A stretch of 64,000 nt of DNA, taken from NCBI GenBank assembly GCA_903930435.1, contig CAIYYN010000008.1, positions 124,001 to 188,000 on the forward strand, in the 5' to 3' direction. Both the position numbers and the translations under genes were made by a program. The notes under the pieces are model-generated. The model ran no database searches. It saw only the letters and a program-made list of their open reading frames with translations, and was not told the DNA's origin. The stretch comes from an uncultured Hyphomicrobiales bacterium (GTDB lineage Bacteria; Pseudomonadota; Alphaproteobacteria; Rhizobiales; Ancalomicrobiaceae). Below, one piece after another: positions 1 to 64,000 of this stretch; position 1 is the first letter of the stretch, and every line of letters begins with the position of its first letter.

Positions 1-192
1 TCGTTCCAGGTGTTTAAAATGGCGAAAAACAAGCAAATACCGGCAGAATTATGAATAAAAATAAGTAAATAGATTCCGGAAAATTTTACCTAATAGTACA
101 AAAACGCAATTGCATAAAATACGACGGAATTTTTTCGAATAATATTGGAGCGTATTTCGGATGATGCAGATCTCCTATCGGGGATTGGTGTC

Positions 193-846
193 ATGCGTTT
201 ATCGACTAGATTGTTCTCGGCTGTGGTTGTTTCGGTTGTTGTGATGGCAAGTCCTGCCAGTGCGGCAAATTCCAATTCCGGAACGGAGTCCTTTGAGTAT
301 TTCGCGCCGGCGTCCCATCCAACCACCGTGCCGATCGGTTGGAAGTTGTTCTGCAATGAACGGCCCCGCGAGTGCGCGCCGGTCGATGCAACGACAACGA
401 CCGTGAAACTGACGCCCGCCAATTGGGCGCAGCTCGTTCAGATCAACGATCTCGCCAACGTCAATATAGAAGGCGTGACCGATAACGATCACTACGACAT
501 CTATCGCAAGAACATCCCGAACTGGTGGACGTTCCCGGATGACGGCAAGGGCAACTGCAACGACTATGTGATGCTGAAGAAGAAACTGCTCGTCGAGGCT
601 GGCTGGCCCAAGTCAGCGTTGCTGCTGACCGTCGTGCTCGACCACGAGCGGCTCGGTCATCTCGTGCTGACCGTGCGTACGGATCGTGGCGATCTCATTC
701 TGGATAACATGAACGCCCGCATCCTGCGCTGGAGCGAAACCGGTTACGTATTTATCAAACGGCAATCGCCGAGCAATCCGAGCACCTGGCTGGCAATCGA
801 GCCGCAGGAATACGTCGTCGGGACGGCCTCAAGTTCGGTTCGGTGA
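193..846 (+). CDS. BTLCP-family transglutaminase-like cysteine peptidase
   Basis: This encodes a 217-residue exported protein of the bacterial transglutaminase-like cysteine proteinase family (Pfam PF06035, the LapG superfamily). Residues 1-24 form a signal peptide ending in ASA. The catalytic triad is visible: Cys122 in GNCNDYV, His156 in LGHLVL and Asp171 in LILDN. LapG enzymes cut large surface adhesins in the periplasm, but many alphaproteobacterial members have no known substrate, and no adhesin, type I exporter or LapD-like gene lies nearby here. The frame also opens at a TTG at 145, but that would put 16 charged residues before the signal peptide, so I chose the ATG at 193. The family call is firm; the substrate is unknown. 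Confidence 0.85.
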   Translation: MRLSTRLFSAVVVSVVVMASPASAANSNSGTESFEYFAPASHPTTVPIGWKLFCNERPRECAPVDATTTTVKLTPANWAQLVQINDLANVNIEGVTDNDHYDIYRKNIPNWWTFPDDGKGNCNDYVMLKKKLLVEAGWPKSALLLTVVLDHERLGHLVLTVRTDRGDLILDNMNARILRWSETGYVFIKRQSPSNPSTWLAIEPQEYVVGTASSSVR

Positions 847-892
847 GCGTCAAATTGCAGCCCGGCGTTGGTTTAAACCGCCATGCCCTCGT

Positions 893-920
893 TGTCATCC
901 CGGCGGATGCCGGGATGACA
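893..920. repeat. GTCATCCCGG palindromic hairpin
   Basis: A perfect 11-bp inverted repeat (TGTCATCCCGG, six-base loop, CCGGGATGACA) lies between two convergent genes. This type of GTCATCCCGG palindrome is widespread in alphaproteobacterial intergenic DNA. It could act as a two-way transcription stop or simply be a dispersed repeat; no T-run follows it, so I do not call it a classical terminator. Confidence 0.55.
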
Positions 921-938
921 GGCGTTAATTGATCCACG

Positions 939-1274
939 TCAGCACTTGTTCTGGCGCCAGTAGGTGTCGACGAGGGTTGAACTGTCGCGGTCGAGCACGG
1001 CAAAATTGCCGGGCACGATGACGAAAAAGCGTTCCAGGCGAACCGCCGCTTCGTTGCCATTACGATCAGACACATAGCCGCAAGCGACAAATCCCGGCGT
1101 ATTTTCGCTGGCTTTCACGCGATTGATTTGTAGCTTGAAATCGGAACTGTTGATACGCCGTGCCACTGCCTGTTGCGCGAGCCTCGGCACATCATTGATT
1201 GTCGGCTCAGGTTCGCCGGGTGCCGCGACGAGAATGGACAGTGCCGAGGCAGCAATTGTCAATTTCGCGAGCAT
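939..1274 (-). CDS. Small secreted protein of unknown function
   Basis: A 111-residue protein with an N-terminal hydrophobic stretch (about residues 1-18, LTIAASALSILVAA) that looks like a signal peptide, then a mostly soluble domain. The mature part has two cysteines, one in FVACGYVSD and one at the C-terminus (QNKC), which could form a disulfide in the periplasm. A GGGAGA sequence lies about 11 bases before the ATG. I do not recognise the family. It is convergent with the upstream peptidase and divergent from the Nramp leader. A real gene is likely from the start signal and signal peptide, but no role can be assigned. Confidence 0.6.
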   Translation of the reverse strand: MLAKLTIAASALSILVAAPGEPEPTINDVPRLAQQAVARRINSSDFKLQINRVKASENTPGFVACGYVSDRNGNEAAVRLERFFVIVPGNFAVLDRDSSTLVDTYWRQNKC

Positions 1275-1592
1275 CTTGTCTCAAATCTCCCGGCAAACGA
1301 ATCTTGGTAGTTAAAAATTTATACGTCAAAGCTTTTATAGCTTGACAGGAAGATCTCAAGAGATCATTTCCGACCAATCGGCTGCGGGATAATCCCGGCG
1401 GCTGAATCACAAGGCACTGAAAGTACATGGGCAGTATCAGCTCGAGCAGCAGGATTGTGGCGATTGCCGCAGATCGGTTGCTCACAGGTCTGGTCCAAGG
1501 GTCGGATACCCGGTGCAAGGCATAAGCGGTCACTGACGCGCAGCCTTTCATCCTCCGGCTTTGGATCGCAACCAAAGAACCGGAGGTGAGCC
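1275..1592 (+). other. Gene-free leader region before the small frames and Nramp
   Basis: About 318 bases with no convincing gene on either strand. It must hold the promoter of the minus-strand small secreted protein and probably that of the Nramp transcript. Short inverted repeats occur around 1484-1520 (for example GGGT...ACCC at the pair near 1498), but I could not match them to a known riboswitch. In particular I do not see the GGGGAGUAG core of the yybP-ykoY manganese element. Confidence 0.4.
1552..1586 (+). promoter_or_regulatory. Hairpin covering the Shine-Dalgarno of a small frame
   Basis: CCTCCGG (1552-1558) pairs perfectly with CCGGAGG (1580-1586), and CTTTGG (1559-1564) with CCAAAG (1572-1577); an AA bulge sits at 1578-1579 and the loop is seven bases. 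The 3' arm contains GGAGG, the Shine-Dalgarno of the frame that starts at 1593. When folded, this 13-bp hairpin would block translation of that frame. The arrangement resembles the expression platform of a translational riboswitch or an RNA thermometer. Confidence 0.55.
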
Positions 1593-1712
1593 ATGAACAA
1601 GCTCTCCAACACCATTGTCCGTTTTGTACCTCGTCGCTCGGTCGCAGGCGCAGGATTGCGCCGCATTGCCGATGGCTCCGACGTCCCCGGTTACAGTCGC
1701 CGCGCGAGCTGA
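1593..1712 (+). CDS. Putative 39-residue leader peptide upstream of Nramp
   Basis: A short frame of 39 codons with a strong start: GGAGG six bases before the ATG. The peptide begins MNKLSNTIVRFVPRRSV and is basic, rich in arginine, with no membrane segment. It is the first of two small frames between the gap and the Nramp transporter on the same strand, and its start signal lies inside the hairpin at 1552-1586. It may be a regulatory leader peptide whose translation reports on metal level, or a tiny functional protein. I know of no named family that it matches. Confidence 0.4.
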   Translation: MNKLSNTIVRFVPRRSVAGAGLRRIADGSDVPGYSRRAS

Positions 1713-1827
1713 GGCCAGATTGGTTCGTCTGGAAGCATGGACGACCGAACCCCCTCAAGCTCGCCGCCCAATTTAGCTGTCTGCGCGATGGCAGACCTGT
1801 CGCGTCAGACAAAGAGGACCGATTTCC

Positions 1828-1941
1828 ATGAACGATGGCCAGCCTAGGCTCGCCGACCGGTCCCTGATCGGATCGGCGAGCGGAAACGAACGGAACATCA
1901 TACCCTCAGTCCCAGTCTCCGATCTGCGCAAGGACGCTTGA
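1828..1941 (+). CDS. Putative 37-residue second leader peptide
   Basis: A 37-codon frame starting MNDGQPRLADRSLIG, preceded by AGAGGA about ten bases before the ATG. It ends 50 bases before the Nramp start. Most of its first half is folded into the hairpin at 1849-1880, so ribosome movement through this frame would disrupt the fold. That geometry is typical of leader peptides that couple translation to expression of the next gene. The frame could also be chance, since its codon count is small and its start signal is only moderate. Confidence 0.3.
   Translation: MNDGQPRLADRSLIGSASGNERNIIPSVPVSDLRKDA
1849..1880 (+). promoter_or_regulatory. Strong hairpin inside the second small frame
   Basis: CTCGCCGA (1849-1856) pairs with TCGGCGAG (1873-1880), and CCGGTC (1857-1862) with GATCGG (1866-1871) with one G-T pair and a three-base loop; a single A is bulged. 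Fourteen pairs make this the strongest fold of the Nramp leader. No T-run follows, so it is not a simple terminator. Confidence 0.5.
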
Positions 1942-1962
1942 AGCCAGGCTCATTGGCTTTCG

Positions 1963-1984
1963 CTCCTGACGCAATCGGCAGGAG
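1963..1984 (+). promoter_or_regulatory. Hairpin covering the Nramp Shine-Dalgarno
   Basis: CTCCTG (1963-1968) pairs perfectly with CAGGAG (1979-1984) over a ten-base loop. The 3' arm is the Shine-Dalgarno of the Nramp gene at 1992, so the fold would limit its translation. It is the second SD-covering hairpin in this leader. Confidence 0.45.
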
Positions 1985-1991
1985 TTTGAAC

Positions 1992-3617
1992 ATGTCCAAT
2001 ACGCTCAATTCAAACGGCACTGCCGTTCTCGACGAAGCCCACATCGGCCATATCCACGGGGCCTTTGGCTCAATCCTCCAGCACGACACAAGCCCGCGAA
2101 AGACATTCGGGCACCGGCTGCGCACCCTTCTGGCGATCATGGGGCCCGGCCTCATCGTCATGGTCGGTGACAATGATGCAGGTGCATTTGGCACCTATAC
2201 ACAGGCGGGTCAGAATTACGGCACGACGCTGCTGTGGACATTGATCCTTCTGATCCCGGTGCTTTACGTCAATCAGGAGATGGTACTGCGGCTCGGCGCT
2301 GTCACTGGCGTCGGTCATGCCCGCCTTATCTTCGAGCGGTTTGGCCGCTTCTGGGGTGCCTTCAGCGTCATCGATCTGTTCCTGCTCAATGGACTGACGA
2401 TTGTCACGGAATTCATCGGGATTTCGCTGGCGCTCGACTATCTCGGCCTCTCCAAGCCAATCGGCATCGCAATTGCGGCATTGCTGATCATGGGCGCGGT
2501 ATCGACAGGCAATTTCCGCCGGTTCGAGCGGTTTTCGATGGTTTTGGTCGTCGGCAGCCTCGTATTGGTTCCGATCGTCTTCATGGTGCATCCGCCATTC
2601 GAGCAGATCGCGCATGATCTTGTCACGCCACAATTGCCCAAGGGCGGCAAGCTCAGCGATGTCATGCTGTTGATCATTGCCATTGTCGGGACGACGATTG
2701 CTCCCTGGCAGCTGTTCTTCCAGCAGAGCTACGTCATCGACAAGCGCATCACGCCGCGTTTCATGAAATATGAGCGCGCAGATCTGTGGATCGGGATCGG
2801 TCTTGTCGTGATTGGTGCCGTGGCCATGATGGCGTTTGCCGCCGCCACATTCGCCGGACATCCTGAATTCGGGCAATTCACCGATGCGGGCGGTGTTGCA
2901 GCCGGGCTGGAAGCCTATGCGGGCAAGCTGCCCGGTGTGCTGTTTGCAATCGGCCTCATCGATGCCAGCCTGATCGGGGCTTCGGCTGTGTCGCTGTCAA
3001 CCGCCTATGCCATCGGTGACTGTTTCTCGATCCGGCACTCCCTGCATCGTCCGATTTCGGAAGCCAAGGGGTTCTACGTCGTTTACACCGGACTGATTTT
3101 GGTGGCCGCAGCCATCGTGCTGACACCAGGCGCTCCCCTGGGTCTGCTCACCAATGCCGTCCAGACGTTGGCTGGCGTGCTGCTGCCGAGCGCGACCGTC
3201 TTTCTGTTGCTGCTGTGCAACGACGAAGCGGTTCTCGGACCCTGGGTCAACTCGCGTAGCGGCAATATCTTCACCGGGGCGGTCATCGGTCTGCTGGTTC
3301 TATTGTCGGTCATCCTGACGGTGTCAGTGCTGTTTCCTGACCAGACGAATGAAACTGTCATTATTGGCATCCTCGTCGGTGGATCAGTCCTCGGGCTTCT
3401 CGCGGCAATCCTGTCCGGCATTCTGAAGGCTGGACCGACAGTCGACCGGATGACTAGGGTCAGCCGCGATCTCTGGCGGATGCCCGCACTCGATACGTTA
3501 CCTAAGGCGGAGATGACGCGCGCGACCAAACTCTGGATGCTGGTGCTGCGTGGTTATCTCGTGCTCGCAGGCGGATTGGTGCTCGTTCGAATCGCGATGC
3601 TGGCGATGGGGCAATGA
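1992..3617 (+). CDS. Nramp-family divalent metal transporter, divergent type
   Basis: A 541-residue inner membrane protein with about eleven hydrophobic segments and the Nramp fold, probably driving uptake of a divalent metal. The helix-1 signature is DNDAG (residues 60-64) instead of the usual DPGN, and the helix-6 region reads TTIAPWQLFFQQS instead of the usual MPHNLY-type motif, so the methionine that favours transition metals is replaced by alanine. In described Nramp-related magnesium transporters the same methionine is lost; by inference this protein may carry magnesium or manganese. The N-terminus has a 40-residue soluble tail with several histidines (HIGHIHG). I start at the ATG at 1992 with CAGGAG eight bases upstream; the TTG at 1938 is less likely. 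The leader suggests translational control. Confidence 0.85.
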   Translation: MSNTLNSNGTAVLDEAHIGHIHGAFGSILQHDTSPRKTFGHRLRTLLAIMGPGLIVMVGDNDAGAFGTYTQAGQNYGTTLLWTLILLIPVLYVNQEMVLRLGAVTGVGHARLIFERFGRFWGAFSVIDLFLLNGLTIVTEFIGISLALDYLGLSKPIGIAIAALLIMGAVSTGNFRRFERFSMVLVVGSLVLVPIVFMVHPPFEQIAHDLVTPQLPKGGKLSDVMLLIIAIVGTTIAPWQLFFQQSYVIDKRITPRFMKYERADLWIGIGLVVIGAVAMMAFAAATFAGHPEFGQFTDAGGVAAGLEAYAGKLPGVLFAIGLIDASLIGASAVSLSTAYAIGDCFSIRHSLHRPISEAKGFYVVYTGLILVAAAIVLTPGAPLGLLTNAVQTLAGVLLPSATVFLLLLCNDEAVLGPWVNSRSGNIFTGAVIGLLVLLSVILTVSVLFPDQTNETVIIGILVGGSVLGLLAAILSGILKAGPTVDRMTRVSRDLWRMPALDTLPKAEMTRATKLWMLVLRGYLVLAGGLVLVRIAMLAMGQ

Positions 3618-3734
3618 GGCAGTCGTGGTGTTCGCGGGGATGGCAAAGCGCGGAAATGGGCCTGCCGCCCTCGCATATGGGATGAGCGTCGGCAGACGCT
3701 TGACTTGCGGCGTCGGTTGGCGTCAATTTGGCAC

Positions 3735-3827
3735 ATCCGAGGGGTGGTCAGCTTGCTGATCTGAGATGGTCTTTCCAGGCCGAACCCTTAGAACCTGATC
3801 CGGGTAATGCCGGCGAAGGGACGGGAT
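3735..3827 (+). ncRNA. TPP (thiamine pyrophosphate) riboswitch
   Basis: The conserved TPP aptamer elements are present in order: GGGGTGG, CTGAGAT near 3771, then ACCCTTAGAACCTGATC, GGGTAATGCCGGCGAAGGGA. The position directly before thiC fits its known role: when thiamine pyrophosphate binds, the RNA refolds and thiC expression falls. The downstream fold at 3856-3890 is the probable expression platform. Confidence 0.95.
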
Positions 3828-3844
3828 TTGTCTCCGCCACCTGA

Positions 3845-5716
<1,872 letters not shown>

Positions 5717-5724
5717 CGGCGAGG

Positions 5725-5884
5725 ACCCCTCATCCGCCCCTCGGGCACCTTCTCCCAAAAGGGGAGAAGGCGACACAAACTAAGCACTCGCGTTTAACCC
5801 TTCTCCCCTTGCGGGGTCGGTTGCGATGCGGAGGAGACCAGCGGCTCCGGAGCCCCAAGGGTGGCCAACGGCCGGATGAGGGGT
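5725..5884. repeat. Intergenic mosaic palindromic repeat, about 160 bp
   Basis: The element is bounded by a perfect 12-bp inverted repeat, ACCCCTCATCCG at 5725-5736 and CGGATGAGGGGT at 5873-5884. Inside is a nine-pair stem CCTTCTCCC/GGGAGAAGG and further CTTCTCCCC/GGGG modules. This layout matches the dispersed intergenic mosaic elements found in many copies in Hyphomicrobiales genomes. It sits between convergent genes thiC and the racemase-family gene. It has no coding frame. Confidence 0.75.
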
Positions 5885-5898
5885 GACGACGTGATCCC

Positions 5899-6594
5899 TC
5901 ACCGAAACGCACGCGGCCTCAAACCCGCATGGAACCATGTGATAAGCGAGTAGACATCATAGACGGGCAAGCTGACCGCTGTCTGAAGCGCTGCGGCATA
6001 GGGTGGCATGTTGGTGCACTCAAGCACAATTGCGCCAACATCGGGACGCTTGGCGACAAGCGCCCGTCCGGCGGCAATGACATCGGCCTCGGCACGCGCG
6101 ACATCAAGGTCGGTGGTTTCGCCCTTGACCATCACACGATAGAGTTCCTGTCCATGTTCAACCCCCTCAATCGGTGTGTCGAGTTGGACATGGGCTGCTA
6201 ACAGATGAGCCGGTGACAGACTGGTGGCCGAAACAGTAACGATGCCGACGCGTTTGCCCGGCGGCAGGGTGGCTTGCACCCAAGGCACCTGCAACAGTGC
6301 GGATGTCGCAACGGGGACGTTGACGGCGGCGGCCAGTTCGGCCTGAAACAGCGAGAGAAATCCGCAAGTCGTCGTGATGGCTATCGCGCCTTGACGCACA
6401 AGTGCCTGAGCGCCCGTAATGAAATCCGGCAGCAATCCAGCCGCGCCGTGAAGAACGACGCGGTCCGCTGTCGCGCCATGAACGACATGATACAGCACCG
6501 GGAACGGCCAGGTCTGGGGATTGCCCATATCGCCTGGAATGCGCGGAAACCGGGTCTCCAGCATGAGAATGCCAATCGGCGCGGCGTCGGTCAT
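5899..6594 (-). CDS. Aspartate/glutamate racemase-family protein
   Basis: A 231-residue cytoplasmic protein of the Asp/Glu/hydantoin racemase superfamily. The two cysteines that flank the substrate in this fold are present: Cys77 in TTTCGFLS and Cys193 in VLECTNMPPY. The second motif resembles the arylmalonate decarboxylase and maleate isomerase branch as well as racemases, so the exact reaction is open. It follows the 2-hydroxyacid dehydrogenase gene by 14 bases on the same strand, so the two are probably co-transcribed and may act on linked substrates. The ATG at 6594 is preferred over a start at 6633 that would overlap the dehydrogenase. Confidence 0.75.
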   Translation of the reverse strand: MTDAAPIGILMLETRFPRIPGDMGNPQTWPFPVLYHVVHGATADRVVLHGAAGLLPDFITGAQALVRQGAIAITTTCGFLSLFQAELAAAVNVPVATSALLQVPWVQATLPPGKRVGIVTVSATSLSPAHLLAAHVQLDTPIEGVEHGQELYRVMVKGETTDLDVARAEADVIAAGRALVAKRPDVGAIVLECTNMPPYAAALQTAVSLPVYDVYSLITWFHAGLRPRAFR

Positions 6595-6608
6595 CTCGAA
6601 GCCTTTGG

Positions 6609-7520
6609 TCAACCGGCAACAATCCGGCGGCAATGGTCGAGTACGGCGTTGATCAGATTGTCGCTCGCTTCGGGTGTGCGGAACGCCGAATGGGCGGACA
6701 AGGTCACATTGGGCAAGCTTGTCAGGATATGACCAGCGGGCATGGGTTCGACCGGGTAGACATCGAGACCGGCATGGAACAGGTGCCCAGATTGCAGAGC
6801 CTCGATCATGGCGGCTTCGTCGACCAAGGCACCCCGGGCGGTGTTGATCAGGATCGCACCGGGCCGCATTGCTGCGATCCGCTCACGTGACAGAAATCCG
6901 CGCGTGTTATCGTCCAAGGTGAGATGCAGCGAGACGACATGGGCGCTCGAAAGCAACTCATCCAGTGGAACAAACTCGACGCCGGGATGGGACTTCTCGC
7001 TGCGGTTCCACGCGATGACGCGCAAGCCTGAGCCGATGGCGATGCGCGCGACTTCCTGAGCGATGCCACCAAAGCCGATCAGGCCCAGCGTCTTGCCTTT
7101 CAACTCGATGCCATCCGTCCGCAGCCAGTTTCCTGCTCGCATTTCCCGATCCATGCGCGCAAAGCCCTTGGCTGACGCCCACATCAGCGCGATTGCACAT
7201 TCGGCAACGGCTGTGTCGCCATATCCCTTGATCGTATGAACGGTGATGCCGAGTTCTGCCAGCTCTTCCGGGTTCATGTAGCTGCGGGCACCGGTACCGA
7301 GAAACACGACGTGTTTGAGCCCTCTACAGCGCCTCGCCAGATCCGTCGGCAAAAAGCTGTGATCGATGATGGCAATCGGCGCGCCATCAAGCGCGGTGAT
7401 GATCTCGTCGCCCTTGATGGCGGGATTACGATTGATGGTGACCGGAAGGTCATCCGCACGATGCAGGCGGGTCATGACGCCTGCCAGCGTATCATTGGCA
7501 TCGATGAATACAGCGCGCAT
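6609..7520 (-). CDS. D-2-hydroxyacid dehydrogenase family protein
   Basis: A 303-residue NAD(P)-dependent oxidoreductase of the D-isomer-specific 2-hydroxyacid dehydrogenase family (phosphoglycerate dehydrogenase type without regulatory domain). The dinucleotide motif is GLIGFGGIAQEVARIA (about residue 143). Catalytic residues of the family are visible: Arg in NTARGALVDE, Glu in YPVEPMP and His in LSAHSAF. It would interconvert a 2-oxo acid and a D-2-hydroxy acid; the substrate is not predictable. It is first in a two-gene unit with the racemase-family protein. Confidence 0.85.
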   Translation of the reverse strand: MRAVFIDANDTLAGVMTRLHRADDLPVTINRNPAIKGDEIITALDGAPIAIIDHSFLPTDLARRCRGLKHVVFLGTGARSYMNPEELAELGITVHTIKGYGDTAVAECAIALMWASAKGFARMDREMRAGNWLRTDGIELKGKTLGLIGFGGIAQEVARIAIGSGLRVIAWNRSEKSHPGVEFVPLDELLSSAHVVSLHLTLDDNTRGFLSRERIAAMRPGAILINTARGALVDEAAMIEALQSGHLFHAGLDVYPVEPMPAGHILTSLPNVTLSAHSAFRTPEASDNLINAVLDHCRRIVAG

Positions 7521-7566
7521 CTATCCTCCTGCTCGTGATGATCTCGGTGTTATCGGCACATGCGGT

Positions 7567-10500
7567 TCAGTCTGGCTGCGGCGCTGTTACAACCGGTTGA
7601 CCACCGCGTTTACGCAGGGATGACACCCACGTCGCCAGCCGGTCAAGGTAGAGATAGACAACGGGCGTTGTATAGAGCGTCAGCAATTGGCTGATCATCA
7701 GGCCACCCACGATGGATATGCCAAGGGGGCGCCGGATCTCCGCGCCATCCCCAAAGCTGATCGCCAGCGGCACCGCGCCGAGCATAGCGGCCATGGTCGT
7801 CATCATGATCGGTCGGAAGCGCAGGAGACAGGCTTCGCGGATGGCCTCATAGGATGTTGCTCCATGCGAGCGCCGGGCTTCGATGGCGAAGTCGACCATC
7901 ATAATGGCGTTCTTTTTCACAATGCCGATCAGCAGGATCACGCCAATCAACGCGATGATGCTGAATTCGGCACCAAACATCATGAGAGCCAGCACTGCCC
8001 CAACGCCTGCAGAGGGGAGCGTCGACAGGATCGTGATCGGGTGGACGTAGCTTTCATAGAGGATGCCGAGCACGATATAGATCACGCCAATCGCCGCGCC
8101 GATCAGAATGAGTTCGTTGGACAGCAGATCAGCAAAGACCTGCGCCGTTCCCGCCATCTGACCGTGAATGGTTGATGGCATGTGGATCGCATCTTCGGCG
8201 GCCTTGATTTCCGTGACTGCGTTACCCAGGGAGTCTCCGGGTTTCAGGTTGAAGGAAATCGTCGTCGTGACAAAGGACCCCTGATGATTGACCGAGAGTG
8301 GTGCCAAACCCGGTTCGTAGTGGCTGATAGCCTTCAGCGGCACCATTTTTTCCTGAGAGGTGCTGACAGCGGAGCCGGAGGAAGCCGAGCTTTTTCCAGA
8401 TGCGGCGAGTGCATTGGTGGCTGCGTTGCGGGCCGCAATAGCGGCAAGATTGCTCGCGCCACTCGAATTAGCTGACGCCTTGGTCGGTCCAGAAACGGTT
8501 CCCCCCGGCAAATTGGTGGTCGCCGTTGCATTGGAAGCGCCCGACGTCGACACATAGATCTGCTCAAGGGTGGACGGGCGCTGCGTGTAGCGCGGATCGA
8601 TCTCCATCACGACATGATACTGGTTGATCGCCGAGAAGATCGTCGAGACCTGACGCTGGCCGAAGGCGTCATAGAGCGTGTTGTCGATCTGGGACATATT
8701 GACGCCAAGGCGCGAAGCGCTGTCGCGGTCGATAACGAGGTTCGACTGCAATGCCTTGACCTGTTGGTCGGAATTGACGTCGGGCAGATTGTCGCGCGCC
8801 TGAAGCTCTGCCACGAGCTTTGGCGCCCAAGCATAGAGTTCCTCCGTATTATCGGCGGAGAGCGTGTATTGGTATTGCGCGGCGCTCTGGCGACCTCCGG
8901 CACGCACGTCCTGTGCGGCCACGAGAAAGAGCTGCCCGCCGGGCACACGGTTCAGCTTCGGCCTGAGGCGCGCGATAATTTCATCCACAGTCGATGCGCG
9001 CTCCTTCAACGGCTTCAGCGTGACGAATACGGAGGCCGAGTTGACGGACCCTCCGCCGCCGCCACTGCCAGCGCCTGTAAAGCCCACGACATCGCCGACA
9101 TCCGGGTCTTGCTGGATGATGGCCATCATCTGCTCCAGCTTCTTGCTCATCGCCTGGAAGGAGATGCTCTGGTCGCCGCGCATGTTGCCGATCAGGCGAC
9201 CGGTGTCCTCCTGCGGGAAGAATCCCTTCGGGATGTTGATGAACAGCCAGATATTCAAGGCCACGGTGGCGAACAGGATCAGCATCACCAGAAAGGAATG
9301 ACGCAGCGCCCAGGTGAGGCTGCGCTCATAGCCCCCGTGCAGGCGGTCGAACAGGGACCGACGGGTGGGCCTGTCGGTCTCAGTGTGACCGTGGGGTTTG
9401 AGAAGTAGCGCACACAGCATGGCGGTTGTTGTCAGCGAAATGACGAGCGAAATCAGGATCGAGATCGTCAGGGTCATCGTGAATTCGCGGAACAATCGGC
9501 CTGGCAATCCACCGAGGAAGAGAATGGGCAGAAATACCGCGATGAGCGACAAACTGATCGACAGAACCGTGAAACCGACTTCCTTCGATCCCTTCAATGC
9601 CGCTGCATATCTGTCCATGCCGAGTTCGATATGGCGCTGGACGTTTTCCACGACGACAATGGCATCATCGACGACAAAGCCCGTCGCAATGGTCAGGGCC
9701 ATCAGCGACAGAATATCGAGACTGTAACCGAGCAGGTACATGGCACTGAATGTGCCGATGATCGAAACCGGAACTGCGAGGCTCGGGACAATCGTGGCGC
9801 GGATATCCCCAAGAAACGCATAGACTACCAGGGTCACGAGCAGAACTGCGATGATCAAGGTCGTCTCGGTATCTCGCAGCGAGGCGCGAATGGTCGTCGA
9901 CCGGTCCATCGCTACCCGCAACACGGTATCGGACGGCATGGCAGCTTCCAGATGCGGTAATTCGGCCTTCACGGCATCGACGGTTTCAATGACGTTGGCA
10001 CCGGGTTGCGCCGTCACGATCACGAGCACCGATGGGACGCCGTTGGCGTAGCCGATATTGCGCAGATCCTCGACCGAATCCTTGACCTCGGCCACGTCAC
10101 TCAACGACACGGCTGAGCCATTGCGATAGGCGACGATCAGCGACTGATAATCGACAGCATGCGTTGCCTGGTCGTTGGTATAGATCTGGAAGTGATCATC
10201 ACCCTGCTCGATGGCGCCTTTCGGCGCGTTGGCATTGGCCGAGGCCAGAGCCGCACGCACGTCTTCCAGGCCGATGCCGTATTTGAACAGGGCTTGCGGG
10301 TTCAGTTCGACGCGCACCGCCGGGAGTGCAGCGCCACCAATCGAGACTTGCCCGATCCCCGACAATTGCGACAGACGTTGCTGAAGCACATTGGTCGCCA
10401 CGTCGTAAAGCTGGCCGCGTGTGTAGGTCTTGGACGTCATCGACAGGATCAGGATCGGTGCATCCGCCGGGTTGAACTTGCGATAGGTCGGGTTGCTCCT

Positions 10501-10869
10501 GAGGCTGGATGGCAGGTCGGCTCTGGCGGCATTGATCGCGGCCTGAACGTCGCGGGCTGCCCCATCAATGTCGCGGTCCAGTCCGAACTGCAGCGACAGG
10601 CGCGTCTGGCCCAGACCGCTCGTCGATGTCATTTCCGTGACGTCGGCAATCTGGCCCAGATGCCGTTCAAGCGGACTGGCGACGCTGTTGGCCACGGTTT
10701 CCGGGCTTGCGCCGGGAAGGCTGGCACTGATTGTGATCGTCGGAATATCGATATTGGGCAGTGGAGCGACGGGCAATTTGAAGAAGGCCAGCGCGCCAGC
10801 AATCACGATGCCAGCCGTCAGCAGAATGGTCGCGACCGGTCGATTGATGAACGGTGCGGAAATGCTCAT
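7567..10869 (-). CDS. mdtC: RND efflux pump inner membrane subunit, MdtC type
   Basis: A 1100-residue proton-driven RND transporter with twelve membrane segments and two large periplasmic loops. It starts [17 protein letters not shown], typical of the MdtC branch, and carries the family motif [17 protein letters not shown] in the fourth segment region. It starts inside the last codons of the MdtB-like gene (ATGA overlap), as expected for partners that form mixed trimers. Residues about 772-840 contain a low-complexity insert rich in Ala, Ser, Gly and Thr in the second periplasmic loop, which makes the protein longer than the usual 1025-1040. Likely substrates are bile salts, detergents or drugs, by family knowledge only. 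Confidence 0.9.
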
Positions 10870-13800
10870 TCGCCGGCCTCCGGCGTCATCGCGTGCGGCT
10901 GTCGCTGGCCAAACCGCGCAGCAAGCCGATCAAAGAACAGGTAGACGACTGGCGTCGTAAACAGTGTCAGGACCTGGCTGACGATCAAACCCCCGACGAT
11001 CGCGTAGCCGAGTGGGCGACGCAGTTCAGCGCCAACACCGGTTCCGAGCATCAGCGGCACCGCACCCAGAATGGCGACCATGGTTGTCATCAGGATCGGG
11101 CGGAAGCGCAGCAGACAGGCTTGCCTGATGGCGTCGTGCGGGGACAGTCCCTCGACGCGCTCGGCCTCCAATGCGAAGTCGATCATCATGATGGCATTTT
11201 TCTTGACGATGCCGATGAGCAGGATGATGCCGATGATCGCAATGATATCCAGTTCGTATCCGAACAGGATCAGGATCAGGAGGGCGCCAACACTTGCAGA
11301 AGGAAGCGTCGAGAGGATCGTAATCGGGTGGATGAAGCTCTCGTAGAGCACGCCCAGAACAATATACATGGCTGCAATAGCCGCCGCGATCAGGAACAGC
11401 TCGTTTGTCAGCGACGACTGGAACGCCGCAGCCGTACCTTGATAGGCAATTACGAAGCTATTCGGCAAGCCAATCGCCTTGGCCTCCCTGTCGACGGCCT
11501 CCACAGCAGCGCCGAGCGAAACGCCCTTCGTCAGATTGAACGAAATGGTGGTAGCCGGAAACTGGCCAAAATGCGTGACAACCAGTGGCCCGGAGCGTTG
11601 GTTCACCTTCACTAGGGCCGAAAGCGGGACTTGACCGTTCGTCGAAGACGAGTTGGACGGCAGGTAGATTTTGTTCAGGCTATCCAGCGTCTGCTGCATG
11701 GACGGATTGGCTTCGAGGATTACCCGGTACTGGCTCGACTGGGTGTAGATCGTCGACACGATCCGCTGGCCAAAACTATCATAGAGCACGTTGTCAATCG
11801 TGGCGGGTGTAATTCCGAACCGGGCTGCTGTCGCCCGGTCAATGACGAGATCAACCGCCAGACCTTGCTGCTGGAGATCGCTGGCAACATCGCTCAATTC
11901 AGGGGCTTGAGCCAGCTGTTGCACAAGTTTGGGCACCCAGACGGCGAACTCTGCGGGATTGGCATCTTCGAGCACGAATTTGTACTGGGCGCGCGTGACG
12001 CTGTCGTCAATGGTCAGGTCTTGCACCGGCTGCATATAGAGGTTCGCGCCGACAATCCCTGACGTCTCCGACTTCAAGCGGCGGATTACTTCCGAGGCGG
12101 TCTCCGTACGTTCACCGAGTGGCTTCAGATTGATCAGGAAACGACCCGTGTTGAGGGTGAGGTTCTGGCCGTCGACGCCGACGAACGATGAGAGCGATGC
12201 GACATCCTTGTCGGCCAGAATGGCATCAGCCAATTGCCCTTGCAGGCGAACCATCTCGGAGAAGGACGCCCGTTGCGGGCCTTCGGAGATCGCATCGATC
12301 ATGCCGACATCCTGGACGGGGAAAAACCCCTTGGGGATGGCGATATAAAGACCCGCCGTCGCTGCGAGCGTCGCGACAGCCACGATGAGCGTCAGCCCCT
12401 GATTTTCAAGCACCACATCAAGCATTGCCGCGTATTGCTTGATGATCCATGTGAATACGTGCTCCGAACCCAGATCAAACCAGCCGCGCTCTGAATCTGG
12501 CTTGTGCCGGATCAGTTTGGCGCAAAGCATCGGCACGAGCGTCAGGGACACGACTGCGGAAATAACGATCGTGACGGCCAGCGTGATCGCGAACTCGTGA
12601 AACAGCCGCCCGACGACTTCGCCCATGAAGAGAAGCGGGATCAGCACGGCAATCAGCGAGACGGTGAGCGAAATGATCGTGAAGCCGATCTGCTCGGAAC
12701 CGACCAGCGACGCTTTCATCGGCTCCATGCCGCCTTCGATATAGCGGGCGATATTTTCGATCATCACGATCGCGTCGTCGACGACGAAACCGGTCGAGAT
12801 CGTCAGGGCCATCAGTGAGAGATTATCGAGGCTGAACGACAGCAGGTACATGACCCCGAGGCAGCCGACGAGCGACAAGGGCGCGGACAGGCTCGGGATC
12901 AGCGTCGCAGGGATCGTCCGCAGGAAGATGAAGATCACAAGAACGACGAGGCCCATCGCCATCGCCAGTTCAAATTCCACATCGGCCACGGAGGCGCGAA
13001 TGGTGGTGGTGCGGTCGCTGAGGATCGTGACCTCGACGGCAGACGGCAGGCCAGAGAGCATCTGCGGCAACGTCTTGCGGATCGAATCCACGACCTGAAT
13101 GACATTTGCACCCGGCTGGCGCTGCACGTTAAGAATGATCGAGGGGGTCTTGTTGGCCCAGGCCGCGAGTTTCGTATTCTCGGGACCGCTGACAATCGTT
13201 GCGACATCAGACAAGCGAACGGGCGCGCCGTTCTTGTAGGCAATGATGATCGACTTGTATTGGTCGGCGCTTGTGATCTGGTCATTGGCATTGATCGACG
13301 AGGATTGCGCAACCCCGTCGAAGTTGCCTTTGGGCGTGTTGACGTTGGCCGTGCCAAGAACCGTCCGCACGTCATCGACGGCAAGTCCGTTAGCCGCGAG
13401 CGCTGCCGGATTGATCTGGATACGCACAGCAGGGCGATTACCGCCCGAGATGCTCACCAGTCCGACACCCGACTGCTGCGAAATCTTCTGCGCCAGCCGA
13501 TTTTCGCTGATGTCCTCAAGATCGGTGAGCAATAGCGTCTTCGAACTGACCGCAAGCGTCATGATCGGCGCATCGGCCGGATTGATCTTGGCATAAATCG
13601 GTGGAGCGGGCAGGTCGGCGGGCAACAGGTTCCCGGCGGCATTGATGGCGGCCTGGACTTCCTGTTCGGCGACATCGAGATTGAGGTTCAATCCGAATTG
13701 AAGCGTCAGGATGGATGCACCGGCGGAACTGGCGGATGTCATCTGGTTCAGGCCTGGCATTTGACCGAACTGCCGCTCAAGTGGGGCCGTCACGGATGAT

Positions 13801-13979
13801 GTCATGACCTCCGGACTTGCGCCGGGGTAGAAGGTCTGAACCTGAATTGTGGGATAGTCGACTTCCGGCAGCGCAGCGAGCGGCAGAAAGCGATAGGCGA
13901 CGGCACCCGCCAGCAGGATGGCGACCATCAGCAAGGTCGTGCCCACCGGTCGGCGAATGAAGGGTTCGGAGACGTTCAT
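10866..13979 (-). CDS. mdtB: RND efflux pump inner membrane subunit, MdtB type
   Basis: A 1037-residue RND transporter, normal length for MdtB. The N-terminus [17 protein letters not shown] and the [21 protein letters not shown] motif place it in the MdtB branch. It forms the heterotrimer partner of the MdtC-like protein in known MdtABC systems. It lies between the membrane fusion protein gene (33-base gap) and the second RND gene (4-base overlap) in one operon. No truncation or frameshift is visible. Confidence 0.92.
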
Positions 13980-14012
13980 CGCCGAGGCATCTCCGCTAGA
14001 TCAGCCCGCGTG

Positions 14013-15467
14013 TCACTTGGCGTCGCCATTGGCCTGTCCACCTTGCGTATCCGAGTGATTGCGCCGCTTCGAGGGATCACGGCCCGGCTTGTTGGGATCT
14101 GCGGGTTGCGCGGCGTTGTCGGGCTTTGCAGCGCCAGTCCCCGGACCTGACTGATCAGTCCCCGACCGTTGAAGCGTCTGGGTGCCTCCAGATCCTGGCG
14201 GTCCACCGCGCCCCGCCACCGGTTTGCCGTCCAGTGCGGAAATCGAGACGGTTGCACCATCGCGCAAACGATCCGCGCCATCGACGACGACGCGGTCGCC
14301 GGCTGACAGACCCTTGGTCACCGAAACCGTGTCACCTTCCGTTGGGCCGAGCGTCAGGGTCCGAACGGACACCTTATCATCGTCCCCGAGCACATAGGTA
14401 TAGGCACCGGGTGCACCGCGCTGAACCGCCGCTGACGGGATCGTCACGGCATTGTCGATCGTCTTGACGAGCAGTCGGACATTGACGAACTGGTTGGGAA
14501 ACAGCTTGTTGTCGGCATTTCCAAAAATGGCGCGCAGCTTCACGGTACCGGTCGTCGTGTCGATCTGGTTGTCAAGTGTCGAGACAGTGCCAGTGTCCAG
14601 TTGCTTCACGTTAGAGCGATCATAGACCGCCGCCTGCAACTTCGTGCCTGCGATCACCTGCGGGGCGATTTCCGCCAGATCGTCTTCGGGGACGGGAAAC
14701 AACACGGAAATCGGCTGTAGCTGAGTGATCACAGCGAGACCTGTTGAAGAGGCGGATTGCACATAATTGCCTTCGTCCACCAGTCGCAACCCGACGCGCC
14801 CGTCGATGGGAGCGACGATGCGGCAATACTGGATATTGAGCGCTTGCGCTTCGATCAGGGCCCGGTCGATGCTGACCGTGCCTTCGTCCTGCGCGACGAC
14901 GAAGACCTGGTTTTCGGCCTGTTGGCGTGCGATGGAATTCTGCTGGAGGAGCGTCTGGTAGCGGATATTATCGGAGCGCGCCTGTTCGAGCAGTCCGACA
15001 TCGCGGGCCAATTGCCCCTCATATTGCGCCTTCAGCGCTTCGTAGGGTCGAGGATCGATCTGGGCAAGAAAATCGCCTTTCTTGACCATCTGCCCTTCTT
15101 GGAATGCCACTTTTTGCAGCTGGCCGTTGACCTGCGACTGAATGGTCACGCTTGCGAGCGGTGTTACAGTCCCCAGCGCATTGACATAGACATGGACTGT
15201 TCCTGTCGTTGCTGTTGCCACGCCAACTGAAGATGGCGGGCCACCGGAGCGGCCATTTCGTGCAACAGTCGCTGCTGGATGGGTCGCCAGACCATAGATC
15301 CAGTAGCCAGCACCGCCAAGCGCCGCGAGGACGACCAGCTTCCAGAACAGCGCCCAGCCAGAAGACCGTTTCGGTTGCGCCTGACCCGCCTGTTTGACCG
15401 ATATGTCACCGGAAGGCGGGCGTTTGGCGTCACGTTTCAGGATCGGCGGTTTTACTCTATCGTCCAT
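14013..15467 (-). CDS. mdtA: RND efflux periplasmic adaptor, MdtA type
   Basis: A membrane fusion protein of 484 residues with an N-terminal membrane anchor (about residues 36-58, ALFWKLVVLAALGGAGYWIY), a lipoyl/hairpin section with VTIQSQVNGQLQKVAFQEGQ and ALIEAQALNIQYCRIVAPIDGRVG split around the coiled coil, then beta-barrel and membrane-proximal domains. The C-terminal 70 residues are a Gly/Pro/Asp-rich tail. It joins the RND pumps to the outer membrane channel. GTG at 15476 is an alternative start; I prefer the ATG at 15467 with GGGA just upstream. Confidence 0.9.
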   Translation of the reverse strand: MDDRVKPPILKRDAKRPPSGDISVKQAGQAQPKRSSGWALFWKLVVLAALGGAGYWIYGLATHPAATVARNGRSGGPPSSVGVATATTGTVHVYVNALGTVTPLASVTIQSQVNGQLQKVAFQEGQMVKKGDFLAQIDPRPYEALKAQYEGQLARDVGLLEQARSDNIRYQTLLQQNSIARQQAENQVFVVAQDEGTVSIDRALIEAQALNIQYCRIVAPIDGRVGLRLVDEGNYVQSASSTGLAVITQLQPISVLFPVPEDDLAEIAPQVIAGTKLQAAVYDRSNVKQLDTGTVSTLDNQIDTTTGTVKLRAIFGNADNKLFPNQFVNVRLLVKTIDNAVTIPSAAVQRGAPGAYTYVLGDDDKVSVRTLTLGPTEGDTVSVTKGLSAGDRVVVDGADRLRDGATVSISALDGKPVAGRGGPPGSGGTQTLQRSGTDQSGPGTGAAKPDNAAQPADPNKPGRDPSKRRNHSDTQGGQANGDAK

Positions 15468-15656
15468 CAGTCCCACGCAGTTCTTGTTTCAGCCACGGCC
15501 ATCTATCAGCAAATCCAACAAGCCGGATATGGTCAGGAGTCTTAAATCTTCCAAGCACGTCGAGCAATTAGCGCGCCCAAGCCACCAAATTATGGCTGCA
15601 AAGGCCTGACGGCTAGCTGACGTCCACTATTCGGTCATCACGTTTGCTTGCACAGT

Positions 15657-17111
15657 CTATTTGGACGTCGGAGCTAGGCCCTTCGCGAGAGCCTCAGCAC
15701 TGGGCAGTTGTGCGCTGTTCCAACCGCCGCCCAACGCCTCAATCAGATTGACACTGGCGACGAACAGGTTCTGGCGCGTGGTCAACGCCGCTTCCTGATC
15801 TGATAGAAGTGTCGCCTCGGCCGTCACGACGGTAGTGAACGGCACAGTGCCCGCACGATATTGGTTGAGATAGACATCGACGGCTTCGCGCGCAGACTTG
15901 ATCGCCTGCTCCTGAAGCGCGAGTTCCTGTGTCTCGACCTTGATCGCGACGAGATAGTCTTCGACCTGACCGAATGCAGACAGAACCGTTTGACGGTATG
16001 TTGCCACAGTCTGATCATAGGTCGCGCGCGCCGCATCGAGCTGAGCGGAATGCAGCCCGCCATCCAGTAACGGCTCGTTTGCAGCCGCACCGAGCGACCA
16101 GATCTGTTGAGCAGCAGTGAAGGGAAACGCGTTGGGCCCGCTGAACTGAAAGGCCGTCGACAGACTGAAATCCGGGTAGAAGGCGGCGGTTGCGACACCA
16201 ATCTGTGCGTTCTGCTCCTGCATCAGTCGTTCTGCGGCGGCGATATCCGGGCGCCGCTCCAGCAGCGTGGATGGCAGCGACACCGGCACCTTCGGCGGAA
16301 GCTGCCCCAGAACGCGCCGGGGCAATGTCAGTTCAGACGGCGGCTTTCCAGTCAGGATCGCAATGGCATGTTCATATTGCTGACGTGGTACGTCCGTCGC
16401 CAGCTCCTGTGCACGGGCGGTCAGCAACTGGTTCTGGGCCGTGATCAGATCGGCCTTGGAGACTGTTCCGCCATTGTACTGGTTCTGCGTGATTTCGAGC
16501 GTCTTCTCGTAATCGGAAATGGTTGAGTGCAGGATGTCACGCAGGGAATCTTCCGCGCGCAAATTGAAATAGGCAATTGCCAATTGGGCTTGCGCCGAGA
16601 GCTTGGCATTGGCCAAATCCGCAGCGCTGACCTGTGCTGCGGCCTCGCTACCTTCCACTTGCCGCCGGATCTTGCCCCAGACATCCAGATCCCAGGAACC
16701 GGTAACGCCCGAAACAAAGGTGGTTTTGGCCGAAGTCTTGCCGAGTGCGGACTGTCCCGCGCCGGAGCCAGAGCGTGTGGCCGTATCGCTTGCCGACACA
16801 GCCGGAAGCTGGTTCGCCTGCGCCTCCCGGATCAATGCCTGCGCCTGTTCATATCCCGCAGCGGATGCCGCGACCGTCTGGTTGGACAGTTCCACCTGAC
16901 GCAGCAAGCCATCCAGTGTCGCATCATGGTAAACGGTCCACCAGGGGCCATGGTCGATACCATCGCTTGGGGTTGCCTGCTTCCAGCCCTTGAGCTCCTT
17001 GAATGCTGTCGGTACAGGGGCCGCAGGGCGAACATAATCAGGCCCCACCGTGCAAGACGTTAGCATCGGCAGTGCTGTCATCATCAGACTGATCGCTGTC
17101 GAACGCTTCAT
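15657..17111 (-). CDS. Outer membrane efflux lipoprotein, NodT/OprM type
   Basis: A 484-residue outer membrane factor with two OEP repeats. The signal peptide ends in a lipobox, LTSC, with the acylated cysteine near residue 20, followed by TVGPDYVRP, the usual start of NodT-family channels. It provides the exit duct of the pump encoded just downstream, 190 bases after its stop. The start at 17111 gives a compact lipoprotein signal with AGGACCAGG upstream; a start at 17144 would add 11 residues before it. Confidence 0.92.
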   Translation of the reverse strand: MKRSTAISLMMTALPMLTSCTVGPDYVRPAAPVPTAFKELKGWKQATPSDGIDHGPWWTVYHDATLDGLLRQVELSNQTVAASAAGYEQAQALIREAQANQLPAVSASDTATRSGSGAGQSALGKTSAKTTFVSGVTGSWDLDVWGKIRRQVEGSEAAAQVSAADLANAKLSAQAQLAIAYFNLRAEDSLRDILHSTISDYEKTLEITQNQYNGGTVSKADLITAQNQLLTARAQELATDVPRQQYEHAIAILTGKPPSELTLPRRVLGQLPPKVPVSLPSTLLERRPDIAAAERLMQEQNAQIGVATAAFYPDFSLSTAFQFSGPNAFPFTAAQQIWSLGAAANEPLLDGGLHSAQLDAARATYDQTVATYRQTVLSAFGQVEDYLVAIKVETQELALQEQAIKSAREAVDVYLNQYRAGTVPFTTVVTAEATLLSDQEAALTTRQNLFVASVNLIEALGGGWNSAQLPSAEALAKGLAPTSK

Positions 17112-17172
17112 TGCCTGGTCCTGGAACTCACGCCACCCGAACACTCGTCTTGTCGTCAGGCTTTTCCCGTGA

Positions 17173-17185
17173 CGTCAATATGACG
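17173..17185. promoter_or_regulatory. Palindrome upstream of the efflux operon
   Basis: CGTCAATATGACG is an inverted repeat with arms CGTCA and TGACG over three bases, 62 bases before the start of the outer membrane gene. It overlaps TGACGTCA. It could be an operator for a regulator that is not in the window. It is short, so chance is possible. Confidence 0.25.
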
Positions 17186-17327
17186 ATATAGTGCTGCAGC
17201 CGCCTTGGAACACCCAAGCGGTATCTTTAGCATGCTCAAGTCATTAACACTGTGTCTTTACGATGAAAAATTCATGGAAAAGCATATTGCCCACAGGTGA
17301 GCAATCAAATGGCCGACGGCTTCATGT

Positions 17328-18056
17328 TCAGCCAGCCTTGCTGTGGCCACCGAGGTAAGCGCCCACGATGCGTTCATCGGACCAGAGTGCTTCCGGTGTT
17401 CCGCCAAAATTGAGGCGTCCCGTTTCGAGCACATGGCCGTAATCAGCCACTTTCAGGGCCATGCGGGCATTCTGCTCGACGAGCAGGACCGTCGCGCCGC
17501 GACTGCGAATTTGCGCAATGATCTTGAAGACGGCTTGCACAATGACCGGAGCCAACCCGAGCGAAGGTTCATCCAATAACAGAAGGCGCGGCTTGGCCAT
17601 CAGGCCGCGTGCAACAGCAACCATCTGCTGCTGACCACCGGATAGCGTCCAGCCGAGCTTGTCGGCAAAGACGCGGATTTCCGGGAACAGATCGAACATG
17701 TCATCTGCTTCGCGCTTGATATCGCGTGTCGCAAGCCGACGGTTCGAGGCCCCTAGCATGATATTTTCGCGGACACTGAGGCCGGGGAAAATGCGACGCC
17801 CTTCCGGTACATGGGCAATCCCACGCCTGACGATCTCCTCCGGTCCCAAACCGGCAATCGAGCGTCCCTCAAAGACGATCTCGCCCGCATTCGGGCTGAC
17901 TAGCCCGGTAATGGCGCGCAATGTCGTCGACTTCCCGGCCCCGTTCGAGCCGAGTAACGAAACGACGGTGCCTTCCTCAACCGAGAAAGTGACACCGCGC
18001 AGTGCTTCGATCTCGCCATAGCGGACTGAGAGGTCGGTGATTTCCAACAGCGCCAT
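17328..18056 (-). CDS. livF: ABC transporter ATP-binding protein LivF
   Basis: A 242-residue ATPase of a branched-chain amino acid type importer. Walker A is GSNGAGKST (near residue 36), the signature is LSGGQQQ and Walker B is LLLLDEPS. It pairs with the LivG half of the neighbouring fusion protein to power uptake at the inner membrane. Its start codon shares one base with the stop of the upstream gene (TGATG). It is the last gene of the liv-type operon. Confidence 0.93.
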   Translation of the reverse strand: MALLEITDLSVRYGEIEALRGVTFSVEEGTVVSLLGSNGAGKSTTLRAITGLVSPNAGEIVFEGRSIAGLGPEEIVRRGIAHVPEGRRIFPGLSVRENIMLGASNRRLATRDIKREADDMFDLFPEIRVFADKLGWTLSGGQQQMVAVARGLMAKPRLLLLDEPSLGLAPVIVQAVFKIIAQIRSRGATVLLVEQNARMALKVADYGHVLETGRLNFGGTPEALWSDERIVGAYLGGHSKAG

Positions 18057-19795
18057 CAGTCATCCGCTCCAAGATAAGCCGTCACGACCTGCGGGTCGCG
18101 CAGCACTGATTGGGGATCGCCATCGGCGATGCGACGCCCGAAATTGAGCACTGTGATATGATCCGCCGCCTCGCTGACAAGCGTCATGTCATGATCTATG
18201 ATCAGGATCGTCAGGCCGAAGGCTGCGATCCTTTCCAACAGGTCATGAAGGCCTCGCTTTTCCGTGGAATTCAGGCCAGCGGCAGGTTCATCAAGCAGCA
18301 ACAGCGTCGGATTGCCCGCGAGCGCACGCGCGATTTCGATCAGGCGCTGGTGGCCGTAACTGAATGACGTGACGAGTTCATTGGCGCGCGGTGCCAGACC
18401 GACGAAGTCCAGAGCCGCCAGGGCCCGCGCCTCAACTGCCGCATGTCCGCGCCCGACAGCGGTATTTCCCGGTCGCTCCGTGCCGATGATGACGTTTTCC
18501 AGCGCGCTCATGGAGCGGAACAATCGAATATTCTGGAAGGTCCGTCCCAAGCCGACCATGGTGCGGCGGTAGGGCGGGAGGCTCGTCACATCGACGCCAT
18601 CGAGCATGACACGACCGCCCGTGGCCCGATAAAGGCCCGAAAGGACGTTCAATGTCGTTGTCTTGCCCGAGCCGTTCGGTCCGATCAGCGCGTGGACCGA
18701 GCCGCGCCTGACGGAGATATGGACCCCGTCGACCGCTTTCAGTCCGCCGAAATGTTTTGCCAGGCCAGAGACTTCCAGGACGGCATCGTTCGCGTCAGGC
18801 GATCCGCCGGGCGACAGCGTGAGGGCCTCCGCAACGGGCGGTGCCGGTGATTTGCGGGCGAAGAGCTTTGTGATGAAGCCCCAGATCCCGTCCGGCATGA
18901 ACAGCACAATCAGGATCACCGCCACGCCATAGATGGCGAGATAAAGACCCGGGATACTCTTCAGGAACCGCAGCCACTCCGGGATCAGGATCAATAGCCC
19001 TGTGCCGATGACTGACCCGATCGGCGAGGCGACGCCGCCCAGAAGTGTCATGGTCAGGAAGACAACGGATTCCGCGAAGGAAAATTGATCCGGGCTGACA
19101 TAGGCAAAGCCGCCAGCGAACAGTCCACCGCCAAGTCCGCCTAACAGGGCGCAGATTGCGAAGGCCGTCATCTTTGTGCGGAATACATCGATTCCCGCGA
19201 CGCCAGCCGCCAGTTCATTGTCGCGGACGGCGCGCATTGCGCGGCCCAGTTTCGTTGTCTTCAGCCGCCAGACGATCCATCCAACGAGACCCAGCACAGC
19301 GACCGACATGGCCAGATAGGATTGCGAGGTCGAAAATAGCGAGGGGCGGGCAATATTGCCAACTCCATCAGGGCCGTGGCTGAAATCGATGGCGTTGACC
19401 ATGACCAGTGTCATGATCTGCTGGAACGAGATCGTCACCATTGCCAGGTAATGGCCACCGAGCCGCAATGTCGACATGCCCATCGCGCCACCGGCGACGA
19501 AGGCGAGGACCATGCCCATGATCAGGCAGAGCCAGAATGGCAGGCCCCAGTCCGTTGTTCCCAAGGCGACCGCGTAGGCACCGATCCCGAAAAAGGCGGC
19601 TTGTGCCAGGTTGATCTGACCGCATAGGCCAAGCACGATCGACAGGCCGAACACGGCAATCGCATAGGTCGCCGCCTGCATCAGGATGTTCAGCACGTAG
19701 CTGTCAAAACTGGCCTTGGCCAACAGCACGACGATCACGCCAATCACGACGAAATACACGCCCTGCAACAGGGTTGAGAAAGTGCTCGACCTCAT
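18056..19795 (-). CDS. LivM-LivG fusion: ABC permease joined to ATP-binding protein
   Basis: A 579-residue protein. Residues 1 to about 310 are a LivM permease with eight or nine hydrophobic segments; residues about 340-579 are a LivG ATPase with Walker A GPNGSGKTTT, a divergent signature SYGHQRL and Walker B LLLLDEPAAGLN. The two halves are usually separate genes; the fusion is known in alphaproteobacteria. A Pro/Ala-rich linker of about 25 residues joins them. It overlaps livH by four bases and livF by one, so the unit is tightly coupled. Confidence 0.93.
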   Translation of the reverse strand: MRSSTFSTLLQGVYFVVIGVIVVLLAKASFDSYVLNILMQAATYAIAVFGLSIVLGLCGQINLAQAAFFGIGAYAVALGTTDWGLPFWLCLIMGMVLAFVAGGAMGMSTLRLGGHYLAMVTISFQQIMTLVMVNAIDFSHGPDGVGNIARPSLFSTSQSYLAMSVAVLGLVGWIVWRLKTTKLGRAMRAVRDNELAAGVAGIDVFRTKMTAFAICALLGGLGGGLFAGGFAYVSPDQFSFAESVVFLTMTLLGGVASPIGSVIGTGLLILIPEWLRFLKSIPGLYLAIYGVAVILIVLFMPDGIWGFITKLFARKSPAPPVAEALTLSPGGSPDANDAVLEVSGLAKHFGGLKAVDGVHISVRRGSVHALIGPNGSGKTTTLNVLSGLYRATGGRVMLDGVDVTSLPPYRRTMVGLGRTFQNIRLFRSMSALENVIIGTERPGNTAVGRGHAAVEARALAALDFVGLAPRANELVTSFSYGHQRLIEIARALAGNPTLLLLDEPAAGLNSTEKRGLHDLLERIAAFGLTILIIDHDMTLVSEAADHITVLNFGRRIADGDPQSVLRDPQVVTAYLGADD

Positions 19796-20667
19796 GCTTT
19801 TTCCGCCACACGTTCGCCGAAGATGCCTTGCGGCCGGAAGATCAGGAACAGGACGAGCACCAGAAAAGCGAAGCCGTCCTTGTAAGGGACCGAGATATAG
19901 GCGGCACCGAAGGTCTCGATGATGCCAAGCGCCAAACCGCCGATGATGGCACCGGCGACGTCACCAAATCCGCCGATGATCGTCGCTGCGAAGGCCTTCA
20001 GGGCAATCGTTGATCCCATCTGGATGGACACAAACAGGATTGGCGCCACAAGAATGCCAGCCACGCCGCCGAGCAATGCGCTGTAAATGAAGGTCAGCAT
20101 GATCATCGCTGCGACGGGAATGCCGAGCAGCGACGCCATTTCCTTGTCCTGGCTTGTTGCCTGAAGCTTCTTGCCGATGAGGGTCTTCTCAAAGAACCAG
20201 TACTGGAATGCCACCAGCAGGATCGTCACGCCGATGATCAGCAGATATTGGCTATCGAGATAAACCGGGCCAATCTGGATGCCGGGCGTATCGAACCAGC
20301 CGGACAGGACTTGCGGCTGCGGGCCATAAAGCGCGAGCGTCGTATTCGCAAGAAAGATCGACGCGCCGATTGTCGAAATGATCACCGGCAAATACGTCCG
20401 ATGGCGCAGGGGATAATAGACGCACACGTTGAACAGCGCACCTATCACGACCATTCCAGCCAAGGCGATCAGGAAGCTCAGCCAGTAGGGCAGGCCGAGA
20501 TCGACGGCACAGACGACCATCATATAGGCTGCGACCATCGAGAATTCGCCCTGGGCGAAATTCACGACGTTTGTCGCGCGGAAAATCAGCACGAAGCCCA
20601 TGGCCACGAGCGCATAGACCGAGCCGATGCCGATGCCCTGGAAGAGCAGCTGGAGAATGATATCCAT
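19792..20667 (-). CDS. livH: ABC transporter permease LivH
   Basis: A 291-residue inner membrane permease of the LivH family. The N-terminal LFQGIGIGSVYALVAMGFVL and NFAQGEFSMVAAY are hallmark stretches. It forms the translocation path with the LivM half of the downstream fusion. It lies 98 bases after the substrate-binding protein gene and overlaps the next gene by four bases. Confidence 0.93.
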   Translation of the reverse strand: MDIILQLLFQGIGIGSVYALVAMGFVLIFRATNVVNFAQGEFSMVAAYMMVVCAVDLGLPYWLSFLIALAGMVVIGALFNVCVYYPLRHRTYLPVIISTIGASIFLANTTLALYGPQPQVLSGWFDTPGIQIGPVYLDSQYLLIIGVTILLVAFQYWFFEKTLIGKKLQATSQDKEMASLLGIPVAAMIMLTFIYSALLGGVAGILVAPILFVSIQMGSTIALKAFAATIIGGFGDVAGAIIGGLALGIIETFGAAYISVPYKDGFAFLVLVLFLIFRPQGIFGERVAEKA

Positions 20668-20765
20668 GAAATGCGTGTTCCGTTAGGGCCATTGCCCCCG
20701 TGTTTTGAAAGGTCGACCAGCATGAGTTGAAATCATGCCGGTCGCCATTTCTCAACCGACCAGCG

Positions 20766-21914
20766 TCAGGACTTGAACTCGACGTGCTTGTCGAAAACGA
20801 TCGTGCCCTTCTCATTGCGAACGATATTATAGCCGCGCAGACCGTCGCCGTTCTGATCGTAGTTGTATTCGCCTTCGGCACCCTTGTAGCCCTTGATCGC
20901 GATGATCGCTTCACGAATCTTGGCAGGATCTGTGGATCCGGCGGCATTGATTGCCGTCGTCAGGATACCGAGCGCATCGTAAGTCCAGGCGCTGAAATTA
21001 TCTGGCGGAACATTGCCTGACGCTGCGCGATAGGCCTTGCCGAACTCGGTCGAGGCTTCGCTTGAGGCCTCGGCATAGTCTGCTACGCCGAACGTGCCAT
21101 AAAGAGCGGGCCCTGCGAGCTTGACGGCGGTCGCGTCAATGATCGAGGGTGATCCAACCCACGGAATTGTAACGCCGAGTTGGCGCAATTGGCGTGCGAA
21201 GATGGCGAGATCAGTTTCGAATGTGAAGTAGGAGCCGAGGATTTCCGCGCCGGACTGCTTGATTGCCAGGACGATGCTTGAAAAGTCCTGCGATTGGTTC
21301 GGATAGCCCTGATCGAGCGCAACCGTGCAGCCGGCATCGCCTAGCGCTGCGGTCAAGGCCTTCGCCCCGCCGGTGCCGAATGCGTCGGTCGAATGGACGA
21401 GCGCCCACTTCTTCTTCTGCAGGGTCTCTGAGCCGTAGGCAGCAATCACGCGACCGGAAAAGGAATCATTCGGACGGCACCGGAACAGCCATTGAGCGCC
21501 CATATGGGTGAGGGCTGGGTCCGTCCCACCAAACATCATGGGCTTTCCGACCTTTGCCAGGTCCGGGGCCATTGCGTGCACTTGCGTCGACCGGATCGAG
21601 CCGAGGAATGCAACGATATCGGGCTGAGACGCCAGCTTGGAGAAGGCCAACACCGCACCCGGATTTGTCGTCTGATCGTCTTCGATGACGAGTTCGAGGG
21701 GCTTTCCGAGGATGCCGCCAGCCTTGTTGATGCGTTCAACAGCTATCTTGGCTCCCGTTTGCGCATATTTGCCGGACTCGGCACCAGGGCCGGTAATCGG
21801 GACAACCATGCCGATTTTAACGGTCGCGCCATCTGCGCGTGCAGCCTTGATCAGCGCGGGCATTGCAACACCGGCAGCGAGACCTGCCGAAAACTGACGT
21901 CTGGTAAAATTCAT
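20766..21914 (-). CDS. ABC transporter substrate-binding protein, LivK type
   Basis: A 382-residue periplasmic type I binding protein. The N-terminus has a twin-arginine signal (TRRQFSAG) followed by AALIKAARADG-like hydrophobic residues; the mature part begins near TVKIGMVVPITGPGAESG. Although the family is named for branched-chain amino acids, many alphaproteobacterial members bind aromatic or short carboxylic acids. The divergent acyl-CoA synthetase, acyl-CoA dehydrogenase and CoA transferase genes make a carboxylic acid ligand the better guess. It is the first gene of the operon that runs to livF. Confidence 0.88.
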   Translation of the reverse strand: MNFTRRQFSAGLAAGVAMPALIKAARADGATVKIGMVVPITGPGAESGKYAQTGAKIAVERINKAGGILGKPLELVIEDDQTTNPGAVLAFSKLASQPDIVAFLGSIRSTQVHAMAPDLAKVGKPMMFGGTDPALTHMGAQWLFRCRPNDSFSGRVIAAYGSETLQKKKWALVHSTDAFGTGGAKALTAALGDAGCTVALDQGYPNQSQDFSSIVLAIKQSGAEILGSYFTFETDLAIFARQLRQLGVTIPWVGSPSIIDATAVKLAGPALYGTFGVADYAEASSEASTEFGKAYRAASGNVPPDNFSAWTYDALGILTTAINAAGSTDPAKIREAIIAIKGYKGAEGEYNYDQNGDGLRGYNIVRNEKGTIVFDKHVEFKS

Positions 21915-21972
21915 CCCAAATCCTCCCTTGACCGGTTTCTTGTGAACCGCGTGGGCCGGATTAGACGACGTA

Positions 21973-21990
21973 ACCGGACATTTGTCCAGT
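21973..21990. promoter_or_regulatory. 18-bp palindrome upstream of the importer operon
   Basis: ACCGGACA and TGTCCAGT flank TT, matching at seven of eight arm positions. It lies 59 bases before the binding protein start, a usual place for an operator. The size suits a TetR or GntR regulator. No regulator gene is adjacent. Confidence 0.4.
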
Positions 21991-22178
21991 CATCATTCGA
22001 GCCCCCGGGGATTGTTTTCCGGTTTGTCGTTGTATGCACTGATTAATGTATGCGACCCATTTTCAGACCTAATGGGCAAATTTGTCTGGTTGTTAAATTT
22101 ATTGATCAACCTTCGCGAGTCTCACAACTTAGAAACGGGCGTGCGATGCGGCTGCTCCGTGAGTGATGTGCAGGGCTT

Positions 22179-22195
22179 ATAGTCAAAATGACTAT
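22179..22195. promoter_or_regulatory. 17-bp perfect palindrome upstream of the acyl-CoA synthetase
   Basis: ATAGTCA and TGACTAT are perfect inverted arms over AAA, 87 bases before the synthetase start. This could be an operator for the catabolic operon; as RNA it would form only a weak hairpin. Confidence 0.4.
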
Positions 22196-22281
22196 TCCTA
22201 TTGCCAACGAGATTTTCTATCGTCGCGCCAATAACAAATTGCCCCATCCCGACCAGCCGGATGGCTCTTGGAGGAAACGGA

Positions 22282-23964
22282 ATGACGAGTGAGCTTGCAG
22301 GCACGCCAAACGCAGGTGTTCAGGATCGCCCGGCTTACGAGACAGCCTATGCGAATTTCGATCTGGAGCAGGTCAAGTCTCAGTTCGTCGGAAATTTCGA
22401 TACGGGCATTAACGCGTGCGTCGAGTGCTGTGATCGCTGGGTCGGATCGGATCGCGTCGCATTGAACTGGGAAGGCGTCGACGGCTCAAGCGACAGCGTG
22501 ACGTTTGAGCGGTTGCAGGTCATGTCAGCGCGCTTTGCCAATTTCCTGACGGCTCAGGGAATCAAGGCTGGCGATGTTGTCGCTGCGATGCTGCCGCGCA
22601 CGCCTGAATTGCTCGCCGTCATGCTCGGCACATGGCGGGCCGGTGCAGTCTACCAGCCAATGTTCACAGCATTTGGTCCAAAGGCGATCGAGCATCGGCT
22701 GAAGGTGAGCGGCGCGAAACTGCTCGTGACGGATCATGCCAACCGCCCGAAACTGGACGAAGTACCGAACGCTCCGCCGATCATGATCGCCTCGCGTCGC
22801 GACGAACCCGTCCGCGAGGGTGATTTTGATGCGCGTATCGAGATGCCGAAGCAATCGGACACGTTTGCGCCCGTTCTGCGCAAGGGCGATGATCTCTTCC
22901 TGATGATGGCGACATCAGGGACAACCGGCGCAGCCAAAGGCGTTCCGATCCCGTTGAAAGCGCTGCAAACGTTCCTTGCCTACATGCAATACGCCATCGA
23001 CCTTCGCCCCGAAGACAAGTTCTGGAATATTGCAGATCCAGGTTGGGCCTATGGGCTTTATTACGCCGTCATCGGTCCCTTGCTGCTTGGCCATACCACG
23101 ACGTTTTACGAAGGTCCGTTCACCGTCGACAGCACCTACCGGATCATCGATAAATACGGCATCACCAATCTGGCGGGTGCGCCCACGGCCTATCGCCTTA
23201 TCATCGCCGCAGGGCCGGAAGCGGCTAGCCGCGTCAAGGGCAAGTTGCGCGCGGTCGCTTCTGCCGGTGAACCACTGAACCCGGAAGTAATCCGCTGGTT
23301 CTCAGAGCATCTCGCCGCGCCGATCTTTGACCACTATGGGCAGACGGAAGTCGGCATGGTCGTCAACAATCATCACGGTCTCGATCATCAATTCCTGCCA
23401 GGCTCGGCGGGCCTGTCGATGCCCGGGCATCGCGTGGTCGTGCTTGATGACGAGGGCAACGAACTCGGACCCAATATCCCGGGCGAACTCGCGATCAATA
23501 TTACACGTTCGCCGTTGCATTATTTCACCGGCTATTGGCAGCAAGCGACCTCGCAAATCGCCGGTGGTTATTACCGGACCGGCGATACGGTTGAACTCGA
23601 GCCAAGCGGCCATATCTCGTTTGTCGGACGGGCGGACGATGTCATTACGTCAGCCGGGTACCGGATTGGTCCGTTTGACGTCGAGAGTGCCTTGCTGGAG
23701 CATCCCTCAGTGGCGGAGTCTGCCGTTGTTGGGAAGCCTGATCCGGAGCGTACGGAGATCGTGAAGGCCTTCGTCGTGCTGCGCGCAGGCTTTCAAGCCT
23801 CTGATGCCTTGGCGGAGGAACTGAGCCAATATGTCAAGCGCCGGTTGTCCGCACATGCCTTTCCGCGCGAAATCGAGTTCCGGACTGAATTGCCGAAGAC
23901 ACCGAGCGGCAAATTGCAACGTTTCCTGCTGCGCAATGCCGAAAAGGCTGCCGCAAAAGCGTAA
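22282..23964 (+). CDS. AMP-dependent acyl-CoA synthetase
   Basis: A 560-residue acyl-adenylate forming ligase that activates a carboxylic acid with ATP and CoA in the cytoplasm. Family motifs in order: [15 protein letters not shown] (adenylate binding), [32 protein letters not shown] (hinge) and [10 protein letters not shown] with the catalytic, acetylation-sensitive lysine. It is closest in style to acetate/propionate or medium-chain synthetases; the exact acid is unclear. The ATG at 22282 has GGAGGAA upstream, better than the TTG at 22201. It heads a CoA catabolic operon divergent from the importer. Confidence 0.92.
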
Positions 23965-23999
23965 GTCATCAGACCGTCGTTACCCACCGGAGTACCCGC

Positions 24000-25127
24000 A
24001 TGCTGCTCAATGAAACCCAATTGGCAATTCGAGACATGGCGCGTGATTTCGCACGCGACCGGTTGGCTCCCGGCGCTGCTGATCGGGATCGCAAGCATCA
24101 GTTTCCGCGCGCAGAATTGACGGAAATGGGGGATCTGGGACTGCTGGGGATGCTTGTGCCGGAAGAGTTCGGCGGGTCCGATACCGGCGTCATCGCCTAT
24201 GCACTCGCACTGGAAGAAATCGCAGCGGGCGATGGTGCCTGTTCAACAATCATGAGCGTGCATTCATCGGTCGGTTGTGGCCCGATTGTCAAATTCGGGA
24301 CGTCCGAGCAGAAGGAACGGTTCCTGCCAAAGATGGCATCCGGCGAGTGGATTTCCGGCTTCGCGCTCACAGAACCATCAACAGGCTCGGATGCAGCCGC
24401 AATCAAGACCCGCGCCCGGCGCGATGGCGACCATTATGTGATCAATGGGGCGAAGCAGTTCATTACGTCAGGCCAGAATGGCAAGGTGATCATCCTCTTC
24501 GCTGTCACTGATCCGGATGCGGGCAAGAAGGGCATCTCGGCCTTCATTGTCCCGACGGATACGCCCGGCTACGAGGTCGTGCGGGTCGAGCTGAAACTTG
24601 GCCAGCATTCCTCGGATACCTGCCAACTTGCGTTTACCGACATGCGCATTCCGGCCAATCTCCGTCTTGGAGAGGAAGGCGAGGGCCTGAAGATCGCGCT
24701 CTCCAATCTCGAAGGCGGACGGATCGGCATCGCCAGCCAGGCGGTCGGCATGGCCCGCGCGGCGTACGAACACTCTCTCGCCTATGCGCGTGACCGCATG
24801 ACCTTCGGTAAGCCGATTATCGAGCATCAGGCGGTCGCATTCCGTCTGGCGGATATGGCGACCGAGATCGAAGCTGCGCGCCAACTTGTCCTGAATGCAG
24901 CAGAATTGCGTGAGGCTGGACTACCCTGTCTGCGTGAAGCTTCCATGGCCAAGCTCTTTGCCTCCGAGATGGCCGAGCGCGTCTGTTCGGCTGCGATCCA
25001 GATCCATGGCGGCTATGGCTATCTCAATGATTTCCCTGTCGAACGCATCGCCCGCGATGTCCGCGTCTGCCAGATCTATGAAGGCACGAGCGATGTCCAG
25101 CGCATCGTGATTGCGCGGGGGTTGTAA
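24000..25127 (+). CDS. Acyl-CoA dehydrogenase
   Basis: A 375-residue FAD-dependent enzyme that introduces the alpha-beta double bond in an acyl-CoA. It shows the substrate/FAD motifs [17 protein letters not shown] and FITSGQNG, and the C-terminal [15 protein letters not shown]. The catalytic glutamate is in [10 protein letters not shown] (near residue 364), the position used by short- and medium-chain types. It follows the acyl-CoA synthetase by 35 bases, so the two steps are probably sequential. Confidence 0.94.
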
Positions 25128-25154
25128 ACTGGAGGGTGTTTGGCGTACCAGGCC

Positions 25155-25280
25155 ACTACCTCCCCGTCACGGGGAGGTCGGCGCGAAGTGCCTGGTGGGG
25201 CAGGACTTTTGGGGGAGAAGCGTTGGCGTCCGCTCCCCACCCCCGGCTGACGCCGGACCCTCCCCGCGGGGAGGGATGGA
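25155..25280. repeat. Intergenic palindromic repeat with CTCCCC/GGGGAG arms
   Basis: Two strong palindromes bracket the element: ACCTCCCCG/CGGGGAGGT at 25158-25178 and the perfect 18-bp palindrome at 25258-25275. Between them are a GGGGGAGAAG and a CGCTCCCCACCCCC module. It resembles dispersed intergenic repeats of Hyphomicrobiales and lies between two genes of the same strand, so it may shape transcript stability or separate the expression of the CoA transferase. Confidence 0.65.
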
Positions 25281-25315
25281 TCAACAAACTTCGGGCATGA
25301 TGGGAGGGGCACGGC

Positions 25316-26476
25316 GTGACAGATGTCAGCTCAAAGCGGCGCGGGCCTTTAGCGGGTATTCGGGTCATTGATTTGTCCCGATTGGCGCCCGGTCCCTATT
25401 GCACGATGTTGCTCGCCGATCTTGGTGCAGAGGTGATTGTCGTGGGCGGTGGCCGGGCAGGCGTCGCGATCCCGGAATTTGCGCGGGGAAAACGGCTTAT
25501 TTCGCTCGACCTGAAGCAGGAGGCGGGCAGGGCGGCGCTTCGCGCGCTCGTGAAATCCGCCGACGTATTGGTCGAAGGGTTCCGCCCCGGCGTCGCTGAC
25601 CGGATTGGTGCGGGCTATGAGGCCCTGTCCGCGATCAATCCACGGCTCGTCTATTGTTCGATCACCGGCTATGGTCAGACCGGTGCCCGTTCACAGGATG
25701 CCGGGCATGATATCAACTATGTCGCGATCACAGGGGCCTTGGGGGCAACCGGGCCGTCGGACTCGCGACCGTTCCCGGCTCTCAATCTGCTTGCTGATTT
25801 TGCAGGCGGCAGTCTGGTTGCGGCCATGGGCATTCTGGCGGCCATTATCGAAGCTCGGACCTCCGGCACCGGCCAATATATCGATGCTGCCATGATCGAC
25901 GGCACATTGTCTCTCATGGCCATGCATCTGCCGCTCTGGCAAACACCGCTTATGCCGGCGCGCGGTGAGGGTCTGCTCGTTGGTGACAAGCCATTCTACC
26001 GGACCTATGCTTGTGCCGATGGCAAGTTCGTCGCCGTGGGAGCCCTTGAGCGCGGCTTTTTCGTCGCGCTCTGGACCAAGCTGGGGCTCGGGGAAGCACC
26101 AGACCACATGCGTGCATCCAATTGGCCCATGATCGCGCATCGCCTCGGAGAGATCTTCCTCACTCGGACGCGCGATGACTGGGCGCAGCTTTTTCTGGGC
26201 ACAGATTGCTGCGTGACGCCGGTTCTTGAATCTGGCGAAATCTGGGATGACCCACAGGTCCGTGAGCGGCATCCAACGTCGGGGCCAACGCGCGTTCCCG
26301 CTATCCCGCGTCTCGGCAAGACGCCAGCCGTCGCGCATGATCTTGATATGACCGATCAAACGCGTGCAGTGCTGACCGAATTGGGTCTTGATATGGGCAC
26401 GGTTGATGCTGTTGTCGGGGTTGCCGAACAGACAACGATTTCCGGCCTCGAGTGGCCGCCGGAAATTCGGGAGTGA
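25316..26476 (+). CDS. CaiB/BaiF-family CoA transferase
   Basis: A 386-residue type III CoA transferase or acyl-CoA racemase. The N-terminal GIRVIDLSRLAPGPYCTMLLADLGAEV and LDLKQ are family hallmarks, and the aspartate expected to form the acyl anhydride lies in QYIDAAMIDG (near residue 186). The family includes alpha-methylacyl-CoA racemase, which would fit branched acid breakdown with the neighbouring dehydrogenase. It starts at a GTG preceded by GGGAGGGG. A repeat element separates it from the dehydrogenase gene, so co-transcription is likely but not certain. Confidence 0.9.
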   Translation: MTDVSSKRRGPLAGIRVIDLSRLAPGPYCTMLLADLGAEVIVVGGGRAGVAIPEFARGKRLISLDLKQEAGRAALRALVKSADVLVEGFRPGVADRIGAGYEALSAINPRLVYCSITGYGQTGARSQDAGHDINYVAITGALGATGPSDSRPFPALNLLADFAGGSLVAAMGILAAIIEARTSGTGQYIDAAMIDGTLSLMAMHLPLWQTPLMPARGEGLLVGDKPFYRTYACADGKFVAVGALERGFFVALWTKLGLGEAPDHMRASNWPMIAHRLGEIFLTRTRDDWAQLFLGTDCCVTPVLESGEIWDDPQVRERHPTSGPTRVPAIPRLGKTPAVAHDLDMTDQTRAVLTELGLDMGTVDAVVGVAEQTTISGLEWPPEIRE

Positions 26477-26624
26477 CGTCGGACTAAAACGCGTTTGCGG
26501 TAAGGTTGGCGTATGTTTTCGTCTTTGGCGGTAATACGCCATGGTCCCACTGGGATGTCACTTCAACATTTGAGTATATTTCAAAATCAAATTTGCAACT
26601 ATAGAGTGTTTTTTCTAAAAACAA

Positions 26625-26654
26625 AAACCGGGTGGGAATTGGCCCACCCGGTTT
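26625..26654 (-). terminator. Rho-independent terminator on the minus strand
   Basis: A perfect 12-bp stem (AAACCGGGTGGG, loop AATTGG, CCCACCCGGTTT). Read on the minus strand the stem is followed by TTTGTTTTTAG, the classic U-tract, so it should stop minus-strand transcripts such as that from YaiI and the hydroxyproline genes. On the plus strand only three T follow, so it would be a leaky stop after the CoA transferase gene, or a 5' structure of the small frame at 26674. Confidence 0.65.
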
Positions 26655-26673
26655 AATCCAAGAGGATATAGCC

Positions 26674-26748
26674 ATGAGCAAATGGCGCATCTCTCTGCGG
26701 GTTGATTGGTTCTGGTGTCGCATAAGCTTCACCGTGACCAAGAAATAA
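26674..26748 (+). CDS. Putative 24-residue peptide
   Basis: A short frame with a good start signal, AGAGGA seven bases before the ATG. The peptide MSKWRISLRVDWFWCRISFT plus VTKK is cationic and rich in Trp and Phe, which suggests membrane contact or an amphipathic strand. It is framed by the stem at 26625-26654 and the stem at 26755-26787, as if it were its own small transcription unit. I do not recognise a family, and a chance frame cannot be excluded. Confidence 0.35.
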   Translation: MSKWRISLRVDWFWCRISFTVTKK

Positions 26749-26754
26749 CCGCTG

Positions 26755-26787
26755 GGCGGACAGAGAGTCGGAAGCTTTCTGTTCGCC
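26755..26787 (+). terminator. Possible terminator after the small peptide
   Basis: GGCGGACAGA (26755-26764) pairs with TCTGTTCGCC (26778-26787) with one G-T pair over a 13-base loop, followed by TAGTGGTTTT. The T-run is short, so this is a weak call; it begins seven bases after the stop of the 24-codon frame. Confidence 0.4.
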
Positions 26788-26902
26788 TAGTGGTTTTAGC
26801 ACAATTCCCGAAAAAAACAAGTTAAAAGCCGCGAGTCCGTTTCAAATAAAACGTATTGCGTGTATTAAAGATGTCCCAGCGGCACCCACGTCACACCGGC
26901 GA

Positions 26903-27382
26903 TCACCATCCCTTCCGCTTCAGCCGGACGACTGCCAGATCCAGCGCGGAGAGAAAGCTCGACCTGTCGCGCGGTGAAAAGGGGCGAGGACCGCCGGTAA
27001 TTTCGCCGCTGGAACGCAAGTCATCCATGAGATTGCGGGTGGCCAACGCCATGCCGATAGACTGTTCTGTCTGGGCTTTCCCGGTCGGCCCGATGACGGA
27101 TGCTCCAGCCTTCACGCAGCGCGCTGCGAGCGGGATGTCTGCCGTAATGACGATTGTGCCAGGAGCTGCGCGTTCCGCGATCCAGTTGTCGGCGACATCG
27201 GGGCCAGCTTCGACGACGACGCGCTCGATCATGGGATCGCGGGGCACATTGATCCAGCTATTGGCAACGACGTAAGTTTTCAGCCCGTGCCGTGCCGCAA
27301 CCTTGTAGGTCTCGTCCTTGACAGGACAGGCATCAGCATCAATGAAAATGGTCATCGGTGGTTTGGGCGAGGCGTCAGTCAT
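26903..27382 (-). CDS. yaiI: YaiI/YqxD (UPF0178, DUF188) family protein
   Basis: A 159-residue cytoplasmic protein of the conserved UPF0178 family, with the diagnostic [13 protein letters not shown] near the start and [16 protein letters not shown] in the middle. The conserved aspartates resemble a PIN-like nuclease site, but the function is not established. The ATG at 27355 ([11 protein letters not shown]) is the start used in many relatives; I list the longer frame because neither start has a clear Shine-Dalgarno. It follows the hydroxyproline epimerase gene by 32 bases and may be read through from it. Confidence 0.88.
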
Positions 27383-27414
27383 GGCGGGTCCGGGTTATCT
27401 GAACCAAACCCATC

Positions 27415-28368
27415 TCACACCCGGAACCCGTCGGCAAATGGATCGGCGGGATCGCGGAACAGGGTCGCTTCGCCCGTGACATAGGCCCGGCCCGTGATCG
27501 TAGCAACGACGTTGCCGGACTCATCAAGCCGATAGCGCGCTGTGAACCGGCTGCCGATGACGCTCTCCTGCACCCAGTCGATACCTGGCGCGAGCTTGCC
27601 CGACGCTGCGAGACAGGCGAGCTTGGCGCTTGTGCCGGTTCCGCAGGGTGAGCGGTCGTAAGCGCCGCCCGAACACAGCACAAAGCTGCGTGAATTCGCA
27701 TCCGCGGCGCCCGGCGGTCCAAACAGCTCGATATGATCGACTGGCTCGCCGTTTGGCCCGGTGATGCCACGCGCCTCCAACGCCAGACGGATAGCGTCGG
27801 CCTTGGCGGTCAAGAGGCCGACATTGGCGAGCGTCAACGGGGCAGGGCAATACTCCGTCAGGAAGAACCAGTTCCCGCCCCAGGCGACATCGCCGACCAC
27901 CGCGCCGATGCCGGGCACATCGACGCTTATGCCCTGCATCAGCCGATAGCTGGGCACGTTTTCGATGGCCGCTTCATTGGCCGATTTCAGGTCGACCGAT
28001 ACGACGCCAACCGGTGTTTCGAACCGGTGCAGGCCGGGTTTCAGCCGACCCAAATGCGCAAGCGTGACCGCCGTGCCGATGGTTCCGTGACCGCACATGC
28101 CGAGATAACCGGCATTGTTAAAGAAGATGACACCGGCAGCGCAGGTCGGGTCGACCGGCTCACACAGCAACGCACCGACAACCGCATCCGATCCACGCGG
28201 CTCATTCACCGCAAAGCTGCGGTAATGATCGAACTCGCGTTGGAACCGCTTCAGACGCTCCGAAAGCGGACCATCACCAAGGTCAGGGCCACCCTCGATG
28301 ATGAGGCGCGTGGGTTCACCCTCGGTGTGCGAGTCGATGACGCGCATCGGTTGACGCATCTCAGCCAT
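27415..28368 (-). CDS. 4-hydroxyproline epimerase (proline racemase family)
   Basis: A 317-residue enzyme of the proline racemase family. Both catalytic cysteines are present, Cys92 in GMCGHGTIG and Cys242 in SPCGTGTSAK, which marks epimerases; the 3-hydroxyproline dehydratase branch has lost the first. It would convert trans-4-hydroxy-L-proline to cis-4-hydroxy-D-proline, the entry step of hydroxyproline catabolism. The neighbouring DapA-like gene, overlapping by eight bases, supports this over plain proline racemase. No D-hydroxyproline oxidase gene lies in this module, so that step must be encoded elsewhere. Confidence 0.85.
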   Translation of the reverse strand: MAEMRQPMRVIDSHTEGEPTRLIIEGGPDLGDGPLSERLKRFQREFDHYRSFAVNEPRGSDAVVGALLCEPVDPTCAAGVIFFNNAGYLGMCGHGTIGTAVTLAHLGRLKPGLHRFETPVGVVSVDLKSANEAAIENVPSYRLMQGISVDVPGIGAVVGDVAWGGNWFFLTEYCPAPLTLANVGLLTAKADAIRLALEARGITGPNGEPVDHIELFGPPGAADANSRSFVLCSGGAYDRSPCGTGTSAKLACLAASGKLAPGIDWVQESVIGSRFTARYRLDESGNVVATITGRAYVTGEATLFRDPADPFADGFRV

Positions 28369-29302
28369 TCGCCGCCACCCAACCGGCGTACCAGGTCTTG
28401 AACAGCTTCAACTGCGTGGCCGCATAATGCTTCTGGCTGGCGGACAACTCATCTGTCTCGATGAAATGCAGTTCGTACTCGGGGTTTCCTTCGAGCACCA
28501 TCAGATACTTGTAATAGAGCACGAGGTCAGCCCCCTCGTCATAGGATGACAGGACGCCGAGCGCCTGTTCCAGTTCGAGCGCCTGCCGACGCGCAACAAA
28601 ATCACCTGCGGCTGCCTTCTCGGACAATGCGACCAGATGCAGCGCCTCTTTCGGCAGGGCATTACCGATGCCGGTGATGGTGCCTGTCGCGCCGCAATTG
28701 ACGAAGCCATGCACGACGGCCGTATCTACGCCGACCATCAGCGTCAGGCTCGGGTCGCGCCCGGTGATATGTTCTGCGGCGTAGGTGAGGGGCTTGATGC
28801 CACCGAATTCCTTGAAGCCGACCAGGTTCGGGTGCTGGGCGCGCAATTCGAAGAAGAGATCGGCGCGGGTCTCATAGCCGTAGTAGGGGCTATTGTAGAT
28901 AACCGCCGGCAGGTTTGGTGCCGCAGACAACACGCTGGCGAAGTGGGCACGCTGGGCGGCAACCGACGTGCCGCGCGACATGACACGCGGGATAATCATG
29001 AGGCCCTTGGCGCCGACCTTCGCCGCATGCGCAGCGAGCGCTGCAGCGCGTTTGGAGTTTTGCGCGCCTGTCCCGACGATGACAGGCAATCCCGCCTTGA
29101 CCAGACGCTCGACGCCTTCCATGCGCTCTTCATCGGTCAACAGAGGCCAGTCGCCCATCGATCCGCAATAGACGACCGCCGACATGCCCGCCGCGACCAG
29201 TTCCTTGCCCTTGCGGACAAGCGCGTCGAAATCCGGCTTGCGGTCTGGCGTGCAGGGCGTCATGAGCGCCGGGATTGTGCCCTGGAAGATGTTGCTGGTC
29301 AT
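28361..29302 (-). CDS. DapA-family lyase/deaminase, probable hydroxyproline pathway
   Basis: A 313-residue protein of the dihydrodipicolinate synthase/N-acetylneuraminate lyase TIM-barrel family. The Schiff-base lysine is Lys164 in VGFKEFGG and the catalytic tyrosine Tyr136 in VIYNSPYYG. In hydroxyproline clusters this family includes the deaminase that turns pyrroline-4-hydroxy-2-carboxylate into 2-oxoglutarate semialdehyde, which is the most likely role here given the epimerase gene downstream. The ATG at 29302 has AAGGA upstream; the frame is open further but the extra 51 residues do not fit the family. Confidence 0.82.
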   Translation of the reverse strand: MTSNIFQGTIPALMTPCTPDRKPDFDALVRKGKELVAAGMSAVVYCGSMGDWPLLTDEERMEGVERLVKAGLPVIVGTGAQNSKRAAALAAHAAKVGAKGLMIIPRVMSRGTSVAAQRAHFASVLSAAPNLPAVIYNSPYYGYETRADLFFELRAQHPNLVGFKEFGGIKPLTYAAEHITGRDPSLTLMVGVDTAVVHGFVNCGATGTITGIGNALPKEALHLVALSEKAAAGDFVARRQALELEQALGVLSSYDEGADLVLYYKYLMVLEGNPEYELHFIETDELSASQKHYAATQLKLFKTWYAGWVAANG

Positions 29303-29424
29303 CGTATGTCCTTGATGTCTGGAATCGACTGATGGACTAAGAATGCCACGGTCTGGCGTCCATATCTTGTCGAAATGCGCAGGCGAGAGTTCATTTTCAG
29401 CACAATCCGCGATATGGCGGGGGA

Positions 29425-30171
29425 ATGTCCAGCGAACACGATAACGCCCACGCATTCCTGTCAGCCCTCGGCCGTCCCTTTGCGGCGACCGAGCTGTTTG
29501 ATGCGATCCCGGATACGGTGTTCTTTGTCAAGGATGTCGGCGGGCGCTATGTCGCCGTCAATCAGACGCTGGTTGCCCGCACCGGCAAAACCTCCAAGCG
29601 CGATCTGATCGGACGGACGGCAGCGGATGTGTTTCCAGGCGCGCTTGGTAGCCAGATGGCAGCCCAGGATCGCGCCGTATTACAGGACGGCACCAGCATT
29701 TCAGCGCGGCTGGAATTGCATCTTTATGCCGATGGCTCAGAGGGTTGGTGCCTGACCTGGAAGGAACCGCTGCACGATCGGCAGGGCCGGATCATTGGTC
29801 TGACCGGCATTTCCCGCGATTTGCAGATGGCGGCGAGCGGCAAGTCGGACCTTACCTCGATCTCGCGCGTCATCGATCATATCCACGCCCATCTGACCGA
29901 CCCGATGCCGCTTGCGACGCTCGCGAACCTTGCCGGTCTCACCCAATTCCAGCTGGATCAGCGGATGCGTGGCCTGTTCGGCATTTCGACCGCCCAGTTC
30001 CAGACCCGCGCCCGCATCAACCACGCTTGCAACCTCTTGCGCAGCGGCGCGGGGTCTATCGCGCAGGTCGCCCTCGACTGCGGCTACGGCGACCAGGCCG
30101 CCTTCACCCGTGCCTTCCGCAAGTCGGTGGGGTTGACGCCGTCACAGTATCAGAAACGCGTGGGGGGATGA
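29425..30171 (+). CDS. PAS-AraC family transcriptional regulator
   Basis: A 248-residue regulator with an N-terminal PAS domain (about residues 20-130, with FFVKDVGGRYVAVNQ and the closing GLTGISRDL) and a C-terminal AraC/XylS double helix-turn-helix (about 145-247, with LATLANLAGLTQFQLDQ and VALDCGYGDQAAFTRAF). It is divergent from the DapA-like and epimerase genes with a 122-base gap, so it probably senses a metabolite of that pathway and controls it. The start is the ATG at 29425 with GGGGGA upstream. Confidence 0.88.
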   Translation: MSSEHDNAHAFLSALGRPFAATELFDAIPDTVFFVKDVGGRYVAVNQTLVARTGKTSKRDLIGRTAADVFPGALGSQMAAQDRAVLQDGTSISARLELHLYADGSEGWCLTWKEPLHDRQGRIIGLTGISRDLQMAASGKSDLTSISRVIDHIHAHLTDPMPLATLANLAGLTQFQLDQRMRGLFGISTAQFQTRARINHACNLLRSGAGSIAQVALDCGYGDQAAFTRAFRKSVGLTPSQYQKRVGG

Positions 30172-30337
30172 GGTGAGTGTCAGCTGGGGTCGTCAATACG
30201 CCAGAATATAGCTTAAAGTTACAGATCGAAATTTTGAGACATGGCATCAAAAAAATGGAGTGAATTTACGTATCGCATGGGAAGCCGCAGCTAGCGAGAT
30301 AGGATGATAGTAAATAAACTTAGTGTTAGGGTGCTCA

Positions 30338-30898
30338 ATGATCGACATTCGGCCTTACAATCCTTATTGGGCCTCAGAATATAGCGATATTGCTGCGCAA
30401 ATCAGAGCTGGCCTGGGCGGGATTGCATTAGAAATACATCATATAGGCTCAACCAGTATAAATAATATGCCGGCCAAGGATGTGATTGACGTGCAGATCA
30501 CGGTTACTAATTTGCTCACGCCCATTGACGATATTATGACCCAACTTGGGTATATCCGGGCTCAACCGATTATGGATCATTGTCCAGCTGGAGCCGATAT
30601 CCCAGTTACAGAGTTGAAAAAGAAGCTGTACAAACTGGAGCGCCGACCAGCAAACGTTCATGTGCGCGAGAATGGCCGCCTCAATCAGCAGTTTTCTGTT
30701 CTTTCACGCGATTATCTGCGTGCAAATCAGAGAGTAAGTGCCGCCTATGCGCAAATTAAGATGGCGCTGGCTCAGCGCGCACCATTGGTTGAGGACGGTT
30801 ATTATGAAATAAAGGATCCCGTTTTTGACATTATATTCGCCGGTGCAACTGTTTGGGCGGGCACCGTGGCATGGAAAATGCCTATCTCAGATCTTTGA
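30338..30898 (+). CDS. GrpB family protein (UPF0157)
   Basis: A 186-residue protein with the GrpB signature: IDIRPYNPYW at the start, HIGSTSINNMPAKDVIDVQI, then NVHVRENG and LRDYL-like residues. GrpB belongs to the nucleotidyltransferase fold; its role is not known. Base composition is markedly AT-rich compared with both neighbours, as are its flanks, which suggests recent arrival by transfer. The ATG at 30338 is preferred to the TTG at 30323. Confidence 0.88.
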   Translation: MIDIRPYNPYWASEYSDIAAQIRAGLGGIALEIHHIGSTSINNMPAKDVIDVQITVTNLLTPIDDIMTQLGYIRAQPIMDHCPAGADIPVTELKKKLYKLERRPANVHVRENGRLNQQFSVLSRDYLRANQRVSAAYAQIKMALAQRAPLVEDGYYEIKDPVFDIIFAGATVWAGTVAWKMPISDL

Positions 30899-31114
30899 TC
30901 TTTTTTACAAAGACCGACTAAGTCGAAGAGGCACTTATTAAATCGGATCTTCGTCGTTGCTGGACGGGCGTAACTGTAATTATGCCAGATTAGGAGTTCG
31001 GAGCCATGGTGATCGAATGGCATCGTGTTATCACTCAAGGAGTGTGGATTGCACCCCGCCGCTTCCCCCACTAGGCTTGCGGCACCAAGACTCGCGCACG
31101 AAAGAGAAATTCCC

Positions 31115-32260
31115 ATGTCCACGCTTGCTGATCGCGCTTCCGACTGGTTGTCCACCCGCCATGACGAGATGGAAGCCTTCCTCAAAAAGCTCGTGGATAT
31201 CGACAGCAATTCCTTCGACAAGACGGGCACGGACAACGTCGGCGACGCGATTGCGGAATTTCTGGCGGCTGACGGGATCAGCATAACGCGGATAGCCAAT
31301 GACCGGTTTGGCGATGCGATACGGGCAGAAATTCCGGGGCGCGGGGCCAATGCGCATGTCGTCATGATGGGGCATCGCGATACCGTGTTCCCCAAGGGCA
31401 CGACGACGACGCGCGGCTTCACCAAGGTCGGTACTATCGGCTATGGCCCGGGCGTTGCCGACATGAAGGGCGGGCTGGTCATCAACTGTTTCGTGCTGCG
31501 GGCATTGAAGGCGGCAGGCGGGGCGGATTTTCCGGTCGTGGCGCTGTTCACGTCGGATGAGGAAATCGGGTCTCCGTCCAGCCGCCCGGTGATCGAGGAT
31601 ACGGCGCGGGGTGCGCGGGCTGTGTTCAATTCCGAGCCCGGTCGTGTCAGCGGAAATGTGGTGACGGGTCGCAAGGGCAGCACCACGCTCGATATCAAGG
31701 TCACCGGCAAGGCCGCTCATTCCGGGGCCAATCATGCCGATGGCGCGAGCGCGATTGGCGCACTGGCGGCGAAGATCGTCCGCCTGCATGCGCTCACCGA
31801 TTATGCCTCGGGGATCACGACCAATGTCGGCGTCATCAAGGGCGGCATGACGCATAATACGGTGGCCCCATCGGCGGAGGCGGAACTCGATATCCGCTTT
31901 GTGGAAGTGGCGCAGTTGTCGAAAGTCCTGGCGGATGTGAAAGCCATCCTCGACGCAGATGATGTCCCCGGCACAAGCGCGACGTTTACGCAGGGCTTCC
32001 TGTTCCTGCCGCTGGAGGCCCATATGACGGCGGATCTCTTCAGCCGCTACCAGGAGTCCGCCAAGGCCGAAGGCTTTGCGGTTGGCGGCGAATATACGGG
32101 CGGTGCGTCAGATGCCGGGTTTACGGCGGCGATTGGCGTACCGTCGCTCTGCGGCCTCGGTCCTGTCGGCGGCAAGGCGCATACGGTTGAGGAATTCGTC
32201 AATCTCGATACGCTCGTGCCGCGTGCGCGCGCCATGGCCCGGACGATTGCCGGCATGTGA
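31115..32260 (+). CDS. M20 family metallopeptidase (carboxypeptidase G2 type)
   Basis: A 381-residue cytoplasmic zinc peptidase. Metal ligands are in MMGHRDTVFP (His88), GVADMKGG (Asp116) and the catalytic pair SDEEIGS (Glu149-Glu150), with NSEPGR following; a dimerisation domain lies at about residues 180-290. The family removes C-terminal glutamate or hydrolyses N-acyl amino acids and dipeptides. The start at 31115 places AGAGAAA just upstream; the longer frame from 31025 adds 30 poorly conserved residues. The GntR gene ends only ten bases away on the other strand. Confidence 0.9.
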   Translation: MSTLADRASDWLSTRHDEMEAFLKKLVDIDSNSFDKTGTDNVGDAIAEFLAADGISITRIANDRFGDAIRAEIPGRGANAHVVMMGHRDTVFPKGTTTTRGFTKVGTIGYGPGVADMKGGLVINCFVLRALKAAGGADFPVVALFTSDEEIGSPSSRPVIEDTARGARAVFNSEPGRVSGNVVTGRKGSTTLDIKVTGKAAHSGANHADGASAIGALAAKIVRLHALTDYASGITTNVGVIKGGMTHNTVAPSAEAELDIRFVEVAQLSKVLADVKAILDADDVPGTSATFTQGFLFLPLEAHMTADLFSRYQESAKAEGFAVGGEYTGGASDAGFTAAIGVPSLCGLGPVGGKAHTVEEFVNLDTLVPRARAMARTIAGM

Positions 32261-32270
32261 GGGGCGGTCG

Positions 32271-32993
32271 TCAGGCGGTCTTGCTGGCTTCCACCGTGCT
32301 GTCTTTGGCAGCATTTGCCTCGTAGAGCGCGATGTAGGTCTTCTCTTCCTCATCCATTGCCATGAGCATGGCCTTCACAGCCCGTTCTGCGTCCCGTTCC
32401 ATGTAGGCGTTATAGAAAATCATCAGGAACAAGGCCGCTTCATGAATGCGATGGACTTCACCGAGCAATGAAAGTCGGGCAATCTGGACGTAGTCGAGGT
32501 ATGTCCTGACGGTCTTGGCCAGTCGTTCGTTGTGGACGGCACTCAGCCAGATGGAACGCGTTTCGCTGATGGCCGACAAAAGCTTTCGCGTATCCTTGGC
32601 TGCGATCGCCAACTCGGCCTGTTTATAAACAGCCGTGAGGGAGTGGCGCTGGCAGTCGGTCATGTCCCGCACGGAATTTCGGATCGCGAGCGGCTCGACA
32701 GCGCGACGGACTTCGAAGATCTCGCGAATGTCCTTCGGGGTTATGCGTGTGAGCTCGAAGCCTTGCCCCGTGTTGGTCAGATAGCCTTCATTAGCCAGCC
32801 GCAGGAGTGCTTCGCGAGCTGGCGGGCGTGATGTGCCATATTGCGCGGCAAGAATTGTATCGGATACCTGAAAATTTGACTGGATTTCGCCTCTCTGGAA
32901 ACGACGTCGCATATCTGCATAAATGCGCTCGCCGAGGCTCTCCCGCCGAGACAAATCCGCAAACCGAGCAAACTTTTCAGATAGTTGATCCAT
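32271..32993 (-). CDS. GntR family transcriptional regulator (FCD type)
   Basis: A 240-residue regulator with an N-terminal winged helix (about residues 20-85: IYADMRRRFQRGEI, LAAQYGTSRPPAREALLRLANEGYL) and an all-helical FCD-like sensor domain (about 95-230, with EIFEVRRAVEPLAIR). Such proteins usually repress catabolic genes until they bind a small organic acid. The obvious target is not clear: its convergent neighbour is an M20 peptidase and a palindrome lies 132 bases upstream of its own start. A start at 33032 would add 13 residues but lacks a Shine-Dalgarno. Confidence 0.87.
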   Translation of the reverse strand: MDQLSEKFARFADLSRRESLGERIYADMRRRFQRGEIQSNFQVSDTILAAQYGTSRPPAREALLRLANEGYLTNTGQGFELTRITPKDIREIFEVRRAVEPLAIRNSVRDMTDCQRHSLTAVYKQAELAIAAKDTRKLLSAISETRSIWLSAVHNERLAKTVRTYLDYVQIARLSLLGEVHRIHEAALFLMIFYNAYMERDAERAVKAMLMAMDEEEKTYIALYEANAAKDSTVEASKTA

Positions 32994-33124
32994 GAAGTCT
33001 CTGACAATATAGTCCAAAATAGAACCATACATTTAAAACTGTCGAACTGACAATCCGTATGGCGCGTCTCATGACCGTTTTTCCAAGACCATGTCGTGTA
33101 TATAAATGGGAAAATTTCAACTGT

Positions 33125-33145
33125 ATTTGTCGTAATGCGACAAAT
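33125..33145. promoter_or_regulatory. Perfect palindrome upstream of the GntR gene
   Basis: ATTTGTCG and CGACAAAT are perfect eight-base inverted arms over TAATG. The TTGTC...GACAA core resembles FCD-type GntR operators, so autoregulation is a reasonable reading. It is also about 135 bases upstream of imuA, too far to be the SOS operator. Confidence 0.45.
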
Positions 33146-33246
33146 TATCGCGTTTGCTGGCGATACCTGGCTAATCGTGCTGATCCGCAAGGGTCTGAGA
33201 CGTCTCCATCAATCTGCTTGACGGTCGACGAGCCAGGCATTAAAAA

Positions 33247-33261
33247 GAACAAAATAGGAAC
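33247..33261 (+). promoter_or_regulatory. LexA (SOS) box upstream of imuA
   Basis: GAAC-N7-GAAC, the reverse complement of the alphaproteobacterial LexA site GTTC-N7-GTTC, lies 19 bases before the imuA start. Its position directly in front of an SOS mutagenesis operon makes it a confident call. Confidence 0.85.
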
Positions 33262-33279
33262 ATAAACAGGATTACGCCG

Positions 33280-34167
33280 ATGACCACGCACAGAAGCGTT
33301 TCCTCGCTTGGGACAAGCGATGATGCGATACCGAACCGCGACGGACGACTGGCCGCAGCGCGCAGCATTTTGGCTGAACTCAGCTCTGTTTCGCGGCCTG
33401 AAAGAGAACACTCAGTGAACAATGAGGCTAGCAATCTCGTCTCGCTCGGGATCGATGATCTTGATGCCCATCTGGCGGGCGGTCTGAAGCGGACAGGGGT
33501 GCATGAGGTCTTCGCCAGCGCGATTGGCGATGAGACGGCGGCGACGGGATTTGTTGCAGGGCTCAGCGCCTGTGCGATGCGCGATCGACCCGGTCCCGTG
33601 CTCTGGATCGATACGCTCTTTTCGGCGCAGGAAGATGGCCTTTTATGGCCACCGGGATTGGCAGACTGGGGGATCGCGCCCGACCGCCTGATCCGCGCCA
33701 CTGCGCGCCATCCGCGCGATGCGCTGCGCATGGCTGATGATGCACTCGCCATGTCGGCGCTCGGGGTTGTCGTGCTGGAATTGCGGGGGCCAGCACCCAT
33801 GCTGGACCTGACGGCACTGCGTCGTCTGCATCTGGGCGCGGAAGCCCGTGCCGTGCCGTGCTTTCTGTTGCGCTTTGGCGCGGACCCGATTGCCAGTCCG
33901 GCCCTGACCCGCTGGTCAATTGCGGCTCGTCCGGGTTTCGAGAGGCGTTCCGGTCAGGGGTATCTGGAAAAGCCGAACCGATATCTCCTAGGCCACCCCC
34001 GCTTCGGGGCCGACCTTGCCCGGCATCGTGGTGGCAGTCTTGGGTCATGGCTTCTCGAATGGTGTTCCGATGTCCAGTCGTTTGTTGCTCCCGCCGCCGT
34101 CGCGATTTCTGAGCCTGCAATTCCCCCTGTTCAGCACAGACCGTATCGCCAGACTTTTGCGGCGTGA
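33280..34167 (+). CDS. imuA: ImuA, SOS mutagenesis accessory protein
   Basis: A 295-residue RecA-like protein of the ImuA family, first gene of the DNA-damage-induced mutasome. LGIDDLDAHLAGGLKRTGVHEVF is split around the family start motif, and VLWIDTLFSAQEDGLLWPPGL follows. ImuA works with ImuB to support translesion synthesis by DnaE2. The ATG has AGGA nine bases upstream and the LexA box just before that. Its 3' end overlaps imuB by 98 bases if imuB starts at 34070. Confidence 0.9.
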   Translation: MTTHRSVSSLGTSDDAIPNRDGRLAAARSILAELSSVSRPEREHSVNNEASNLVSLGIDDLDAHLAGGLKRTGVHEVFASAIGDETAATGFVAGLSACAMRDRPGPVLWIDTLFSAQEDGLLWPPGLADWGIAPDRLIRATARHPRDALRMADDALAMSALGVVVLELRGPAPMLDLTALRRLHLGAEARAVPCFLLRFGADPIASPALTRWSIAARPGFERRSGQGYLEKPNRYLLGHPRFGADLARHRGGSLGSWLLEWCSDVQSFVAPAAVAISEPAIPPVQHRPYRQTFAA

Positions 34168-35665
34168 GGCGCGGAAACAGCCGCAGGCCCAGACAATCGA
34201 TCCGGATGCACCCTTTGTCACCGTCGCCAAGGGGCCGCACGGCATGACGCTGATGGCGGCGAATGCGGCAGCGCGAACCCTCGGGATTGTGCCGGGATTG
34301 CGGCTGGCCGATGCGCGCGCCCGCGTGCCGGACATGGCCGTCTTCGATCACCAGCCGGACGCTGATACGAAGGCTATGGAGGCGATTGCCGACTGGTGCG
34401 ACCGGTATACGCCGCTTGTTGCAAGGCATGGCCGACACGGGTTGATCCTCGACATGACTGGCGCGCTGCATCTGTTCGGCGGCGAAAAGGGCCTGCTTGT
34501 CGATGTCCGCAGGCGGCTTGGCGGCATGGGGTTCACGGTTCAGGCCGCGATTGCGTCGCATCCGGCAACGGCGCGTGCGGTAGCGCGCTTCGGGGCAGGC
34601 GGGAGTGTCCCGGAGTCTGATACAGAGACGGTTGTCGCCCAACTGCCGGTCGAAGCGCTAGGGGGACGTGAGACGGTCACAGGGTTGCGCATGGCCGGAC
34701 TGACAACCATCGGCCTGGTCATCGCCCAACCCCGCCACGCACTTGCGGCACGGTTTGGCAAGCCGCTCGTCGATGCACTCGACCGGCTGATGGATCGCGC
34801 CGATCAGCCGATCAGCCCGCGTCGCCCGGTGCCGGATTGCATCGCCGAGCGACCCTTCGCCGAGCCGATGACCAATCCCGATGCCATCGACCAGATCCTC
34901 GCCCAATTGACCGGGGACATCTGCGTCCGGCTTGAGGAGACAGGCGAGGGGGCCCGCCATTTCGAGGCACGCTTCTTCCGCGTCGATGGTGCCGTGCGGT
35001 CGGCCATCGTCAGGACAGGCCAGTCGTTGAATGACGCCGATGTCATCATGCGGTTGATGCGGCTGCGGCTCGAAGCGCTCGGTGACAAGCTGGACCCAGG
35101 CTTCGGCTTTGACCTCATCCGGCTGGAAGCGCATGGACGCAGCCGGTTGCAGCCGGTCGCGCAGTCCTTCCTTGAGGCGGAGACGCGCGAGGCCGATGTT
35201 GCCGCGCTCATCGACCAGCTGTCGATCCGCTATGGTGCGACGGCGATCACGCGTCCTGTCGGCTATAACAGCCACGTCCCGGAGCGAGCTGCGGCCTATG
35301 TTCCGGCACAGGGCTGGCGGGTCGAGGATGCGGGCCATGGCGCGGTCATGCAGACGCGCTTTGCCTCCGAACCACCAAGCCGACCGATCCGTCTGTTCGA
35401 TCCACCGGCTCTCGTCGATGTCATCGCCGAGGTGCCGGATGGTCCGCCGCTGAAATTCCGCTTTCGCCGTGTCTTGCATGAGGTCATCCATGCCGAGGGT
35501 CCGGAACGGATCGCCGGGGAATGGTGGCATGAGCCGGATGCCGCCACGCGCGACTACTTCAAGGTCGAGGATGTCGAAGGGCGGCGGTTCTGGCTCTATC
35601 GCGCCGGTCTTTATGGCGATGAGACCGACCGGCCACGCTGGTTCATGCACGGGCTGTTCGCATGA
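34070..35665 (+). CDS. imuB: ImuB, catalytically inactive Y-family polymerase
   Basis: A 531-residue Y-family polymerase homologue that acts as the hub of the mutasome, linking DnaE2 and the sliding clamp. The usual acidic catalytic residues are missing: the first motif, normally a DxD-like stretch, reads FLSLQFPLFSTDRIARL. The palm/fingers region extends to about residue 240 and a little-finger-like domain follows. I chose the ATG at 34070 since the longer frame from 34016 lies within imuA and adds an unrelated segment. It overlaps dnaE2 by four bases. Confidence 0.9.
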   Translation: MSSRLLLPPPSRFLSLQFPLFSTDRIARLLRREARKQPQAQTIDPDAPFVTVAKGPHGMTLMAANAAARTLGIVPGLRLADARARVPDMAVFDHQPDADTKAMEAIADWCDRYTPLVARHGRHGLILDMTGALHLFGGEKGLLVDVRRRLGGMGFTVQAAIASHPATARAVARFGAGGSVPESDTETVVAQLPVEALGGRETVTGLRMAGLTTIGLVIAQPRHALAARFGKPLVDALDRLMDRADQPISPRRPVPDCIAERPFAEPMTNPDAIDQILAQLTGDICVRLEETGEGARHFEARFFRVDGAVRSAIVRTGQSLNDADVIMRLMRLRLEALGDKLDPGFGFDLIRLEAHGRSRLQPVAQSFLEAETREADVAALIDQLSIRYGATAITRPVGYNSHVPERAAAYVPAQGWRVEDAGHGAVMQTRFASEPPSRPIRLFDPPALVDVIAEVPDGPPLKFRFRRVLHEVIHAEGPERIAGEWWHEPDAATRDYFKVEDVEGRRFWLYRAGLYGDETDRPRWFMHGLFA

Positions 35666-38600
35666 AGCGCGGCGGAGACTCCTATGCCGAGCTGGTCGCG
35701 GCCAGCAATTTCTCATTCCTGCACGGGGCATCGCACCCGGAAGAACTCCTGGAAGCCGCCATTGCCGAAGGACTGGCCGGGATTGGCATCGCCGACCGCA
35801 ACACGCTGGCCGGTGTCGTGCGGGCGCATGCCCATTGGCGCGGCCTGCAAAAGCGAAACGATGAACCTGAACTCGCCGCCGCCGCAAGTCGTTTCCGGCT
35901 CATTGTCGGCGCGCGGCTGGCTTTCACCGATACGGCAACCGAAATCATTGCCTATCCCGAAAGCCGCGTTGCCTGGGGCAATCTCACGCGCTTGCTGACG
36001 CTCGGCAACCGTCGCGCCATCAAGGGCCGGTGTCACCTGACGCTCGCCGATCTCATTGATCATGCCGATGGCTTGCACCTGATCGCCATCGCACCGCGTC
36101 GCCCGGATGGGGATTTTAATGCTGTCATCAGCCGGCTCACGAAGATGCTTGCCGGTCGACTGCATATCGGGCTTGCACTCACCCGCTCGGGCGATGATGC
36201 GCGCCGCCTCCTCATTTTCACGCGATTGGGCCGGGAGCTTGGCTTGCCGCTCATTGCGACGTCCGACGTCATCTATCATACGCCAACGCGCCGTCCGCTT
36301 GCCGATGTGATGACGGCGATCCGTGAAAAGACAACCGTCCGCGAGGCAGGCCATCGGTTGCGGGCCAATGCCGAGCGTCATCTGAAGACACCGGTCGAGA
36401 TGAAGCGCCTGTTCAAGAACGGACCGGAACTCATTTATAATACAATTGATTTTCTGAGCCGAATATCCTTCACGCTTGATGAACTATCCTATCAATACCC
36501 CGATGAACCCGTGCCGCTGGGAACGACGCCGCAGGCGCATCTTGAAGCCATCACCTGGGAGGGCGCGCACGACCGCTATGGTCGCGACATCCCGGCCCAT
36601 GTGCGCGAGACCCTTGCCAAGGAACTCGACCTGATCGCGCAACTCAAGTACGCGCCTTATTTCCTGACTGTGCACGATATCGTCGTCTTTGCCCGCTCGC
36701 GTGGCATCCTGTGCCAGGGGCGCGGATCAGCAGCCAATTCGGCGGTTTGCTTCGTGCTCGGCATTACGGGCGTCGATCCAAACAGCATTGATCTCCTGTT
36801 CGAACGCTTCATTTCGCCCGAGCGCAGCGAACCGCCCGATATCGATGTGGATTTCGAGCACGAACGGCGGGAAGAGGTCATCCAGTATATCTACCAGCGC
36901 TATGGACGACACCGTGCGGCGCTGTGCGCAACGGTGATTTCCTATCGCTCGCGGTCGGCGATCCGCGAAGTCGGCAAGGTCCTGGGCCTCAGCGAAGATG
37001 TGGCGGCAGCGCTGGCAGCAACCGTCTGGGGGTCATCGGGGCAGGCGCTGGCCGACAAGCGCGTGCAACAGGCAGGTCTCGACCCGAACAGTCCGGCGAT
37101 CCGGCAAGCGGTTGACCTCGCAGGTCAATTGATCGGTTTCCCGCGTCATCTCTCGCAGCATGTCGGCGGCTTCATCCTGACACGCGACCGGCTGGACGAG
37201 ACGGTTCCCATCGGGAACGGTGCCATGGATGACCGGACGTTCATCGAATGGGACAAGGACGATATCGACACGCTGGGGATCATGAAGGTCGATATCCTCG
37301 CGCTCGGCATGCTGACCTGTATCCGCAAGGCCTTCGATCTCGTCGAGGCGCATGAAGGCATCCGCCTGACGCTGGCCGATCTGCCGCGCGAGGACCCGGA
37401 AACCTATCGGATGCTCGCGCGCGGCGATAGTCTCGGCGTCTTTCAGGTCGAGAGCCGGGCACAGATGAACATGCTGCCGCGCCTGAAGCCTGCGGCCTTC
37501 TATGATCTCGTGATCGAGGTCGCCATCGTACGCCCCGGACCGATCCAGGGCGATATGGTGCATCCCTATTTGCGCCGCCGACAGGGGCATGAGGCGGTGG
37601 ACTATCCGTCACCCGGACCGGATTTCGGTCCGCCGGATGAGTTGAAACGCGTGCTGGGCAAGACGCTGGGGGTGCCGCTGTTTCAGGAGCAGGCGATGCG
37701 GATCGCAATGGTGGCGGCCAAATTTACAGGTGCCGAGGCCAATCACCTGCGCCGCGCGATGGCGACTTTCCGGCGCACCGGCACGATCCATACGTTTGCC
37801 GCCAAGATGATCGATGGCATGGCCGCACGCGGGTATGACCGGGCATTTGCCGAGCGCTGCTTCAAGCAGATCGAGGGCTTCGGGGAATATGGCTTCCCCG
37901 AAAGTCACGCCGCTGCCTTTGCCCATCTCGTCTATGTCTCGTCTTATCTCAAGCGCCATCACCCCGCCGCCTTCGCCTGCGCGCTGCTGAACTCCCAGCC
38001 GATGGGCTTCTATGCGCCTGCCCAGATCGTCCGTGATGCGCGCGAACATGGCGTCAGCGTGCGCGAAGTTGATGTGAATGCAAGCGATTGGGATAATTCG
38101 CTGGAGTGGGGTGCATCCGACTCCCCTGACGCGGGCCGTAGCCCAACGTCGCTGCCACACACGTGGGGCCTTGATGGTCCGGCCATGCGGATCGGCTTGC
38201 GCCAGATTGACGGGTTTCGGCATGACTGGGGCGATGCGCTGATCGCGGCGCGTGGCGACCGGCCCTATGCCAGCCCGGAAACCCTGATGCGGCGAGCGGA
38301 TCTGCCGAAATCAGCCCTGCAACGGCTTGCCAATGCGGATGCCTTTCGCTCCATGGGGCTGGACCGGCGCGAGGCGGCCTGGGCCGTGCGGCGCTTGCCC
38401 GATGACGAGGCGTTGCCGCTGTTTGCCGCCGCCCGGACGCGGGAATTGGGACAGGAAGCGCCGAGCATGCTGCCGACGATGTCCGCAGCCGAACAGGTGG
38501 CGGCAGATTATCGCACGATCAATCTGTCCTTGAAGGCGCATCCGGTTTCGTTCCTGCGCGCCCATTTTCGCACCCAGCGCGTCATCACCTGTGCGGACCT

Positions 38601-39009
38601 CACGCGATCGCGCAACAATGCGTGGGTGCGGATCGCTGGCGTGGTGCTGGTGCGACAGAAGCCGGGTACGGCCAAGGGCGTCGTCTTCATCACCATCGAG
38701 GATGAAACCGGCATCGCCAATCTCGTCGTCTGGCCGAAAATGCTGGAGAAATTCCGCCGCGAGGTCATGGGCGGACGGCTGGTCGAGGCGCGCGGTCCGA
38801 TCCAGCGAAGCCCGGAAGGCATCATCCACGTCATCGTGCGCGACTTCATCGACCATACCAGGCTGTTGCACGGTCTGGCCGATGGCGAGACGCCGATCCC
38901 GCTCGCGCGTGCCGATGAAATCCGACGCCCCGATGCCCGGTCCGACGTACCGCCGCCGCGTCATCCACGCAATGTCCGAATCCTGCCGAAATCGCGCGAT
39001 TTCCATTGA
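35662..39009 (+). CDS. dnaE2: Error-prone DNA polymerase DnaE2 (ImuC)
   Basis: A 1115-residue C-family polymerase that copies past lesions and makes damage-induced mutations. The N-terminal PHP domain (YAELVAASNFSFLHGASHPE) is followed by the palm with CQGRGSAANSAVCFVLGITG and the catalytic aspartates in PPDIDVDFEHERR (near residue 395). The C-terminal OB-fold is visible at VRIAGVVLVRQKPGTAKGV. It starts at an ATG that overlaps the imuB stop (ATGA). Length and motif order are normal for DnaE2 and shorter than replicative DnaE1. Confidence 0.97.
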   Translation: MKRGGDSYAELVAASNFSFLHGASHPEELLEAAIAEGLAGIGIADRNTLAGVVRAHAHWRGLQKRNDEPELAAAASRFRLIVGARLAFTDTATEIIAYPESRVAWGNLTRLLTLGNRRAIKGRCHLTLADLIDHADGLHLIAIAPRRPDGDFNAVISRLTKMLAGRLHIGLALTRSGDDARRLLIFTRLGRELGLPLIATSDVIYHTPTRRPLADVMTAIREKTTVREAGHRLRANAERHLKTPVEMKRLFKNGPELIYNTIDFLSRISFTLDELSYQYPDEPVPLGTTPQAHLEAITWEGAHDRYGRDIPAHVRETLAKELDLIAQLKYAPYFLTVHDIVVFARSRGILCQGRGSAANSAVCFVLGITGVDPNSIDLLFERFISPERSEPPDIDVDFEHERREEVIQYIYQRYGRHRAALCATVISYRSRSAIREVGKVLGLSEDVAAALAATVWGSSGQALADKRVQQAGLDPNSPAIRQAVDLAGQLIGFPRHLSQHVGGFILTRDRLDETVPIGNGAMDDRTFIEWDKDDIDTLGIMKVDILALGMLTCIRKAFDLVEAHEGIRLTLADLPREDPETYRMLARGDSLGVFQVESRAQMNMLPRLKPAAFYDLVIEVAIVRPGPIQGDMVHPYLRRRQGHEAVDYPSPGPDFGPPDELKRVLGKTLGVPLFQEQAMRIAMVAAKFTGAEANHLRRAMATFRRTGTIHTFAAKMIDGMAARGYDRAFAERCFKQIEGFGEYGFPESHAAAFAHLVYVSSYLKRHHPAAFACALLNSQPMGFYAPAQIVRDAREHGVSVREVDVNASDWDNSLEWGASDSPDAGRSPTSLPHTWGLDGPAMRIGLRQIDGFRHDWGDALIAARGDRPYASPETLMRRADLPKSALQRLANADAFRSMGLDRREAAWAVRRLPDDEALPLFAAARTRELGQEAPSMLPTMSAAEQVAADYRTINLSLKAHPVSFLRAHFRTQRVITCADLTRSRNNAWVRIAGVVLVRQKPGTAKGVVFITIEDETGIANLVVWPKMLEKFRREVMGGRLVEARGPIQRSPEGIIHVIVRDFIDHTRLLHGLADGETPIPLARADEIRRPDARSDVPPPRHPRNVRILPKSRDFH

Positions 39010-39128
39010 TTGATGGAATCTCAGGGAATCAGGGGGTTTATACGGATCTTTTTCAAGATCAGAGACTGATTACATATGTGCATGGAGACCGACGCTTGAT
39101 CGGCATCCATGACCAGAGGAACCAGCTC

Positions 39129-39857
39129 ATGCTGATCGTCGTCAATTCCATGACGGGCTATGCCATTGAGGCAACCGACGGTCGCCTCGGTACGCTCTCG
39201 GATCTGTTATTTGATGACCAAACCTGGCGCGGTCGCTGGCTCGTTGTTGATACCGGCAATTGGCTGGACCGCAAGCGGGTGCTGATCCACCCCTCGGCAT
39301 TCAACTCAGTCGATCACGACGCTCGCATTCTCTATGTGGATCTGACGCGGGATCAGGTCCAAGCCAGCCCACCGATCAGCGATCATCTGCCAATCACACG
39401 CGAAACAGAGCGGTCTCAATTCGACTATTACAGCTGGGATCCTTATTGGGGCACTCAATCCGTTGGAATAGTCCCAGGTGGCGGCCCCATCGTGGAGGAT
39501 GCAAGGCTTCAGGATGGACCCGACCCAAACCTGCGCAGTGCCGAGGATATCAACAATTACCACATTGTCGCCAGAGATGGTAATATCGGCCACCTCGATA
39601 CCATGCTTGTCGATGATACAAGCTTTCAAATTGACTCGCTGATCCTTAATACAAGCGACTGGTGGAGTGGCCAGACCGTGCTCGTCTCAACGGGCAAAGT
39701 CACCAGCTTCAACGCACATGACCGTTTGATCCGCATTGCGATGACACGCGCACAAATCAAAACGAGCCCGAACTGGGACCCGTCTCGCATCGTGGCCGCA
39801 GAAATTGCCGCCGGTCAGACCGATCATCAGGTCTGGCCCGGCAATCGAAGTCGCTGA
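39129..39857 (+). CDS. Protein with two PRC-barrel domains
   Basis: A 242-residue protein with two similar PRC-barrel units: GYAIEATDGRLGTLSDLLFD (about residues 9-75) and YHIVARDGNIGHLDTMLVDD (about 147-215), each followed by a Trp-rich strand and a VLI/VLV stretch. PRC barrels occur in photosynthetic reaction centre H subunits and in stress-linked bacterial proteins; the role here is unknown. The ATG at 39129 has AGAGGA eight bases upstream; the frame is open back to a TTG inside dnaE2 but that is unlikely. It lies 119 bases after dnaE2 and probably has its own promoter. Confidence 0.85.
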   Translation: MLIVVNSMTGYAIEATDGRLGTLSDLLFDDQTWRGRWLVVDTGNWLDRKRVLIHPSAFNSVDHDARILYVDLTRDQVQASPPISDHLPITRETERSQFDYYSWDPYWGTQSVGIVPGGGPIVEDARLQDGPDPNLRSAEDINNYHIVARDGNIGHLDTMLVDDTSFQIDSLILNTSDWWSGQTVLVSTGKVTSFNAHDRLIRIAMTRAQIKTSPNWDPSRIVAAEIAAGQTDHQVWPGNRSR

Positions 39858-42032
39858 TCAAGCCGATTTCAGGCTTGTGTTCATCAGCGGCAGATCACGG
39901 ACCCGCTTGCCCGTCGCGTTGTAGATCGCATTCAGCACGGCCGGTGCCGCAACGGCAATTGTCGGTTCGCCGACGCCGCCCCAGAAACCGCCCGACGGCA
40001 TGACAATGCACTCGACCTCGGGCATTTCGTCGATCCGGATGACATTGTAGGTGTCGAAATTGCTTTCGACGACCGCGCCATCCTTGATCGTCAGTCCACC
40101 ATAGATCATGGCCGACAGTCCGTAGACGAAGGAGCCCGCAATCTGCCGCTCGATCTGTGCCGGGTTGACCGCATAGCCGCAATCGGTGGCCGCGACGATC
40201 TTGTGGATCGTCAGCTTGCCCGCCGGCGAGACGGAAACCTCTGCACAAGCCGCAACATAGGAGCCAAAGCCCATGATCTGGGCGATGCCATGGAAGCGGC
40301 CCTTGGGTGGCTTGCCGTAATTGGCGCGTTCGGCGACAGCGTCGAGAACGGCCCGTGACTTGCCTGTCAGCATCTTGCGGCGAAACGCGAGCGGATCCTG
40401 GCCCGAGGCGTGGGCCAGTTCATCCATGAAGCTTTCGACGTAGACGGCATTCTGGTTGAGGTTCACGCCGCGCCAGTAACCGGGCAGGAGATGCGTGTTG
40501 CGCATCGCATGATCGATCAGCAGGTTCGGTATGGCATAGGTGAACTTGCCCTCGGCACCCGCGCCGTTCAGGCCCTGGAACACGCCCATATCGATCTCCG
40601 GCGGCTTACCGGGCGTGAAGGATGCCCGGATCGACTGACCAGATATCCGCATGTGCATGCCGACGAGATTGCCGTCCTTGTCCAGTCCCGCCTTGAATTT
40701 CGCCTGCGTGATCGGATGATAGCGGCCATGCGCCATATCCTCTTCGCGCGACCAGATCAGCTTGACCGGAACGCCCGGCATCTGCTTGGCGATCGTCACG
40801 GCCTGGCCGACATAATCGGAAAAGCCGCGTCGACCAAAGCCACCGCCAAGAATCGTCTTGTGCACGTCGCAGGCGCTGAGCGGCAAGCCTGACGCATCCG
40901 CCGCCGCCTGCAACGCCGCTTCGCCATTCTGGGTCGGGCACCAGACTTCGCATTTGTCAGCGGTGACCAGCGCGGTGGCGTTCATGGGTTCCATGGTCGC
41001 ATGATGCTGGAACGGGAAGCTGTAGACCGCTTCGATCGTCTTTGCCGCACCCGCAATCGCACCGCTGGCATCGCCCGTCTTGACGCCCACGAAGGCATCA
41101 GAAGCGTCGAGACCACCTGCGAGTTCGGCGTGGATCGAGGCGGAGGAGACCTTCGCATTCGGCCCGAAATCCCAGTCCATCGGCAGGGCTTCGAGGGCCG
41201 TCTTGGCGTTCCAGTAGGTATCGGCGATCACGGCAACACCGGTCTTGCCAACGGGCACGACCTTTTTCACGCCGCGCATATCCGCGACCTTTGTCGCGTC
41301 AAAACTCTTCAGTGTACCACCCTGAACCGGACAATCCCGGACCGCCGCAACCAGCATGCCGGGCAGGGTGATATCGATGCCATAGATGAGCTTGCCGGTC
41401 AGCTTGTCGAGCGTATCCAGCCGCTTGACGCCCTTGCCGATCAGCGTCCAGTCCTTCGGATCTTTCAGCACGATGGACGTTGGCGGCGTGACCTTGGCAG
41501 CCTCTTCGGCTACTGCGCCAAACGTCAGGGTGCGTCCGGTTGGCGTATGCGTGATGACGCTATTGGCGGCCTTGCACTCGGAGACCGGCACATTCCAGCG
41601 GTTGGCTGCAGCCTGAACCAGCATCATGCGCGCGGCTGCACCACCCTGCCGGACGTATTCCTGGCTATCGCGAATGCCGCGACTGCCGCCGGTCGAGAAA
41701 TTGCCCCAGACCCGCTTGCGGGCGAAATTCTGGCCGGGCGTCGGGAATTCGGTGGAGACCTTGGACCAGTCGCATTCGAGTTCTTCGGCGGCCAATTGAG
41801 CGAGGCCCGTCAGCGAACCCTGACCCATCTCGGATCGGGCAATCCGGATGATCACGCTGTCGTCCGGCTTGATCACGATCCACGCATTGACTTCCGGCGC
41901 CTGCTCGGCAGCTTCGGCATCTGCGACAGGAATGGAAAATCCGAGCGACAGACCGGCAATGCCGGCGGCGGTTCCGCCGAGGAAAAGACGGCGTGACGGC
42001 TTCAAGGCTGGGGTCTTGAGATGTTGGTTCAT
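39858..42032 (-). CDS. Molybdopterin-binding oxidoreductase large subunit, IorB type
   Basis: A 724-residue periplasmic subunit of the xanthine oxidase superfamily, isoquinoline 1-oxidoreductase beta/aldehyde dehydrogenase type. The N-terminus has a twin-arginine signal (SRRLFLGGTAAG). Segments such as FSTGGSRGIRDSQEY, HHATMEPMNATA, GGGFGRRGFSDYVGQA and GGFWGGVGEPTIAVAAP hold the cofactor and the active-site glutamate region (VGEPTIA). It works with the 2Fe-2S subunit encoded upstream; no FAD subunit is present, so a cytochrome is the likely electron acceptor. ATG at 42032 has GGGAGA upstream; GTG at 42053 is the alternative. Confidence 0.9.
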   Translation of the reverse strand: MNQHLKTPALKPSRRLFLGGTAAGIAGLSLGFSIPVADAEAAEQAPEVNAWIVIKPDDSVIIRIARSEMGQGSLTGLAQLAAEELECDWSKVSTEFPTPGQNFARKRVWGNFSTGGSRGIRDSQEYVRQGGAAARMMLVQAAANRWNVPVSECKAANSVITHTPTGRTLTFGAVAEEAAKVTPPTSIVLKDPKDWTLIGKGVKRLDTLDKLTGKLIYGIDITLPGMLVAAVRDCPVQGGTLKSFDATKVADMRGVKKVVPVGKTGVAVIADTYWNAKTALEALPMDWDFGPNAKVSSASIHAELAGGLDASDAFVGVKTGDASGAIAGAAKTIEAVYSFPFQHHATMEPMNATALVTADKCEVWCPTQNGEAALQAAADASGLPLSACDVHKTILGGGFGRRGFSDYVGQAVTIAKQMPGVPVKLIWSREEDMAHGRYHPITQAKFKAGLDKDGNLVGMHMRISGQSIRASFTPGKPPEIDMGVFQGLNGAGAEGKFTYAIPNLLIDHAMRNTHLLPGYWRGVNLNQNAVYVESFMDELAHASGQDPLAFRRKMLTGKSRAVLDAVAERANYGKPPKGRFHGIAQIMGFGSYVAACAEVSVSPAGKLTIHKIVAATDCGYAVNPAQIERQIAGSFVYGLSAMIYGGLTIKDGAVVESNFDTYNVIRIDEMPEVECIVMPSGGFWGGVGEPTIAVAAPAVLNAIYNATGKRVRDLPLMNTSLKSA

Positions 42033-42049
42033 CTGGCGTCTCCCGTCAT

Positions 42050-42499
42050 TCACGCGTTGGCGGCGGCGTGGATTGCTGCGCGGATCTGGTTATAGGTTCC
42101 GCAGCGACAGATATTGGTCAGCGTCGCGTCGATATCCTCGTCGCTTGGCTTCGGGTTGGATTTCAGAAGCGCGGAAACCGCCATAATCATGCCGCTCTGG
42201 CAATAGCCGCATTGCGGTACGTCGCCTTCGAGCCAGGCCACTTGTACCTTGTTCAGTTGGCCGCGATCAGCAAGGCCTTCGATTGTGGTGACAGACTTGC
42301 CCGCAAGATCCGCCGCCGTCATCTGGCAAGACCGGGTCGCCTCACCATCAATGTGCACCGTGCAGGCCCCGCATTGGCCAATGCCGCAGCCGAACTTCGT
42401 GCCAGTCAGATGCAGGCTGTCACGCAGGACCCAAAGTAGCGGCGTCGCCGGGTCCACATCAACTTCGCGATCAACGCCATTGACCCTAAACTTGATCAT
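42050..42499 (-). CDS. 2Fe-2S subunit of molybdenum oxidoreductase, IorA type
   Basis: A 149-residue protein with two iron-sulfur clusters: the plant-ferredoxin type motif [18 protein letters not shown] with a further Cys in SCQM, and the helical C-terminal motif CGYCQSGM...CRCGTY. It passes electrons from the molybdenum subunit. The start at 42499 is set by GGGGAGAG; an upstream frame extension to 42580 is not supported. It is the first gene of the pair and ends 18 bases before the large subunit. Confidence 0.93.
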
Positions 42500-42683
42500 G
42501 TCTCTCCCCGTTCGGCTTGGTGGAACTGTCGACGCCTCTCGAAAAGGCGCGCGAAATCGCTCCCGAATTGACGCGATCATAATCGAGTCTCGTGGCTGTG
42601 CAATTCACAAGTCAGAGATGAACCCTGTCAGCTACCTGTCATCTCGCTTGCAGCCATCGAGACGTACTGACAACAAGGGAGCA

Positions 42684-43913
42684 TCAATGCGCGTTATTGG
42701 CGAGGATCATGTTGCGGACGATGGGGTAAATCTGGCTTTCCCATTTGCGGCCTGAGAAGACGCCATAATGGCCGACGCCAGCCTGCATGTGATGGCGCTT
42801 CAGATAGGGGCGAAGTCCCTTGCAGAGGTCATGGGCGGCGACCGTCTGGCCAAGCGCGCAGATATCGTCGCGTTCGCCTTCGACCGTCAGCAAGGCGGTT
42901 TTCTTGATCGCGGCGGGACGAACCTTCTCGCCATGCCAGGTCAATTCACCCCTGGGCAACAGCGCATCCTGGAACACGTACTGCACGGTTTCGAGATAGA
43001 ATTCGGCGGGCAGATCGAGCACCGCGAAATACTCGTCGTAAAAGGTCTTGATGATCTCGGCCTTGTCGGTCTCACCGTTCGTCAGGTGAACGAAGAGATC
43101 CTGATGCGCCTTGACATGACGCTCCATGTTCATGGCCAGAAAGGCCGAGACTTGAACAAAGCCGGGATAGACCCTGCGTCCTGCGCCCTTGAGCCTGAAG
43201 GGCACGGTCGAGATCAGGTTTTGCTCGAACCATGACATCGGCTTGGACATGGCGAGTTCGTTGACCTTGGTCGGATTGATGCGCGTATCAACCGGGCCGG
43301 CCATCAGCGTCATGCTGGCGGGCTGCGCCGGGTTCTTGTGTTGCGCCATGATGGATGCGGCTACCAGTACCTGAACACAGGGCTGACAGACGGCGAGTAC
43401 GTGGCTGTTCGGGCCCAATGTCTCCAGAAAATCGATGATGTGATCGACGTACTCGTCAAACCCGAAGCGCCCGGCGCTGACGGGGATATCACGCCCATTG
43501 TGCCAGTCGGTGATGTAGACGTCGTGATCACTGAGCATGGTCTTCACGGTGCCGCGCAACAGGGTCGCGAAATGGCCCGACAGCGGCGCGACCACCAGCA
43601 CCTTCGGCTGCGGCAGCGCAACATCCTTGTGAAAATTCAGAAGGGTGCCAAACGGTGTTGATTTGACCACGCGCTCCGTCACCGGCACGGTCTCGTTGCC
43701 GACCAGCACGCTGTCGATGGCGTAGTCCGGACGGGTGTGGGTCAGGTGCGCCCGGCTGACAAGCTCAGCGCCCGCGATCATCTGGTTGACGAAGTCCGGC
43801 GTGTAACCATTGCTGAAGCGAGCGATTGTCCCGAACATCTGGCCGGATAGCTGCGCCCAGCCGCGCAGGGCATCCATCATATCGGTCTGCGCTTGGTAGG
43901 ACGAATAGATCAT
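42684..43913 (-). CDS. phaZ: Intracellular polyhydroxybutyrate depolymerase
   Basis: A 409-residue cytoplasmic enzyme that breaks down stored PHB granules. It has an alpha/beta-hydrolase core and the PHB_depo_C domain. The nucleophile is a cysteine, probably Cys176 or Cys179 in LAVCQPCVQVL, as in Cupriavidus PhaZ1 where a Cys replaces the usual Ser. The other triad members are probably in VEGERDDICA and VGHYGVFSGRKW. The ATG at 43913 (MIYSSYQAQ) matches the family; the frame is open 24 codons further up. It is divergent from the glutathione transferase gene. Confidence 0.94.
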   Translation of the reverse strand: MIYSSYQAQTDMMDALRGWAQLSGQMFGTIARFSNGYTPDFVNQMIAGAELVSRAHLTHTRPDYAIDSVLVGNETVPVTERVVKSTPFGTLLNFHKDVALPQPKVLVVAPLSGHFATLLRGTVKTMLSDHDVYITDWHNGRDIPVSAGRFGFDEYVDHIIDFLETLGPNSHVLAVCQPCVQVLVAASIMAQHKNPAQPASMTLMAGPVDTRINPTKVNELAMSKPMSWFEQNLISTVPFRLKGAGRRVYPGFVQVSAFLAMNMERHVKAHQDLFVHLTNGETDKAEIIKTFYDEYFAVLDLPAEFYLETVQYVFQDALLPRGELTWHGEKVRPAAIKKTALLTVEGERDDICALGQTVAAHDLCKGLRPYLKRHHMQAGVGHYGVFSGRKWESQIYPIVRNMILANNAH

Positions 43914-44083
43914 CGGTGCGATCCTGGACCACGAAGCTGGCGAGAGCGGAGGCTCAAACCACTGCAGCGCGGAAACTTGTAGCAAAAGTTAGTGCAAATC
44001 CGGTTACCCAGCGAGCGAATTCTGCGGTACACATAAAGCGCGTCGAATTTCGCGGAGTCGATTGCAAAACGGGAGAATTCAGC

Positions 44084-44740
44084 ATGGCAACGGCCACCTT
44101 GGCGATCTCCAGCAAGAATTATTCGTCCTGGTCGTTGCGCGGCTGGCTCCTGTGCCGGATGGCGGGGCTGGATTTTACCGAAGAGGTTCGCGGTGCAGAC
44201 GATGCCGCCTCGCGCGCGGAGCTGCTGCTGCTGTCGCCCTCGTTCCTGACGCCGTCTCTGAGCCATGAGGGTGCAAAGGTCTGGGATACCCTCGCAATTG
44301 CAGAATATCTGAACGAGCTGAAGCCCGAGGCTGGTTTGTTTCCGGCAGATCGCATCATGCGCGCGCATTGTCGGGCAATTTCTGGCGAAATGCATTCGGG
44401 CTTTGCCAATCTTCGGTCCGCCCTGCCGATGAACCTGCGGGCGCATTTTCCGGGCTTCAAGATCTGGAGCGGCGCACTTCCGGATATCGATCGCATCACG
44501 ACCATCTGGACGGAATGTCTCTCGGCTTACGGCGGCCCGTTCCTGTTTGGTGCCAAGCCAACAGTCGCCGACGCAATGTACGCGCCGGTCGCCGCACGCT
44601 TTGCGACCTACGACGTGAAGCTCGACCCGGTCTGTTCCGGATATTGCAAAACGATCATGAACTGGGCACCGCTTGTGGAGTGGATCACTGCCGCGAAATC
44701 AGAGCCGGATGATATCGAGGAACTCGATGTCGAATTCTGA
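44084..44740 (+). CDS. Glutathione S-transferase
   Basis: A 218-residue cytosolic GST. The N-terminal thioredoxin-like domain starts ATLAISSKNYSSWSLRGWLL, where the SSWSLR stretch supplies the glutathione-activating Ser/Tyr region, and continues to VWDTLAIAEYL. The helical C-terminal domain contains FGAKPTVADAMYAPVAARF, the N-capping box of the family. The substrate is unknown. GGGAGA lies eight bases before the ATG. Transcription diverges from phaZ across a 170-base gap. Confidence 0.9.
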   Translation: MATATLAISSKNYSSWSLRGWLLCRMAGLDFTEEVRGADDAASRAELLLLSPSFLTPSLSHEGAKVWDTLAIAEYLNELKPEAGLFPADRIMRAHCRAISGEMHSGFANLRSALPMNLRAHFPGFKIWSGALPDIDRITTIWTECLSAYGGPFLFGAKPTVADAMYAPVAARFATYDVKLDPVCSGYCKTIMNWAPLVEWITAAKSEPDDIEELDVEF

Positions 44741-44821
44741 CGCTCTAAACTAACCGACACATGAATCTGCGATCAGCTGGTTGAAGGGACTGTCCCCAAA
44801 CCACATCCCGGAGGCGTCTCC

Positions 44822-46111
44822 ATGAGTGAGACCGACGAGACACCGCGTGAAAGCGGATTTCTGAAGCAGATCAAGCGCCTGTTTCTGCATCTTGGTCCCG
44901 GATTGATCACTGGTGCGGCAGACGACGACCCGAGCGGCATCGCAACCTACAGTCAGGCCGGTGCCCAGTTTGGCGTCAATATGCTTTGGTCTGTTGTCAT
45001 CACTTATCCCTTGATGACCGCCATTCAGACGATATGTGCCCGCATTGGCCGCGTGACCGGCAAGGGCTTGGGGGCCAATATGGCTGCCATCATGCCGCGC
45101 TGGCTCGTCACGATCCTGGTCATGCTTCTCTTTGTCGCCAACGTCGTGAATATCGGTGCCGATCTGGCCGCAATGGGCGCTGCTGCGCGGCTTGTCGTCG
45201 GGGGGAACGAGGTTTTTTACGCCATCGCATTCGCAATCCTGTCGCTGATTGCGCAGGTCTGGATTCCCTATGATTCCTATGTCCATGTACTGAAATGGCT
45301 GACAATGGCGCTGTTTGCCTATGTCGGTGTGCTGTTCACCGTGCATATCGACTGGCTGGCAGTGGCTGAGGGCACCGTCTGGCCAAAGCTTGTCTGGAAC
45401 CGGGATGCATTCACGGTGATCGTGGCCGTGTTCGGCACCACGATCAGCCCATACCTATTTTTCTGGCAGACGGCGGAGGAGGTCGAAGATACGGACCTGA
45501 AGGCAAATGACGGGCCCCTACTGGCGTTTCCAGATGAAGCTCCAGCGGAACTGGACCGTATCGCGACCGACAATTACGTCGGCATGGGATATTCTAATCT
45601 CATTGCTTTTTTCATCGTTCTGACGACTGCGGTTACCCTGAACAAGGCCGGTATCACCGACATCCAGACGTCGGCGCAAGCTGCCGAAGCGTTGAGGCCA
45701 ATCGCCGGGGAATTTGCCTTTCTGCTATTCAGCCTCGGGATTCTCGGGACCGGACTGCTGGCTTTGCCCGTTCTGACGGGATCGTCGGCCTATGCGATCG
45801 GCGATGTACTGGGCTGGAAGATTGGGTTGGAACAGACGCTTTCCAATGCCAAGGCCTTCTACGCCGTCATCGGGCTCGGCTATGGTCTGGGGCTGCTGAT
45901 GCTTGTCTTGCCCATCGATCCGATCAAGGCGTTGTTCTGGAGCGCGGTGTTGAATGGCGTGATAGCGGTGCCCCTGATGGTGGCGATCATGCTTGTCGTT
46001 TCAAATCGTGCCCATCTCGGCAAATTTGTCGCACCGCCGGTTCTCGCTGCCTTTGGTTGGCTGGCGACAGCCGTCATGGCCGCTGCCGCTATTTCGATGC
46101 TTGTGTTGTGA
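44822..46111 (+). CDS. Nramp-like divalent metal transporter, second copy
   Basis: A 429-residue inner membrane protein with about eleven hydrophobic segments. Helix 1 reads GAADDDPSGIATYSQAG, in place of the classical DPGN, and the helix-6 region reads TTISPYLFFWQTAEEVEDTD, where the metal-selecting Met and His of classical Nramp are absent. It therefore belongs to a divergent clade and may carry magnesium or another hard ion, or have lost metal selectivity. It is shorter than the first Nramp-like protein and lacks its N-terminal tail. GGAGGCG precedes the ATG. Confidence 0.85.
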   Translation: MSETDETPRESGFLKQIKRLFLHLGPGLITGAADDDPSGIATYSQAGAQFGVNMLWSVVITYPLMTAIQTICARIGRVTGKGLGANMAAIMPRWLVTILVMLLFVANVVNIGADLAAMGAAARLVVGGNEVFYAIAFAILSLIAQVWIPYDSYVHVLKWLTMALFAYVGVLFTVHIDWLAVAEGTVWPKLVWNRDAFTVIVAVFGTTISPYLFFWQTAEEVEDTDLKANDGPLLAFPDEAPAELDRIATDNYVGMGYSNLIAFFIVLTTAVTLNKAGITDIQTSAQAAEALRPIAGEFAFLLFSLGILGTGLLALPVLTGSSAYAIGDVLGWKIGLEQTLSNAKAFYAVIGLGYGLGLLMLVLPIDPIKALFWSAVLNGVIAVPLMVAIMLVVSNRAHLGKFVAPPVLAAFGWLATAVMAAAAISMLVL

Positions 46112-46244
46112 CGAAGTCCGAACAGAAATCCCGCATCGGAAACAGAGGTGTGACTAACCCCGCTTTTGCGAAACTCTTCACCTGCACAAGATCTTGAAGC
46201 CGTATAAGATTGTATTGAGATAGTGATATTTGACGGGGGCTTGC

Positions 46245-47231
46245 ATGCAAATCGGGATGGTCGGGCTTGGTCGCATGGGTGGCAACATGGTGCGTCGGCT
46301 CATGCTCAGGGGGCACGACTGTGTCGTGTTCGACCGGGCTGAGGCTGCTGTTGAAGCACTGGCACAAGAGGGCGCGACGGCGTCAGGAAGCCTCGAGGAA
46401 TTGGCGGGCAAGCTGAGCGCGCCGCGCATTGTGTGGATCATGCTGCCCGCAGGTCCAATCACGGAATCAACAATCACGGAACTGGTTCCGCATCTGGAAT
46501 CCGGCGATATCATCATCGACGGCGGCAACGGCTTCTACAAGGACGATGTTCGCCGCGCGCAAGAACTGAAGGCGCTTGGCATTCACTATGTCGATTGCGG
46601 AACGTCCGGCGGCGTCTGGGGTCTGGAGCGTGGCTATTGCCTGATGTATGGCGGCGAAAAGGCCGTCGTTGATCATCTCGATCCAATCTTTGACGCGCTG
46701 TCGCCCGGTACCGGCGATATTCCGAAAACGCGGGGACGCGAGGGCAGGGCGGCGCAAGTGGAGCGCGGCTACCTGCATTGCGGCCCGGTCGGCTCCGGGC
46801 GCTTTGCCAAGATGATCCATAACGGCATCGAATACGGCATGATGCAGGCCTACGCCGAAGGCATGGAGATTCTGGCTGAAGCCGGCAAGCATGGCGTCGA
46901 GGATCAGGCCGGGTTCGATTTCGATCTGGCCGATGTCGCCGAAGTCTGGCGTCGGGGCAGCGTCGTGACCTCGTGGCTGCTGGATCTGACCGCGTCTGCT
47001 CTGGCCCTCGATCCGGGCTTGCAGAACTATTCGGGCTATGTCGACGACAGCGGTGAAGGTCGCTGGACGATCATGGCTGCGATTGAGCAGGCCGTTCCTG
47101 CCGATGTTCTGTCGGCTGCACTCTATACCCGCTTCCGGTCACGCCAGACCGACCGAACCTCCGACAAGCTGCTCTCAGCCATGCGCAAGGGCTTCGGCGG
47201 ACATCTCGAGCAAAAGCCCGGCGGAAAGTAA
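46245..47231 (+). CDS. gnd: 6-phosphogluconate dehydrogenase, short NAD type
   Basis: A 328-residue enzyme that oxidatively decarboxylates 6-phosphogluconate to ribulose 5-phosphate. The nucleotide motif is [11 protein letters not shown]; the substrate loop is [20 protein letters not shown], and the catalytic lysine lies in [20 protein letters not shown]. The length near 330 marks the short, often NAD-preferring type, unlike the 470-residue Gnd of enterobacteria. ATG at 46245 has ACGGGGG upstream. Confidence 0.93.
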
Positions 47232-47374
47232 CCGTCGTGCTTTTGCCATGATTGCCGGGGCCGGCGAGAGATCGAATATTCAGCGAAATCTCGTTGCCTC
47301 CGAGCATTTCAATCAAAAAACAGGGGTTCGAGCTTTAAGCCAAAGGCCAATTGCTGGTCATAAATTGAGCGAAA

Positions 47375-47403
47375 TTGACGCTCAAACTTGCTTCCTGATG
47401 TAT
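47375..47403 (+). promoter_or_regulatory. Possible sigma-70-type promoter
   Basis: TTGACG (47375-47380) and ATGTAT (47398-47403) are spaced by 17 bases, 38 bases before the SH3 protein start, in an AT-rich gap. The -35 box is strong and the -10 box is weak. Confidence 0.35.
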
Positions 47404-47441
47404 TTTAAAAGACGTTACAATTTACTTAGGGAGATTTCACC

Positions 47442-48197
47442 ATGGCCAGTCCTCGGTTTCTCGCATTTACCGTCACCTTTTTACTGGGGACGGTCAGTCT
47501 GACGGTTGCGGCATCGGCGTCAGATGGTGTGGCACTTCGATCGGGCACGCTACGCTCCGGTCCCGGCGTTGACTATCCGGCTGTCGATCACATCTCAGGC
47601 GGAGACGATCTGCAAATTTTCGGTTGTGTCAGTGACTACAGCTGGTGTGATGTGTCGAATGACGAGTCCCGGGGCTGGTTTCCGGGGTCGCGGATCGGGT
47701 TCGATGAAAATGGCGATACGGTGGTCCTGTCAGATGATGGGCCGTCTTTAGGGATCGGCATCATTGGCTATGACGCCGGGATCTACTGGGATACCCATTA
47801 CCGTGGCCGCCCGTTTTATCGTCAGCGTCAGAGATGGGTCGCTTACGGAAACGTTCATTCACGTTATCGTGGACCGGTCATCAGTCCATTGGTGGGAAGC
47901 GCGCGGGGACGAAACCCGCCACCACCACCGACCAACTATCAGCGGCCTTACGTAGCACCACAGGGAAACAACCGTGGCCCCGGTGTGACGCCGAACTATG
48001 TGCGGCCCGTTCCGCCACCTGTGGCAACCGTGCACAACCCGCCACCCGTTCATAACTGGCATCCTCCTGTGAACACCGCGCCGGTCAGAACTCATAACCC
48101 ACCGCCGCCGGCAAACCATTCTGCGCCCCCCGCCAATGCGCCGCGTCGCGGTGCGCCGCCTTGGCTACCGGACGACGCCAATCAGCATCACAAATGA
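47442..48197 (+). CDS. Exported SH3b-domain protein with proline-rich tail
   Basis: A 251-residue protein with a signal peptide (about residues 1-27, ending ASA), a bacterial SH3 domain (about 28-90: VALRSGTLRSGPGVDYPAV, WCDVSNDESRGWFPGSRI) and a low-complexity tail rich in Pro, Asn and His with repeated NPPPP-like units. Such proteins are thought to bind cell-wall or surface components. AGGGAGA precedes the ATG. The tail looks expanded by simple repeats. Function unknown. Confidence 0.85.
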   Translation: MASPRFLAFTVTFLLGTVSLTVAASASDGVALRSGTLRSGPGVDYPAVDHISGGDDLQIFGCVSDYSWCDVSNDESRGWFPGSRIGFDENGDTVVLSDDGPSLGIGIIGYDAGIYWDTHYRGRPFYRQRQRWVAYGNVHSRYRGPVISPLVGSARGRNPPPPPTNYQRPYVAPQGNNRGPGVTPNYVRPVPPPVATVHNPPPVHNWHPPVNTAPVRTHNPPPPANHSAPPANAPRRGAPPWLPDDANQHHK

Positions 48198-48368
48198 CGT
48201 AATAATCGCGCTTCTGGCGATGATTGTTCGCACCAGGGCGACAATGCGTTCGGATAAGTGAGTCTACGCACTGCGATCCGGGTACAATATGGTGCCGGTG
48301 GATCGCGGGCGTTCGCGATTGCCTGCCGAAGCCGCACGCTGGCTGACACATAATGATAGGGAATTCAG

Positions 48369-48968
48369 ATGGCTAAAGTTCTGGTACTTTACTATTCCTC
48401 CTACGGACATCTCGAGACGATGGCAAACGCTGTGGCGGAAGGTGCACGTTCAACCGGCGCGACCGTCGACATCAAGCGTGTGCCGGAAACCGTTCCGGAA
48501 GAGATCGCCAAGGGGGCCCACTTCAAGCTTGATCAGGCTGCTCCTATCGCCAAGGTCGAGGATCTCGCTGAGTATGACGCGATCATCATTGGCGCGCCGA
48601 CCCGTTTTGGTCGTCTGGCGTCACAGATGGCGGCATTCCTCGATCAGGCCGGTGGGCTCTGGTTCCGTGGTGCGCTGCATGGCAAAGTTGGCTCGGTCTT
48701 CACATCGACGGCGACCCAGCACGGTGGTCAGGAAACCACGCTCTTCTCGTTGATCACCAACATGCTGCATTTCGGTCTGGTGATCGTTGGTCTCGATTAT
48801 GGCTTCGGCGGTCAGATGTCGCTGACAGAAGTGACCGGTGGCAGCCCCTATGGCGCGACGACAATTTCGGGCGGCGACGGGTCGCGTCAGCCGAGCGAAA
48901 ACGAGCTGGCGGGTGCCCGTTATCAGGGTGAACGCGTTGCCCGGATCGCTGCCAAACTGGTCGGCTGA
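48369..48968 (+). CDS. wrbA: NAD(P)H:quinone oxidoreductase WrbA
   Basis: A 199-residue flavodoxin-like enzyme that reduces quinones by two electrons with NAD(P)H and FMN. FMN-binding stretches are [20 protein letters not shown] and [31 protein letters not shown] is the WrbA-specific end. It ends inside the coding sequence of the convergent LysR gene (46-base overlap). Confidence 0.97.
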
Positions 48969-49861
48969 TCGGGTGACCCGATAATGGACTGGAATTCACG
49001 AGCAGCTCGCGCGAGATAGCGCTCACGATGGCGCAGCAGATAGAACCTGCGGCGCGGAAATATCAGAGGCAGGGCGCGCAAATGTCCTGCCTCCAGTGCC
49101 TGCGACACGACCAGACGCGACATGACGGTCACACCCGCACCTGCTTCAACCGCCGTGCGCACCGCTTCATTCGACGGTAATTCGAGCGCAACGGACAAAT
49201 CGCTGACGTTGAGACCGAATTGCGGCAAAGCGGCCTCGAAAATGGACCGTGTGCCCGACCCCGGTTCGCGCAGGATCCATCGGACCTCTTTCAGAGCAGT
49301 TGCGACATCCGTTTCTATGCCGGGCCAGGGATGACCCGGTGCAGCCACGAGGACAAGCTCGTCGTCGCTGATATGATCGATGACGAGATCCTCGCCCGTT
49401 ACCTCGCCTTCAATCAGGCCTAGGTCGACAGTGCCTGATATCACGTCCTGACTGACCGTCGTCGTGTTGCCGATGGTGAGCTTGATTGCGATACCGGGGA
49501 AGCGCTCACGATAAATCTGCAAGACCCTCGGCAGCCAATAATTGGCGATTGTCTGGCTGGCGGCAATACTGAGTGAACCCAATCGCATGTCGCCGAGATC
49601 GCTGAGGATGGCTTCGGCAGCCGTCGCGCGAGCGAGCACCGCCTTGGCCTCGATAAGAAACAGACGTCCGGCTTCGGTCAGGATAATGCGCCTGCCCACA
49701 CGATCAAATAGTCGGGTTGCATGACGTGCTTCCAGCGCCGCAATCGCCGCCGATGTGGCCGATTGCGTCAGATGGAGGTCCTGCGCCGCCTGTGTCATAT
49801 GTTCGCGGGTCGCGACCGCCACAAAGATCCGCAGTTGTTCAAGCGTCATGTGTTTCGACAT
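48923..49861 (-). CDS. LysR family transcriptional regulator
   Basis: A 312-residue LysR regulator with an N-terminal helix-turn-helix (about 5-64: [29 protein letters not shown] split around the fold, and [18 protein letters not shown]) and a periplasmic-binding-protein-like effector domain. The sensor contains [17 protein letters not shown] and [11 protein letters not shown], typical of the CysB/YeiE-like set. It follows yeiH by four bases and is probably co-transcribed with it. No clear Shine-Dalgarno is seen; a second ATG lies four codons in. Confidence 0.9.
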
Positions 49862-49865
49862 TTCG

Positions 49866-50921
49866 TTACTGGGTCAACTTCACCAGTAGCAGACTGAAGG
49901 CGGCAATGAACAGAGACGCAATGAGACCAAGCAGAAATGGCTTCAAGCCGCGCGCTTTCAATTTGCCAATGTTCGTTTCAAGGCCCATCGCCGCCAGAGC
50001 CATCGACAAAAGGAACGTGGTAGCAACTCCAACTTCGGTGCGCACCGTTACGGGGATCGAAACGACACTGTTGACGACGACAAGCGCAATGAATCCGAGC
50101 ACGAACCAAGGGATTGGTGCCTTGGCCTGACCTTGTTGGCCGATCCCGCTCCGCTTTGCGTGCGCATTCAGATACGCGCCCAGACCGAGCACGACCGGCG
50201 CCAGCATCATCACGCGGGACAATTTGGAAATCAGGCCGAAATCACCCGCATCCTTGCCCGCCTGAAAGCTCGCTGCAACGACTTGTGCAATCTCGTGAAT
50301 GGACGCGCCGGTCCAAAGTCCATAGGCATGCGGAGAGAGTCCGAGAAGCGGAAACATGGCGGGATAGGCAAACATTGCAATGGAACCGAAGATTGTCACG
50401 CAGGCCACCGCGTAGGTGACATCCTCATCACTGGCACCGACCACCGTATTAACCGCAACAACCGCCGACGCGCCGCAAATCGACGTGCCGCCTGCGATCA
50501 ATCTGGTCAGGCCGGGAGCGACACCGATCAATCGACCGACCCAGACCGTGACCAGAAAGGTTGCGATGACGCTTGCAATAATGATTGCCAGCCCCATCGG
50601 TCCGAGTTCGATGACCTGCGTCACAGTCAGCTGCAATCCAAGGAGAATAATCGCCAGACGCAATAGGCGGCGCATGCTGAATACAATGCCAGATTTTGCT
50701 CTGACCGGTGTTCCGAGCAGGTTTTGCCAGGCGATCCCGATGAGGATGGCGATGATCATCGGGCTGAAGGTTGCGACACCGGGTATCCAGCGCAGCGCGA
50801 ACGAGACCGCCGCAATCCCGGCGCAGAGCAGGATGCCGGGGAAGACCGACGCAAAACCATCAAGAAAGGCATGGATCGCCGGATGATGGTCTGCGGGTTC
50901 AAAATGATCGTTGATTGCCAT
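49866..50921 (-). CDS. yeiH: YeiH family (UPF0324) membrane protein
   Basis: A 351-residue inner membrane protein with about ten hydrophobic segments, of the Cons_hypoth698/PSE family, proposed sulfate or sulfite exporters. The hallmark stretch LIAGGTSICGASAVVAVNTVVGA is split here by reading and GLWTGASIHEIAQVVAA follows. GAGGGAG lies before the ATG at 50921; an earlier start at 50957 is weaker. It is upstream of and nearly touching a LysR gene on the same strand. Confidence 0.9.
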   Translation of the reverse strand: MAINDHFEPADHHPAIHAFLDGFASVFPGILLCAGIAAVSFALRWIPGVATFSPMIIAILIGIAWQNLLGTPVRAKSGIVFSMRRLLRLAIILLGLQLTVTQVIELGPMGLAIIIASVIATFLVTVWVGRLIGVAPGLTRLIAGGTSICGASAVVAVNTVVGASDEDVTYAVACVTIFGSIAMFAYPAMFPLLGLSPHAYGLWTGASIHEIAQVVAASFQAGKDAGDFGLISKLSRVMMLAPVVLGLGAYLNAHAKRSGIGQQGQAKAPIPWFVLGFIALVVVNSVVSIPVTVRTEVGVATTFLLSMALAAMGLETNIGKLKARGLKPFLLGLIASLFIAAFSLLLVKLTQ

Positions 50922-51018
50922 GGCGCGACTCCCTCGGTCCGCCACCATGACAAACAACCAATCACCCGATCCAACGCATTTTTATTGTCAGAATGATCGA
51001 TATTTTAGATTGGATTGC

Positions 51019-51846
51019 TCAAATTGCGATCCCCAGAGCAACCAGATGCTCCACGCCGCGCATCAGATTGACCTGATCCTTGACCTCGATGATGAGGCGC
51101 GGATCGGAGGAATAGCGGCTCATGGCCCGGAAGACGGCGCGCCAGTTGACGGTTCCTTCGCCGGGCAACCAATGGCGATCGGCGTAACCATCGGCGTCCT
51201 GAATATGCATGTGAGCCAACATGTCGCCTGCTGCTTCGACGTAATAATCGACCGGCGGCGCGCCATTGGTGCCGTGCGCATAATGGGCATGTCCGGTGTC
51301 AATCGAAACCCGAACGCTCTCGCTGTCAAAGCTCTGGGCCAGTTCCACGCGGGAATGCGGATCGATGTCCTCGATATTTTCGATTACCAGCGTTACGCCG
51401 ATCTCCTCGGCACGTTCGACAGCTGGCCGCATCGTTTCGTGTACCCGGTCAATCAGCGCGCCGCGTGATTTCGGATTATCGTCGAAGTTGTTGTAATCCC
51501 ACGTCGTATAGGGTGAGTGAACGACCATATGCGTTCCCCCGATATGCTCGCAGACCGACAGCCCCTGAAGCAAGCGGTTCGTGACCAAAGCCCGCACATC
51601 CGGGTCCTGGCTGTCGATCGTGAAGCCCCAGAATGGGCCATGGATCCCGACCCGACCGCCGTAGCCGTTCAGCAAGTGCTTGATATGATCTGCGTGCGCG
51701 CGCCAATCCCCATTCAGCACATGAGCATCATGGAAGTCCTGAAGCTCAAGGTCGCGGTTGCTGTCAAACAGCCAATTCCGGTGCAGGGGAATGGTCTTGG
51801 CGGTGAGTGCTGCACCGAGCACGGGCAGTCCATTTTGCACAGGCAT
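51019..51846 (-). CDS. Sugar phosphate isomerase/epimerase family protein
   Basis: A 275-residue TIM-barrel protein of the xylose isomerase-like/AP endonuclease 2 superfamily. Metal-site candidates are Glu in LVIENIED, Asp and His in SIDTGHAHYAHG, His in MLAHMHIQDADG and Glu in LIIEVKD. The true substrate is unknown. The ATG at 51846 has AAGGAG eight bases upstream. It lies 40 bases after the metallophosphoesterase gene, on the same strand as hutU-hutD, so it may be the last gene of that transcript. Confidence 0.82.
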   Translation of the reverse strand: MPVQNGLPVLGAALTAKTIPLHRNWLFDSNRDLELQDFHDAHVLNGDWRAHADHIKHLLNGYGGRVGIHGPFWGFTIDSQDPDVRALVTNRLLQGLSVCEHIGGTHMVVHSPYTTWDYNNFDDNPKSRGALIDRVHETMRPAVERAEEIGVTLVIENIEDIDPHSRVELAQSFDSESVRVSIDTGHAHYAHGTNGAPPVDYYVEAAGDMLAHMHIQDADGYADRHWLPGEGTVNWRAVFRAMSRYSSDPRLIIEVKDQVNLMRGVEHLVALGIAI

Positions 51847-51886
51847 GATTGCTCCTTGGTCGCTTTTTGCGGACGTTATCGCCGGA

Positions 51887-52711
51887 TCAGGCTGGCTTGC
51901 TCGCCGGTTTTGGATAGATGCGCGATCCCACTTCATCAATGAGCAAAGGCGTAGCTCCCTCGGGAAACACGAAGGCGTGTGAAAACCCTGTTTCATCGAA
52001 GTTGTATTCGACAAATCCGATCCGTCGCTCGCCGCCAAGGTCTTCCTGACTGTCGCCAGAGACGAAAGACGACGCCGGGCCCCAGATATGGGTGGTGTTG
52101 CCAACTGTCAATTCGCGCGCGATGTGCAAGTGACCGCTCGCAACGAGCCTGACATCCCGACTGGCTATAATGTCAAGCAGTCGACGTCGTGGCTCGGGGT
52201 AAACGGTCCAATATCCACGCGCACCCTCATCAATTGAATCAATGAAAAGAGGCTTGTGCATGAAGATCGCTAGTTTGGCATCCGTTTCAACGGCTTTGCG
52301 AAGCCATTCGAACTGCGCCTCTTCCTGTTCGTGACCGGTCTTGAACAGCATGGCATTCAGCCCGATAAACCGCCAACCAGGCAGATCATGCGTCCAGCGA
52401 TCTGCGCCGGCAAATGCGTTGAATGCATTGATTCTAGCGTTGTCGATCACCTGATCGGCGCGGATCTCTGGACGATCACCGACATCGTGGTTGCCGGGAA
52501 CCGACAACACAGGAACACCCAACGCCTGATGCCAGGAGCGCGCCAGTTCGATGTCTGGTGCACAAATGCAGCCGTTCATCGAGATATCGCCGGTGTTGAT
52601 GATCAGATCCGGCTTGCGTGCGGCAACGGCGGCAGCAATCACCTCGCAATTTGCAGCGAAGTCCTTGTGTTCGACGGAATGATGTGTGTCGGAAATTTGT
52701 ATCAGTCGCAC
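51887..52711 (-). CDS. Calcineurin-like metallophosphoesterase (Icc/CpdA type)
   Basis: A 274-residue two-metal phosphodiesterase. Metal motifs in order are ISDTHH, NTGDIS, PGNHDVG, MHKPL and SGHLHIA. The arrangement matches the class III cyclic nucleotide/glycerophosphodiester phosphodiesterases, but the substrate is not predictable. It starts at a GTG with GGAG eight bases upstream. It lies 59 bases after hutD and 40 before the TIM-barrel gene, which suggests an extended operon. Confidence 0.87.
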   Translation of the reverse strand: MRLIQISDTHHSVEHKDFAANCEVIAAAVAARKPDLIINTGDISMNGCICAPDIELARSWHQALGVPVLSVPGNHDVGDRPEIRADQVIDNARINAFNAFAGADRWTHDLPGWRFIGLNAMLFKTGHEQEEAQFEWLRKAVETDAKLAIFMHKPLFIDSIDEGARGYWTVYPEPRRRLLDIIASRDVRLVASGHLHIARELTVGNTTHIWGPASSFVSGDSQEDLGGERRIGFVEYNFDETGFSHAFVFPEGATPLLIDEVGSRIYPKPASKPA

Positions 52712-52770
52712 GTTCGCGCTCCAATCCTGAGTTTGGGTAACCGGAGCATATGACGACGTGATGAAACCCG

Positions 52771-53367
52771 CTAGGTCAGTGCACCGCGCGGCTCAAGCCT
52801 GACGGCAAGGACGGAACCGATAGCATCGATGTCTATGGGATCATGACCTTCGACGAGGAGCAGCTCCCGCACCTGACAATAAAGGCCAAGCGCCCCGACG
52901 ATTGCCGATCCATTGGCAACGTAAAAGCAGCTCATGCCGGGTGTATTACCGGAGGATGGCATCGCCATTTGTGGCCACATCGATGGACCCTGCGGCAGTA
53001 AGCTCACCTCGACGATATAGTCGCCCCGGCTGGTCATGACATTGAAATCACGTGATGGTCCGAGGAGGTTCGTGGCAGACGGCTGCCAGTCGCCGGAAAA
53101 GCCTATTGGCTCAAATGGCCGCGCAGATCTCGGTTGAGCGGCATCGCCGAAATCGAGATCGAAGCCCTCGCCCTCAATCAGCGTGAGCACGCGATCAATC
53201 CCCGGCAGTTGGGAAAAGGGTCCATTTTCAACGACATCAGCCACCGACAACCGGAGTTGCAGTCGACCTGAGTCATGCTCCAATCGGAGCAACTCCGTCG
53301 TTTGGCCACGGCCATTGGCCCAAGGTACCACGCGGTAATCGGCTGGCGTCAGATGTCTGAATCGCAT
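52771..53367 (-). CDS. hutD: HutD family protein
   Basis: A 198-residue cupin-like protein of the HutD family, with YRVVPWANGRGQTTELLR at the start and FSQLPGIDRVLTLIEGEGFDL after it. In Pseudomonas HutD limits over-induction of histidine catabolism, probably by binding formylglutamate; the reaction, if any, is unknown. It follows hutU by 20 bases. Confidence 0.9.
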   Translation of the reverse strand: MRFRHLTPADYRVVPWANGRGQTTELLRLEHDSGRLQLRLSVADVVENGPFSQLPGIDRVLTLIEGEGFDLDFGDAAQPRSARPFEPIGFSGDWQPSATNLLGPSRDFNVMTSRGDYIVEVSLLPQGPSMWPQMAMPSSGNTPGMSCFYVANGSAIVGALGLYCQVRELLLVEGHDPIDIDAIGSVLAVRLEPRGALT

Positions 53368-53387
53368 GGAGTCTCACTGATTTCGGT

Positions 53388-55067
53388 TCAAGCCTTCAGC
53401 ATGGGCAGATCGAGGCCCTGTTCAAGCGCGCAATCGACAGCGATATCATAGCCTGCGTCGGCATGCCGCATGACACCTGTGGCGGGATCATTGTGCAGGA
53501 CGCGGGCAATGCGCCGATCTGCCTCCTCGGTTCCGTCGCACACGATGACCATGCCTGCGTGCTGTGAGAAGCCCATGCCAACGCCGCCGCCGTGATGCAG
53601 AGAGACCCAGGTGGCACCCGACGCGCAGTTCAGCAGCGCATTCAGCAACGGCCAGTCGGAGACGGCATCGGAGCCATCGCGCATGGATTCGGTCTCGCGA
53701 TTGGGCGAAGCGACGGAGCCGGAATCCAGATGATCGCGCCCGATGACAATCGGCGCCTTCAGTTCACCCGAGCGGACCATGGCGTTGAAGGCAAGGCCGA
53801 GTTTGGCACGCTGACCCAGGCCGACCCAGCAGATCCGGGCGGGTAGCCCCTGAAACTTGATCCGTTCGGCAGCCATCGTCAGCCAGGTGTGCAGATGCGG
53901 ATTTTCGGTGGCCGGGATCAGTTCCTTGACCTTGGCGTCGGTCGCCGCGATATCAGCGGGATCGCCGGACAGTGCCGCCCAGCGGAAAGGTCCAATGCCA
54001 CGGCAGAACAAGGGCCGGATATAGGCTGGTACAAAACCCGGAAAATTGAAGGCTTCAGTCTCGCCGACCTCAAGTGCCATCTGTCGGATGTTATTGCCAT
54101 AATCAAAGACGGGGATACCCGCCTTCTGGAAATCCAGCATGGCACGCACATGCACCCGCATTGATGACTTGGCGGCAGCCACGACCGCATCCGGGTCAAG
54201 TCGGCCCTGCTCGCGGTATTGCTCCCACGTCCAGCCTGCGGGTAGATAGCCATTCAAGGGATCATGAGCTGATGTTTGGTCGGTCACCATGTCTGGCCGA
54301 ATCCCGCGTCGCACGAGTTCGGGCAAGATCTCGGCGGCATTGCCGAGCAGGCCAATCGAAATGGCCTCTTTGCGGGAAGTGTGATCTGTAACGAGAGCCA
54401 AGGCTTCGTCGAGATCGCGCGCTTGCCGGTCGAGATAGCGTGTCCGCAGGCGGAAATCGATGCGCGACTGCTGGCATTCGATGTTGAGAGACACCATTCC
54501 CGCCATAGCAGCGGCGAGCGGCTGCGCGCCGCCCATGCCGCCCAGACCTGCCGTCAGGACCCAGCGACCGCGCGTATCGCCGCCATAATGCTGACGTCCG
54601 GCCTCAACAAATGTCTCGTAGGTGCCCTGCACGATGCCTTGTGCACCAATATAGATCCATGAGCCAGCCGTCATCTGGCCGTACATCATCAGCCCCTCGG
54701 CATCGAGCTTGTTGAAATGCTCCCAGGTCGCCCAGTGCGGAACGAGATTTGAATTGGCGATGAGGACTCGCGGCGCATCCGCATGGGTCCGGAAGACACC
54801 GACCGGCTTGCCTGACTGAATCAGAAGGGTCTCATCCGCTTCCAGTCTCTTGAGCGTCGCAACGATTGCGTCAAAGCTCTCCCAGTCGCGGGCCGCACGT
54901 CCGATACCGCCATAGACAACCAGTTCCTTCGGATTTTCCGCGACATCAGGATCGAGATTGTTCATCAGCATGCGCATCGGGGCTTCCGTCAACCAGCTCT
55001 TGGCGGTGATTTCAGGGCCACGGGGCGCGCGGATCTCGACGTCACGGAAGCGGGTATTGCTGAGCAT
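53388..55067 (-). CDS. hutU: Urocanate hydratase
   Basis: A 559-residue NAD-dependent enzyme, the second step of histidine breakdown (urocanate to imidazolonepropionate). The catalytic cysteine is Cys413 in [16 protein letters not shown]-binding stretches include [14 protein letters not shown] and [21 protein letters not shown] precedes the ATG at 55067. It heads a minus-strand unit with hutD; an operator-like site lies at 55084-55095. Confidence 0.98.
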
Positions 55068-55083
55068 GGCGATGACTCCTGAA

Positions 55084-55095
55084 TTGTATAGACAA
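55084..55095. promoter_or_regulatory. HutC operator-like site upstream of hutU
   Basis: On the minus strand this reads TTGTCTATACAA, 17 bases before the hutU start. It differs at one position from the site before hutF (TTGTCTGTACAA). HutC sites in other bacteria contain a TGTA/TACA palindrome of this form, so HutC binding is likely. Confidence 0.6.
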
Positions 55096-55145
55096 GCTAA
55101 TCTTGCAAAGCAGATGCGTCAATGGGTACGCAGCCGAAAATTCGC

Positions 55146-55871
55146 CTATCCCGCCTTCTGGCGGCTTGAAATCCGGTAGCGGCTTCCGGGCATCAAGAGG
55201 CGCGCAGACGACACGACATGGCTCCCAGCGAATGTCTTGCGGTGAATGGCGAGACACGGATCGGCTCGCGAGATAGCGAGCAGCTTTGCCTCCCAACTGG
55301 CGGGCAAAACAGCCTCGACCGTGTGTTCGGCATCCGTCCACGGAATTGTCGCACTCAGGTAGCGATTGGGCGTTTCGCGGCTGAAATCCAGTGCAAGATA
55401 GTCGGGTGCGGCCATCGGATTGACGAAGCGATCCTCGAGTTGAACCGGTATGTCGTTCTCGCTGTGAAGGATGAGCGAATGAAATGCCGGCGCTCCGATT
55501 TCGATCTGCAAGGCGTCTGCAAGTTCCGGCGTCGCCCGCATTTGATCGAGAACAAGCACTTTCGCAGCATGAACATGACCGCGTTCGGCGATCTCATCGG
55601 CGATGTTGCGGACCTCGAATGTGCTTGTATGGCCTTTCCCCTCAGCGACGAACGTCCCGAGCCCCTGGATACGGGTCAGCACGCCTTCATTTGCCAGTTC
55701 ACGCAGGGCGCGATTGATCGTCATCCGGCTGAGGCCAAGGTCGGCAACAAGTTCGTTCTCGGAGGGGACGCGTTGGCCGGGTGTCCAGTCACCTGATGAA
55801 ATCCGCTGCTGGATCATGTGCTTGACGCCCAGATAACGCGGAACTGCCGTTTGATCGGAGGTGTCGTCCAT
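55146..55871 (-). CDS. hutC: Histidine utilisation repressor HutC
   Basis: A 241-residue GntR-family repressor of the HutC type. The winged helix is at about residues 12-75 (MIQQRISSGDWTPGQRVPSE, LSRMTINRALRELANEGVL) and the UTRA ligand domain follows (about 95-235), which binds urocanate in known members. It lies between hutU and hutF, and matching operator-like sites flank it on both sides. GGGAG precedes the ATG. Confidence 0.93.
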   Translation of the reverse strand: MDDTSDQTAVPRYLGVKHMIQQRISSGDWTPGQRVPSENELVADLGLSRMTINRALRELANEGVLTRIQGLGTFVAEGKGHTSTFEVRNIADEIAERGHVHAAKVLVLDQMRATPELADALQIEIGAPAFHSLILHSENDIPVQLEDRFVNPMAAPDYLALDFSRETPNRYLSATIPWTDAEHTVEAVLPASWEAKLLAISRADPCLAIHRKTFAGSHVVSSARLLMPGSRYRISSRQKAG

Positions 55872-55941
55872 GGAACTCCCGATAATTTTGAGGCAAAAGC
55901 CAAAAGCAATCTTGCACCCTGTTCAAAATTGGATACCATAG

Positions 55942-55953
55942 TTGTCTGTACAA
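55942..55953. promoter_or_regulatory. HutC operator-like site upstream of hutF and hutC
   Basis: TTGTCTGTACAA lies in the 104-base gap between divergent hutC and hutF, 23 bases before the hutF start. It matches the site at 55084-55095 at eleven of twelve positions when that site is read on the minus strand. It would let HutC control both hutFIGH and itself. Confidence 0.6.
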
Positions 55954-55975
55954 GTGAACCGGTTTCAGGTCGCCG

Positions 55976-57337
55976 ATGACACAATCTGCCCAAAAACTGT
56001 TTGCAACTGAGGCCCTCCTTGCGGACGGATGGGCGAGAGATGTTGCGATCGATGTCGATGCTGAGGGGCAAATTACCGCAATCAAACCAAATGCGTCCTC
56101 GGTGGGTCGCGAGCGCCTTGCCGGTCCGGTGGTTCCCGCCATGCCAAACCTGCACAGCCACGCCTTTCAGCGCGCGATGGCCGGACTGGCGGAAATCGCA
56201 GGCAGTGGCGAAGACAGTTTCTGGACGTGGCGCGAGGAGATGTACCGGACCGTCGGTCTACTGGACCCGGATGATGTCGAAGCCATTGCCAAAAAGCTGT
56301 TTGTCGAAATGCTCAAGGGCGGCTTCGGGTCAGTCGCCGAGTTCCATTATCTGCACAATGCCATCGATGGTCGCCCTTACGCAGATCGGGCCGAGATGGC
56401 GAAGCGCATCATCCGGGCGGCGCAACGCACAGGTATCGGGCTGACGCTGCTGCCGGTCTTTTACGCCCATTCCAATTTTGGTGGAGCGGCTCCAAATCCC
56501 GGACAACGCCGGTTCGTGCATGATCTCGATGGCTTTCAAGACCTGAGAGAGGCGCTGACGCCAGCGTCTGTAGAGACTGGCGCAAGACTTGGACTGGCCA
56601 TCCATTCTTTGCGGGCTGCAACGCCCGATGAAATTCGCGCACTTGTGCGAGACACGAATCCCTCAGACCCCATCCATATTCATGTCGCCGAGCAACAGCG
56701 TGAGGTGGACGACTGCCTGACCGCCACGGGTCGACGGCCCGTCCAGCATCTGAGCGAGATTGCAGACCTCGGTTCCCGCTGGTGCCTGATCCACGCGACC
56801 CACATGACCCCGGACGAGACCCGCGTAGTTGCAAGCTCAGGGGCCGTGGTCGGGCTTTGTCCGGCGACGGAAGCCAATCTGGGCGACGGACTTTTCCCTG
56901 CGGTGGATTACCTGAAACAAGGTGGCGGATTCGGGATCGGGACGGACAGCCATGTCGCGACATCGGTCGCCGAGGAACTGCGCATTCTTGAGTATGGGCA
57001 GAGACTCAGGGACCAGCGGCGCAATCGTCTTGCCGCGCCGGGCGCCTCGGTTGGTCGGACGCTGTTTGACGGCGCGCTTGCTGGAGGACGTCAGGCGATC
57101 GGAATGACTGTTTCCAACGCGGCAGACTTCGTTGTACTGGATGGTGATAATCCCTTCATCGCTGCCGCAACCGGCGATCAAATCCTCGACCGCTGGATCT
57201 TCGGCGGGCTTGACCACGCGGTGCGCGACGTCATGGTGGCAGGCGAATGGCGCATCCGAAATCGTGCCCATGGCGATGATGAGCGGATCGATCGGGATTT
57301 CCTGAAGGTTCTGAAGAAATTGGCGGCGACAGCATGA
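55976..57337 (+). CDS. hutF: Formimidoylglutamate deiminase
   Basis: A 453-residue amidohydrolase that removes ammonia from formimidoylglutamate to give N-formylglutamate. Metal-site motifs are [11 protein letters not shown] (HxH), [19 protein letters not shown] and GTDSHVATS. Its presence with HutG shows the five-step pathway rather than the one-step formamide-releasing route. It is the first gene of the plus-strand hut unit and overlaps hutI by four bases. Confidence 0.95.
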
Positions 57338-58548
57338 CAGATGACATCAAGGTCTGGACCAATGCCCGCATCGCCACGATGGATCCCGCACTCATTGGCC
57401 TCGGGGTCATCCAAAAGGGGGCCATTGTCGCGCGAGCCGGTCGTATCGACTGGATCGGGCCGAAGGCTGAGCTGCCGTCGGCGTTCTCCGGCCTTCCTAC
57501 CGAGGATCTGGAAGGTCGCTGGGTGCTTCCCGGATTGATCGATTGCCATACACATCTGATTCATGGCGGTCACCGCGCGCTCGAATTTGAGATGCGGCTC
57601 GCCGGTGCTAGCTACGAGGCAATCGCAAAGGCGGGCGGCGGCATCGTATCGACTGTATCGGCAACACGAGCGGCGAGTGAATCCGAACTCGTGGCGAGTG
57701 CGTTGCCACGGCTTGATGCCTTGATGGCCGAGGGTGTGACCACGCTGGAAATCAAGTCCGGTTACGGCCTTGATCTCGAGACAGAGCGTAAGATGCTGGC
57801 GGCTGCCCGAGCACTCGAAAGCCATCGCGACATCTCGATAGCCAAGACCTTCCTCGGGTTGCACGCATTACCGCCGGAATATCGCGACAACCGGACCGCC
57901 TTTGTCGATCTGGTCGTGTATGAGATGTTGCCCAAGCTTGCTGCAGACGGATTGGTTGATGCGGTTGATGCCTTCTGCGAGGGGATTGCGTTCACGCCGG
58001 CGGAAACCACCCGGCTGTTCGACAAGGCGCAGTCGCTTGGATTGCCGGTTAAGCTGCACGCGGATCAATTATCGGATCTCGGCGGTGCGGCGCTGGGTGC
58101 GCGTTACAAGGCGCTGTCGGTCGATCATCTCGAATATACAAGCGAGCAAGGCGCTGCAGCCTGCGCGGCATCGGGAACTGTTGCGGTCATCCTGCCCGGC
58201 GCGTTCTATATGCTCCGCGAAACACAGAAGCCGCCAATTGATGCCTTCCGCAGGCATGGCGTGGCCATGGCCATTGCGACCGATTGCAATCCCGGGACTT
58301 CGCCGGTCACCTCCTTGTTGATGACCATGAACATGGCGGCAACCCTGTTCCGGCTGACGGTCGAAGAGTGTCTTCTGGGCGTCACCAGACATGCCGCACA
58401 GGCACTTGGACGCAAAGACATTGGCGTCCTGAAGGTCGGCAATGCCTGCGATCTTTCGATCTGGTCGATCGACCTGCCTGCCGAACTGGTCTACCGCATC
58501 GGCTTCAATCCGCTCCATCAACGTATCAGGGGAGGGCGTGTCGCATGA
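57334..58548 (+). CDS. hutI: Imidazolonepropionase
   Basis: A 404-residue amidohydrolase, third step of the pathway (imidazolonepropionate to formimidoylglutamate). Motifs are [43 protein letters not shown] and [10 protein letters not shown] with the catalytic aspartate. Length and motifs are normal. It overlaps hutF and hutG by four bases each. Confidence 0.97.
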
Positions 58549-59360
58549 CGTCCAATCGTCCCGACTGGCTTCAGGTCCATCAAGGCAACGCGCCGCTGCT
58601 GATCAGCCTGCCGCATACCGGCACCATCCTCCCGCCCGAGATCGACGATGGTCGACTAGTGTCGTCGCCACGCGCCCTACGCGACACGGACTGGTACATT
58701 GATAAGCTCTACGAGTTTGCTCGGGCCATGGGGATAACCAGCGTTCGCAGCACGATCTCCCGAACCGTGATCGACCTCAATCGCGATCCGTCGGGCGTCT
58801 CGCTTTATCCGGGACAGGCAACCACGGGCCTGTGTCCGACGGAAACCTTTGATGGCGAGCAACTCTACTGCGAGGGTCGGGCACCGGATGAGGCAGAGAT
58901 CGCTGACCGTCGCGAGCGCTGGTTTATGCCCTATCATCAGGCGCTGGAAGCCGAGATCGCACGGCTGCGGCTCATGCATCGCAAGATTGTCGTCTATGAT
59001 TGCCATTCGATCCGCTCGATTGTTCCCCGTCTTTTCGCTGGCGTCTTGCCGCATTTCAATATTGGGACCAACGACGGTCAGGCCTGCTCGCCAGAACTTC
59101 AGGAAATCGTCGCAAGAGCCTGCAAGCACAAGCCTTATTCATCGGTCACAAACGGTCGGTTCAAGGGCGGCTGGATCACGCGTCACTATGGTGCACCGTT
59201 CCTCGGCGTTGAGGCGGTCCAGATGGAACTCGCGTGCCGGGGTTACATGCGGGAGACGGCGAGCGACGAGCCGGAACCCTATGATCCTGAGTTCGCCGAG
59301 CCGATGATCGGGATACTCAAGTCCCTGTTCGAAGCCATCATCCAGTATTGCCAGACGTGA
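58545..59360 (+). CDS. hutG: N-formylglutamate deformylase
   Basis: A 271-residue zinc hydrolase of the N-formylglutamate amidohydrolase family that gives glutamate and formate, the final step. Recognisable stretches are [38 protein letters not shown] and [14 protein letters not shown]. The ATG overlaps the hutI stop (ATGA). This is the deformylase, not the arginase-like HutG of Bacillus. Confidence 0.95.
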
Positions 59361-59376
59361 ACCGGGAACCCCCGCC

Positions 59377-60915
59377 ATGACATTGTTGCATACACTCAAG
59401 GCCGGTCAGGTTCCGCTATCGGTCTGGCGCGACATCTATTTCGGCGCGGACGCGGAGATTGATCCGGATTGCAGGGACGCCGTCGAACGGGCTGCGGATG
59501 TCATCCGGCAGATCATCGAAGTTGGCGCACCGGTCTACGGCGTCAATACCGGGTTCGGCAAACTGGCGAGCGTCCGGATCGATGCCGCCGACCTCGCGCA
59601 ATTGCAGCGAAACATCGTGCTCAGTCATGCAGCGGGTGTCGGCGCTCCGCTTGGAATTCCAGTCGTTCGGCTGATCATGGCGCTGAAACTTGCCAGCCTC
59701 GCGCAGGGTGCATCTGGCGTCACCTGGTCAACGCTGCAGATGCTGCAAGGCTGCCTGTCGAGGGGACTTGTGCCGGTCATTCCCGGGCAAGGCTCAGTCG
59801 GAGCGTCAGGTGATCTCGCACCACTCGCCCACATGACGGCAGCTATGATGGGCGTCGGCGAGTTCTTTGTTGGCGAGATGCGTCTACCTGCGGACGAGGC
59901 TTTGGCTGCAGCTGGACTGACGCCCTTGGAACTCGGGCCGAAGGAAGGGCTTGCGCTCCTCAACGGAACGCAGGTCTCGACCGCATTGGCGCTCGCAGGG
60001 CTCTTCGAGGCCGAGCGCGTGTTTCAGGCGGCGCTCGTCACGGGCGCACTCGCAACGGATGCGGCACGCGGTTCCGATGGACCGTTTGATCCACGCATCC
60101 ATGCGCTGAGGCCGCATCGGGGTCAGACGGATACGGCGGCGGCGCTTCGGGCTTTGATGGCGGGGTCAGCGATCCGGCAGTCGCATCTGGTCGATGATCC
60201 GCGTGTCCAGGACCCCTACTGCATCCGTTGCCAGCCGCAGGTCATGGGGGCTTGTCTCGATCTGTTGCGTCAGGCGGCTGCGACGCTGGCAATCGAGGCC
60301 AATGGCGTGTCTGATAATCCACTCGTCTTTGTCGATACGGGGGAAGTGATCTCCGGCGGTAATTTCCATGCGGAACCCGTTGCATTCGCCGCAGATATGA
60401 TTGCAATGGCGCTCTGCGAAATCGGCTCCATCACCGAACGCCGGATTGCGATGCTGGTTGATCCCGCACTGTCCGGGTTACCCGCCTTTCTGACGCCCAA
60501 GCCTGGATTAAATTCCGGCTTCATGATTGCTCAGGTGACAGCGGCGGCGCTCGTCTCGGAAAACAAGCAGAAGGCCTATCCGGCCAGCGTCGACTCGATC
60601 CCGACATCAGCCAATCAGGAAGATCACGTCTCAATGGCGGCCCATGGTGCGCGGCGGCTGTTAGGGATGGCACGCAATGCCGCGGCCGTTGTCGGTATTG
60701 AACTGCTCGCAGCGGCTCAAGGGATCGATTTTCACGCTCCGCTCGCCTCAAGTGCGCCACTGGAAGCTGCGCGAACCCTGCTGCGCTCTGTCGTGCCTAC
60801 TCTGACCGATGATCGACATTTCGCGCCCGATATGGAAATCGCGAGCAATCTGGTTTCGTCCGGCATGCTGGTCGAGGCGGCTAGCGCGGTGACTTTGCCC
60901 GGAGTGACTGACTGA
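59377..60915 (+). CDS. hutH: Histidine ammonia-lyase
   Basis: A 512-residue enzyme for the first step, histidine to urocanate and ammonia. The Ala143-Ser144-Gly145 triad in [12 protein letters not shown] forms the MIO electrophile by self-cyclisation. Other family stretches are [24 protein letters not shown] and [17 protein letters not shown]. It ends the plus-strand hut unit, 16 bases after hutG, and runs convergent to the Lrp-type gene. Confidence 0.98.
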
Positions 60916-60922
60916 CAATCCG

Positions 60923-61384
60923 TCACGCGTATTTCATCGGGATCGCGGTCGTGAACTTCAACTCTTCCATCGAGATCGACGAGGTGATGTCGGTGAACTC
61001 GATCCGGGTGATCAGTTCCTTGTAAACGGCGTCATAGACGTCGACGCTCGGGACGACGAGGCGCAAGAGATAATCCATGTCGCCGGTCAGACGGTAAGCC
61101 TCTACGATTTCAGGGATATCGCTGACAGCCTTGCGGAATTCTGCGAGCCATTCGATCGAATGCCGCGACATCTTGACCGCGACAAAGATGGTCATGCCGA
61201 CGTTGCTTTTCTTGCGGTCCACCAGCACGACACGTCGGCTGATCAGACCGTCCTCTTCCATCGCCTTGATGCGCCGCCAACAGGCAGACGCCGACAGGCC
61301 GACAGCGTCTGCGAGCTCATTAACAGGTGTCGCAGCATCCTGTTGCAGCAATTCGAGCAGACGACGGTCCCGGATATCAAGCAT
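60923..61384 (-). CDS. Lrp/AsnC family transcriptional regulator
   Basis: A 153-residue regulator with an N-terminal helix-turn-helix (LLELLQQDAATPVNELADAVGLSASACWRRI split across the fold) and a RAM/AsnC effector domain containing VSDIPEIVEAYRLTGDMDYLL. These proteins sense amino acids. It is divergent from the racemase gene, so that gene is a likely target. It also ends seven bases from hutH, but on the opposite strand. Confidence 0.93.
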   Translation of the reverse strand: MLDIRDRRLLELLQQDAATPVNELADAVGLSASACWRRIKAMEEDGLISRRVVLVDRKKSNVGMTIFVAVKMSRHSIEWLAEFRKAVSDIPEIVEAYRLTGDMDYLLRLVVPSVDVYDAVYKELITRIEFTDITSSISMEELKFTTAIPMKYA

Positions 61385-61559
61385 AGCAATCCCCGCGCGT
61401 GATTGGGTCTATATCATCACAAAGTGAAGCGTCGGACACCAATTTTTTGCAAGATCCTATCGAAATTGAGCCTAAAGGCGCTAAAAATTGCGCGAAATCT
61501 TCCAGCGAATGGGTCTAATATGCTGCCAACGACGGACTCAACATATCGGGAGCGACTCC

Positions 61560-62282
61560 ATGTCACGGACAATCGGACTTATCGGCGGCATGAGCTGGGA
61601 ATCGACGGCGACCTATTACCGCGCGATCAACGAACTGGTTCGCGATCGTCAGGGTGGTCTGGCATCTGCGGATATCCTGATGCAATCCGTGAATTTTGAA
61701 GAGATTGTTGCGCTCCAGAAAGCGGGCGATTGGGACGGGGCGGCAGATCGCCTCGGTACGATCGGGGCGAATCTTGCGTCGATTGGCGCGGGTTGCATCC
61801 TGATTTGCACCAACACGATGCATTTGGTGGCGGATCAGGTGGCAGCACTTGCCGGGGTCCCGTTGATCCATATTGTCGATGCGACCGGGGCAGCACTCAA
61901 AAAGGCAGGTGCCAAGCGCCCGCTCTTGCTGGCGACCCGTTACACGATGGAAGAGGGGTTCTATCTCCGGCGCCTGAAAGAGTGCGCCGGGATCGAAGCG
62001 CTTGTGCCTGAAATTCGTGATCGGGATCTCGTGCACACCATCATCTTCGATGAACTCTGCAAGGGCATCGTCAACGACCGGTCACGGGATGAGTACTTGA
62101 GGATCATCCAGCGTGGGGCGGAACGCGGCGCTGATTCCGTCATCCTCGGCTGCACGGAGATTGGTCTCCTGATCAACCAGAGCCATTCGCCACTGCCGAC
62201 ATTTGACTCAACGCTGATCCATGCAACCGCTGCGGTCGATTTCGCCGAGGCCGCCGAGCGAGCCGTGCGGAATGCCGCCTGA
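61560..62282 (+). CDS. Aspartate/glutamate racemase family protein, YgeA-like
   Basis: A 240-residue amino acid racemase of the aspartate racemase family. The two catalytic cysteines are Cys83 in LICTNTMH and Cys198 in ILGCTEIGLL; the N-terminal TIGLIGGMSWESTATYY is characteristic of YgeA/RacX broad-specificity racemases. The start at 61560 has GGGAGCG upstream; the frame is open 24 codons further. The divergent Lrp gene probably controls it. Confidence 0.9.
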   Translation: MSRTIGLIGGMSWESTATYYRAINELVRDRQGGLASADILMQSVNFEEIVALQKAGDWDGAADRLGTIGANLASIGAGCILICTNTMHLVADQVAALAGVPLIHIVDATGAALKKAGAKRPLLLATRYTMEEGFYLRRLKECAGIEALVPEIRDRDLVHTIIFDELCKGIVNDRSRDEYLRIIQRGAERGADSVILGCTEIGLLINQSHSPLPTFDSTLIHATAAVDFAEAAERAVRNAA

Positions 62283-62389
62283 GGTCTCCATGCACGTCGA
62301 CAATCGTTGTTGCATGGCGTTTTCGTCTATGGACTAATGCGTCGGACTGAGCTTGCGTCTCGGGTCATCGCAACGAGACGGAGGCGAGT

Positions 62390-62863
62390 GTGATCGAATT
62401 CACCGTCAATGGTCAAAGGGTTCGGTTGGATTTGCCGCGCAAGACGCCGCTGCTGTCGGTCTTGCGCAATGACCTCGAACTGAATGGTCCGAAATTTGGC
62501 TGCGGCCTCGGTGAATGCGGTGCCTGCACGATCCTGGTAGACGGGCGGGCAGCTCGCGCCTGCGTCCTCACGCTGAACGAGGCGGAAGGGCGGTCGGTGA
62601 CAACGCTTGAGGGGCTCGGCAGTACGGCCATGCCTCATCCGGTTCAGGATGCCTTCATTGCAGCCTCTGGCACGCAGTGCGGGTATTGCCTCAACGGCAT
62701 GATCATGACGACCGTTGCCCTGTTGACGGAGAACCCCTCGGCTGGCGAAGCTGAAATCCGCGACGCACTGCGCTATAATTTGTGTCGGTGCGGTGCACAT
62801 GTGGAGATCCTCGCCGCCGCCATGCACGCGGCGACCGCGCTCAAGACGACGGTGCCATGCTGA
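62390..62863 (+). CDS. 2Fe-2S subunit of molybdenum hydroxylase, NicA type
   Basis: A 157-residue iron-sulfur subunit with the ferredoxin motif KFGCGLGECGACTILVDG, a further Cys in ACVLT, and the second-cluster motif TQCGYCLNGM...NLCRCGAH. It starts at GTG with GGAGGCGA upstream. It overlaps the molybdenum subunit gene by seven bases. Resemblance is to nicotinate dehydrogenase small subunits, but this fold serves many N-heterocycle and aldehyde oxidases. Confidence 0.92.
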   Translation: MIEFTVNGQRVRLDLPRKTPLLSVLRNDLELNGPKFGCGLGECGACTILVDGRAARACVLTLNEAEGRSVTTLEGLGSTAMPHPVQDAFIAASGTQCGYCLNGMIMTTVALLTENPSAGEAEIRDALRYNLCRCGAHVEILAAAMHAATALKTTVPC

Positions 62864-64000
62864 TGGCCGATGTCACCGAGCACCGGACGCGGGCTGATTT
62901 TCTCGAGGCAAACAGTACGCTCGCCGTTGTTCGCCCGCTCAATGCCGAACCTGTCGACGACGCGTCGACGGATAGTCTCGAACCCTTTGTCGTGATTGAT
63001 GCGCAGGGTGGCGTCCATGCCTTCAATGGCCATGTTGATCTTGGAACAGGTATCCGAACCGCACTGGGCCAAATCGTCGCCGAAGAATTGGATGTCCCGT
63101 TCGAGCGTGTGACACTGGTGCTGGGTCACACCGGACTTGTGCCGAACCAGGGACCGACGATTGCCTCGGAGACAATCCAGATTGCAGCCGTTCCGCTCCG
63201 CAATGCGGCAGCACAGGCGCGGCACTGGCTGGTTGCCGAGGCAGCGAAGCGCTTCGGATTGTCAGTCGACCAGTTGACGATTGAGGATGGACTGATCCGG
63301 CCACGCACCCCTGACAATCGCGCACTGACATTTGGCGATCTAATCGGCGATGCCCGAATTCGGCTCAGGCTCGCGGATGATGTCGCGTTGAAGCCGGTGG
63401 CAGACTACCGGATCGTTGGTCAGTCGCAGGCACGCGTCGATTTGCCCGCCAAGGCAACGGGCGTGCTTGTCTTCGTGCACGACATGCGTCTGCCCGGCAT
63501 GTTGCACGGTCGCGTCGTGCGGCCGCCCTATGCGGGGGTAGATGTCGGGCCACATGTGGGGACAAGCCTGCTCTCCGTAGACCGATCCTCCATCGCGCAT
63601 ATTCCCGGCATTGTAGATGTCGTGGTCATCGGCGATTTCGTCGGGATCATTGCCGAGCGCGAAGAGCAGGCTGAAGAGGCCATGCGGGCGCTTCACGTGG
63701 AGTGGCGACCCGGCCCACGGTTGACGGACCTATCAGACATATCGGCAGCCCTTGTCGCAAACCCATCGAAGCCGCGCGTGATCAAGAACGACGGCGACGT
63801 CGATGCCGCGATTTCCAAAGCTGCGCAGCGACTGAGCCGAACCTATGTTTGGCCCTACCAATTGCACGGATCGATTGGTCCAAGCTGCGCGCTGGCGTCC
63901 TTCGAGGCGGGACGACTTACTGTCTGGTCTGGTACACAAAACCCGGTGCCAATGCAGGGTGATCTGGCCCGGCTGCTGGATTTGCCGGAGCGATGTGTCG
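62857..64000 (+). CDS. Molybdopterin-binding subunit, NicB type (cut by window end)
   Basis: The frame stays open for 381 codons to the end of the window, so the protein is partial. Its N-terminal part reads EPFVVIDAQGGVHAFNGHVD and LGTGIRTALGQIVAEELDV, then NQGPTIASETIQIAAV, as in the aldehyde oxidase/xanthine dehydrogenase large subunits of the NicB/CoxL superfamily. GVLVFVHDMRLPGMLHGRVV and SGTQNPVPMQGDLARLL follow. The ATG at 62863 (MADVTEHRT) is an alternative start. With the 2Fe-2S subunit it should form a two-subunit hydroxylase; the substrate is unknown. Confidence 0.88.
   Translation, partial: MLMADVTEHRTRADFLEANSTLAVVRPLNAEPVDDASTDSLEPFVVIDAQGGVHAFNGHVDLGTGIRTALGQIVAEELDVPFERVTLVLGHTGLVPNQGPTIASETIQIAAVPLRNAAAQARHWLVAEAAKRFGLSVDQLTIEDGLIRPRTPDNRALTFGDLIGDARIRLRLADDVALKPVADYRIVGQSQARVDLPAKATGVLVFVHDMRLPGMLHGRVVRPPYAGVDVGPHVGTSLLSVDRSSIAHIPGIVDVVVIGDFVGIIAEREEQAEEAMRALHVEWRPGPRLTDLSDISAALVANPSKPRVIKNDGDVDAAISKAAQRLSRTYVWPYQLHGSIGPSCALASFEAGRLTVWSGTQNPVPMQGDLARLLDLPERCV

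Follow-up and report, generated by a model that had tools for sequence, protein, structure and literature searches.

A leader with small upstream frames that probably belongs to an undescribed alphaproteobacterial family controlling magnesium uptake genes by translation

We analyzed the region ahead of an Nramp-family transporter gene in a 64,000-nucleotide stretch of DNA (the window), and we consider it probable that this region serves as the gene's 5' leader and belongs to an undescribed alphaproteobacterial family that controls Mg2+ uptake genes by translation. The leader contains three small frames (uORF-A, uORF-B, and uORF-C) together with hairpins that hide Shine-Dalgarno (SD) sequences, arranged in the order uORF-A, SD-hiding hairpin, uORF-B, uORF-C with an internal hairpin, SD-hiding hairpin, and transporter (Table 1). 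We found this layout again at about 30 distinct loci of Alphaproteobacteria. An earlier note on this DNA had suggested a metal-responsive leader of an undescribed class, acting through small-frame translation and consisting of two small frames and three hairpins. All of its coordinates hold, and comparison among relatives supports its core idea of an undescribed metal-related leader acting through small-frame translation. The start of the leader and the frame count had to be corrected, as uORF-A had been overlooked.

Table 1. Positions of the leader elements and the transporter gene in the window.
Feature	Positions	Strand	Remarks
-35-like TTGACA element	1342..1347	+	likely promoter of the leader transcript; conserved position relative to uORF-A
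uORF-A, 32 codons	1427..1525	+	MGSISSSSRIVAIAADRLLTGLVQGSDTRCKA; ATGGGCAGTA start also in relatives
Switch 1 element 1	1511..1520	+	most relatives have GUGAG; degenerate in the window (GGUGCAAGG); alignment A1
Switch 1 element 2, anti-SD	1544..1558	+	folding; covariation in relatives
Hairpin 1, hides uORF-B SD	1552..1586	+	folding; helix recovered independently by RNAalifold
uORF-B, 39 codons	1593..1712	+	frameshift-truncated vs. 72 codons in a same-genus relative
uORF-B motif remnant (CxWxxDxxxGRLxCxW)	1729..1770	+	different frame; LEAWTTEPPQARRP
uORF-C, 37 codons	1828..1941	+	MNDGQPR..; relatives begin M(N/K/D/Q)DGPS(R/C/S)
Hairpin 2	1849..1880	+	begins at about codon 8 of uORF-C; homologous helix covaries
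Switch 2 element 1, end of uORF-C	1931..1936	+	competes for the transporter anti-SD; folding
Switch 2 element 2, anti-SD of transporter	1963..1968	+	folding
Switch 2 element 3, contains transporter SD	1979..1984	+	forms hairpin 3 with 1963-1968; folding
Nramp-family transporter, NRMT-like	1992..3617	+	TM1 DAGA, TM6 TTIAPW; Pfam Nramp 7e-83

The closest solved relative of the window transporter is the Mg2+ transporter EleNRMT (7qia, E 1e-52), with all remaining solved Nramp chains at 2e-18 or weaker. The TM6 signature of NRMTs, TxxA/T with loss of the binding-site Met, is present as TTIAPW, and GTT(V/I/T)APW occurs in 113 translated matches of relatives. The TM1 signature DxxG was not found in the window transporter, which has DAGA (DxxA) at this site; we therefore call it NRMT-like and do not file it as an NRMT.

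An order-wide search of 397 genomes with the uORF-C DNA motif returned one match, with two mismatches, indicating that this motif alone was too narrow and that a covariance model was needed. Model R1 found the switch in 39 of the 298 genomes of one family, and model R2 found it in further families; weak matches at four loci (L192, L194, L195, and L197) were not retained, being either unclear or probable false positives. The genes downstream of the matches encode NRMT-like Nramp transporters, MgtE, MgtC, a Mg2+ P-type ATPase (MgtA; TIGR01524 at 1398 bits, cut-off 611), an OprB-like porin, and an MgtC-containing ABC operon. Small frames thus lie upstream of Mg2+ transporters, as in uORF-controlled Mg2+ leaders of the mgtL, mgtP, mgtQ, and corL type. 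Because MgtE, MgtA, and MgtC are alternative targets, this gene association suggests that the metal is most likely Mg2+, while the porin and ABC targets are candidate Mg2+ genes.

The leader likely starts near 1390, further upstream than previously placed. A TTGAC(A) element lies 74-121 nt 5' of uORF-A in 42 of 48 leaders (2.6 expected), mostly at -79 to -88, and its conservation makes a transcription start well upstream of 1586 likely. The earlier proposal, which a start downstream of 1586 would contradict, is consistent with this position. Neither a full sigma-70 consensus nor an intrinsic terminator turned up on the + strand in generic scans for promoters and terminators, so the promoter argument rests on the conservation of TTGACA.

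The leader is strongly structured, with a folding energy of -190.6 kcal/mol for 1530-2010 (z = -4.0) that was equaled by none of 100 dinucleotide shuffles. This structure, the association with Mg2+ genes, and the presence of anti-SD helices, which are typical expression platforms, would also fit a riboswitch in which SD pairing changes upon direct binding of Mg2+ or Mn2+ by the RNA and the small frames are secondary. However, a cmscan against Rfam 15 found no family match in the leader, with yybP-ykoY, M-box, and Mg_sensor included, and the leaders of 20 relatives were likewise without an Rfam match at curated thresholds, bearing out the earlier statement that the yybP-ykoY manganese riboswitch core is missing. 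Moreover, conservation falls on the contexts of the starts, the positions of the stops, and the SD helices; neither alignment A1 nor A3 contains a conserved aptamer-like junction, and the loops vary in both length and sequence. We therefore regard a metal-binding riboswitch as unlikely. Elsewhere in the window, cmscan identified a TPP riboswitch at 3730-3838, its sole Rfam match.

Comparison establishes the frames, their order, the promoter element, the association with Mg2+ genes, and both of the helices tested (hairpins 1 and 2), each of which shows compensatory changes among relatives. The covariance analysis of homologous leaders that had been proposed as a check thus returned both covariation and conserved small frames. 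In hairpin 1, CCTCCGG (1552-1558) pairs with CCGGAGG (1580-1586) and covers the GGAGG at 1582-1586, as first described for the 39-codon frame, and the pairing probability of this SD was 0.99-1.00 in all contexts folded. Across relatives, the helix carries 11 two-sided compensatory cells vs. 3.4 in shuffles, rising to 21 vs. 5.6 in a larger set. Folding assigns the two halves of element 2 to different partners, with 1544-1551 pairing with element 1 and 1552-1558 with the uORF-B SD. The element 1 helix (GUGAG:CUCAC) was paired in 93% of cells vs. 27-58% when slid, and GUGAG is kept despite differing reading frames of uORF-A, in some cases including its stop codon. Still, this competing helix is conserved without a covariation excess, whereas the helix hiding the ribosome-binding site covaries, and element 1 did not differ significantly from shuffles in single-sequence duplex tests. 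Mimicry of the SD region (element 3) by element 1 found no statistical support across loci (Fisher p 0.27 and 0.99).

The start of uORF-A is itself conserved. An upstream ATGG(G/A)C was recovered in 21 of the 22 matches of R1 and R2 examined, independently of these models, which do not contain it, and the distance from the end of uORF-A to uORF-B is 49-61 nt in the newly found matches. Ahead of MgtA, MgtE, and the ABC/MgtC operon, uORF-A begins with MDSYPS, MDDYSS, MDNDPS, MDDDPS, or MDSDPS, a shared MD(S/D/N)xPS-like start with early acidic and proline residues. These acidic and proline residues are absent from the MGS-type uORF-A that precedes the Nramp and porin genes.

Since uORF-B shows a third-position substitution excess in relatives (p = 3e-14) and a conserved motif, CxWxxDxxxGRLxCxW, it could be that uORF-B, and perhaps the other uORFs, are functional small proteins of the transporter operon, with the hairpins merely coupling translation. 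Yet uORF-A and uORF-C have no such excess, so their peptides beyond the start may not matter, and the SD helices covary. In addition, this genome retains the other parts although its uORF-B is broken: the frame is mostly 49-112 codons long in relatives, and the 39-codon frame of the window is a frameshifted remnant of it, which had also been overlooked. A small-protein role is accordingly about as doubtful as the metal-binding one. The uORF peptides matched no family in Pfam or NCBIfam, with one match far below cut-off, and no plasmid copies were found of the one uORF-B tested. Element 1 pairing and hairpin 1 can coexist in the window, and switch 1 may therefore not switch here; with uORF-B frameshifted and its SD locked, it looks degenerate in this genome.

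Hairpin 2 lies inside uORF-C as originally reported, being present in all folds containing its region, and its homologous helix has two-sided changes at all nine of its nine pairs (37 cells vs. 10.8; 0 of 500 shuffles). Acidic and proline residues are again found near the uORF-C start (MxDGPS). The Ser codon AGU approaches fixation in uORF-C (22 of 24) and is common in uORF-A, and Pro codons stand at the same position. These codons could point to a general attenuator of translation stress or tRNA charging that these genes use by happenstance and that would respond to Ser AGU, to Pro, or to a drug acting on the ribosome. This explanation seems improbable given that the wobble base of the uORF-C Pro codon is free to vary and that the downstream genes serve Mg2+ uptake, not amino-acid biosynthesis or resistance.

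Ahead of the transporter, the window shows both foldings of switch 2, with element 2 pairing either with the uORF-C end or with the SD, depending on availability. Hairpin 3, previously described as covering the Nramp SD (CTCCTG at 1963-1968 with CAGGAG at 1979-1984), forms in short folds starting at 1930 or 1942. By contrast, in longer folds from 1395, 1530, and 1828, it is replaced by pairing of 1963-1967 with 1931-1936. Overall, the SD ahead of the transporter is sequestered more than in shuffles (Fisher p about 2e-7). Although single-sequence SD pairing is often high in shuffles too (null 0.57-0.67), a chance origin of the hairpins and frames in GC-rich intergenic DNA is effectively refuted by the comparative data, namely the conservation in about 30 loci, the covariation, and the uORF-A starts that the models did not contain. 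The switch 1 model R1 also matches the switch 2 region in six loci (L106, L115, L120, L122, L124, and L125). Switch 2 looks intact in this genome, and because switch 1 looks degenerate, control here would depend mostly on uORF-C together with hairpin 3.

Under control by small-frame translation, the transcript would start upstream of uORF-A. A ribosome reading uORF-A to its stop would cover element 1 at the frame end, leaving element 2 to pair with the uORF-B SD and keep uORF-B off; early failure of uORF-A translation would let element 1 pair with element 2 and free uORF-B. Coupling of uORF-B to uORF-C would then lead to the uORF-C stop region, where the same type of switch would be repeated before the transporter. 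We infer that the ribosome could be the sensor, with low Mg2+ causing drop-off or pausing at the short MD(S/D/N)xPS or MxDGPS start and the hairpin that follows, and thereby switching the transporter on. The fuller reading is about evenly balanced in our estimation: a translating ribosome that senses Mg2+, one uORF-controlled anti-SD switch present in two copies in series, a Mg2+ regulon defined by this shared leader and comprising MgtA, MgtE, MgtC, NRMT-like, porin, and ABC genes, and a second design of the mgtL/mgtQ type, apparently unrelated in sequence.

Most of what has been established about Mg2+ control through leader peptides comes from enterobacteria, and we know of no sequence similarity between the mgtM/mgtP leader and the present one. 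Nothing comparable is described for Alphaproteobacteria in the papers that we found. In mgtL and mgtQ, acidic or proline codons cause uORF translation to fail, which raises transporter expression (PMC8092293, PMC11552253), and the MD(S/D/N)xPS starts resemble these ribosome-destabilizing leader peptides. The mgtQ frame upstream of Salmonella mgtB shares early acidic (Asp/Glu) codons with uORF-C and some of the uORF-A frames and, as we propose here, the freeing of a Mg2+ transporter ribosome-binding site from a stem-loop by aborted translation; however, it has 8 codons and lies between operon genes (PMC8092293), whereas our frames have 30-40 codons, precede several target genes, and are located in 5' leaders of another bacterial class. 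The mgtL/mgtA leader of E. coli and Salmonella likewise places proline and acidic uORF codons before a Mg2+ P-type ATPase, and its expression at low Mg2+ through inefficient uORF translation is a likeness proposed here, but it acts mainly on Rho-dependent termination (PMC11552253), while the elements conserved here hide SD sequences. The Salmonella mgtCBR leader, with its tandem attenuators mgtM and mgtP, also precedes a Mg2+ gene (mgtC) and, as proposed here, combines two successive small frames with alternative stem-loops, one helix hiding the ribosome-binding site (PMC3641672). Yet that enterobacterial leader is PhoP-driven and its attenuators respond to ATP and proline, whereas here there appear to be two copies of one anti-SD switch with a longer frame between them. 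The M-box riboswitch before Clostridium NRMT genes (PMC4072509) is another Mg2+-linked RNA leader of an Nramp-related magnesium transporter, but there is no M-box match here, and small frames take the place of a metal-binding aptamer. Finally, the Thioalkalivibrio mgtE motif (candidate SRC-65-1) has an SD-hiding structure before annotated mgtE; in the part of the source available to us, it is reported as a riboswitch candidate from this genus only, with no mention of small frames, and is set apart from the present leader by that description (PMC11109978).

A leader common to uptake genes of several kinds would delimit a Mg2+ regulon among methylotrophs, rhizobia, and related bacteria, and would serve as a marker for predicting Mg2+ handling by particular NRMT-like, porin, and ABC transporters. 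It would also provide a second, apparently independent system in which to test the ribosome-as-sensor idea. Separately, three loci that R1 did not match (L022, L031, and L105) carry another type of leader, whose uORF encodes PPSR.

Among transporter homologues gathered from named genomes and further genome collections, one leader layout was common to ~30 distinct alphaproteobacterial loci, from Bradyrhizobium, Rhodoblastus, Beijerinckiaceae MAGs, the family of the relative genome G257, and the window's own genus. Three small frames (uORF-A, uORF-B, and uORF-C) precede the Nramp-family transporter gene, with a hairpin at the Shine-Dalgarno (SD) sequence of uORF-B and another at that of the transporter. 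This layout was not seen in the beta- and gammaproteobacterial and actinobacterial homologues of the same set. In the window, the hairpins and small frames described in the earlier note were found where it had placed them. Both of its frames (39 and 37 codons) are present, but its count of two was too low, as uORF-A had been overlooked. Folding of 1530-2010 beat 100 of 100 dinucleotide shuffles (z = -4.0). Hairpin 1 masked the uORF-B SD in every context folded (pairing probability 0.99-1.00), and hairpin 2 was present in all folded contexts containing it. Hairpin 3 formed as claimed in folds starting at 1930 or later, but in longer folds its 5' arm paired with 1931-1936, the end of uORF-C. Across several folded contexts, this second switch retained both alternative foldings. 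All three frames are present in L005, a close relative; the window's uORF-B is frameshifted, with its initial 26 residues matching L005. Switch 1 seems degenerate in the window: element 1 (the end of uORF-A) pairs with 1544-1551 without disturbing hairpin 1, and uORF-B is no longer whole.

Features of the leader in the window and its relatives, and genes downstream of model matches
Feature	Location	Description
TTGACA	window, 1342-1347	
uORF-A	window, 1427-1525	
Hairpin 1	window, 1552-1586	
Hairpin 2	window, 1849-1880	
Hairpin 3	window, 1963-1984	
CxW motif remnant	window, 1729-1770	different frame from uORF-B
uORF-A	relatives	starts ATGGGCAGTA; 30-38 codons; then short spacer
First SD hairpin	relatives	GCTCACC...GGAGGTGAGC-N-ATG; between uORF-A spacer and uORF-B
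uORF-B	relatives	mostly 49-112 codons; usually with CxWxxDxxxGRLxCxW
uORF-C	relatives	starts (A/T)TGAACGACGGCCCNAGT; about 35-42 codons
Second SD hairpin	relatives	between uORF-C and transporter
MgtE	L170, L171, L187; L191	directly downstream in L191
MgtC	L163	
ABC permease + ATPase, then MgtC	L173	
ABC permease + ATPase	L172, L189	assignment covers these two genes
Magnesium P-type ATPase, then OprB-like porin	L188; L196	interrupted in L196
OprB-like porins	L159-L162, L164, L168, L190, L193	

The earlier note had proposed a search for covariation in homologous Nramp leaders of Hyphomicrobiales, and two-sided compensatory changes were found in both helices tested, alongside conserved small frames. 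RNAalifold recovered the uORF-B SD helix unprompted from 30 aligned leaders, and this helix carried 11 two-sided compensatory cells vs. 3.4 in shuffles (0/500). Across 52 matches, the count was 21 vs. 5.6, in an alignment fitted to, and so biased towards, the model. The uORF-C hairpin showed compensatory changes at 9/9 pairs (37 cells vs. 10.8, 0/500), and the transporter SD pairing exceeded shuffled flanks overall (Fisher p = 2e-7). The candidate competing helix, GUGAG (near the uORF-A end) with CUCAC, was paired in 93% of cells vs. 27-58% when slid, with no covariation excess. GUGAG is preserved despite differing uORF-A reading frames and holds the uORF-A stop codon in four loci (L020, L027, L032, and L116), which favours a function at the RNA level. 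A general resemblance of uORF ends to SD regions was not significant.

To search beyond these loci, covariance model R1 was built from switch 1, with the uORF-A start not included, and run on 298 genomes of the G257 family. It matched in 39 of them at E up to 0.001, mostly upstream of an Nramp gene, and the broader model R2 gave more matches, from other families. Close inspection of 22 hits showed ATGG(G/A)C 66-87 nt upstream of the model in 21, where it opens a frame of 30-40 codons; only the weak hit L191 lacked it. The uORF-A stop fell 49-61 nt 5' of uORF-B in examined hits. In six loci, R1 also matched the region just 5' of the transporter or intervening gene; the second switch therefore resembles the first. 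Downstream genes included several types other than Nramp (table); protein scans covered MgtE, MgtC, MgtA, two porins, and one ABC permease, and the others were assigned by resemblance. L165 had no clear target gene. In L159, L160, L161, L162, and L168, the leader and porin stand directly 5' of two ORFs resembling hydrogenase subunits. The transporter leader is single-copy in the window's genome, where three more Nramp-family genes (28-30% identity; 44804-46036 and two other contigs) lack it.

Of 48 leaders, 42 carried TTGAC(A) 74-121 nt 5' of uORF-A, against an expectation of 2.6. Given this conservation, the transcript probably starts before uORF-A, rather than downstream of 1586, the start that the earlier note had named as contrary to its reading.

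Among solved structures, the transporter is closest to EleNRMT (7qia; E = 1e-52), which transports Mg2+ (PMC8806188), with all other solved Nramp chains far behind. We call the transporter NRMT-like because EleNRMT is closest and shares its TM6 (TTIAPW), although TM1 reads DAGA where NRMTs have DxxG. Caution on the metal is warranted, as an Acidobacterium NrmT-group protein reportedly transports mainly manganese (PMC4072509). Translation is the means by which leader frames control Mg2+ genes in Salmonella and E. coli (PMC8092293, PMC11552253, PMC3641672): early Asp and Glu codons of mgtQ abort translation, freeing the mgtB RBS (PMC8092293), mgtL relies on proline and acidic codons (PMC11552253), and mgtCBR has tandem attenuators (PMC3641672). 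Here, where the downstream target is MgtA, MgtE, or the ABC/MgtC operon, the uORF-A peptide starts MDSYPS, MDDYSS, MDNDPS, MDDDPS, or MDSDPS, and uORF-C starts MNDGPS with its hairpin directly behind, within the frame. In light of mgtQ, mgtL, and mgtCBR, we propose that ribosomes would fail on these starts at low Mg2+, element 1 would then pair with element 2 (the anti-SD), and the next SD would be freed; we infer both this direction of control and the Mg2+ signal.

Substitutions in uORF-B were biased to third positions (604/616/865, p = 3e-14), indicating peptide selection; this bias was absent in uORF-A (p = 0.3) and uORF-C (p = 0.4), which therefore seem to be important chiefly as translated RNA whose start is fixed. 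Sequence pairs were non-independent in all three comparisons. The Pro codon of uORF-C takes all four wobble bases (CCT, CCC, CCG, CCA), but the Ser codon of this frame is AGT in 22/24. GGC-AGT in the first uORF-A set was built into the selection rule and so does not count as independent evidence, as the model hits do. The CxWxxDxxxGRLxCxW small-protein motif of uORF-B (e.g., L016, L124) has no Pfam or NCBIfam family and could belong to an arrest peptide or to a small protein with a function of its own.

Rfam gave no match within the leaders of the window or of 20 relatives, in agreement with the absence of a yybP-ykoY core in the earlier note, and no openly licensed paper was found to describe the leader, consistent with that note's suggestion of an undescribed class. 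The only Rfam match of the window is an ordinary TPP riboswitch (3730-3838, 74.7 bits) 5' of a ThiC-like ORF (3896-5716). The Thioalkalivibrio mgtE motif is reported from that genus alone (PMC11109978). In its proposed way of working, the leader is a new variation on uORF-controlled Mg2+ transporter leaders; judged on sequence and host range, it appears to form a new family.

Some relatives carry further frames. In Bradyrhizobium loci, uORF-C and the transporter are separated by an extra ORF of ~90 codons that contains NIIRFP close to its end (L058, about -332), with similar ORFs in L036 and L037. In L125, a 152-aa ORF occupies -523 to -68, after uORF-C and before Nramp; the model also matches the SD hairpin that this ORF carries. 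A second uORF type, encoding ..EPPSR/EPPSC with CCTCC(T/C)AGT, lies at about -779 in L105, -556 in L022, and -592 in L031 relative to Nramp, and is probably a related leader outside the model's matches; in L105, it is followed by a HisE-like ORF and then the Nramp gene.
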